Virus record (IMG/VR): IMGVR_UViG_3300030451_001249
Coordinates: 1 to 33,042 of that record
Reading direction: 5' to 3' (one strand)
From: a virus
DNA: 33,042 nt
The notes below the pieces were generated by a model. It was not told the DNA's origin, made no database searches, and saw only the letters and a program-made list of their open reading frames with translations. The position numbers and the translations under genes were made by a program. Shown here in pieces: positions 1 through 33,042 of this stretch (positions are counted from its first letter, which is position 1; every line of letters begins with the position of its first letter).

Positions 1-183
1 ATTAGATTGTTTATTTAATAAAATACCTTTTTCAAAATCATCAAATTCTCCTGTACCAAAATCAGGAATATCAGGTGTAGGGATTAACCAAGATATTGCT
101 TTTGAGAATATTTTGCCAACAACATTAACAGCTTTTTTAAAAGGTTTAGTTACTTTTTTAAATGTTTTACTTATAAAACCCAT
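1..183 (-). CDS. Tail-tip (J-like) protein, N-terminal fragment cut by window edge
   Basis: The frame opens with ATG at 183, overlapping the TAA of the preceding DUF2163 gene in a TAATG junction, and stays open for 61 codons to base 1. The N terminus is basic (MGFISKTFKKVTKPFKK) and ends with LLNKQSN. This matches the usual start of the large tail-tip/host-specificity protein of many siphophages, where KQSN is followed within a few residues by IPVIYGER. That continuation is present at the opposite window end (33042 to 30351, minus strand), so the two pieces are probably one gene split by contig linearisation. Joining base 1 directly to 33042 would be out of frame, so some bases must be missing. 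Confidence 0.8.
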   Translation of the reverse strand, partial: MGFISKTFKKVTKPFKKAVNVVGKIFSKAISWLIPTPDIPDFGTGEFDDFEKGILLNKQSN

Positions 184-749
184 TATTCTCTACCCCATTT
201 TATATCTAAAACAGTTTCTGAACTAAAATTCATTCCCACATCTGTACTAAAAAATCTTTGTTGTGATATGTTATTAGTTTTACGTCCATTCTTTTTTTCA
301 AAGTCAGCCCAATGTGAAACTACATTCAATGTAACTGTACTAGCAGTATCATTTTCTGATATAGAAAATCCCTCTATCTTTCCTTTGTATATTAAAAAAG
401 GGTCAGCAATTAGAGCATTAGAATCGTTTAAAAATCCTCTATAAATATCAACACTATCGTTAATTACATTTTCATTTAATACAGTTGATATAAAGGTTTG
501 ATCTGCACCAGATAAAGCTAAACTTAGACTTGATTTACTTAACTCAGTTTGTTCAGAAAAGTCAGATATACCCATAATGAAATCACTAGCATTATAAGTA
601 ACACTAGAGCCTGATACTGAAGAAGTTAGCGGAAAAGAGCAATCAGTGATATTAACAGCACTAGAGAAACCAATAGTGATAAGATGTATTGGTCGTATAT
701 CATTTGTTGCTAGTTCCGTCTTTACTGCTGTTGTCAGGCTTCTCGTCAT
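183..749 (-). CDS. DUF2163-type tail assembly/hub protein
   Basis: A 188-residue protein beginning MTRSLTTAVKTELATNDIRP, the usual opening of DUF2163/BR0599-type phage and gene-transfer-agent tail proteins (a short helix, then a strand with RP-x-x-L-I). The body is beta-rich, with the typical segment on allowed signal types (DVYRGF-like, here DIYRGFLND) and an ending that describes a short C-terminal domain. It lies between the distal tail protein and the tip protein, where gene transfer agents and lambda-like tails keep hub components. Its start overlaps the preceding small gene by 50 nt, and its stop overlaps the tip-gene start. The family role (hub/baseplate assembly) is known only by position and homology. 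Confidence 0.75.
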   Translation of the reverse strand: MTRSLTTAVKTELATNDIRPIHLITIGFSSAVNITDCSFPLTSSVSGSSVTYNASDFIMGISDFSEQTELSKSSLSLALSGADQTFISTVLNENVINDSVDIYRGFLNDSNALIADPFLIYKGKIEGFSISENDTASTVTLNVVSHWADFEKKNGRKTNNISQQRFFSTDVGMNFSSETVLDIKWGRE

Positions 750-930
750 ATAATTCGTAGTTTGTTTGGGTTACAGTTTCTGTACCTTTTAACATAGTAT
801 ATTCAAATTTGCTATTAGGTTTCTTATATTCTTTGAGATCGTTGATTTCAGTATCAATTTCATCTTCATTGACAATTACTTCAGCAATAAAATCAGCAGT
901 AATTTTATGTGTAATTTTATATTTTTTCAT
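700..930 (-). CDS. Small hypothetical protein in the tail-tip cluster
   Basis: A 76-residue charged protein, beginning MKKYKITHKITADFIAEVIV. The first 20 residues look like alternating beta-strand and the C terminus is disordered and hydrophilic. The start ATG overlaps the stop of the distal tail gene (shared bases around 930), so it is translationally coupled. Its last 50 nt overlap the DUF2163 gene start. I do not recognise a family. Position suggests a small tail accessory factor. Confidence 0.6.
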   Translation of the reverse strand: MKKYKITHKITADFIAEVIVNEDEIDTEINDLKEYKKPNSKFEYTMLKGTETVTQTNYELYDEKPDNSSKDGTSNK

Positions 931-1550
931 TAAAGAGCTTCTTCAACATCTAACTCAAATTGATATAATAAATTACCATCTTGTGAACTTGTTACAGCAC
1001 CAAACTCTTGAACATCATTTGTAAGATGTACTGTAAATGGAACATTATCATAAGTTACTGTTGAATTATCTGTTAAAGCAGTTGTTAAAGGTGGCTCTAT
1101 AGTTACTGTTGCGGCATTAGAAGAAGCAGTTACGTCTTCAACTATCATATAAACTTTAGAATGACTTGCAAATTTAATCATATCTCCCGCTTTAAATCTT
1201 TGCGTTCCATCATGTGCAAATCCGTCCATAGCAATCGTTGTATCTCCAACTGCGTGAACACCATTTACTAAAACTGTTCCGTTTTCATGCCCTTTAGCAT
1301 TTTTTAGTTCTGGTGGAATGATAGTAAAATTTTCTTTTCCTGATCTTTGTTTAATAATAAATGCCATCAAAGCACCATAAACTTCATCTCTTTTTGCAGT
1401 AATAATTTTTGCAGTAAATCCAAATCTTTGACCATCAACTTGTCTTGCTAATTTTTTTCCTGATTGTGATTTAGAAATAATTGTATTTTGAATTGATCTA
1501 AAATTCATTGTTTGAAAACTTGCAGTAGATATTGGAAAAGCACCTGACAT
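930..1550 (-). CDS. Distal tail-like structural protein
   Basis: A 206-residue protein that directly follows the tape measure gene, with its ATG in a TAATG overlap at 1550. The sequence is beta-rich and without membrane segments. It contains FTIIPPELKNAKGHENGTV and a middle segment, AVGDTTIAMDGF...FKAGDMIKF, that resembles the small beta-barrel insert found in many tail tip adaptors. In siphophages the gene after the tape measure encodes the distal tail protein or M-like tip protein, so the call rests mainly on order. It could instead be a minor tail protein (lambda M-like). Confidence 0.65.
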   Translation of the reverse strand: MSGAFPISTASFQTMNFRSIQNTIISKSQSGKKLARQVDGQRFGFTAKIITAKRDEVYGALMAFIIKQRSGKENFTIIPPELKNAKGHENGTVLVNGVHAVGDTTIAMDGFAHDGTQRFKAGDMIKFASHSKVYMIVEDVTASSNAATVTIEPPLTTALTDNSTVTYDNVPFTVHLTNDVQEFGAVTSSQDGNLLYQFELDVEEAL

Positions 1551-3499
1551 TAAATTAAAGCCTCTCTACCTCTTTCATTAACAGCACTGTTAATTAATTG
1601 TGTTATTGTTCCTCTTGATCTTACAAGTAGTTCTTCAAAACCAGAAGCATCAACAGCATTAATATTAAAGTTTACAGTTACAGCTTCTCCGCCTGTGCCT
1701 CTAGCAGATTGAGTTATTTGGCCTGTTGAGTTTGGTACAAACATTTCTGCACCTTGTTCCCCAACTAAAATTGGTTGGCCTTTTCTAACTGCACCACCTT
1801 TTTGAAATCCTTTTATCTTATCTACAAATTTTAAACCAGCACCAACAACTAAACCAGCCGCTGCTATATTTAATGGAAAAGGAATTGATGCTAAAGCTTT
1901 TGCACCAGCTTTATATGCAGATATTAAACCCTCTCTTATAGCTTCAAATTTAAATAATGCTGTTCCTTTTTTAATTGCCGCTTGAACTACTGACCCAACC
2001 ATAGCTTCTACTATTGATCTAATAATAGCTTCTTTTAAAGTTTTGAAACTTAATTTTCCTGTCATTATAAAATCAGTAATACTTGATTGTAATGATCTTA
2101 AAGATTTTTGACCAGCTTCTTTAAATCTTTCAAATGTAGAAACATCAAGTGCTGAAGTTAAACCTTCTTTAAATCCACCAAATGCTTCTTCTTTTGCTTT
2201 TTGAAATGCAGAAGGCATCTCAATAGACATATCATGGATAATATCTTGAATAGGTTGTTGAGTTTTTAAAAATTCCTCTCTTGCTTCTTTAACTGATTCA
2301 GGAATTAAAGACATATCGTGAACTATGTCATGTATTGGTTGTTGTGTTCTTAAAAATTCTTCTCTTAATTCATTTTCTTTTGCTCTAGCTTGTTCTATTA
2401 ATTGAGCTGTTTCTCTTATTAATTTATTTCTTTCTGCTATTTGTTGATTACCAGATAATTCGTGTTCAAAAGGTTCAATTTTAACTTTGATACCTTTATC
2501 TCCAAATTTTTCTCCAAATTCATTAGCTTTATCTATTGCCGCAGTAATAAGTGCTAGACCAACAAAACCTTTTTTACCTAATAGCACTGCACCAATAAGA
2601 CCTATACTTTGTATAACTTCTGGTAATGCAAAAAAACCATCTTTAACACTTTTTAAAAATCCTAAAACTTTTTCAAAAAATGGTACTAATTTCTGTCCAA
2701 TATCAACTATACCTATTAATGCTTTCGCAAGATTTTGACCAAGTGATACAGCTATTTTGTCTATTTGTTCAGCATTATTTGCTAGAAATTTATCTAATTC
2801 TCCAAATTGAGTTTTAAGTTCTTCAAAGAAACCAGCTTCTAATAAAACTTTTTTAAAGTTAAATATTTTATCTCCAATCATTGAGAGAGTTCCCTCAAAT
2901 GTTTGAGCTAGTTCATCAGTAGCTTTTCCAAACCTACCATCTTTACCAAATACTCTTTCAAAAGCCGCTACTGTTTCCTCAATAGAAACTGTTGCACCAG
3001 CTTTAAAGCCAAGCATATTTCTAACACCTTTTTCTCTAAATAAATCTGCCGCACCAATACCAGCACTAAATGATCTTTGTATTTGTTCTGCCGCAGTTCT
3101 AAAATCTAAACCTGTTGTAGCCGCTACATTACCTGTAATCTCCAACATCTTTTGAAGATCATCTGCATTATCTGTAACAGTTGCTAAAATACCTGAACCA
3201 GCTTGTATTTCTTGTAAAGAAAAAGGAACTTTAGATGCAAATTTGACCATATTGTCAAAAGCTTTAGTACCCTCATTTGTATCTTTAAGTAGGAATTTTA
3301 ATCTAACTCTTAAATTTTCTAATTCTTTTCCTGTGCTAACTAGATTTCTAACAACTAATCCAGCACCTAAACCAACAAATGCACTTTGCAAACTAAATAC
3401 TGATCTTTTTAATCTTCCTAATGCACCTTGAACACCACTAAGAGCCTGTTTGGTTCGATCTCGTGCTACTATATCAATATTAAGTTTCTGGTTGGCCAT
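1550..3499 (-). CDS. Tail tape measure protein
   Basis: At 649 residues this is one of the longest proteins in the window. It starts MANQKLNIDIVARDRTKQAL, the classic tape-measure opening, followed by helical/coiled-coil sequence and hydrophobic segments (GFVGLALITAAIDKA and IPFPLNIAAAGLVVGAGLKF). The C-terminal part carries VGEQGAEMFVPNSTGQI, a motif frequent near tape-measure C termini. It is the gene right after the G/GT chaperone, with ATG overlapping the GT stop (TAATG at 3497-3501). By the usual 0.15 nm per residue rule, a tail near 100 nm is expected, which fits a siphovirus. Two 28-residue units are duplicated near the middle (see separate entry). Confidence 0.93.
   Translation of the reverse strand: MANQKLNIDIVARDRTKQALSGVQGALGRLKRSVFSLQSAFVGLGAGLVVRNLVSTGKELENLRVRLKFLLKDTNEGTKAFDNMVKFASKVPFSLQEIQAGSGILATVTDNADDLQKMLEITGNVAATTGLDFRTAAEQIQRSFSAGIGAADLFREKGVRNMLGFKAGATVSIEETVAAFERVFGKDGRFGKATDELAQTFEGTLSMIGDKIFNFKKVLLEAGFFEELKTQFGELDKFLANNAEQIDKIAVSLGQNLAKALIGIVDIGQKLVPFFEKVLGFLKSVKDGFFALPEVIQSIGLIGAVLLGKKGFVGLALITAAIDKANEFGEKFGDKGIKVKIEPFEHELSGNQQIAERNKLIRETAQLIEQARAKENELREEFLRTQQPIHDIVHDMSLIPESVKEAREEFLKTQQPIQDIIHDMSIEMPSAFQKAKEEAFGGFKEGLTSALDVSTFERFKEAGQKSLRSLQSSITDFIMTGKLSFKTLKEAIIRSIVEAMVGSVVQAAIKKGTALFKFEAIREGLISAYKAGAKALASIPFPLNIAAAGLVVGAGLKFVDKIKGFQKGGAVRKGQPILVGEQGAEMFVPNSTGQITQSARGTGGEAVTVNFNINAVDASGFEELLVRSRGTITQLINSAVNERGREALI
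2225..2365 (-). repeat. Two diverged 28-codon tandem units inside the tape measure gene
   Basis: The protein contains REEFLRTQQPIHDIVHDMS and, 28 residues later, REEFLKTQQPIQDIIHDMS. At DNA level the copies start 84 bases apart (2309-2365 and 2225-2281), an in-frame period. The arrangement is a direct tandem duplication with several synonymous and conservative changes, so it is not a very recent event. Each unit would add about 4 nm of tail. Confidence 0.9.
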
Positions 3500-4031
3500 T
3501 ATGTTTTAAACTTTCTTGCTTCAGCTAATTTCTTTTCATTATTATACTTATCTTGTTCTTTTTTCAAGTAAGCTATCCAAAGATTGTAATGGCTCATAGG
3601 CATATCCAATACCTCTTGAATTGTAATCTTCAATCTATCTGCGACAACCAATAGGGTTTGAATATCAGTGTCGCTATCTACTTTTTTTCAGCTTCTTCGT
3701 ATGATGTGTCTAAAAGAATTTTATTTGCAATTGTAGCTACGACATTAGAGTCAGCTTTTTTTCTAAGTGCAAATTTGTCTTCAGGTTTAAATGCTTTTTG
3801 CAGTTGTCCTTTATCATCTTTAACCAATAGCTTCATTATTAGTAAATCCACTAATACAGTTAGATCAGAAAAGTTGCTTGATTTCTTGAAGATAATATTT
3901 TTTTCTTCAAGTGTTAAAGGCTCAGAATAAAACACAGATGGATTTCCATGTTCATCTTTCCATTCTTCAACTTCAATAGTTATAGTTTGTAGACTTTCAA
4001 AATGAGATTTAACTCGGTCTATTACTGACAT
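3499..4031 (-). CDS. Tail assembly chaperone, -1 frameshifted long form (gpGT-like)
   Basis: Reading from 4031 and slipping back one base at 3681-3687 extends the protein by 60 residues, giving about 177 residues. The extension reads VDSDTDIQTLLVVADRLKIT and continues with MSHYNLWIAYLKKEQDKY to a TAA at 3501-3499 that overlaps the tape measure ATG. The Tyr/Trp-containing helix in the extension looks like the T domain of other siphophages, which binds the tape measure. The extension has no good start of its own near its beginning, so frameshifting is the simplest way to express it. Confidence 0.85.
3678..4031 (-). CDS. Tail assembly chaperone, short form (gpG-like)
   Basis: A 117-residue product beginning MSVIDRVKSHFESLQTITIEVEEW. 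It lies between the tail tube gene and the tape measure, the fixed place of the lambda G/T-type chaperone pair. It is mostly helical after an N-terminal strand region and ends EEAEKK just before TAG. The stop comes immediately after a slippery A AAA AAG heptamer, so this is the unshifted product. By analogy with lambda it would coat the tape measure protein and recruit tube subunits. The start has TAATG-like spacing 9 nt after the tube gene stop. Confidence 0.85.
   Translation of the reverse strand: MSVIDRVKSHFESLQTITIEVEEWKDEHGNPSVFYSEPLTLEEKNIIFKKSSNFSDLTVLVDLLIMKLLVKDDKGQLQKAFKPEDKFALRKKADSNVVATIANKILLDTSYEEAEKK
3681..3687 (-). promoter_or_regulatory. Programmed -1 frameshift slippery site A AAA AAG
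   Basis: In the zero frame the minus strand reads GAA AAA AAG TAG, so the heptamer A AAA AAG occupies 3687-3681 with codon phase exactly as required for tandem -1 slippage. This is the same heptamer as in E. coli dnaX. The zero-frame stop follows at once and the -1 frame is open for 60 codons to the tape measure start. I did not find a clear stimulatory hairpin downstream by eye. Confidence 0.88.
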
Positions 4032-4039
4032 AAATTATA

Positions 4040-4426
4040 TTATACAGTACCTTTAGTTAAAGCCCCTGTGCCTTGAAAAGTAACTGATCTTGATACAATT
4101 CCGTCCATAGCATTATTGATAGACATTCCTGTTACAAGTCCTGTTCCTGTGAAACTTTGATCTCCTGTAGTATTACCCTCTGGTAATAATATGAAAGAGA
4201 TTGAAGACCCAGCAGTTAAAGTTTCTTGTGGTGCATCAGTTTCGTCATAGTGCATTTCTAATGTACCAGAGAACGAAGTTCTACCAGCTACAAATGATTT
4301 TGTTGCATCTGATAATTGAGTATCTTCTACAACATCTCCTGTAGTTTCAATAGTGAAACCTGTCAATTCTCCAATTGCAGTTCCACCAGCAGTTACTACT
4401 CCTTCTTTTCCGTGATGTGTTGCCAT
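4040..4426 (-). CDS. Major tail tube protein
   Basis: A 128-residue, beta-rich, Thr/Gly-rich protein starting MATHHGKEGVVTAGGTAIGE. The pattern (short loop, strand pairs with TGFTIETTGDVVEDT, SGTLEMHYDETD, then SVTFQGTGALTKGTV) is that of compact tail tube proteins of the gene transfer agent and marine siphophage type. The place just before the G/GT chaperone and tape measure supports the call. It should be among the most abundant virion proteins. Confidence 0.83.
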   Translation of the reverse strand: MATHHGKEGVVTAGGTAIGELTGFTIETTGDVVEDTQLSDATKSFVAGRTSFSGTLEMHYDETDAPQETLTAGSSISFILLPEGNTTGDQSFTGTGLVTGMSINNAMDGIVSRSVTFQGTGALTKGTV

Positions 4427-4557
4427 TTGCCTTTATCCTTTTTTGGTTTAGATTTATTTTCTTCTTGCTTCCAGCCAAGTGCTAAAAAATTATCAAGTTG
4501 AGTTTCATTGATAATCATTTCATGCCCATCTTTATATAATTTAATATCTTTAGCCAT
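4396..4557 (-). CDS. Small protein between neck and tube genes
   Basis: A 53-codon frame beginning MAKDIKLYKDGHEMIINETQ, then LDNFLALGWKQEE and a lysine-rich end. Small proteins of this layout (beta hairpin, then a helix ending in LGW) sit next to tail tube or neck genes in many phages. Its 3' end overlaps the tube gene start by 31 nt. Function is unknown. Confidence 0.6.
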   Translation of the reverse strand: MAKDIKLYKDGHEMIINETQLDNFLALGWKQEENKSKPKKDKGKWQHITEKKE

Positions 4558-4568
4558 AACGTCTTTTA

Positions 4569-4766
4569 CTATTTATCTTCTTCTTCGTCAATATCTTCAT
4601 CAAATTCTTCATCATCTATTTCATCTTCCCAATCATGATCTTCTTGATTGTCTGAAAGTTCAGCTAATAAATCTTTGACTTCTTCACAAAGTATAGATTC
4701 TTTATCGTGCATCTTTTCGATCTGATCTATTTTCTTTTCTATTTTATTAATTATTTTCTGACTCAT
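4569..4766 (-). CDS. Small acidic protein
   Basis: A 65-residue protein with an N-terminal amphipathic coiled coil (MSQKIINKIEKKIDQIEKM) and a strongly acidic tail of about 25 residues made mostly of Asp and Glu. An AGGA ribosome-binding sequence precedes the ATG. It lies between the tail terminator and tube genes. The acidic tail could mimic nucleic acid or bind a basic partner, but nothing identifies a role. Confidence 0.6.
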   Translation of the reverse strand: MSQKIINKIEKKIDQIEKMHDKESILCEEVKDLLAELSDNQEDHDWEDEIDDEEFDEDIDEEEDK

Positions 4767-4774
4767 AATTTATC

Positions 4775-5212
4775 CTATGGTGTTCCAGCTTCATATTCGT
4801 ACATACACCTGATAGTCATTCTTATCCCACCAACAGGAAATAAAGAACCTTCATCAGTTTCTACTTGTATAACTTCTGAATCAAGTGCGTTACCATTTCG
4901 AGTAATATCAGTTTCTATTGCAGTTTCAATAGCTGTTATTAGTTCGTTTCTTTTAGTATCTATATTAGCTTCTGCACCTTTAACAAAACCAAGTATTACA
5001 AAATCTATCGTACCATGTCTTCTTTTCGCACCACTTCCAAGTTCACTATCATCTCTGTTTTCTTCTGATGTTTGCACTATTACTGCTGGATATTGTTGCT
5101 CTGATAATTCATCTAAAATAAATGGTTGTCTTGTAGCTTTCTTAACTGCTGGGCTACTAATAGCAGATATTACTGATAATAAATTACTAGCTATGTTTTC
5201 TCTTACACTCAT
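4775..5212 (-). CDS. Tail terminator (gpU-like) protein
   Basis: A 145-residue protein starting MSVRENIASNLLSVISAI, with an alpha/beta pattern: an N-terminal helix, strands around QQYPAVIVQTSEENRDD, a long helix NELITAIETAIETDI, and final strands GGIRMTIRCMYEYEAGTP. This matches tail completion/terminator proteins, which cap the tube and join it to the head. The gene order (neck protein, this gene, tube, chaperone) is the conserved one. The start overlaps the preceding stop by 4 nt. Confidence 0.75.
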   Translation of the reverse strand: MSVRENIASNLLSVISAISSPAVKKATRQPFILDELSEQQYPAVIVQTSEENRDDSELGSGAKRRHGTIDFVILGFVKGAEANIDTKRNELITAIETAIETDITRNGNALDSEVIQVETDEGSLFPVGGIRMTIRCMYEYEAGTP

Positions 5213-5679
5213 ACCCTGAACTTCCTTAATTCTTTTTCTACAAATTTATTAAATTGTTTGTTTATAATATTTTCTGTTCTATCATTAAAGCCAAAAAATA
5301 CTCTATTATTGCTTCCCATCATAACCTGATTAAATAATGCTCTCTGTCTCATTTCTGCATTAGTGAAACCAAGTGTAGCTTTGAATTTGCCTGTTTTCTT
5401 GCTTGTTAAACTACCCAACATTCTACCAGAATAGAATAAATCTACTGCTGTTGGTTTACCTTCTCTTTCTAATCTTTTTATATATCCTCTTGTATAAGGT
5501 GCAAAAGGTGCATAATTTTTATCAATACCTTTTTTGGTGTTAGTTCTGATAATATCTATTAATTGAAATCCAGCTTGTTTTACACCTTTATCAATTGCTC
5601 TTGTTAGAACAGATTGAAATTTTTTAATATTTTTAGATACCTGTTTTGAATTAGATTTTACATTAAGATCGACAGCCAT
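5209..5679 (-). CDS. HK97 gp10/virion-morphogenesis type neck protein
   Basis: A 156-residue, basic protein. The N-terminal half has a long helix (KQVSKNIKKFQSVLTRAIDK), then GIDKNYAPFAPYTRGYIKR and DLFYSGRMLGSLTSK, the hallmark of the gp10/virion-morphogenesis group (substrate-like 'FxPYTxxY...SGxM' pattern). These act in tail completion or as head-tail joining factors. It is joined to its neighbours by a TAATG upstream and an ATGA downstream. Confidence 0.7.
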   Translation of the reverse strand: MAVDLNVKSNSKQVSKNIKKFQSVLTRAIDKGVKQAGFQLIDIIRTNTKKGIDKNYAPFAPYTRGYIKRLEREGKPTAVDLFYSGRMLGSLTSKKTGKFKATLGFTNAEMRQRALFNQVMMGSNNRVFFGFNDRTENIINKQFNKFVEKELRKFRV

Positions 5680-6164
5680 TATCTAGTCAATCTTCTAAAT
5701 CCGTGTAATGGTTCTCTCTCGTTTGTAACAATAGTTCCATCAGCATCAGTATCATATTCAACACCATCTTCTAATATCATTCTCCATTCGATATTGTATT
5801 GGCTCATATAATATTCTGCCATTCTTTCAAATCTGTCTTTCTCTGTTTCAGGTCTAAACTTAGTTAATGCTGGTAAAAGGAATCTGCCCAAAAATAGATA
5901 AACTCCAGCCCTCTCGAACTGATCTAAGTTTACTTTTGTATTAACCATCTCAGCAGTGTTTAAAACTGTAATATCTGTAAATACGTTTTGCTTGTATACA
6001 GGCCACCACTCCACTCTTAATTGTCTAAGAATATCATTAGTAGTTTGTGCAAAGAAATTAACTGCTTCTGTATCTCCAGCCGCTATACCAAAACCAAACG
6101 CATCTGGTTGATATTTAGTTACATCTCCAGCAACAATAACGTCAGCACCTGTATAATTAGCCAT
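5679..6164 (-). CDS. Head-tail connector/neck protein candidate
   Basis: A 161-residue protein placed after the capsid and before the gp10-like gene, where head completion and adaptor proteins are encoded. It contains aromatic-rich helical segments (LRQLRVEWWPVYKQNVF and DRFERMAEYYMSQYNIEWRM) and an acidic loop (DGVEYDTDADGT). I recognise no named family with certainty, so the call is by position. Confidence 0.6.
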   Translation of the reverse strand: MANYTGADVIVAGDVTKYQPDAFGFGIAAGDTEAVNFFAQTTNDILRQLRVEWWPVYKQNVFTDITVLNTAEMVNTKVNLDQFERAGVYLFLGRFLLPALTKFRPETEKDRFERMAEYYMSQYNIEWRMILEDGVEYDTDADGTIVTNEREPLHGFRRLTR

Positions 6165-6289
6165 TAATTACTCCAAATTAGATAAGCAATAATTAAAATA
6201 ACAGGGATAGAATACATAGGGTTATTTTTAGACTTTACCCAAACCCATTTGCTTTTTTTTCTAATCTGTTTCCAAATCCATTGGTTCAT
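6164..6289 (-). CDS. Small single-pass membrane protein overlapping its neighbours
   Basis: A 41-codon frame begins ATG AAC CAA TGG inside the end of the upstream gene and finishes with a TAA that overlaps the ATG of the next gene (TAATG at 6164). The product has a basic, Trp-rich start (MNQWIWKQIRKKSKWVWV) and a hydrophobic C-terminal segment MYSIPVILIIAYLIWSN. A GAGG sequence lies 10 nt before the start. It fills an otherwise non-coding gap and has the same stop/start coupling as neighbouring genes, which supports it. Confidence 0.55.
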   Translation of the reverse strand: MNQWIWKQIRKKSKWVWVKSKNNPMYSIPVILIIAYLIWSN

Positions 6290-6488
6290 CTTTTTTCTTC
6301 CTCGTTTTTCTTTTTTTTGGTTTTAGTTCTACAACTTTATCTTCTTTTACAACATCTTCTTCAGGTTTAAAACCTCTTATTTCCCACATTCTTTTATTTG
6401 ATTTATAATCTGTGTATGGTCTTTGAATTTTTTTGTTACCTTTTACAAGTGTAACTATGTTTGGATTCTCTTGTTTTATTTTAATCAT
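6261..6488 (-). CDS. Small basic protein downstream of capsid gene
   Basis: A 75-residue lysine-rich protein starting MIKIKQENPNIVTLVKGNKK. A beta-hairpin-like N terminus (VTLVKGNKKIQRPYTDYKSN) is followed by KMWEIRGF-like sequence and a long Lys/Arg-rich tail. It lies between the capsid and neck genes, a common place for small head accessory proteins. An AGGAG-type sequence precedes the start. Function unknown. Confidence 0.6.
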   Translation of the reverse strand: MIKIKQENPNIVTLVKGNKKIQRPYTDYKSNKRMWEIRGFKPEEDVVKEDKVVELKPKKRKTRKKKDEPMDLETD

Positions 6489-6539
6489 AATTTCTCCTAT
6501 TAGATGCGTGGGCTATTTCTAGCCCACACAAAGTATCTA

Positions 6540-7385
6540 CTATTGGATAGATGAATCGTGGTGTAGTTCTACTCCATAAGAGTCATGGATTTCTCCAACT
6601 CCGTATACAGCAGTAGCTACAATCTCGTCTGCTCTTAGAGAAGCATCTCTTTGAGTTTCGATTTTTAGACCTTGCATTTCAGCTAATGCTAATGCGTCTC
6701 TGTGCATAGCACCACCTTTGTAGTCTCCAGCATTACCTGTGTTAGAGATATTTGAAGTTTCAAATATTCTTAGACCAGCAAGTGAACCAACAAAGCCTGA
6801 TCTCATAGCTTCATTTTGTAGGTCGCCACCATTCGGATTAGCAAAAGTGTTAGTTAAGTTTGCTTTTAAATCGTAAGCAATCTTAGGGTGTAACACTACT
6901 GCACAATCGTTAAGATTTAATGCGTTTCCTCTTAATGTAGAAGCCGCATTGAAGATCGCCGCCGCACTGATAGCCGCAGTACCATCTCCAACCGCAGTTG
7001 AGAAACCATCAAATAATGCAGTTAAATCTGCATCTTGTTTCTTAGCTACAGCTTCTCCAAATAATCTACCAATATCAGCCGCTACATTTCTGGGTGCTGA
7101 GTTTCTTGCTAGATCAGTAAGAGTTGTCATAACACCAACTTCAGCCGCAGTAATTGTTACTGAAGTAGGATTGATTGCAGTATTAGACAAATCAGTTGCT
7201 TCTGAAACTGCCGCCGCAGATACAGCCGAATAAATCGGAACTTCTACAGCTTTACCACCACCAGCAATCGTGTAATTTCTTACAAGATTTCTCATGATAG
7301 ATTGTTCTTGAGCAACGAATTGAGCTTCTGCTACTATCTCTGTGTATAGTTCCGATAGCGTAGAACTTGTACTTTCGTTTGCCAT
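6540..7385 (-). CDS. Major capsid protein
   Basis: A 281-residue protein without signal or membrane segments, starting MANESTSSTLSELYTEIVAE. It has the features of a capsid subunit of HK97 type: an N-terminal helix, strands with VEVPIYSAVSAAAVSEATDL, a long spine helix region around VAADIGRLFGEAVAKKQDAD, and a mixed A-domain with DCAVVLHPKIAYDLKANL. It follows the scaffold gene, as usual. Its coding sequence is noticeably rich in GCC/GCA alanine codons compared with its neighbours, as expected for an abundant alanine-rich protein. The fold is inferred from pattern and position. Confidence 0.85.
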   Translation of the reverse strand: MANESTSSTLSELYTEIVAEAQFVAQEQSIMRNLVRNYTIAGGGKAVEVPIYSAVSAAAVSEATDLSNTAINPTSVTITAAEVGVMTTLTDLARNSAPRNVAADIGRLFGEAVAKKQDADLTALFDGFSTAVGDGTAAISAAAIFNAASTLRGNALNLNDCAVVLHPKIAYDLKANLTNTFANPNGGDLQNEAMRSGFVGSLAGLRIFETSNISNTGNAGDYKGGAMHRDALALAEMQGLKIETQRDASLRADEIVATAVYGVGEIHDSYGVELHHDSSIQ

Positions 7386-7402
7386 TTTTATTACCTATTA
7401 AG

Positions 7403-8107
7403 TTATTTGTTTAAGTTAATTTCTATCGCACCTGAATCTCGCTTCTTACGATATTCCGCATAAGTCTTACGATCTTCTGGGTTTGATAAATCCAAGTCCT
7501 GTATCTTTAGGGGTTTTACAGTATTACCACCGATGCTACTCTGGCTTCCTTGACCAGACAAAGACCCTTGACGGAAATGTGGGTTAGCCTCTAAGAACTC
7601 CTTAACTCTTTCTTCAATTGTTAAAAGTTCGCCTTTAGGGTTATATCGTACATTAGAATTATTATCAACTACTTCTATACGACCATCGTCATTGTACTTA
7701 ACCTCGTCTTTTAACAAAGCAACAACTTGCTGTGGGCTTACAGCTTTGTTCTGTGAAGCAACTGAAAGAATAGAATTATCTACCTTTTCTTTTTTGATCT
7801 GGGTTTTATATCTATTCAATTCTTGATCTTTCTCTGCAAGTCTATCTTGCATTAGCTTTTCAAGTTCTTGTTTTGATTTTGTTTCCTGAATTTGCTTTTC
7901 TTTTAAAGCATCTTCTTCCTGTTTCTTCATATCATCTAACATTCTTTGATGCTTCTTTTGTTCTGCATCTAGTCTTGATTTGATGATGTTGTCTAATTGT
8001 TCTTGTGTAAAAACCATTTCTTTGGCTTTTGTTGGTTCTGCTGTTTCTGGTGTAGCAGTTTCTTCTTGTTGATTTTGCGGTTCAACAACCTTGTTTTCGT
8101 CTGACAT
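7403..8107 (-). CDS. Capsid assembly scaffolding protein
   Basis: A 234-residue, highly charged protein. A disordered Glu/Thr/Pro-rich start is followed by a long coiled coil (about residues 35-120, including EQLDNIIKSRLDAEQKKHQR) and then by a Gly/Ser-Gln linker (GSLSGQGSQSSIGGN). The end has a small helical domain, DLSNPEDRKTYAEYRKKRDS. This layout and the place just before the capsid gene are typical of DUF4355/GP20-like scaffolds, which shape the procapsid and then leave. A strong AGGAGT precedes the start. Confidence 0.87.
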   Translation of the reverse strand: MSDENKVVEPQNQQEETATPETAEPTKAKEMVFTQEQLDNIIKSRLDAEQKKHQRMLDDMKKQEEDALKEKQIQETKSKQELEKLMQDRLAEKDQELNRYKTQIKKEKVDNSILSVASQNKAVSPQQVVALLKDEVKYNDDGRIEVVDNNSNVRYNPKGELLTIEERVKEFLEANPHFRQGSLSGQGSQSSIGGNTVKPLKIQDLDLSNPEDRKTYAEYRKKRDSGAIEINLNK

Positions 8108-8152
8108 ATGACTCCTGTTTGTTAATTACTGTGCTATATCAATATTTTTTAA

Positions 8153-8356
8153 TTAAATCAATATGTCTGGGTCATTGGGGTCATATCCAAGAAAATCGTT
8201 TAATTGCTTTGATGTGATTGGTTTATTTGCTTCTATTGATTCTTTTAAAATAGCACTTAATTCAATTTTTTTTTCATCTGTTAAAAGCACAGTATCAATA
8301 TCATAGTCTTCGCCATATTTTTCTATATATTTAAATAATACTTCTTCTAAATCCAT
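8153..8356 (-). CDS. Small acidic protein between MuF and scaffold genes
   Basis: A 67-residue acidic, helical protein (MDLEEVLFKYIEKYGEDYDI). Its ATG overlaps the stop of the MuF gene (TAATG at 8356), so the two are coupled. It is not in a family I recognise. Since it is co-translated with a protein bearing a metalloprotease-like domain, an inhibitor or chaperone role is conceivable but untested. Confidence 0.6.
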   Translation of the reverse strand: MDLEEVLFKYIEKYGEDYDIDTVLLTDEKKIELSAILKESIEANKPITSKQLNDFLGYDPNDPDILI

Positions 8357-10428
8357 TATAGTAATTTACTCCTCTCCATTATTTCATCAAAAATTTTAGT
8401 TGTGTTTGGTGCAAAATAATTCATTAATTTTATGTAAGCTTCTTTATTTTTTGTGTTAGATAATGCTGTATATTGTGCAAATGCTTCTGTTGAGTGTAAA
8501 TAATTAACAACCCCATAACCCCTTGCAGATGTCTTTGTATTAAAATAATTTTTGTAATATGATTGTCTATGACCATAACCTATAGCAACATCTGTTATAG
8601 AACCTAAATAATCTGCAAACTTACCTTGAAATGATCTTGTCTGTGTTATGAATTGTTGGACACCAATTTTTCTTTTTGTTCCATCTGCTAATGTATATTC
8701 TTTGCTTTTTCCATATCTTGAAAATAAAACTTTGTGTTTTATACCAAAAACAAAATCTAAAGTAGTTTGTTCAAAAGGGTCATAAGTAATATTTTTTTCT
8801 GCTAATAATGCTTTTACTTCATCTAATTCTAAAGGAAATTCTTTTGAATTTATAATATCTTCTACATATTTTGTCTGCACCGCAACTTTTTCTGATAAGG
8901 TTGATAATTTTGATCTTTTCTTTAACAGATTTACTTCTTCATCGATGTAGGCTGGTAATGCTTTTTTTAAATTATCTTTTAAAATTTTCCTATCTGCCAT
9001 AATTTCTTGTTGTGCTATATTGCTTATTTGTATGTATCTTTTATCTATTGAATTATCTAAAACATCATCGATAAGTTTTGTTCCTAATATTTCCTTATTT
9101 GCATTTGGAATAAATTTTTCTGCTAATTTTCTATCTGCTAATAATAGTCTTGCAATATCATGATCAATCTTATGTCCAAACTCATGTGCAAATGTTCTTA
9201 AAGCTGGTAAGCTATTTTCTATATCAAAATCTGAAAGTGTAATTGAATTATCTGATGGTCTATAAAATGCACCACCACCTTTGTTTAATTTTGGTGTTTG
9301 CGGCATTTTACTAATCATTCGAGTAAAATTAGTTGCAACAGTACCAAAAGCTAAAGGTAAGTATTTTTTATCTTCAGGAGAAGTATCTCCAAATATTGAA
9401 GTTGTTGGTTTTGTATCTTGTTTTGCTTCTATAAGTTTTTCTGCTTCATCTCCATCTTCCTCATACCAATCAGGATTAACATAACTAAATTGATGTCTGC
9501 AATTGTAACCACCCCTAACAACTAATGGGTTTCCTGACTTCTTACCTGACCAACTTCTGTTAGCCCAAATCTCTTTGATTTCATCTATTGTAAATAAACC
9601 TGATTTTCGTTTATTCAAATCTCCATTAACCATTCTTCTGCATAAATCCCTTGTTGTTGGAATTACATCGCCATAGTATTTTACATAAGTAAGTCCAGCA
9701 TCATTAGCTTTATTAAAATTAAGTGTTGCATCAAAGTCTCGCAAAGAATCATTTAATATCTGACCAGCATATCGCTTCATGTTCTCCCCTGTTCTGGTAC
9801 TAGCATATTTAGTTTGTAGTTGTTGTATTGCTAGTTCTACTCGTCTTTTAAGTGCTGGATTATCTCTATTAGCTTTGACGTAGTTTACTAATCTATTTAC
9901 TGCTGGGTCTCTTGATGTTGAATAAATACCATTAATAGATTGTCTTAGTTCATCTTCTAGTTCTACAAAGCTATTACCAACCAATGTATTTTGATAAACT
10001 TTATCTGATAGTATTCTGGTAAAGTTGTTTGAAACGTCTTTGAATTGTGTGTAATATTGTTGTTTTAAATTTTTCACCAATGCTAAATCCCCTTTAGTCA
10101 ATTCTTGAAACTCAGGTGGTATCAGGCCAATTGTTTTAAACTGTCTTTCTATTCTTTTAGCTTGTTCTCCAAATCCTTTTCTAACTACCCTATCTGCAAA
10201 TGGTAAATACTCCTTATCCAAAATAGCTTTTATCTTAGGCCTGATTGCTACAGCACTTTGAAGTTCAATAAGTTTACCAGCTTGTCTGGGTAAATCTCTA
10301 TCAGCTAATGCTATGATTTGATCTTCTATTCTATCTAGTGTTCTGGTCAATGCTTGATAATATTCTATCTCAGCTTTCTCTATTCCTTTGATTCGGTATG
10401 CTGTTAGGTCTTTTACAATATCTGCCAT
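8356..10428 (-). CDS. MuF-type minor head protein fused to a zincin metallopeptidase domain
   Basis: A 690-residue protein. Residues about 1-330 form a helical MuF/SPP1 gp7-like minor head region, ending in GYNCRHQFSYVNPDW (NCRH at 309-312), the conserved C-terminal signature of the MuF domain. After a linker, residues 400-690 carry HEFGH (415-419) followed by KIDH, then GYGH (H620) and HSTEAFAQYTAL (E648). HExxH plus a distal E in 'EAFA' is the gluzincin pattern seen in phage minor-head peptidase domains. The protein would be packaged with or near the portal and could be injected with the DNA. The scaffold gene follows; the upstream neighbour on the same strand is the portal, interrupted by an opposite-strand gene. 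Confidence 0.88.
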   Translation of the reverse strand: MADIVKDLTAYRIKGIEKAEIEYYQALTRTLDRIEDQIIALADRDLPRQAGKLIELQSAVAIRPKIKAILDKEYLPFADRVVRKGFGEQAKRIERQFKTIGLIPPEFQELTKGDLALVKNLKQQYYTQFKDVSNNFTRILSDKVYQNTLVGNSFVELEDELRQSINGIYSTSRDPAVNRLVNYVKANRDNPALKRRVELAIQQLQTKYASTRTGENMKRYAGQILNDSLRDFDATLNFNKANDAGLTYVKYYGDVIPTTRDLCRRMVNGDLNKRKSGLFTIDEIKEIWANRSWSGKKSGNPLVVRGGYNCRHQFSYVNPDWYEEDGDEAEKLIEAKQDTKPTTSIFGDTSPEDKKYLPLAFGTVATNFTRMISKMPQTPKLNKGGGAFYRPSDNSITLSDFDIENSLPALRTFAHEFGHKIDHDIARLLLADRKLAEKFIPNANKEILGTKLIDDVLDNSIDKRYIQISNIAQQEIMADRKILKDNLKKALPAYIDEEVNLLKKRSKLSTLSEKVAVQTKYVEDIINSKEFPLELDEVKALLAEKNITYDPFEQTTLDFVFGIKHKVLFSRYGKSKEYTLADGTKRKIGVQQFITQTRSFQGKFADYLGSITDVAIGYGHRQSYYKNYFNTKTSARGYGVVNYLHSTEAFAQYTALSNTKNKEAYIKLMNYFAPNTTKIFDEIMERSKLL

Positions 10429-10481
10429 TTGTTCTTATTTTGTTCTGCCTAAAATTAAGCAATTACAGGTTTTATTTTTAT

Positions 10482-10510
10482 TTGACCTTTATATCAATTT
10501 TTACTAATAT
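10482..10510 (+). promoter_or_regulatory. Sigma70-type promoter of the lone rightward gene
   Basis: TTGACC (10482-10487), a 17-base spacer and TAATAT (10505-10510) give five of six matches in each hexamer at ideal spacing. It is followed by an AGGAG ribosome-binding site at 10526-10530 and an ATG at 10537. It is the best match to a housekeeping promoter that I noticed in the window. Confidence 0.75.
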
Positions 10511-10536
10511 TTATATATAAAAAAAAGGAGAGAAAA

Positions 10537-10989
10537 ATGGAACAAATCAGAAAATATAAATTATCTGGAAATGATTTAATCAATAATTTTGAGTTAAGAC
10601 CTGATGCAAAATTAGGTAATAAAGTTGAGGATAATTGGATTCCTAAAAGAAAAGATGTTTTAGTTGAAATTCAATTAAGTGCTAACGATTTAAGATATTG
10701 TGGTTTTGGAGTGCAAAGTATTTTTGCAATAACTATACTTTTTCCTGATGGTTCAGTTTATAAAACTATGAGAAATGCTAAAGATGAAGATTTGCAAAAA
10801 TGTCAAGATTATGTGAATAAGCATCTTAAAAAAAATGGTTATTCAACTGTTGAATTTATATCTGACTTTACTTTTCAATACGAAGAAAATGGAGAAACAC
10901 CTAATTCAGTAATTTATAACGAAGAAAGAAAAAAAGGTTGGTTGTCAGAGGGTTTATATAGAATTAAAAATATTAAAAAAGTTTCTTAA
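10537..10989 (+). CDS. Moron-like protein of unknown function
   Basis: A 150-residue cytoplasmic-type protein starting MEQIRKYKLSGNDLINNFEL. It has no signal peptide or membrane segment. It seems to be alpha/beta, with strands in VLVEIQLSANDLRYCGFGVQ and IFAITILFPDGSVYKTM, and helix DEDLQKCQDYVNKHLKK. It is alone on the plus strand between the leftward portal and MuF genes, with its own promoter and RBS. The A/T-ending codons look like those of the genome. I do not recognise the family. Independent expression inside the structural block suggests a cargo role such as superinfection exclusion or anti-defence, but that is inference. There are only 2 nt between its stop and the portal stop. Confidence 0.85.
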   Translation: MEQIRKYKLSGNDLINNFELRPDAKLGNKVEDNWIPKRKDVLVEIQLSANDLRYCGFGVQSIFAITILFPDGSVYKTMRNAKDEDLQKCQDYVNKHLKKNGYSTVEFISDFTFQYEENGETPNSVIYNEERKKGWLSEGLYRIKNIKKVS

Positions 10990-10991
10990 TT

Positions 10992-12401
10992 TTATATCTG
11001 TTCTTCAGCTACTGTTTCTTGTTGTACTTCGTCCTGTGTGAACTGACCTACTTCTGCTTGTGAGTCTATCTCATCAAATATATCGTTTAGCTTCTCATCA
11101 TCATCTACTACTGCTCTAGCTATTTCTTTATCTACTTCTTTAGTAAATGTAGGAGAACCAATGTTAAGTGCTTTTGCTTGTTGATAGTAAACAAGATCAG
11201 CCGCATAATCTCTTATGTTAAAACTATCTGGGTAACTAATCTCCCCATCAAATGTAGCATCTTGAAATATTGCATATAGTCTAAATAGTTGTTCTTCAGC
11301 TATTTGTAGATTGTCTGCTTTCTCTGATAGTCTTGCATTAAGTAATTCAAATTCTGTTTGTAAAGCTACCCCTGAAGATACTTGTTGTTTTGTAGTTCTG
11401 ATAGCCCCTGTGTGTGCAATTCTATTAATTGACTCGACCTTTGTATTAATAGACTCCATGATTGCTTGTAGGTTTTGACCTGATGGTTGAAGCAAATAAG
11501 GTTTTAAATTTGGTTCTAGTTCTTCAGGCATTTCTATAACTGCACCAGCACCAGCACTAGCATTTACTCCAGCAGTTTTAACTAATGATGGGTGGTTTGT
11601 TAATCTAATCAATTGTTCGATTTCTGAATACTCGTTGTAGATAGCTTTTTGTAAATCTGCAATATCAACTAAGTCAGATTGGCCAATGCCTCGTTTGTGC
11701 GATTTTGCATTGTATAAAATAACTGCTGGTATTTTGCCAATCTTATTTTCGGCAGTATCTATCAAAGTTGGTTCTGATCTATCATCTTTTAAATAAATAG
11801 TATCAACTCTATCTAAATACCACATTCTAAAGTAAGTACCCCCTTCTCTGTCTACTTCTTCTCTGATTTTTAAGTAGTCCAAAGTATACTTACCATTAAG
11901 TTCTCTTTTGAAGTTCCAATCAAATACGTTCTCTGGTGTTACAATTGAAACATAAGGTCTGATCTCTTGATCTAGTTCTTCTGCTCTTGTGTTTGTTGTT
12001 ACATTTGGTTTATCTAAAATCATAAAACAATGGCCATAAATAGAAGCATAGTTCTGTGCCTGTTTCATAACTGTATTAAAATTGTTTCCATCTAAATCAG
12101 CATCTTTTAAGAATGCTTCTAAACTAGGTTCATCAGCCATAGCACCAAAATCTCTTGAAGCTTTTACTCTGAATAAATACGATGAATAAATTTGAATAAT
12201 GTTTTTGCAGTGGTTATCGCATGGTGTGTTTGCTAGTCTTTGATTGAACTCGTTATCTAATTCTAAATTATATCTGTTTAGATATTGGCCTATCATATAA
12301 TCATAACCACCATTGTATGATCTGATGTAATACTCCCAATTATTTACTGATTCCTGAAAGTCTTTGTGGGTTTCGAAAGCTTGTTGTCGAGTATATGCCA
12401 T
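10992..12401 (-). CDS. Portal protein
   Basis: A 469-residue protein starting MAYTRQQAFETHKDFQESVN. It sits immediately after the large terminase, and is followed (skipping the moron) by the MuF gene: the conserved TerL-portal-MuF order of SPP1-like heads. It has the helical wing/stem composition of SPP1 gp6/DUF4055-like portals, including YGHCFMILDKPNV, SDLVDIADLQKAIYNEYSEI and a long helical clip/crown region around TKQQVSSGVALQTEFELLNA. The acidic, Gln-rich C terminus (QAEVGQFTQDEVQQETVAEE) is common in portals. It forms the dodecameric DNA entry ring. Confidence 0.88.
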   Translation of the reverse strand: MAYTRQQAFETHKDFQESVNNWEYYIRSYNGGYDYMIGQYLNRYNLELDNEFNQRLANTPCDNHCKNIIQIYSSYLFRVKASRDFGAMADEPSLEAFLKDADLDGNNFNTVMKQAQNYASIYGHCFMILDKPNVTTNTRAEELDQEIRPYVSIVTPENVFDWNFKRELNGKYTLDYLKIREEVDREGGTYFRMWYLDRVDTIYLKDDRSEPTLIDTAENKIGKIPAVILYNAKSHKRGIGQSDLVDIADLQKAIYNEYSEIEQLIRLTNHPSLVKTAGVNASAGAGAVIEMPEELEPNLKPYLLQPSGQNLQAIMESINTKVESINRIAHTGAIRTTKQQVSSGVALQTEFELLNARLSEKADNLQIAEEQLFRLYAIFQDATFDGEISYPDSFNIRDYAADLVYYQQAKALNIGSPTFTKEVDKEIARAVVDDDEKLNDIFDEIDSQAEVGQFTQDEVQQETVAEEQI

Positions 12402-12404
12402 ATT

Positions 12405-13640
12405 CTATTTAATAGTCCATCTTGTTGGTGGAGAAAAATTAGCCTGAGTAGTTAATGGTTTTAAATAATCAATCATGTAACCAAGTGCATCGTTCATATG
12501 ATCGAATCCATCTTCCTTATCAGGAATATTTGTATTCTCCTTGTATATCTGCCTTTGTAAACCTTTTATCAGTGTTTTGCAAGATTGAGATACGAAAATA
12601 TGTCTTTCTCCATTAGAGTCTTTGAGTCTACTGTTCACTGCATTGACTCGATCTCTTATAGCTGGGTGTTTATGTTTTACTTTAACTTTAAAACCAGCAT
12701 TCTGAAGTATTGATAAATCAGTTCTTCCACCAGCAGAAGTCTTACGTTGTTTAGAAGCTGGGTCTGGGTAAATAAATATTTGCATCTTTGTTCCATATCT
12801 ATCTCTAATCTCTTGCACCATTTCATCAGTATTAGAGCCATAAATTATTACTTCATCTACAAAGTAAACTTTATCTTTTTCTATTTGACCAACACAAGCA
12901 CTCATTGGGTCTACGTTAAAGTCCATTCCAATATGCAAAGGTTTAGACCAATCAATATCTTTCTTAACTACATTGTCTACAGGGTGGAAATTATAATAAA
13001 CAGCACCAGCATAGTTTTCAAATGTACCTTCAAACTCTTGTCTAAATGTTCTAATATCTATGTCTTGTTTTGCTTGTTCTATTTCTTCTTTTGTAACCAT
13101 ACCACCTTGTATTGTGGTGTATTGAAAAGACTCCCAATCATCATCTTGTTTTCCTTTAAGATACATTTCATAAGACCAATTACCATAACCTTTTGGTGTT
13201 CCGCACATAAGCACATGGCCAAGTCTATCTGCTATTGATGCTCTTAATACTTCAAACCAAGTACGTTTATCTATATCTGCAAATTCATCTAATATTAAAA
13301 AGTCTAGTCCTGTACCCCTAAGTGAATCATAATTATCAGCCCCTTTTAAAGATATTGTACTATTAGTTTTTCTGATTGTGATTGTCATTGTGGTTTCGTT
13401 AATATCCTCAATCCAATTAAATAGATTAAGCATTTCTTTAAGAGTTCCCCAAACAATCTCTTTGGCCATCTTAAATGTAGGTGCTACATACCAGATTTTA
13501 CGATTAGGCTGAGATGCGTATTTCATCATCTCTGTAACCGCTAAATATGTTTTACCGAATCTTCTACCTGATATAAGAACTCTGAACCTTGCTTTGCTCT
13601 GGCTTACTTTCAGTTGTGGTTTCGTTAGTGTGATTTTCAT
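12405..13640 (-). CDS. terL: Terminase large subunit
   Basis: A 411-residue packaging motor. The ATPase part has an adapted Walker A, SGRRFGKT (24-31), Walker B FLILDE (114-119), and a coupling motif CGTPKG (146-151). The nuclease part has RNase H-like acidic motifs: HIGMDFNVDPMSACVG near 240, IYPDPASKQRK near 295 and DHMNDALGYMIDYL near the end. Length matches a short phage TerL. It cuts concatemers and pumps DNA into the prohead via the portal encoded next. The start lies inside the upstream small gene (77-nt overlap), and no later Met precedes Walker A, so this start is needed. Confidence 0.96.
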   Translation of the reverse strand: MKITLTKPQLKVSQSKARFRVLISGRRFGKTYLAVTEMMKYASQPNRKIWYVAPTFKMAKEIVWGTLKEMLNLFNWIEDINETTMTITIRKTNSTISLKGADNYDSLRGTGLDFLILDEFADIDKRTWFEVLRASIADRLGHVLMCGTPKGYGNWSYEMYLKGKQDDDWESFQYTTIQGGMVTKEEIEQAKQDIDIRTFRQEFEGTFENYAGAVYYNFHPVDNVVKKDIDWSKPLHIGMDFNVDPMSACVGQIEKDKVYFVDEVIIYGSNTDEMVQEIRDRYGTKMQIFIYPDPASKQRKTSAGGRTDLSILQNAGFKVKVKHKHPAIRDRVNAVNSRLKDSNGERHIFVSQSCKTLIKGLQRQIYKENTNIPDKEDGFDHMNDALGYMIDYLKPLTTQANFSPPTRWTIK

Positions 13641-13830
13641 TACAGAAATAACTTAATACTAATCTTTGTTTGTTGAATTTATCTTCGAATTTTTCTGATA
13701 TTCTTATTATCTCATTAGCACCACCTTTAACACAATCTGTCCAAGTATCAAACTTATCTGGGTGTATCATTGTGGTATTGCATAGACCTGTAAGTGCAGA
13801 GCAAAGTGTGAATGCTAATGTAAACTTCAT
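13564..13830 (-). CDS. Small secreted-type protein overlapping the terminase start
   Basis: An 88-residue protein starting MKFTLAFTLCSALTGLCNTT, a plausible Sec signal peptide. The rest contains four Cys in total, with HPDKFDTWTDCVKGGANE and RLVLSYFCNENHTNET. No lipobox fits well (Leu at -1). The last 77 nt overlap the terminase gene in another frame. It lies at the end of a run of membrane/secreted genes, and a short form of this protein is familiar to me from marine phages, without known function. A periplasmic role in lysis or host envelope modification is possible. Confidence 0.7.
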   Translation of the reverse strand: MKFTLAFTLCSALTGLCNTTMIHPDKFDTWTDCVKGGANEIIRISEKFEDKFNKQRLVLSYFCNENHTNETTTESKPEQSKVQSSYIR

Positions 13831-14045
13831 TCTGATAGTATTATCTTTTTAATAGATAAACTTCCATCAATATTTTTCTCTAGTTCTGCCTGTGTTTTTA
13901 TACATGAATATTGTACGTTTTCTTGATATGTTCTTTCCGCAGTTCTCTTGCCTCGTAAACATTGAGCCATTCCTTCAGGCTGTATTCTATGTTCCTTAAT
14001 TTCATTATTAACTATCATTAAAAGTGCTACTACTGTTTCAATCAT
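13827..14045 (-). CDS. Small protein with hydrophobic N terminus
   Basis: A 72-residue protein starting MIETVVALLMIVNNEIKEHR. A short hydrophobic head is followed by a conserved-looking segment, RIQPEGMAQCLRGKRTAERT and YSCIKTQAELE, with two Cys. Its stop overlaps the next ATG (ATGA). Proteins with this MIETV...EGMAQCL layout recur in marine phages and may be membrane-associated. Function unknown. Confidence 0.72.
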   Translation of the reverse strand: MIETVVALLMIVNNEIKEHRIQPEGMAQCLRGKRTAERTYQENVQYSCIKTQAELEKNIDGSLSIKKIILSE

Positions 14046-14404
14046 TTAAAAAACTCCTCTATCTTTTTACCAGCTTTAGTGTGCATAACCAAGAAACTTA
14101 AAGTAGTTGCAACAGATGCTGTAATGAATGCTTCTGTCCACCAATATCCATAATGAGTATCGTGAACTATTAAGTCTCCAATAAAACAACCAATAAACAT
14201 AAATGCTGGGAATTTGTATTTAAACTCAAAAGGTACTAATGACATTAAAACTACTATGAACCCTGTAAGTGTTCCTGTCTTAGAAGCTACAACAACGTGC
14301 TTAAAATTTAATACTGATAAATCCCCTCTAACCATACAAAGCATACAAGCTATCCAAGATAGTGAAAATTTATTGATAAATAGTCTAAGTTTATTAGTTG
14401 CCAT
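14042..14404 (-). CDS. Multi-pass membrane protein, holin-like
   Basis: A 120-residue protein starting MATNKLRLFINKFSLSWIAC. It has about four hydrophobic segments: LSWIACMLCMV, TGFIVVLMSLV, FPAFMFIGCFIGDLIV and FITASVATTLSFLVM, and a basic/acidic C-terminal tail KAGKKIEEFFK. Size and topology allow a holin, but it is far from the endolysin gene, so another membrane role (for example DNA entry or exclusion) is possible. The stop overlaps the next start. Confidence 0.7.
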   Translation of the reverse strand: MATNKLRLFINKFSLSWIACMLCMVRGDLSVLNFKHVVVASKTGTLTGFIVVLMSLVPFEFKYKFPAFMFIGCFIGDLIVHDTHYGYWWTEAFITASVATTLSFLVMHTKAGKKIEEFFK

Positions 14405-14810
14405 TTGTATATTTAATTTCTCTGTTTGCGTCTTTCAGTTTTTCAATATCTGTTAAAACCTTATCCATTTGCTTTCTCAAAAACTCGATATTTACTTTGT
14501 TCAAAGCCATTGATTCAATATGAGCCTGTAGCTTTTCGCTGGTCTTGTACAAATCTTCAATCATCATGAACTGCTCTGAATCTGCTGGTAATGAACCTAA
14601 TTGTCCTCTAGGCCATTTGATTCTAAATTCTGTGTTCTCTTGTAAATCCTTTTCCATAAGTTGTAGTCTGGTATCTGCAATATTTAATCTTTCTAATATT
14701 TGAAAATAACCCATTGTGCCAAGTGCTACGATGACGATTAGACTAGCAACTGTCTTCATAGGCATTGAAACTTTAGCCTCGTCTGAAATGTTTAATGGTT
14801 TATTATTCAC
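14394..14810 (-). CDS. Membrane-anchored coiled-coil protein
   Basis: A 138-residue protein. I chose the GTG at 14810 as start (MNNKPLNISDEAKVSMPMK), because GAGG lies 5 nt upstream and the overlap with the previous stop is GTGA. A farther TTG at 14825 would add five residues. A single membrane segment (TVASLIVIVALGTMGYFQIL) is followed by a long heptad-like region (residues 45-135). The layout matches small marine phage proteins of unknown function; spanin-like or virion-entry roles are guesses. Confidence 0.72.
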   Translation of the reverse strand: MNNKPLNISDEAKVSMPMKTVASLIVIVALGTMGYFQILERLNIADTRLQLMEKDLQENTEFRIKWPRGQLGSLPADSEQFMMIEDLYKTSEKLQAHIESMALNKVNIEFLRKQMDKVLTDIEKLKDANREIKYTNGN

Positions 14811-14890
14811 ATTGGCCTCACACAAAATGCAAGTAGTACAAATCCTAATATCAATATACCTGTAAAATAATAGTTCATTGTCCTACCCAT
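14807..14890 (-). CDS. 27-residue membrane peptide
   Basis: ATG at 14890 opens MGRTMNYYFTGILILGFVLL and ends RPM with a TGA that overlaps the next GTG start. Almost the whole peptide is one hydrophobic segment. It fits the gap exactly with 3 nt after the previous stop. The tight spacing supports expression, although the size makes it uncertain. Confidence 0.5.
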   Translation of the reverse strand: MGRTMNYYFTGILILGFVLLAFCVRPM

Positions 14891-14893
14891 AAA

Positions 14894-14989
14894 TTATTTC
14901 TTTTTCCTTTTTGGAAAGAATATCTTATCTACTAATTCTCCAAACTTATCTAATAGACCAAAGAACTTATAAAATAATTTATCAATCAT
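14894..14989 (-). CDS. 31-residue amphipathic basic peptide
   Basis: The ATG at 14989 overlaps the stop of the upstream gene (ATGA). The peptide MIDKLFYKFFGLLDKFGELV continues to DKIFFPKRKKK. It is a predicted amphipathic helix with a basic C terminus, a composition seen in membrane-active or DNA-binding peptides. No family recognised. Confidence 0.5.
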   Translation of the reverse strand: MIDKLFYKFFGLLDKFGELVDKIFFPKRKKK

Positions 14990-15258
14990 AGCTTAAACCC
15001 TTTTTTCCAAGATTGGATTGCCCAATATGCTGGGCTTAGATTCTTCTGGCCTTTTACTTTAGCCAAGATAGGACGAAATCTAGCAAAGAAGCTACGTTGC
15101 CTAGCTGGTATATTCTTTTTGATAGTCATTGTTTTGCTACCAAAATTTACCTTCTTAACTCTGCCTGTTGATCTATCTCTTACAAAAACCTTAAACTTCT
15201 TTACGTCTCCACGCATAGGTTTGTTGAGTTTAACTGTTCTACCTTTGTACTTTGCCAT
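14986..15258 (-). CDS. Conserved basic phage protein
   Basis: A 90-residue, Lys/Arg-rich protein starting MAKYKGRTVKLNKPMRGDVK. It contains KVNFGSKTMTIKKNIPARQR and SPAYWAIQSWKKGFKL. The pattern 'KVNFG-x-x-x-M-x-I-K' followed by 'ARxxSF-x-AR' and a Trp-rich end is that of a small family widespread in marine phages. Some members carry extra Cys/His in the middle that are missing here. A nucleic acid-binding or virion role is plausible. Confidence 0.75.
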   Translation of the reverse strand: MAKYKGRTVKLNKPMRGDVKKFKVFVRDRSTGRVKKVNFGSKTMTIKKNIPARQRSFFARFRPILAKVKGQKNLSPAYWAIQSWKKGFKL

Positions 15259-15270
15259 GAGGCATAAATA

Positions 15271-15399
15271 TCACAGATGATTTAATTTATCGAGTATTTT
15301 ATACCATTCATCTTTGTATTTTTTGTCATGCGTTTTATTGTAGAGATTAGCAAGACGATTTAGTTCTTCTGTTATCTTTTGAAGTGTCTTTGTCTCCAT
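15271..15399 (-). CDS. 42-residue helical protein
   Basis: ATG at 15399 gives METKTLQKITEELNRLANLY, followed by NKTHDKKYKDEWYKILDKLN and a TGA. It is predicted to be two amphipathic helices. It overlaps the end of the Cys-rich gene by 28 nt and otherwise fills a gap of 113 nt. The RBS is weak, so it is less certain than its neighbours. Confidence 0.5.
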   Translation of the reverse strand: METKTLQKITEELNRLANLYNKTHDKKYKDEWYKILDKLNHL

Positions 15400-15575
15400 T
15401 TTCCGCATACAAAGTTATCTTTAACCCCTACTGTTTGAAATATACCGCAAAATGATCTTCGTTCACTAAACATTCCGCAGTTCCCACAAGCTTCTTTTCC
15501 TACTGACTTTCTAAAATCTTGTGGCATTTGGTATGGAATAAATGTTCCATCAGGATAGAAATTTCCTCGTTTCAT
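15372..15575 (-). CDS. Four-cysteine mini-protein
   Basis: A 67-residue protein starting MKRGNFYPDGTFIPYQMPQD. The core ACGNCGMFSERRSFCGIFQT is followed by NFVCGKW, giving C-x2-C ... C ... C. This resembles small phage proteins with a HiPIP-like/zinc-ribbon Cys4 pattern. The ATG overlaps the stop of the upstream gene (ATGA). A metal-binding function is inferred; its partner is unknown. Confidence 0.72.
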   Translation of the reverse strand: MKRGNFYPDGTFIPYQMPQDFRKSVGKEACGNCGMFSERRSFCGIFQTVGVKDNFVCGKWRQRHFKR

Positions 15576-15703
15576 GCTCGTCCTTGTCTATTGTATGGTT
15601 TGTAATCTCGCTTCTCACTTTTTGATAATGTTTTCTTGTGTCTTCGTGGCCTTTTTCGTGGTTTAGGTCTAGGTACAAAATGAGTAAACTTCTGTTTAGC
15701 CAT
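15572..15703 (-). CDS. 43-residue arginine/lysine-rich protein
   Basis: The frame begins MAKQKFTHFVPRPKPRKRPR and continues RHKKTLSKSEKRDYKPYNRQ. It is strongly basic with a Pro/Arg-rich start. I know near-identical small proteins from marine phages. It overlaps both neighbours (8 nt upstream, ATGA downstream), as expected for coupled translation. Probably nucleic acid-binding. Confidence 0.68.
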   Translation of the reverse strand: MAKQKFTHFVPRPKPRKRPRRHKKTLSKSEKRDYKPYNRQGRA

Positions 15704-16061
15704 TTACTTCTTCAGCTTTAGCATCAATAATTAATGGTAATGGCTCTATGATATTTTGAGTCTCAATCTTATCACGCATATTTAACTCGTTCTTAGATAG
15801 CCAGATCAGAAGCTTCTCGTTACCTTTTAAAGCTTTCTCCCACATTTTCTTTCTTAATGAAGCTTTGCCTTTGTTTTTGTTTTCTGCAACTAAATCGGCA
15901 TATCGTCTTTGTAAAGTTCTAGCAGAAATTCCTACAACACTTCCTATTTCTTCCTGAGTACAGCCTATCTGACTAAGTTTTGCAATAACATCTACATCTA
16001 ATTCTTTTTTAGGTCTGCCAACTACCTTAGTTTTATTTGCCTTAATATTGTCGTTTTTCAT
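15696..16061 (-). CDS. Terminase small subunit candidate (HTH protein)
   Basis: A 121-residue protein with a basic start (KTKVVGRPKKELDVDVIAKL) and a helix-turn-helix: CTQEEIGSVVGISARTLQRR. The second half, GKASLRKKMWEKALKGNEKL and LIWLSKNELNMRDK, has the 'KASLR...A..GN..mLIWLgK..l...dk' signature that I associate with small terminases of many phages. It would recognise the packaging site and recruit TerL, which lies 2 kb downstream in the same transcription unit. A transcription regulator is the alternative. Confidence 0.78.
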   Translation of the reverse strand: MKNDNIKANKTKVVGRPKKELDVDVIAKLSQIGCTQEEIGSVVGISARTLQRRYADLVAENKNKGKASLRKKMWEKALKGNEKLLIWLSKNELNMRDKIETQNIIEPLPLIIDAKAEEVNG

Positions 16062-16065
16062 AATG

Positions 16066-16344
16066 TTATATTTCTATCTTTTTCATCTCCTTAATGCAAC
16101 CAATTGGAAAGACATTTCTATCACTAAAGTTTTCTTCATCGTAACTAGAAAATGTCCAAATATTAAATTTATCTTTCTTAAACACATAAGCATTAGTTGT
16201 CATCTGGGCTGGTTTCATTAGGTTAAACTCTGCTTCTGTAGCATGACCTGAGTCTCCCAAGATGTCTAACCACTTGATCTCATAGAAGTAATATTTTTTC
16301 TTACCAATTGAAATATGTCTAAATTTTGACTTTTTTCTTACCAT
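16066..16344 (-). CDS. Conserved small phage protein
   Basis: A 92-residue protein. The ATG at 16344 (MVRKKSKFRHISIGKKKYYF) overlaps the upstream TGA (TGATG); a TTG one codon earlier is less likely. It contains YEIKWLDILGDSGHATEAEF, KPAQMTTNAYVFKKDKFNIW and NVFPIGCIKEM. The 'W-x-D-x-x-GDSGHA ... FSDRNVFP-x-GCI' arrangement recurs in phages next to small terminase genes, without known function. It is predicted to be a small beta-rich domain. Confidence 0.72.
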   Translation of the reverse strand: MVRKKSKFRHISIGKKKYYFYEIKWLDILGDSGHATEAEFNLMKPAQMTTNAYVFKKDKFNIWTFSSYDEENFSDRNVFPIGCIKEMKKIEI

Positions 16345-16478
16345 CAATGTTTCTTATTAAAATCTGATTCAACTATAGCTTTATAATATTCTAACTGAAG
16401 TTTCAGCATTTTATTTTCTAATGATAACTTTATCAATCTTTTTCTAACATATTTAAAAATCCGCAATATCCCAATCAT
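16344..16478 (-). CDS. 44-residue helical peptide
   Basis: ATG at 16478 overlaps the upstream stop (ATGA), and its TGA overlaps the next ATG (TGATG). The product starts MIGILRIFKYVRKRLIKLSL and continues as an amphipathic helix with LENKMLKLQLEYYKAI. The two-sided coupling and exact fit of the gap support it. No function recognised; a coiled-coil adaptor is possible. Confidence 0.58.
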   Translation of the reverse strand: MIGILRIFKYVRKRLIKLSLENKMLKLQLEYYKAIVESDFNKKH

Positions 16479-17041
16479 TGATATTCCTTCATAGGTTCGT
16501 TTTTATACTTATGCTTCAGATACTGTTTTCCGTCTTTTTCTAAGATGTTATAGTCTCCCCAAGAACCAATTGACTTATACCCATCATTCACATCTTTGGT
16601 TGACGCTATACTAATAGATTCTTTAGTATATAGTGTATTAGTATTGCGCGATAGGTGGTCTGTAGGTGGTTGCTCTGGTTCTAGGTACTGATATTTGTCA
16701 TAATTTAAGCACTCAATTATGCTAACTTTTCGTGAAGGGTGGTTAGAGGTGGGCAAAAGGTGGTGCGTTCTGACGTTAATCATCTTCCTATTTTGCAACC
16801 TCTTGATGAAAGTTCTCATCTCTGAATATGTAATACCCCATATTTCTGCATTCTTTCTCAAAGGAAATATAAGTTCTGCTTTTTTTACAAATATCTTATT
16901 GTCTAAGAAGCTTAAAGTTTTATCCTTGTGAGTTGCCTGACTAATCATATAAATCCAAATTGCACATTGTTTAAGATTCTTAAATACAGGCGATTTCCAA
17001 ATCTTTCTCCATACTAAAAAATATCCGCTATTCTGTTCCAT
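16475..17041 (-). CDS. Replication initiator-like winged-helix protein
   Basis: A 188-residue protein starting MEQNSGYFLVWRKIWKSPVF. The opening 'GYF-x-VWRKIW-x-S-x-V/F' and the next 100 residues (winged helix with LRKNAEIWGITYSEMRTFIK, then RLQNRKMINVRTHH) are typical of phage replication O/DnaD-like N-terminal domains. The C-terminal half is Ser/Asn-rich and short. It probably binds the origin and hands over to the host helicase, since no helicase gene is present. A good GGAG lies upstream. It could instead act as a regulator. Confidence 0.7.
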   Translation of the reverse strand: MEQNSGYFLVWRKIWKSPVFKNLKQCAIWIYMISQATHKDKTLSFLDNKIFVKKAELIFPLRKNAEIWGITYSEMRTFIKRLQNRKMINVRTHHLLPTSNHPSRKVSIIECLNYDKYQYLEPEQPPTDHLSRNTNTLYTKESISIASTKDVNDGYKSIGSWGDYNILEKDGKQYLKHKYKNEPMKEYQ

Positions 17042-17328
17042 TGTTCTATTCTCTCCTTTACTAATTTCATTAAATATTCCTCTGTTCCATACTTAGCTAC
17101 AAAGGCCTCTTTGCCCAAATGAACAGATATTTTACCTGTCCTATGGTGGACACTGCATAATGGCAAAATGTCAAAATGCGAGGGTCTGAGACCCATTCCT
17201 GTATGCTTTCTGACATGATGTATCTCTGCTGGGCTAAGTAAACCATCTAACTCACAAGCTACACAGCCATAATTAGCAACTTTGGCCATATACTCTCGTT
17301 CTAACTTATTTGGTCTTTTTTTTGCCAT
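17014..17328 (-). CDS. Ref-like HNH nuclease
   Basis: A 104-residue protein starting MAKKRPNKLEREYMAKVANY. It contains CVACELDGLLSPAEIHHVRK, then GMGLRPSHFDILPLCSVHHR and a C-terminal helix. The arrangement C-x2-C ... HH ... C-x2-HH, with 'GMGxRPSHFDxLPLC' and KISVHLGKEAFVAKYGT, matches the Ref (recombination enhancement function) family of phage P1, a RecA-dependent HNH nuclease. It overlaps the winged-helix gene upstream by 28 nt and lies in the recombination block. It could help resolve or nick recombination intermediates. Confidence 0.82.
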   Translation of the reverse strand: MAKKRPNKLEREYMAKVANYGCVACELDGLLSPAEIHHVRKHTGMGLRPSHFDILPLCSVHHRTGKISVHLGKEAFVAKYGTEEYLMKLVKERIEQWNRIADIF

Positions 17329-17600
17329 ACGATTGCTGTCTTCCCAAATGGTGTTTCTCGTCTAATTCCACTGTCTTCTACATGGCCTGTAAGCTGAAGT
17401 TCCCTTACTCTTGCACATACACTAGACAATGGCATTTTAAGTTCATCTGCAATTTCATAATTTGTAACAGATTGTAATTTAATATATTCAAAAACTTGTT
17501 CCCTTTTTGTCAATTTATCTTTTTTATTAGTCCAAGCTTTCTTACTTGTATCTGTATTATTGTGTGCTTTATATTCAAAATTAAATTCTAGTTCTTTCAT
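17301..17600 (-). CDS. Winged-helix DNA-binding protein
   Basis: I place the start at 17600 (MKELEFNFEYKAHNNTDTSK) because a strong GAGAGGAG lies just upstream; the longer frame to 17636 lacks this. The 99-residue protein has a winged HTH at about residues 35-85: LTKREQVFEYIKLQSVTNYE followed by IADELKMPLSSVCARVRELQ. The wing includes HVEDSGIRRETPFGKTAIVW. It resembles MarR/DprA-like winged helices used for recognition of double-stranded DNA. It sits between the SSB-like and Ref-like genes. Confidence 0.72.
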   Translation of the reverse strand: MKELEFNFEYKAHNNTDTSKKAWTNKKDKLTKREQVFEYIKLQSVTNYEIADELKMPLSSVCARVRELQLTGHVEDSGIRRETPFGKTAIVWQKKDQIS

Positions 17601-17651
17601 AACTCCTCTCTCTGGTACAGGGTCGTTAGACCCCATACCAATTGTTTATTA

Positions 17652-18074
17652 TTAAAATGGTGCTAAATCATCGTCAAATGATTCATCACTAGCTGTTGGT
17701 TGTTGTTGAACTTGTGGAATAGTTTGAGCCACAGGTTTTAATCCATCAACATTTTGTGCTGGTCTGTTTTGCTTCTTTACCATGACCAAACAAAATACCT
17801 GTTCTAAATTAGATTTAGCATAAGGCGATGGATTATTAGTTTCCTGTATCTTAGTCATATACTTCAATACATAACCAGCTTGTACATATTTCTGAACTTC
17901 TGGTGTTTGAAACCACTCCGTTACTTGAGATAAGCTATATTTACGTTTTGTTAAACTGCACATAAATTTAACTTTACTCGCTTCTCCACTGTACTCGTAA
18001 CTAGGTGTCTTTTTACCTGTACTGTACAGCTTCATTGATAAACCACAAAATGGTAGATCATACTTAGTTTGCAT
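17652..18074 (-). CDS. SSB-like DNA-binding protein with acidic C-terminal tip
   Basis: A 140-residue protein starting MQTKYDLPFCGLSMKLYSTG. Residues 1-100 form a compact alpha/beta domain; 105-130 is a Gln/Pro/Thr linker; and the end reads SFDDDLAPF. That acidic tip followed by a terminal Pro-Phe closely mimics the SSB C-terminal protein-interaction peptide (DDDIPF in E. coli). The N-terminal domain is not an obvious OB fold to me. It overlaps the exonuclease gene by 11 nt, as SSB/annealing proteins often pair with phage exonucleases. The role (ssDNA binding or annealing, recruiting host repair proteins) is inference. Confidence 0.72.
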   Translation of the reverse strand: MQTKYDLPFCGLSMKLYSTGKKTPSYEYSGEASKVKFMCSLTKRKYSLSQVTEWFQTPEVQKYVQAGYVLKYMTKIQETNNPSPYAKSNLEQVFCLVMVKKQNRPAQNVDGLKPVAQTIPQVQQQPTASDESFDDDLAPF

Positions 18075-18843
18075 TTTTACTCCTTTGTTGATTGTATTCT
18101 AAGCTTCTTTTCTTAAAGTCTTCTTCTAAGCTGTTTAAATATTTACAAGCTTTGAAGCCTTTTAAGTATTTAGGTTTGATTTCAAATACCCTCATACTAA
18201 CATCTTTAACAGGTTCTTTTGGAATATTAATCACTGCTAAAAACTCAACTTTTAAATCAGTAGAATCCTCAACTAATTTTTTATAAGTTGATATTTGTAT
18301 AGGCATATCAGGGTAATAGTCCTTAGATGTTTTAAAATCTAAGATACCAATTTTACCTTTATACTTAACCAAGCAATCCAATGTTCCGCAGACATCTAAT
18401 TCTTTTGAGTAGTAAGTTTTTTCAGTTTCAATAACCTGAATCTTTTTACTATCCCAAAATGCTTTGAACTTACCAAACATTGTTTTAAGAGGCTCTGTAG
18501 TTGGTGTAATTACTTCTTTTCCTAATATGTAATCTTCACATAAACTGTGCATATTAGTACCAATATTCATAGCTTCTTCTTTGATTGATTTTACTCTGTA
18601 TTTAAGATCGTCCATAGTTTGTTGAATCTCATCTACAGGTTTTTTGTTGTGTTTAAGAATTTGATTTAAAGCTTCATAAACACAATTTTCAGACCACCAC
18701 ATCAAAGCACCTTTTCCAAATCTTTCGCTTATGATTGTAGTTACTCCTTTTTTCTTCAGGCCATTAACAGTATATCTTGCACCCCTTGCTTTTGGTGCAA
18801 ACTCTATCTGATTGCCATGCTTATCTTTCGACTTGATAATCAT
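18064..18843 (-). CDS. PD-(D/E)XK exonuclease
   Basis: A 259-residue protein, size typical for lambda Exo/RecB-like/Cas4-like phage nucleases. It has a conserved N-terminal GTNMHSLCEDYILGKE helix, a GTLDCLVKY core (GTLD) and ILDFKTSKDY (D-F-K-T). The order 'GxxxH...E', 'GTxD', 'DxKT', then helix QISTYKKLVE with conserved Q and Y, is the PD-(D/E)XK_1 signature. It would make 3' single strands for recombination with the SSB-like protein encoded next. Its start overlaps the regulator gene by 23 nt. Confidence 0.88.
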   Translation of the reverse strand: MIIKSKDKHGNQIEFAPKARGARYTVNGLKKKGVTTIISERFGKGALMWWSENCVYEALNQILKHNKKPVDEIQQTMDDLKYRVKSIKEEAMNIGTNMHSLCEDYILGKEVITPTTEPLKTMFGKFKAFWDSKKIQVIETEKTYYSKELDVCGTLDCLVKYKGKIGILDFKTSKDYYPDMPIQISTYKKLVEDSTDLKVEFLAVINIPKEPVKDVSMRVFEIKPKYLKGFKACKYLNSLEEDFKKRSLEYNQQRSKNAN

Positions 18844-19186
18844 AATTGTTCACTCTCTTTCTTAAAAATTTTAAGTCGTTGTTTTTTAAAGGCTCGATGA
18901 AATAATCAATATCGCAATTTAAAAACTCAGATAGTTTCAATTCGCTGATCTTGCTTACTGCGTTCTTGCCCTTTTCATACTTCTGAATCTGTTGGAAGGT
19001 AACAGAGATTGCTTTTGCAACTCTTGTCTGTGTGTACCCTCTCATCAGCCTCATTTTCTTTAATTGTAGTCCGTATATCTTTTTCAAAACTAATTCGTTT
19101 TGTTCATCAGATACACCGAACATATTTAGATATGGTTCGATCTGTGAATTGATCTCCCCAATCTTTCCCTCATTTTTTATTATCAT
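18821..19186 (-). CDS. XRE-family transcription regulator
   Basis: A 121-residue protein starting MIIKNEGKIGEINSQIEPYL. Residues 50-105 are a clear HTH_3 domain: LQLKKMRLMRGYTQTRVAKA then ISVTFQQIQKYEKGKNAVSK and LSEFLNCDIDYFIEPL. An N-terminal helical extension precedes the HTH. It is encoded in the early block, so it may control the divergent region at 22.3-22.6 kb. Candidate operator dyads are listed there. No integrase or antirepressor was seen, so its role in lysogeny is doubtful. Confidence 0.88.
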   Translation of the reverse strand: MIIKNEGKIGEINSQIEPYLNMFGVSDEQNELVLKKIYGLQLKKMRLMRGYTQTRVAKAISVTFQQIQKYEKGKNAVSKISELKLSEFLNCDIDYFIEPLKNNDLKFLRKRVNNYDYQVER

Positions 19187-19373
19187 ACCACCAATACTCC
19201 TTTTTGGTTTCTTCTGTTAGTTGATTGAATGCTTTGTTAAAGCATATCCTACATAAAAGGCTATCAGCCCATATAGAATTTTTACCACAAAACCAAGCCA
19301 ACTTAAGTGCATCTTCTGTAAAACATCTTGCACATTTGTAAGCTAGTTTTTTATTTTGAGTTGATTTAAGCAT
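19170..19373 (-). CDS. Small zinc-ribbon-like protein
   Basis: A 67-residue protein with a C-x2-C (YKCARCFTEDALK), a single Cys (WFCGK) and a second C-x2-C (LCRICFNKAF). This could bind one or two metal ions. It overlaps the XRE gene by 17 nt and the upstream gene by 8 nt. The C terminus is charged. Probably a nucleic acid- or protein-binding early protein. Confidence 0.65.
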   Translation of the reverse strand: MLKSTQNKKLAYKCARCFTEDALKLAWFCGKNSIWADSLLCRICFNKAFNQLTEETKKEYWWYDNKK

Positions 19374-19647
19374 AATTATATTTTCTGTTAATTTTATCTA
19401 ACCAAGAATTTAAACAATCTAATCTTTTAGATTCTTTAAAGTAGTAATATTCATTAATTCCATCATAATTATCTGTATAGATAAGTTTTTCTTCTCTAAC
19501 TCTTAATTTTTCTTGTAAATACAAATATTGATATTTTTTATGTTTTTTCCAATTATGACTATTAGATTTACTTATTTTATCTAACATTTTAGATTGCCAA
19601 TTAATTATTCTAAACCATTTGATTGTTTGTTGTTTAGTTAAGCACAC
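19366..19647 (-). CDS. Early hypothetical protein, basic/aromatic
   Basis: A 93-residue basic, Tyr/Trp-rich protein. The start is GTG at 19647 (MCLTKQQTIKWFRIINWQSK), preceded by AGAGAGG. It overlaps the lipoprotein gene by 14 nt. No recognisable motifs other than long helices (KKHKKYQYLYLQEKLRVREE). A later Met at residue 21 is an alternative start. Confidence 0.58.
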   Translation of the reverse strand: MCLTKQQTIKWFRIINWQSKMLDKISKSNSHNWKKHKKYQYLYLQEKLRVREEKLIYTDNYDGINEYYYFKESKRLDCLNSWLDKINRKYNYA

Positions 19648-19945
19648 TATGACCTCTCTTTGTTAAACAGTTTCTAATTAATTTATGTCTAGTATATTCA
19701 GCTTTAGGCATTAACCATAATGTACTAGGTCTTAAATACCAATTGTGAACTACTTTATAAGACTCTACCATCTGATTAGTATGCTTCTCCGCTAGTTGTT
19801 CGCAAAGAATAATATCATCAGTAATTTTATTGGCTTTGTCTTCGTTGAATGTTCCTGATCTTCCACCTGTGTCGATGATCGGAGAATAAGCACAGCCTTG
19901 TAAAAAAGTGCAGACGAGTGCTATCGTTAAGTACGTTTTTTTCAT
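19634..19945 (-). CDS. Phage lipoprotein
   Basis: A 103-residue protein starting MKKTYLTIALVCTFLQGCAY. The lipobox LQGC fits signal peptidase II cleavage before Cys18. The mature part (SPIIDTGGRSGTFNEDKANK, then ITDDIILCEQLAEKHTNQM) continues to a basic C-terminal domain. Related lipoproteins with 'PIIDTxGRSGTFN' occur in marine phages. Encoded in the early block, it could alter the host envelope, for example exclusion of competing phages. This is inferred. Confidence 0.8.
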   Translation of the reverse strand: MKKTYLTIALVCTFLQGCAYSPIIDTGGRSGTFNEDKANKITDDIILCEQLAEKHTNQMVESYKVVHNWYLRPSTLWLMPKAEYTRHKLIRNCLTKRGHSVLN

Positions 19946-19947
19946 AA

Positions 19948-20256
19948 CTATTTATCTCTCTTTGTTAAGCTACTATTGGGTGGTACTTCACTTGATGTAT
20001 CTCCCAAGCTAGTGCTTTCTTGTTTGTCCGTAGCTTCTTCAGCTTTTTCAACAAGTCCTGTTCTCTCGTTATGGTCTTGTTGTACTTTGCCTGAAGCTTC
20101 GGAAGTTGCTTTATCATTAGCTTTCTCCTTAATAAAGTTTTCAACTGAAGCTACAGTTGATTTAGGGTGGAAGACCACCCCAAATTCTTTATGTATACTT
20201 TCTAGCAGATTAAATGATTTATTTCTACCCTTAATTGCAAATATTAATTTAGACAT
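19948..20256 (-). CDS. Hypothetical protein with disordered Glu/Lys/Ser-rich tail
   Basis: A 102-residue protein. The first 45 residues (MSKLIFAIKGRNKSFNLLES) look ordered; the rest is low-complexity, with Glu, Lys, Ser and Thr (KANDKATSEASGKVQQDHNE). It is spaced 2 nt from both neighbours. An opposite-strand open frame spans the same place but lacks an RBS and conflicts with the operon, so the minus gene is preferred. Function unknown. Confidence 0.55.
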   Translation of the reverse strand: MSKLIFAIKGRNKSFNLLESIHKEFGVVFHPKSTVASVENFIKEKANDKATSEASGKVQQDHNERTGLVEKAEEATDKQESTSLGDTSSEVPPNSSLTKRDK

Positions 20257-20258
20257 AT

Positions 20259-20996
20259 CTACCTCTTATCGTTGTACAGATCGAGTCTGATTTTGAATTT
20301 AGAGTTAGTGCCATGATTATATAATCTTTCGATATTGACTATAAAATCATTTCTCGAAGCTTGATTTTTAAGCTTAGAAGAATTGTTTTTAAGTCTCTGT
20401 AAAAAGATTGAAAATTTAAAAGTTTTATCTTTTAAACAATGCAACATAGCATGAACGAATGATCTTTTTTTATAGTATTCAAAGTATTCGCCACAAGCAT
20501 TGATACTTTTAGCCCAAGCTTTACCTTGTTCTAAATCATCAATTTTGAATAAACCTTTTTTAAAATCTTTATTCAATTGTGCATTTACATAGCCTTTACC
20601 ATTTAGCATAGCAACACATTCAACTATCCCAAATTCATAGGTTCTATGAAACCACTCCAGAAGTTGATAATCCTTCTTACCAAGTTTGCAGTAAGACATT
20701 AAATACTCTGTAAGATTCCATTTTCTATTAACAGAATTTACATTTCTAACATCTTGAAGATCGAACTTATCTTTCACGATGTAATGTACAGGTCTACCAA
20801 CAATCTTATAAGACTCCAAACGATGTTGGCCGTCTAAGACGTTCATGTTGTGATCTACGATTATAGGAATCTGTAAATCTTTTTCCTTAATTGCTTCAAC
20901 AAGTCTTCTAACATGAAGCTCGTTTACTGCTCTATTTCCCTTTAATGTATTAAAAGAGTTATAGTCTGATGTTATATATATTTTACTATTTGACAT
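20259..20996 (-). CDS. ParB/Srx-type nuclease-domain protein
   Basis: A 245-residue protein. The N-terminal ParB-like region reads NELHVRRLVEAIKEKDLQIP, IIVDHNMNVLDGQHRLESYK. DGQHR at 55-59 is the signature of the ParBc/DGQHR group (a phage ParB-like family with CTP or nucleotide handling). The rest is helical, with NSVNRKWNLTEYLMSYCKLG and several Lys/Phe-rich segments. Its ATG overlaps the upstream stop. Such phage proteins may bind DNA or act as regulators or nickases; no ParA neighbour was seen, so a partition role is unlikely. Confidence 0.82.
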   Translation of the reverse strand: MSNSKIYITSDYNSFNTLKGNRAVNELHVRRLVEAIKEKDLQIPIIVDHNMNVLDGQHRLESYKIVGRPVHYIVKDKFDLQDVRNVNSVNRKWNLTEYLMSYCKLGKKDYQLLEWFHRTYEFGIVECVAMLNGKGYVNAQLNKDFKKGLFKIDDLEQGKAWAKSINACGEYFEYYKKRSFVHAMLHCLKDKTFKFSIFLQRLKNNSSKLKNQASRNDFIVNIERLYNHGTNSKFKIRLDLYNDKR

Positions 20997-21337
20997 TATT
21001 TTCTCTCCTTTGGATAATATCCATTTTGGTTTATGTTTATTTGATCTCTTAACAATCTAGTTAAGAGTTCTTCTTCAAAGTTATGCCAATCCCAATAAGT
21101 AGAATTGTAGTGCTTCATGCTAGTATTTAGTTCTATAGGTTTAGAACCAAATCCTGAACATACAACACCAAATTTTTTATTAGGATTAGTAAGATCAGAG
21201 ATTACAAAATCTACATCGCAATAATATTCGTAAGAACAAAATTTTGATCTTCTTTTGTCTCCGATCTTAGTAACTTGAATTAGGTAGTTGCCAGATTTTG
21301 CATCTGACAACTTTTGGTTTATTTGATAATTAGCCAT
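20996..21337 (-). CDS. Early hypothetical protein
   Basis: A 113-residue protein, start MANYQINQKLSDAKSGNYLI, overlapping stops on both sides (TAATG-type). It looks like a single beta-rich domain: RSKFCSYEYYCDVDFVISDL, KFGVVCSGFGSKPIELNTSM. It is not recognised. Position suggests an early host take-over or accessory function. Confidence 0.68.
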   Translation of the reverse strand: MANYQINQKLSDAKSGNYLIQVTKIGDKRRSKFCSYEYYCDVDFVISDLTNPNKKFGVVCSGFGSKPIELNTSMKHYNSTYWDWHNFEEELLTRLLRDQININQNGYYPKERK

Positions 21338-21528
21338 TATTTGACCTCATTCACTTCATCAACTTTGATGTTCTCCATGCCATGTTGCTCTGGCTCATCT
21401 TCCCTTGCATCAAAGTATTCGTCATCATGAACTTCGAAAAGTCTTTTGGCTTCTTCTTCTGAGTTAGCCTCAACTATTACACTCTCCCAAATATCGGCTG
21501 TGTAATGTACTCTATATCTTTTCTTCAT
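21337..21528 (-). CDS. Small acidic early protein
   Basis: A 63-residue protein starting MKKRYRVHYTADIWESVIVE. The beta-strand start with ANSEEEAKRLFEVHDDEYFD looks like a small DpnD/PcfM-like or antirestriction-like fold (YRVxYTA-x-ESVxVEA-x-SEEEA), known in phages. The C terminus is acidic. Its stop overlaps the next ATG. The family link is from memory of the pattern, so it is only moderately sure. Confidence 0.62.
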   Translation of the reverse strand: MKKRYRVHYTADIWESVIVEANSEEEAKRLFEVHDDEYFDAREDEPEQHGMENIKVDEVNEVK

Positions 21529-21550
21529 TATTATTACCTCTCTCTCTATT

Positions 21551-21832
21551 TTAGTTAGTTAAAGTTTTATTTTTTCTCATAGCAAGATATTGTCCATCTA
21601 CTAATGGCTCAAACATCATATTCCAAACATTCTCATCTTCTGAAATAATTTGAAGTATCATATCTCTCGGCATACTATCTAAACCATCAAGAACAATTTG
21701 AACTGCTCTAAACTGATGTGCGTTTAAAAGATCAGCAATTGAAATATATGATTGATAATCAATAGAATCAGAATGCAAAGTTTTTGCTTCTTGAACTATT
21801 TTGTTTGCTATTATTGTTTCTGCGTGTTTCAT
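21551..21832 (-). CDS. Early hypothetical helical protein
   Basis: A 93-residue protein starting MKHAETIIANKIVQEAKTLH. It is predicted all-helical with no membrane segment. Start overlaps the stop of the upstream gene (TAATG-type at 21832). No recognised motif. Confidence 0.65.
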   Translation of the reverse strand: MKHAETIIANKIVQEAKTLHSDSIDYQSYISIADLLNAHQFRAVQIVLDGLDSMPRDMILQIISEDENVWNMMFEPLVDGQYLAMRKNKTLTN

Positions 21833-22287
21833 TATGCTCTCTCCTTTGTGTAAAATAAATGTTCTTCTGTAACTTTATCCTTAATTAAATTGAATGCTGT
21901 TTGACCACCATGATTTTTATAAGAAATAAAAAAACTATTGTGCATAAAAGTTAAAGGAACAACTTTATCTCTTAGCATTACTTCAATTTTTTCAGGATAA
22001 AATCCGTTAATATAATTATAAGTAAATTCTTTATAATCTCTTTCTCTTGAAACAACCTCAACACCCAAAGCTCTTATAGCTTTGATTTTTTTAGTTAGAT
22101 TTTTTTCTTTCTCTAACTTAAATTTCAGTTGTCTTAATTTATCTTGATTAAAAATTTCTGACTCAATAGCTTTTGTAACTTTATCAAGCATCTCGCCTTT
22201 TAAGTTCAGATCGTTATTGTTATCTATAAAAGAATTTAGATTAGTAATTTTATTTTCTATTTCTTTTATTTCTTCATATGTTTTCAT
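21832..22287 (-). CDS. First leftward early protein, coiled coil
   Basis: I choose the ATG at 22287 (MKTYEEIKEIENKITNLNSF) because AGGAG lies at 22293-22297; an upstream start at 22332 is possible but has no RBS. The 151-residue product has a long helical N-terminal half (to about residue 85) and a beta-rich C-terminal half (NYINGFYPEKIEVMLRDKVV). As the first gene of the long leftward unit it is likely an early host-interaction protein. Family unknown. Confidence 0.68.
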   Translation of the reverse strand: MKTYEEIKEIENKITNLNSFIDNNNDLNLKGEMLDKVTKAIESEIFNQDKLRQLKFKLEKEKNLTKKIKAIRALGVEVVSRERDYKEFTYNYINGFYPEKIEVMLRDKVVPLTFMHNSFFISYKNHGGQTAFNLIKDKVTEEHLFYTKERA

Positions 22288-22414
22288 ATTTTCTCCTTTT
22301 AGGTTTATATTTTTTTTAGTTAACATATACAAACAATGTACATTATGCAGTTGTATTTACAACAATTAATTTACCGCATAAAACCTAGCTTTTTTAACTA
22401 TCTATACACCAGAA

Positions 22415-22443
22415 ATTCTAATATTTAATCTATTCCAAATCAA
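22415..22443 (-). promoter_or_regulatory. Candidate leftward early promoter
   Basis: On the minus strand, TTGATT (22443-22438), 17 bases, TAGAAT (22420-22415) give four and five of six consensus matches at ideal spacing. It would start transcription about 120 nt before the first leftward gene. In such AT-rich DNA, chance matches are common. Confidence 0.45.
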
Positions 22444-22563
22444 AAACAAATCAGTTAAAAAAAAGAAAGTTATGAAATTTATTTTACATATGGTATTGAG
22501 AGATTAATGCGTAAGCATTTTAAGTATATATATTTTCATAACATTATACTTTTAGGTAACATA

Positions 22564-22596
22564 GTGCTGGGGTTACTCTCTCTCTTTCCCCAGCAC
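22564..22596 (+). promoter_or_regulatory. Perfect 9-bp hairpin just before the rightward genes
   Basis: GTGCTGGGG (22564-22572) and CCCCAGCAC (22588-22596) flank a 15-base pyrimidine-rich loop (TTACTCTCTCTCTTT). There is no T-run after it, so an intrinsic terminator is unlikely. The RBS (AAGGA) of the first rightward gene begins about 6 nt later. It is a likely 5'-leader stabiliser, regulatory stem or protein-binding site. Confidence 0.7.
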
Positions 22597-22612
22597 AACA
22601 AAAGGATAAATT

Positions 22613-22930
22613 ATGGAAACAACTAAAGACCTTCAGATCAAAGCATTAGTTACAGAAGTAAATAATTTAAAAAAAGATTTTGCATTAAAGTTAGAGGAAA
22701 TCCAAGCTTTGTATTTAGAAAATAAAAACTTCAGAAAGATAAACGAAGATCATCAAAAGCTTAATGGAGAACTAAGAAAGCAAATAGAAGAATTAAAACT
22801 TTCTAAAGTTCAGGCTGTTGAAGATGCTAAAAAAGAATCAGACGCATTAATGATGAATATGATTAATCGTTATGAAAAAAAAATAAATGAATTAGAAAAA
22901 GATGCAAAGGAGATGTTACTATACCCATGA
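22613..22930 (+). CDS. Coiled-coil protein, first rightward gene
   Basis: A 105-residue protein starting METTKDLQIKALVTEVNNLK, with heptad-like helix over almost its full length and a high share of Lys and Glu. An AAGGA lies 9-10 nt upstream of the ATG. The last bases overlap the next start (ATGA). No family recognised; long coiled coils in early phage genes can be scaffolds or inhibitors. Confidence 0.72.
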   Translation: METTKDLQIKALVTEVNNLKKDFALKLEEIQALYLENKNFRKINEDHQKLNGELRKQIEELKLSKVQAVEDAKKESDALMMNMINRYEKKINELEKDAKEMLLYP

Positions 22931-23037
22931 TGATATTTGGAAAAACAAAAGATGATTTAAAAGTTTTAGAACTTCACTATCGTAGAGAGTGGATTTGTTT
23001 TGCTGTAGGATTTATTTTAGGTGTAATTATATTTTAA
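22927..23037 (+). CDS. 36-residue tail-anchored membrane peptide
   Basis: ATG at 22927 overlaps the preceding TGA, and the TAA at 23035-23037 overlaps the next ATG (TAATG). The product begins MMIFGKTKDDLKVLELHYRR and ends EWICFAVGFILGVIIF. A charged cytoplasmic part with a C-terminal hydrophobic segment suggests a tail-anchored inner membrane peptide. Coupling on both sides supports its reality. Confidence 0.65.
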   Translation: MMIFGKTKDDLKVLELHYRREWICFAVGFILGVIIF

Positions 23038-23381
23038 TGGATAACTTAAATTTAAATAGCAAAGAAGCTTACAAGAAATTAGAAGAAGCATCTAATGCGT
23101 GGTCTGAGTGGCACAAGAAAGTTATTGTGTTAGATGAAGGTCGTAAAGCTACTTTCTCTAAGTGTGTTCTTAAACATAAGAAGATTGTTAAAACAATGTC
23201 TGAAGCAGAGCATGAAGCTAGAACCGATCAGGAATACAAAGACGTTGTTCAACATTATGCAGAAGCTGAAGAACAATTAATCAAAGCGAAGTTTCATTAT
23301 CAAAATTTAGATCGTTACTTATCTGTTAGACAAACAGAAATTAAACGAGACCTTGCTTTAGTATCTAAGCAAGAAGGATAA
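23037..23381 (+). CDS. Helical rightward-unit protein
   Basis: A 114-residue protein. I place the start at 23037 (MDNLNLNSKEAYKKLEEASN); a longer frame from 22989 would read through the membrane-peptide gene in the wrong frame. It is all helical, with AEHEARTDQEYKDVVQHYAE and LIKAKFHYQNLDRYLSVRQT. The long helices and charge recall UvsY-like recombination mediators or other small phage helical proteins, but I cannot assign one. Confidence 0.75.
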   Translation: MDNLNLNSKEAYKKLEEASNAWSEWHKKVIVLDEGRKATFSKCVLKHKKIVKTMSEAEHEARTDQEYKDVVQHYAEAEEQLIKAKFHYQNLDRYLSVRQTEIKRDLALVSKQEG

Positions 23382-23386
23382 ATTCT

Positions 23387-23497
23387 ATGCTCACTCAATT
23401 GCTCTTTGCATGGATAGGGTCGTCAGCGAGAGTTGGCGACCTGTTAAAGAATTTTGGGAAGAACATCGATAGTTCTTATACATGGCTATCACTTTGA
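23387..23497 (+). CDS. Possible 36-residue peptide
   Basis: ATG at 23387 follows AAGGA by 8-9 nt, and the frame reads MLTQLLFAWIGSSARVGDLL and continues KNFGKNIDSSYTWLSL. It occupies the same bases as the folded-RNA candidate, so either or both might be functional. The content is less AT-rich than the surrounding DNA. Confidence 0.35.
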   Translation: MLTQLLFAWIGSSARVGDLLKNFGKNIDSSYTWLSL

Positions 23498-23502
23498 ATT
23501 GA
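23395..23502 (+). ncRNA. Candidate structured RNA (multi-stem)
   Basis: The plus strand can form four nested helices: P1 TCAATT/AATTGA (23395-23400 with 23497-23502), P2 GATAG/CTATC (23413-23417 with 23486-23490), P3 GGTCGTC/GGCGACC (23418-23424 with 23435-23441; one G-U) and P4 AAGAAC/GTTCTT (23459-23464 with 23472-23477). P3 starts at the base right after P2, as in a coaxially stacked multiloop. The GC content rises here, and a terminator-like element follows at once. It does not resemble a tRNA, tmRNA or riboswitch I know. No covariation was tested. Confidence 0.45.
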
Positions 23503-23554
23503 CCCAAAATACTAGGGTGGATTTTTTTTATATTATTCCTCTTTCCACCCTAGT
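23502..23554. terminator. Terminator region between convergent units, with alternative stems
   Basis: The arm ACTAGGGTGG (23511-23520) pairs perfectly with CCACCCTAGT (23545-23554) across a 24-base loop. Alternatively its GGGT (23515-23518) pairs with ACCC (23502-23505), which puts the T8 run (23522-23529) just 3 nt after a short GC stem, the form of a weak intrinsic terminator. It lies where rightward and leftward transcription meet; the stop of the leftward gene (TAG, 23550-23552) is within the 3' arm. Confidence 0.6.
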
Positions 23555-23795
23555 TTAAAGTTATATCGAAAAGTTTTATATCTGTATCTTCGTGTATACC
23601 TGTATAGGAATATTCATAGTTGATAAGTTCTACATCGTTTCTTTTTCTAACTTCTTCAACCATCTCATTTACTTTTGTGAAATATGGAAAAGTATCTATG
23701 AATCTAAAATTTACAAAACTACCATAAGGATTGTTATTGGTTTCTAATTGTAATTCTAAATTAGTTATTACTGCATCAACTTTTAATTTGTCCAT
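23550..23795 (-). CDS. Last gene of the leftward unit, unknown
   Basis: An 81-residue protein starting MDKLKVDAVITNLELQLETN. It looks like a small alpha/beta domain, with SFVNFRFIDTFPYFTKVNEM and INYEYSYTGIHEDTDIKLFD. Its stop lies in the hairpin arm above. No family recognised. Confidence 0.62.
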   Translation of the reverse strand: MDKLKVDAVITNLELQLETNNNPYGSFVNFRFIDTFPYFTKVNEMVEEVRKRNDVELINYEYSYTGIHEDTDIKLFDITLN

Positions 23796-23830
23796 TTGGA
23801 CATATTATAGATTTACGATGTTAAATGAAA

Positions 23831-24217
23831 TTACTTTTTAAACTTTTTGATTGCTAAATCAGTAACCTTTAATCCGAAACTCGATGCTATTGCGGCAAGT
23901 AACGCATAAATATACCATTCAGGTAGTTGGTTTAAAGTATCAAATCCTTCTTTTAATTTTTCTATCCATTCTGGTTTACCAAGAAAGATAGAACCAAAAA
24001 CTATTAGTAATGGTAATGACAAGATAATGGTAAACCACTCATCACGCCATGAATTATCCATAGCTGTTTGTTTTGCTACTTCATATTGAATTTTACCATC
24101 AAGCATTTTTTCATAGTGTCTTTGTTCAGCCAAAGCTTGTATTTGCTTTGTTTCGCTTTTAGTCTTCATAACTTTAAAACCTGAACTAACTACTTGACCT
24201 ACAATGTTCCAAATCAT
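23831..24217 (-). CDS. Holin candidate with two to three membrane segments
   Basis: A 128-residue protein starting MIWNIVGQVVSSGFKVMKTK. After an N-terminal helical part, it has membrane segments EWFTIILSLPLLIVFGSIFL and LPEWYIYALLAAIASSFGLKV, ending in a basic tail (DLAIKKFKK). The order 'VxxSGF...W-R-D-E-W' and 'SSFGLKVTDLAIKK' resembles the GTA_holin_3TM type. It is in the same unit as the M15 endolysin. AGGAG precedes the start. Confidence 0.75.
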   Translation of the reverse strand: MIWNIVGQVVSSGFKVMKTKSETKQIQALAEQRHYEKMLDGKIQYEVAKQTAMDNSWRDEWFTIILSLPLLIVFGSIFLGKPEWIEKLKEGFDTLNQLPEWYIYALLAAIASSFGLKVTDLAIKKFKK

Positions 24218-24454
24218 TTAATCTCCTAAAAATTCTTTTTCTAATTCGCAATAATGTATAATTTTATCTAAATCTTCTTTACCATTTTTTTTGTTATAAC
24301 GACAGGCATATTTGATTATACAACCCTGAATAAAACTAAGCTTATTCTTCCTTATAAACTCTATAGGCTGTATCTTAAAGTTAGTGTAGTGCTTACCCCC
24401 AACTTGACGATCAGTGGCCTTCTCTGTGGCTCTCTGTGGCTTTAATCTAAACAA
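24218..24454 (-). CDS. DUF3310 protein (T7 gp1.7-like)
   Basis: A 78-residue protein with the DUF3310 core: RQVGGKHYTNFKIQPIEFIR, then FIQGCIIKYACRYNKKNGKE, DLDKIIHYCELEKEF. This family includes T7 gp1.7, a nucleotide kinase. No ATG exists in frame; the start appears to be TTG at 24454, overlapping the metallophosphoesterase stop. Between start and core lies the 10-bp tandem repeat described separately, which could have displaced the original start. The function as a nucleotide kinase is by family only. Confidence 0.85.
   Translation of the reverse strand: MFRLKPQRATEKATDRQVGGKHYTNFKIQPIEFIRKNKLSFIQGCIIKYACRYNKKNGKEDLDKIIHYCELEKEFLGD
24421..24440. repeat. Exact 10-bp tandem duplication in the 5' end of the DUF3310 gene
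   Basis: TCTCTGTGGC occurs twice back to back on the plus strand. On the coding strand this is GCCACAGAGA repeated. Because 10 is not a multiple of 3, gain or loss of one unit changes the reading frame of the gene start. A third, partial and diverged copy (AGGCCACTGA) follows on the coding strand. Confidence 0.9.
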
Positions 24455-25148
24455 TTTTACCTATCCAATCTCCCTTTTTGTCTAAAACCATAGGAAGTAG
24501 TCTAGGGTAGCCATTTAGTATAATTCCACAACCTAATATAAATCTGGTCTTAAAATTTTTTGCGTAAGCGAAAGCCATCGACTTCTGATTTATCATGCAA
24601 CCTACATTCATACCAAAAAATAGATTATCAGGATTTGCCCACCATGACACTACAAATTTTGTATGATAATGGCCTTGTACACAACTCATACCCATAGCCT
24701 GACTTGTTTTTAGTACATCTGCTGATCTTCCATGAGTAAAAAAACATCTTTGGCCATTAGACATTGTAAGTGTTAAATCATCTATCCACTTCCATTTTTT
24801 TGTACCTAAGAACTCTCCATAGTCTTTTAAGAACTCTTTGCTCATACCATATTTTAAGGCTCGTCTATAAACTAAGCTAGAATGGTTACTATCTACTTCT
24901 GTAACTTTTGGAAATATATCTTCTAATTCTTTTATATATTTTTTGGCTTCTTTTAATTCTTGTCCAGCAGAGAAAAGATCAGGGTTACTATCGTGCATAG
25001 AGATCGCATGAAAGTCTAAGCTATCTCCAATATTTATTATTGTATCTGGTTTAAATTCTTTTTTGATTTCTTTTAAAAATTTAATTGAGTCTTTGTGATG
25101 ATATGGAATGTGCATATCAGAAATAACTAAAATTTTCTTATGACTCAT
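24447..25148 (-). CDS. Calcineurin-like metallophosphoesterase
   Basis: A 233-residue protein with all core motifs: SDMHIPYH (D11, H13), NIGDSLDF (D42), VDSNHSSL (N88-H89), FFTHGR (H139) and QGHYHT (GHYH 159-162). These are the metal ligands of the family that hydrolyses phosphodiesters or phosphomonoesters. It is in the lysis/late-unit part between the XhlA-like and DUF3310 genes. Substrate unknown: candidate roles are nucleotide metabolism or DNA end processing. The sequence is complete and of normal length. Confidence 0.92.
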   Translation of the reverse strand: MSHKKILVISDMHIPYHHKDSIKFLKEIKKEFKPDTIINIGDSLDFHAISMHDSNPDLFSAGQELKEAKKYIKELEDIFPKVTEVDSNHSSLVYRRALKYGMSKEFLKDYGEFLGTKKWKWIDDLTLTMSNGQRCFFTHGRSADVLKTSQAMGMSCVQGHYHTKFVVSWWANPDNLFFGMNVGCMINQKSMAFAYAKNFKTRFILGCGIILNGYPRLLPMVLDKKGDWIGKIV

Positions 25149-25190
25149 ACAATTATTGCTTGTACAAGTATTTTAATTAAAAGTAAAGAT

Positions 25191-25385
25191 TTAGACTTTT
25201 TCGATTAGTAGCATAATGACATATGCCATTGAACTGATTAATGCACCAACAGAGATGAGCATTATCTTTTCTATTCTGTTTATTTGAGATTGTAGATCAT
25301 GAATTTTATCATGAGTTGCTTTTTGCATTATTCTACATAGCTTCTCATGAGATTCTATTTTTTCTAAAGCTGATTTATTACTCAT
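25191..25385 (-). CDS. XhlA-like membrane protein, holin accessory candidate
   Basis: A 64-residue protein: N-terminal charged coiled coil (HEKLCRIMQKATHDKIHDLQ and INRIEKI), then one C-terminal membrane segment MLISVGALISSMAYVIMLLI. The XhlA/haemolysin-associated layout is shared with phage lysis accessory proteins that act with a holin. The ATG overlaps the upstream TGA (ATGA). Confidence 0.72.
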   Translation of the reverse strand: MSNKSALEKIESHEKLCRIMQKATHDKIHDLQSQINRIEKIMLISVGALISSMAYVIMLLIEKV

Positions 25386-25630
25386 TTCTTTTTCCTTGTC
25401 TTTCTTCTCAAGTCAGTATCATGCTTTCTGCTTCCTCTTAAAAAAGAATTAACTCTAGCCATAGCCCAACCAGCCATAGGTATTTTAGGTCTTGAACCTG
25501 AAGATAACCATGCCCCTTGTCCTCGTCTATAAACTTTCTTTAATTGTCCTAATGTAATATTTTTTCTGTTTTTTGCTTTTGCTCTAAGTGTAGATATTAC
25601 TCTTGCAGAAAGTGGTCTTGCTCTTGCCAT
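25382..25630 (-). CDS. Basic conserved phage protein
   Basis: An 82-residue, Arg/Lys-rich protein starting MARARPLSARVISTLRAKAK. The middle KNITLGQLKKVYRRGQGAWL and AWAM-like segment (GWAMARVNSFLRGS) is a pattern repeated in marine phages. The end is a run of basic residues. Coupled on both sides to neighbours by stop/start overlaps. Likely DNA- or virion-associated. Confidence 0.75.
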   Translation of the reverse strand: MARARPLSARVISTLRAKAKNRKNITLGQLKKVYRRGQGAWLSSGSRPKIPMAGWAMARVNSFLRGSRKHDTDLRRKTRKKK

Positions 25631-25797
25631 TATTTAACTCTCGCTTTGAACATTGATAGAGGAATAGTAGCACCAGATTTATATAGACTAGCCATAGTTT
25701 TTAATAACTTAGCTCTTGAACCTCTTTTCTTACCCTTTAAACCAGATAGGTATTTCTTAGGGATTTTAGTTTTTTTATCTCGTGCTACTTTTCTCAT
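25630..25797 (-). CDS. 55-residue basic protein
   Basis: ATG at 25797 (TAATG with the upstream stop) gives MRKVARDKKTKIPKKYLSGL and continues KGKKRGSRAKLLKTMASLYK to FKARVK. The TAA at 25632-25630 overlaps the next ATG. The 'IPKKYLSGLKG-x-KR' motif is one I know from small marine phage proteins. Strongly basic. Function unknown. Confidence 0.7.
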   Translation of the reverse strand: MRKVARDKKTKIPKKYLSGLKGKKRGSRAKLLKTMASLYKSGATIPLSMFKARVK

Positions 25798-25886
25798 TAC
25801 TTTTTCTTCTTTTTCTTTTTCATCATTTTAGATTTTTTTGGTGGTCTTCCTCTTTTAGACCCATATGTTCCTTTTCCCATTGGCAT
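25797..25886 (-). CDS. 29-residue polylysine peptide
   Basis: ATG at 25886 follows AGGAG with an ideal gap (AGGAGAAAGCT-ATG). The product is MPMGKGTYGSKRGRPPKKSK followed by MM and seven lysines, then TAA overlapping the next ATG. About half of its residues are basic. The GRPPKK segment resembles an AT-hook core (RGRP), which binds the minor groove of AT-rich DNA. Confidence 0.62.
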   Translation of the reverse strand: MPMGKGTYGSKRGRPPKKSKMMKKKKKKK

Positions 25887-25898
25887 AGCTTTCTCCTA

Positions 25899-26378
25899 TT
25901 AGTTAGTCATTTTACCACCTGACCATTTAGCATCAGGCAATCCATTTGTATAAGACTTTCCATCAAATGTTAATACTTGTTTTCTATTTTTTCCATTTGT
26001 AAATGATACATGAATCCAACCACTGTTAGCTTCTCCTGTCCAATATTCTAAAATTAGTTGGTCAAAGTCGCAGTTATGTTGAATCCATAAAGCTACTTGA
26101 AGATTAGATACTCCAGCAATCTCAAAATCAGTTGCGTTTCCTGTAGTGTGTTGTGATGTAGGTTTTGAACCTATTGCTTCACATAACTCTGGCGATCTAT
26201 AACCAGATGTAATTGTGATAGGTTTATCAAACTTTGCTCTTACAGGCTCAAGTATTTCATAGCATAAATCTGTAAGATTTTTTATCTCTCCACTTCCAGC
26301 TTTATTTTTAATACCTTTTCTTGTAGCAGTTTGTGATTTTTCAAATTCTTCTAATTTAAAATGCTTTGATAATTGCAT
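25899..26378 (-). CDS. Peptidase M15-type endolysin
   Basis: A 159-residue enzyme with start ATG at 26378 (MQLSKHFKLEEFEKSQTATR), 2 nt after the upstream stop with an AGGTAG as RBS; an upstream start would put it into the fibre gene. Zinc ligands are clear: SGYRS (58-62), SQHTTGNATDF (H77, D84), the catalytic Glu near 111 (LILEY) and WIHVSF (H123). This is the L-alanyl-D-glutamate/D-Ala-D-Ala peptidase fold (VanY/L5-like) that cuts peptidoglycan cross-links. No signal peptide, so it depends on a holin. Confidence 0.92.
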   Translation of the reverse strand: MQLSKHFKLEEFEKSQTATRKGIKNKAGSGEIKNLTDLCYEILEPVRAKFDKPITITSGYRSPELCEAIGSKPTSQHTTGNATDFEIAGVSNLQVALWIQHNCDFDQLILEYWTGEANSGWIHVSFTNGKNRKQVLTFDGKSYTNGLPDAKWSGGKMTN

Positions 26379-26380
26379 TA

Positions 26381-27475
26381 CTACCTCGCTGTTGTTGGGA
26401 TTCCTGTAGATGTAACAAAAGGTGCTTCTGCAACTGCCCAATATAGATATGTTGCACTTGCATTAATATCTGCATCAGTACCTCTTAATTTAAAACCATT
26501 GCTTAAAATATCTACTGCAAAAGCAGATGCTTTATTTTCTGCATTAGTATTATTTGCTGTAGGGTGTTGAGTTTGATTAGGGTTCATTTGACCAAAGTTT
26601 TGTAAGGCTGATGTACCACTTCGTTTATTATCTTTTATAACCCAATCGCCTGTACTAGCATGTCTTTTTATAATCAATAGTGCGGGTTTGAATCCTAGAT
26701 AGGTTAAACTTCCATCACTTGAATTATTTCCTGAATAACGGCCAAATCGAGCAAATCCCTGAACATTTGCAAACACATAAGCAACATAAGTACCACCACT
26801 TGCATTTACTTCTGTAGAATTTCCTAAACTAAAAACTGAAGATGTTGGTGCTGTATCATTCCATCTATTAGTGGCTGATGCTGATGCCTCGTCTCCATCT
26901 AAAAAACCATATTGATTTTCTGGTGTGCTTGTACTTCTTCCAACATGATAGGTTTGCCATCTTCCTGTTGTGTCTCTCCTTTTTACAATAATAAATTTAG
27001 GCACTGCACCTAACCCATGACCAACTGTAGCTCCAGAAGTTCCATTTCCCGTAAAAGACACAATAGAGAATCCAGAAGTAGTTGATGCTGAAACACTTGC
27101 GGTTATACTTCCATCTGTGTTTGATGATGCTGTGCCACCCGCTAACCAATTCCATGCTACATTTGAATCAGAACTTCCATTAAGATTTGGATTCGTACCA
27201 AGTGTAAATCCATCGCTATCTACTGATTTGACAGTGTTACTTGCTTCATCTTCACTACTATTATCATTAGATGCAAGTCTTTTTGTGTTTGACCCACCAC
27301 CAATACCTCTTACAGTATCAAATAAACCATGATTAACAGCATCAGTTCGATTTTTTTGCCAAATAAAATCAGGTTGAAATCCTACTCCTGTAATAGCATG
27401 ATCGTCAGTACCATTTCCTGTGTAAATAACAGTATTAAAATATTTTGTTGGGTCGTTTATTGTAGTGTAAGCCAT
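26381..27475 (-). CDS. Fibre/receptor-binding candidate, DUF7483-like
   Basis: A 364-residue protein made of repeated beta-rich units. 'F-x-P-x-F/L-I-x-x-K' appears three times: VGFQPDFIWQKNRTDAVNHG, LGAVPKFIIVKRRDTTGRW and LGFKPALLIIKRHASTGDW. Around these are Ser/Thr/Gly-rich loops. This arrangement is common in marine phage fibre proteins annotated as DUF7483. The ATG overlaps the LamG-gene stop (TAATGG). It likely forms part of a tail fibre or spike that binds the host surface. Confidence 0.7.
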   Translation of the reverse strand: MAYTTINDPTKYFNTVIYTGNGTDDHAITGVGFQPDFIWQKNRTDAVNHGLFDTVRGIGGGSNTKRLASNDNSSEDEASNTVKSVDSDGFTLGTNPNLNGSSDSNVAWNWLAGGTASSNTDGSITASVSASTTSGFSIVSFTGNGTSGATVGHGLGAVPKFIIVKRRDTTGRWQTYHVGRSTSTPENQYGFLDGDEASASATNRWNDTAPTSSVFSLGNSTEVNASGGTYVAYVFANVQGFARFGRYSGNNSSDGSLTYLGFKPALLIIKRHASTGDWVIKDNKRSGTSALQNFGQMNPNQTQHPTANNTNAENKASAFAVDILSNGFKLRGTDADINASATYLYWAVAEAPFVTSTGIPTTAR

Positions 27476-28911
27476 TATCCATACTCCGCTAAGTTTTTAG
27501 TGCATAGTGCATAATATCCTGTTGGTACAGTATATTCAAAATTTCCATATCCATTAGCATCACTATTTCCTGATGAAATTGAATAAGGTGGATTTCCAAA
27601 ATTAGCTAACATAACTTGAGTGCCTGTGCTTCCTGTTCCACCATTTCCACCTACTGCAAATCCTATGTAGTCAGATGTCATTGGTGCAGTTCCTACATAT
27701 CCTGTTCCAGCACTAGGGTCGCCAGAATTTTGCCATGTTCCATTTTTTCCAAAATAAATTCTTCCTGTAGTTCCATCGAAAGCAACTTGAATAATATCGT
27801 TATTTCCCCAAGTTGAGGCTGTTAATAATGATGAACCACCTTGTTTTATTGCACCACTAGTTTGATAACCTATAGAATCATCTGGCCTATCTGAATTATA
27901 TCCTATACCACCTGACCAACCTATTAAATCATTAATTCCAACCACAGGCTCTCCATAAGCCGCAGTTCCTGACATTTTAAATTCTGCATACCATTTACCA
28001 TTATTGTTTATAGCAATATTAGAATGTGCATTTCCTGATGAACCAACTACAGAAAAAGATACTTTTGTATTTCCTTCTTCAACTGCACTTTCAGAATCAT
28101 TTTCTGCATAATCGCTAAAAAAATTTGCAAAATTATTTGTTGGTGTATCAGTTGTTTGGTCAGTAGATGTTAAATTATTTATTGTCCAATCATTATTGTT
28201 TCCTGATACATCATTTCCTAAAGAACTAGAATCTGCAAAATCTAAGTAATATCCATTAGAGCCAAAAGTTAAATTATCTTTACAATCTTTTGGAATCCAA
28301 ATATTTGATGCAGAATCATATTCTCCAAATGAATCTGGTGTTAATGCTTGACCATCAAGAAAAAATATTTCTGCCATATATCCATTGAAATCGCCACTAT
28401 TATTCCAACTTTGTCTTGCAATATTATGGGTTACGTTATTATTAATTTGGGCATCATAATTTTGAGTTGGGTTTTGACTAGAACTAAATGAAGTTATCCT
28501 AGAACCATTGTGATAAATTTTCATTCTATCTCCAGCAGTAGCATTTCCTGTATCCCATACAAAAACTAAATGAGACCAAGCAGAATAATCTCTGAATAAT
28601 TGGTTTGTTGTTAAATTTCCAATTGTACTAGCACTGCCTGTATCATATTCTGACCAATTAACTGAATCATTTGAAAGTTTTATAGTTCCCTCATCTTGAC
28701 CTGATGTACCAGCAACTAACAAACCATTGTTATTCCCTGAACCTCTACCAGATAATTTAATCCATAAAGAAAATGTAAATTTTTTTCTATTACCAGCACT
28801 AGAAAATGTTTTTATTAAACAATGATCTGAACGATCAAATCTGCATGAATTAGCGATTTCATATCTATCATCTGCAACTGAATTAGTACCAAGTATTAAT
28901 GGTGCTGTCAT
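27475..28911 (-). CDS. LamG/SPRY-like fibre protein
   Basis: A 478-residue protein. The N-terminal half is a LamG/concanavalin A-like jellyroll: CLIKTFSSAGNRKKFTFSLW, IKLSG ... FVWDTGNATAGDRMKIYHNG and GYMAEIFFLDGQALTPDSFG. The C-terminal half has a second beta-sandwich, with NNNGKWYAEFKMSG, GYNSDRPDDSIGY and IQVAFDGTTGRIYFGKNGTW, typical of B30.2/SPRY domains. Carbohydrate or protein binding is expected. The order next to the DUF7483-like protein suggests a common adhesion apparatus. Confidence 0.8.
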   Translation of the reverse strand: MTAPLILGTNSVADDRYEIANSCRFDRSDHCLIKTFSSAGNRKKFTFSLWIKLSGRGSGNNNGLLVAGTSGQDEGTIKLSNDSVNWSEYDTGSASTIGNLTTNQLFRDYSAWSHLVFVWDTGNATAGDRMKIYHNGSRITSFSSSQNPTQNYDAQINNNVTHNIARQSWNNSGDFNGYMAEIFFLDGQALTPDSFGEYDSASNIWIPKDCKDNLTFGSNGYYLDFADSSSLGNDVSGNNNDWTINNLTSTDQTTDTPTNNFANFFSDYAENDSESAVEEGNTKVSFSVVGSSGNAHSNIAINNNGKWYAEFKMSGTAAYGEPVVGINDLIGWSGGIGYNSDRPDDSIGYQTSGAIKQGGSSLLTASTWGNNDIIQVAFDGTTGRIYFGKNGTWQNSGDPSAGTGYVGTAPMTSDYIGFAVGGNGGTGSTGTQVMLANFGNPPYSISSGNSDANGYGNFEYTVPTGYYALCTKNLAEYG

Positions 28912-29510
28912 TAAATCTCCTCTGGAAATTCAGCTAATGGTCTTGTTACATTACCATCGTCATCTTCTGTGTATTCGTATAAAGCTTTTAGTTGATCTAC
29001 TGTTGTGCAGTTGTCTATTGAAGTTTCCATTTCATTTGATTTAGTTCTTACATTTGCTCTGTATGTTGTAACTGCACTAGGTACAGAATAATCTGAAACT
29101 TCTGTTGCTTTGACTACTTGCCAATCATGTTTAGCAAGAAGATTAGATGCTTGTTCTTTTATAATTCTTTTATGAATAGTTTTTAAACCTTCTATAACTA
29201 CTACAGGGTCTAACTCATTACCATCTTCATCTGTTGCATTTCTATCATCTAGTTGTTTAGCAGTTGCAGTTCCCCAAGATTCTGTAACTTGACCATTTGC
29301 AAATGAATAAGATGAATCTGTGTTTATGTAGTATTCTGGGTCTTTGTAGTTTGTTTTATCTACTACTATTTCATAAATACCAATAGCTTCTTTTTCAGCA
29401 GTAGACCATAGTTCAAATATTTTTGCTGGATACCTTACATCTCCAATTACTACTGATTTAGGATAATTGATATATTGTGTGATCTGATTATTTTCTACTA
29501 TTGCGTACAT
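28911..29510 (-). CDS. Tail fibre accessory/assembly protein candidate
   Basis: I place the start at ATG 29510 (MYAIVENNQITQYINYPKSV); a GTG four codons earlier is the alternative. The 199-residue protein has the 'MYAIVENNxI' opening shared with many tail fibre assembly or DUF4376-like proteins. It contains a helical C-terminal domain (LLAKHDWQVVKATEVSDYSV ... YRANVRTKSNEMETSI) ending in PLAEFPEEI, as in many phage fibre-region proteins with 'HDWqvvka...VPsavttYR'. Probably attaches to or folds the fibres. Confidence 0.75.
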   Translation of the reverse strand: MYAIVENNQITQYINYPKSVVIGDVRYPAKIFELWSTAEKEAIGIYEIVVDKTNYKDPEYYINTDSSYSFANGQVTESWGTATAKQLDDRNATDEDGNELDPVVVIEGLKTIHKRIIKEQASNLLAKHDWQVVKATEVSDYSVPSAVTTYRANVRTKSNEMETSIDNCTTVDQLKALYEYTEDDDGNVTRPLAEFPEEI

Positions 29511-29511
29511 C

Positions 29512-30333
29512 TTAACTCTCACTTAAATTTAATGTTCTACCTACTTCTTGCCAAACTGAACCATTGTATCTGAAAACTAAAATATCAGTTTTGCCATCTG
29601 TTGAAGTAAATGTTGGTGCTGTACTTCCAGCAAATTCAAATACAGTATTAAATGCGATTGTGTGAGCACCATTGTAATTTATTTCTAAACAAATGAAAGC
29701 ACCTTCTGTATTATTAGTTGGTGCAGAAAATGTAGTGTTTTCTGTGGTTAGATGGTATGCGTTTGGTTTAGCTTGTGCGTCCCAAGCAACAGCATTTGAT
29801 GATGATGTTAAAGATTGTTGAGGGATATATGCTAGATCATTAAATTTAATAGTTCCTGTTCCTTTTGCAGTAAATTCTAAACCAACATTAGTATCTCCGC
29901 CTGTTGCAGATAAAACAGGATTGTTTCCTGTTGCAGCATTTGCAATTGTAAATTCATTAACTGCACTAGCTGTTTCTGAAAATTTTAATAGTTCTAAAGT
30001 ACCATCTCCTAGTGCGTTTCCATTAACATCTAATTGACCACCTAGTTGTGGTGTAGTATCTGACACAATATCAAATGAAACTGTGCTATCTATAAAGTTT
30101 ACTGTGTTTGCAGTGTAATCTATTGTTGCAAAACTTATATCATCTGAGCCATCGAAAAACTTAATGGTTGGGCTTGAAGCTGACGTAGTATCAAGCCACA
30201 TAGTTCCAGCCGCCGCACCACTAGGTCGTGATGTACCAGATTGCATTGTATTAATTGCTGTAAGTGCATTATTTAAATCTGTCCTGAAACTAGGGAAAGA
30301 TTGGTTAGCGATATTCATGTCATGTTGTGCCAT
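29512..30333 (-). CDS. Tail fibre protein (head-proximal part)
   Basis: A 273-residue protein. The start MAQHDMNIANQSFPSFRTDL is followed by NNALTAINTMQSGTSRPSGA and MWLDTTSASSPTIKFFDG, typical of marine phage fibres: a short N-terminal helix for attachment, then beta repeats. The rest, TSSSNAVAWDAQAKPNAYHL and GAHTIAFNTVFEF, is a beta-rich shaft. An AAGGAG lies upstream. Confidence 0.77.
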   Translation of the reverse strand: MAQHDMNIANQSFPSFRTDLNNALTAINTMQSGTSRPSGAAAGTMWLDTTSASSPTIKFFDGSDDISFATIDYTANTVNFIDSTVSFDIVSDTTPQLGGQLDVNGNALGDGTLELLKFSETASAVNEFTIANAATGNNPVLSATGGDTNVGLEFTAKGTGTIKFNDLAYIPQQSLTSSSNAVAWDAQAKPNAYHLTTENTTFSAPTNNTEGAFICLEINYNGAHTIAFNTVFEFAGSTAPTFTSTDGKTDILVFRYNGSVWQEVGRTLNLSES

Positions 30334-30350
30334 AATTTCTTATACTCCTT

Positions 30351-33042
30351 TTAAAATCCTTTTGCAATAAAATCAAATGTTCTTGACACTGCTGTATTTG
30401 AACTATTTTTAAAAGTAACATCAAAACCATTTATAGTTTTGTTTTCTACCACAAAAAAATCTCCTGTTGCCATATTTTCTCCTGTGATACCAACAGCATA
30501 ATTAACAGTTTTAAATGGATTTGTAAATGTTACAGTTTTAGTTCCAGCACCAGAAACAATGTCATTATCACTAAATATTCTATCTTGCATATCTATTGTA
30601 ACTGTTACTGCTGATACTACAGGTGTTGAAGCATTATCCCTAGAAATCAAAACTACTCTGAATTTAGCATAACGAAAAGTGTATTCTCCAATTACAAATG
30701 TTCTAAAAGCTGTATATGTAACATTATCATCAGAAGTTGCTATTTCTATATGAGCATTACAGTTAGCGGCTACATCGCCATCGAAGTTAGAAGAAGCAGA
30801 ATCAAATAATCCTGATCTGTTATCAAATAAGTCATCTGGGTTATCTGATGTTTGAGTTAATGAAGCTGTAATTCTAGCAGTGTGTTTAGCACCTATATCA
30901 ATAACATCTGCAAATTCGTAATTACCTGATGATAAGAAGTCAGCATTAGCAACACCAGAATCAAAAAATCTTGTTGTTTCAGAATCAAATAATCCACTAG
31001 CCGCATCAAAAAGTTCTGAAGAATCTAACTCAATAGCATTATCACTTATTACTGTATTTGTAGTTGTTCCAGCAAATGCTGGGTGTTCTGATTGTGTTGT
31101 TATATTATTAAAATTTGTAACACTTGTAACATTAGAAATTACTGCTGTAGCATTTGAACTAAAGTTTCCTAATTTATCTACTGCTTTTATCAGGTAAGTT
31201 CCAGCTCTTGCTGGTACTGAAATTGATGTTGCTGGTCTTGATACTTTTTCAACTAACGCAACTGAGTTTTGCCAATCAGCAGTTCCATCTGTAGCTTCAG
31301 AGAATCTAAGATTATAGTATGCAAGATCAAGATCAGGTATCTGTTCCCAACCTAAATGTGCTTCTTGTCCTAAAATATTACAAGAAAAATCAGTAACATC
31401 ACTAGGTGGTTCAATAGCACCTACGATTGTTCTTTGTGCAGAAACATAACTAGAAGAAACTCCTAGTGTATTTACCGCTTTTACTCTGACATCATAAGTT
31501 TGTTGGTCAATTACATTTAAAACTCTATGATTTAATCCTTTACCTTGTGCGTAAATAATAAAATCTGTATCTGTGCTTAATTTATATTCTACTTGATAGT
31601 AATCAACAAAGTTATCAACTGAAGCACCTATCGTTACATCTAAAGCAACAATTACAGTTCCATCATTATATTCAATTAAAGTATCAGATAAAGTAACACT
31701 TGCTGGTGCTGTAATAGAAAATGGATTTGGTAAATTAGTAGATGGTGTACTAGCGACTTGTGTTTTTGTTGCCCATGTATAATGACTATCTTGATGTTCT
31801 ACTAATCCTAATCCTATTGTGTAATCTTCATTAAAAGACATTTCAATTACTCTAAAATTTTTAGCTGAGAATCCAAGTGAGCTATGCGTGATTGCTACTA
31901 TATCTCCAACAGCTAAATCATAAGCATCAAATGAAACATTTACAGTTAAAGCTAAAGATTCTCTTGATCTTCTTAAAATAACTTCTGCAAGTTCTTCCGC
32001 TTGATATGGAGATGTAATAGTTTTAAAATCAAATCTTCCCTCTAATAATATTCCACCATCAGCAGTTTTCATTGTTGCGTGTTGATCTGCACTTGCCAAA
32101 CCACTATCATCTACAGGTGGGAACTGAACTTCATCAACTTGAAAGTTACGATCAGGATTTATAAACGATACTATTACTCTGTTGTATCTATCATTTTTAT
32201 TTTGAGAAGATAAATCATATCCACCAATAATATCATCTTCATTTAATGTAATAGAAGCTGTGCCTGTTGTTTCAATAATTAATTTATATTTACCTGAAGT
32301 GTAAGGCAAATATCCTCTACAACCTTTTACTAATTCTCTTACGTTTTCAATTATTTTTCTTGATGTATCTAATACTGCATTAGTATCAAAAATATTTATA
32401 TTACTTGCACCTGAGTATGGTTCAACTTGAGTTGTACAAATTACTGAAGCATCATAAAAACTTTGTAAATCAATATCTGATATTGCTAAACCTTTTCCAT
32501 ACCTTGCGTTAGTTAAATAATCTAATAAACACCATGCTGGATTAGTTGAGTAAGCCGCAGTTTGAGCAACTAAACTTGAATTATAAGCTACAACTTTTCT
32601 ACCTTTTATCTTAGCTTGTACTTTTGGTATTCCTGTAAATGCGTCTTGATTCCATTTAAATCTTAAAGCTAAATAACATAAACCAGATAATTTATGATTG
32701 CTTCCCCAATTAGATAATGCAGATAATATTCCTGAAGCTGATTGTCCATCAGTTCCAAAATGTGGTTCTACTCTAATTAAACTTTCTGCACTTGAACCCT
32801 CTACATTTGGGTCAGCTTTATAAAAATTACTATCTGAACTATTTACTTCTACTTCAGTTCCATCAGTTAAACTAGATGCCCATGTTACAACTTTGTCATC
32901 AATTCTTATTTCTTCAATAGAATTTATCTCTCCCTCTGCCATAACGATAGCCATGTAAAGATATTGATTTGTACTTCCACCGCCAGAATCTAAAAATACT
33001 CTAGTACCACCAACTAATCTTTCTCCATAAATTACAGGAATA
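30351..33042 (-). CDS. Tail-tip host-specificity protein J-like, cut at window edge
   Basis: The frame is open from base 33042 down to TAA at 30351 (about 896 residues). It starts IPVIYGERLVGGTRVFLDSG and runs through QYLYM; an internal Met at 32954 is not the true start. Residues about 130-480 have the phage tail protein (J-like) core with LCYLALRFKWNQDAFTGIPK, VQAKIKGRKVVAY and YLTNARYGKGLAISDIDLQS. Then come fibronectin III-like domains (VDNFVDYYQVEYKLSTDTDF; LDLAYYNLRFSEATDG) and a C-terminal FDS-repeat domain. The N terminus is at 183..1 of this window. The protein tops the tail and mediates receptor contact. Confidence 0.9.
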   Translation of the reverse strand, partial: IPVIYGERLVGGTRVFLDSGGGSTNQYLYMAIVMAEGEINSIEEIRIDDKVVTWASSLTDGTEVEVNSSDSNFYKADPNVEGSSAESLIRVEPHFGTDGQSASGILSALSNWGSNHKLSGLCYLALRFKWNQDAFTGIPKVQAKIKGRKVVAYNSSLVAQTAAYSTNPAWCLLDYLTNARYGKGLAISDIDLQSFYDASVICTTQVEPYSGASNINIFDTNAVLDTSRKIIENVRELVKGCRGYLPYTSGKYKLIIETTGTASITLNEDDIIGGYDLSSQNKNDRYNRVIVSFINPDRNFQVDEVQFPPVDDSGLASADQHATMKTADGGILLEGRFDFKTITSPYQAEELAEVILRRSRESLALTVNVSFDAYDLAVGDIVAITHSSLGFSAKNFRVIEMSFNEDYTIGLGLVEHQDSHYTWATKTQVASTPSTNLPNPFSITAPASVTLSDTLIEYNDGTVIVALDVTIGASVDNFVDYYQVEYKLSTDTDFIIYAQGKGLNHRVLNVIDQQTYDVRVKAVNTLGVSSSYVSAQRTIVGAIEPPSDVTDFSCNILGQEAHLGWEQIPDLDLAYYNLRFSEATDGTADWQNSVALVEKVSRPATSISVPARAGTYLIKAVDKLGNFSSNATAVISNVTSVTNFNNITTQSEHPAFAGTTTNTVISDNAIELDSSELFDAASGLFDSETTRFFDSGVANADFLSSGNYEFADVIDIGAKHTARITASLTQTSDNPDDLFDNRSGLFDSASSNFDGDVAANCNAHIEIATSDDNVTYTAFRTFVIGEYTFRYAKFRVVLISRDNASTPVVSAVTVTIDMQDRIFSDNDIVSGAGTKTVTFTNPFKTVNYAVGITGENMATGDFFVVENKTINGFDVTFKNSSNTAVSRTFDFIAKGF

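Follow-up and report, generated by a model that had tools for sequence, protein, structure and literature searches.

What does a metallopeptidase do at the end of a phage minor head protein, and why does a small acidic gene follow it? We addressed this question in an IMG/VR virus record taken in full (33,042 bases; hereafter, the window), in which no end repeats were found and whose closest isolates are the Pelagibacter phages HTVC202P, HTVC111P, HTVC026P and HTVC112P. The head operon runs in the order terminase, portal, head-zincin gene, small gene, scaffold and capsid (Table 1). The head-zincin gene lies exactly where the initial annotation had placed it (8356-10428, minus strand, 690 aa). 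Our preferred reading, to which we give a probability of roughly 60%, is that the zincin is an exchangeable payload carried by the virion and that the small gene encodes its cognate inhibitor, in a system resembling the MuF polymorphic toxins.

Table 1. Coordinates of the features discussed (positions in the window unless a locus is named).
Feature	Position	Strand	Basis
Small acidic partner gene, 67 aa, predicted cognate inhibitor	8153..8356	-	Pairing and co-divergence with the zincin
Zincin metallopeptidase domain, residues 344-690, class 0	8359..9399	-	42-sequence alignment; AlphaFold2 pLDDT 94.8
HEFGH, residues 415-419; predicted zinc ligands H415 and H419, predicted catalytic E416	9172..9186	-	H, E and H invariant in 42/42
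GYGH, residues 617-620; H620 invariant	8569..8580	-	42-sequence alignment
EAFA, residues 648-651; predicted third ligand E648	8476..8487	-	E648 and A651 invariant in 42/42
Minor head (MuF-like) domain, residues 1-330, carrier part	9439..10428	-	Conserved in relatives; occurs alone
Exchanged cassette, zincin and small gene	8145..9433	-	No similarity to L030; 94-96% identity on either side
Portal protein gene (context)	10992..12401	-	PF05133, phrog_145
Scaffold protein gene (context)	7403..8107	-	phrog_2303, E 8e-10
Major capsid protein gene (context)	6540..7385	-	PF25209, phrog_267
Acyltransferase-annotated tail-module genes	L288:21400-21813, L345:21239-21646, L347:22452-22838		Annotation

The C-terminal part had been read as a zincin from its HEFGH, GYGH and EAFA motifs, and this reading is borne out: all three are present, and the residues at the ligand positions are invariant in all 42 domains of an alignment that extends down to 22-26% identity. 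The conservation of HExxH in homologues, whose lack had been named as one way to refute the reading, is thus complete, and E648 is kept as well. Fifteen positions are invariant altogether (H415, E416, H419, D422, D479, F604, D606, G609, G617, G619, H620, Y624, Y625, E648 and A651). A chance HExxH is ruled out by this conservation and by the motif's frequency of just 0.4% in shuffles of the 690-aa protein. With the same alignment, AlphaFold2 gave the basic domain (charge +8, pI 9.2) a pTM of 0.93. In the model, three short strands precede a long helix with the HExxH, and E648 lies in a later helix, a predicted order that is the one expected for a zincin. A fold search with the full-length model was uninformative, the N-terminus being poorly predicted. 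The domain has weak sequence-profile links to lethal-factor-like and other zincin models. Like the lethal-factor-like zincins (PF07737, ATLF), it has HExxH and then a later Glu, and class-1 payloads of sister phages reach E-values of 6e-5 to 0.009 with PF07737, all below its cut-off; unlike them, the window's class has no Pfam match above cut-off and its confidently predicted domain model no significant Foldseek match in the PDB (best E 0.4).

The N-terminal head domain shows about 65-99% identity across many marine contigs and four cultured Pelagibacter phages, with C263, P301 and C310-R311-H312 invariant (the C..P..NCRH motif). It also occurs on its own, as a protein of 329-340 aa, in HTVC111P, HTVC112P, HTVC202P and about 70 contigs; in the three isolates the short protein ends right past the NCRH motif and the scaffold gene comes directly next. 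The label “MuF” given by the initial annotation stands in part. In its favour are the gene order, with the gene adjoining the portal gene in a tailed-phage head module, which is a MuF criterion, the C..P..NCRH motif, and the PHROG links of relatives: phrog_4728 (head morphogenesis) matches a class-2 relative across head core and zincin (L034, 241-599, E 9e-11), and phrog_595, annotated as head maturation protease, is matched by the head domain of more distant carriers. Against it, a profile search found no match to PF04233, the Pfam MuF family, above its curated cut-off in the window or the 690-aa protein, nor did profile comparison with PF04233-positive head proteins yield a MuF assignment; we therefore keep the name MuF-like.

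Comparison with related contigs, several of which are short fragments, shows that the zincin and the 67-aa acidic gene are one exchangeable cassette. Contig L030 and the window share 95.9% identity across terminase and portal and 94.2% in the head domain; similarity is absent from 9433 to 8145 and resumes, at 95.7% identity, from 8144 on. What has been replaced is therefore the zincin together with the small gene. On the same head domain we found three zincin classes, which beyond the motifs resemble one another little, and a fourth, single case (L043:1621-3423, with HELGH) that has a distinct type of acidic ORF, 51 aa long, behind it. Across the Pelagibacter-phage relatives, zincins of four lineages or more occur on the same head protein, every lineage paired with a small gene of its own, and some copies of that head protein bear no zincin. 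On the head-domain tree of 53 carriers, zincin class changes at least 18 times; L035 and L069, for instance, have head domains identical across 321 residues and carry class-0 and class-1 cassettes, respectively. A natural empty site was found in L072, which shares its head domain with L035, is 99.2% identical to it across 3.3 kb and 96.9% across 2.9 kb and has 59 bases (3788-3846) in place of the zincin and small gene of L035 (3342-4587). An assembly artefact is conceivable for this deletion, yet about 70 further short forms exist. Conversely, L297 carries a class-0 zincin and a small gene 56% and 61% identical to those of the window on a head protein that is just 34% identical. The cultured HTVC026P has a class-1 cassette, with gp30 as the class-1 form, annotated as hypothetical proteins only. 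Both parts of the cassette are under purifying selection, dN/dS being below 1 in every pair where it was computable, and positive selection is rejected on that basis. The broken copies in L023 and L058 may be sequencing errors.

The small protein (67 aa, pI 4.1, net charge -10) is translated from a start codon that falls within the large gene's stop codon (TAATG). A small ORF, defined as one of 45-110 residues, lies directly 3' of the zincin in 108 of 110 zincin loci and in 1 of the 71 loci in which no zincin was recognised, the sole exception being L043, itself a divergent zincin. These counts are clustered, because the head-domain tree shows only about three changes in zincin presence; the evidence from swap, deletion and transfer does not rest on them. 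The small genes behind zincins are mostly acidic, and their family is set by the zincin class: the largest family (59 members) is always 3' of class-1 zincins, and another (41 members) is found solely behind classes 0 and 2. In partial Mantel tests, the distance between small genes correlated with that between zincins given the head domain (0.84 in class 0 and 0.74 in class 1, p 0.0005), as against 0.03 and -0.24 with the head-domain distance given the zincin. Judging from these distances, the small genes diverge in step with the zincin and not with the head domain. The suggestion that the small gene is a partner or inhibitor is thus backed by co-occurrence, co-divergence and co-transfer, with inhibition as the predicted activity.

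Position could also account for the pairing, if the small gene were an unrelated head or neck gene hitch-hiking with the zincin: it lies directly 3' of it, and short exchanges would move both. We regard this as very improbable, given that the small gene is absent whenever the zincin is absent, that its family matches the class of the zincin even where the head protein is divergent, and that its distances do not track those of the head domain. Nor was any copy found away from a zincin: the window's small gene has 28 relatives in IMG/VR, every one on a contig with a zincin preceding, and there were no orphans. That search covered IMG/VR and the window's subfamily, the whole small family being too variable for scanning; a search with the window's small protein alone gave no confirmed matches.

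The initial annotation had also considered that the zincin might process head proteins. It would then be a head-maturation protease trimming scaffold or capsid, with the small protein regulating it until assembly, as the position of the gene between portal and scaffold and the phrog_595 matches of distant carriers would allow. This role is disfavoured, and unlikely as the main one, because L072 lacks a zincin despite a scaffold 100% identical to that of L035. Moreover, the scaffold and capsid of the window are 78% and 91% identical to those of zincin-less phages, compared to at most 72% and 85% for zincin carriers (the near-twin L010 aside), complete zincin-less isolates have neither a zincin nor a matching small gene elsewhere, and different zincin classes replace one another freely on the same head protein.

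It has been proposed that zincins process multidomain proteins of phages (Iyer et al. 2017, PMC5512222), and a variable linker separates the two domains here, so the zincin might instead cut itself off the head domain, with the small protein as a folding or packaging partner and not an inhibitor. We give this little credence: there is no further effector domain to release, the linker has no conserved cut site, and a pure folding partner alone leaves the class-wise exchange of both parts unexplained.

The payload model builds on what the sequence comparisons demonstrate, namely the cassette, the pairing, the co-divergence, the catalytic conservation and the frequent exchange. The minor head protein, near the portal, would bear the C-terminal zincin metalloprotease as an exchangeable payload, and payload and small acidic gene would form one functional, mobile unit. 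The small protein would bind and restrain its own protease during synthesis late in infection. Judging from the MuF-like carrier and published MuF systems, the head protein would carry a small number of protease molecules into the virion, and the protease would pass with the DNA into the next host, where it would cleave a protein; its target may lie in the host or in a competitor. Several points count against the model: PF04233 is not matched, all payloads are zincins, an immunity gene is not obviously needed by a lytic phage, and the class-1 zincin of L161 (1325-4753) has no small ORF 3' of it. This zincin is terminal on a 1142-aa protein with no MuF match, possibly another virion-borne carrier.

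In published MuF toxins, such as Apk2 and Bxa (PMC11699363, PMC12226406), adjoining small proteins neutralise the toxin (PMC5576092, PMC11699363), and 20% of putative MuF polymorphic toxins have a metallopeptidase domain (Jamet et al. 2017, PMC5576092). The phages analyzed here share with this family a conserved minor-head N-terminus with an exchangeable enzymatic C-terminus (four zincin lineages or none), short forms without the enzyme, and a small ORF behind the toxin forms. They differ from it in that PF04233 is unmatched and in that the sampled loci show zincin-type payloads only, whereas MuF polymorphic toxins usually vary in activity. The family has been described as exclusive to temperate phages, with no MuF toxin in virulent ones (PMC5576092); in contrast, no integrase was found in these Pelagibacter phages. 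A second likeness is to the polyvalent-protein zincins (MPTase-PolyVal), which occur in phage proteins thought to be injected (Iyer et al. 2017, PMC5512222): here too a zincin is part of a phage protein, and 1 of the 42 class-0 members matches PF18818 (E 0.0045). For the window's own domain there is no significant match, and the protein has two domains only plus an exchangeable partner gene. Some class-0 zincins also weakly match phrog_4529 (annotated as minor head protein and DNA pilot) and phrog_4728; for phrog_4529 the window's own zincin reaches only E 0.007. Fusions of MuF and metallopeptidase are therefore already known, and what is new is the all-zincin repertoire, its occurrence in SAR11 phages and the lack of an integrase. 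Among papers naming both MuF and pelagiphages, we found only a virus-evolution perspective that uses each word once.

These phages show no sign of being temperate, as far as gene content can tell. The window and 14 related records (15 in total), including the complete HTVC026P, yielded no recombinase of PF00589 or PF00239, and neither head-domain nor zincin relatives were found in 84,980 bacterial and archaeal genomes; lifestyle is read here from missing genes alone, and gene absence is no proof of it. Despite the absence of an integrase, the product of window 18821-19186 (minus strand) resembles a helix-turn-helix regulator, and the HTVC isolates too have a gene annotated as such a regulator. 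These genes bear on whether the phages are strictly lytic.

Tentatively, and with less confidence than we have in the payload model, we suggest that lytic SAR11 phages may carry on their virions a protease-only polymorphic effector system, in which each phage would have one zincin allele and the matching inhibitor, and alleles swapped at a high rate would serve phage-phage or phage-host conflict in the ocean. If true, the logic of MuF toxins would not be tied to lysogeny. The arrangement itself resembles a toxin with its antidote; reported until now from temperate phages only, it occurs here in phages of the ocean's most abundant bacteria. MuF toxin-immunity pairs have so far been explained via lysogeny, prophages protecting their hosts and poisoning competitors. 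For the same kind of enzyme-plus-small-gene cassette in phages that have no recognisable integrase, a different account is needed, for instance a payload held inactive until packaged, or competition among co-infecting phages. The question can be tested, since nature offers near-identical phages that differ in having a class-0 cassette, a class-1 cassette or neither.

Other genes of these phages also drew our attention. Tail modules of HTVC026P, HTVC111P and HTVC112P contain genes annotated as toxin-activating lysine-acyltransferase or RTX acyltransferase (Table 1). Between the portal and head-protein genes of the window, a 150-aa ORF (10537-10989, plus strand) runs against the direction of the head operon. 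Small early genes seem to use this gap as a landing site, because the ORF is missing from L030, which is otherwise 95% identical, and HTVC111P has a different antisense gene there, gp32, which is 73% identical to window positions 21832-22332.
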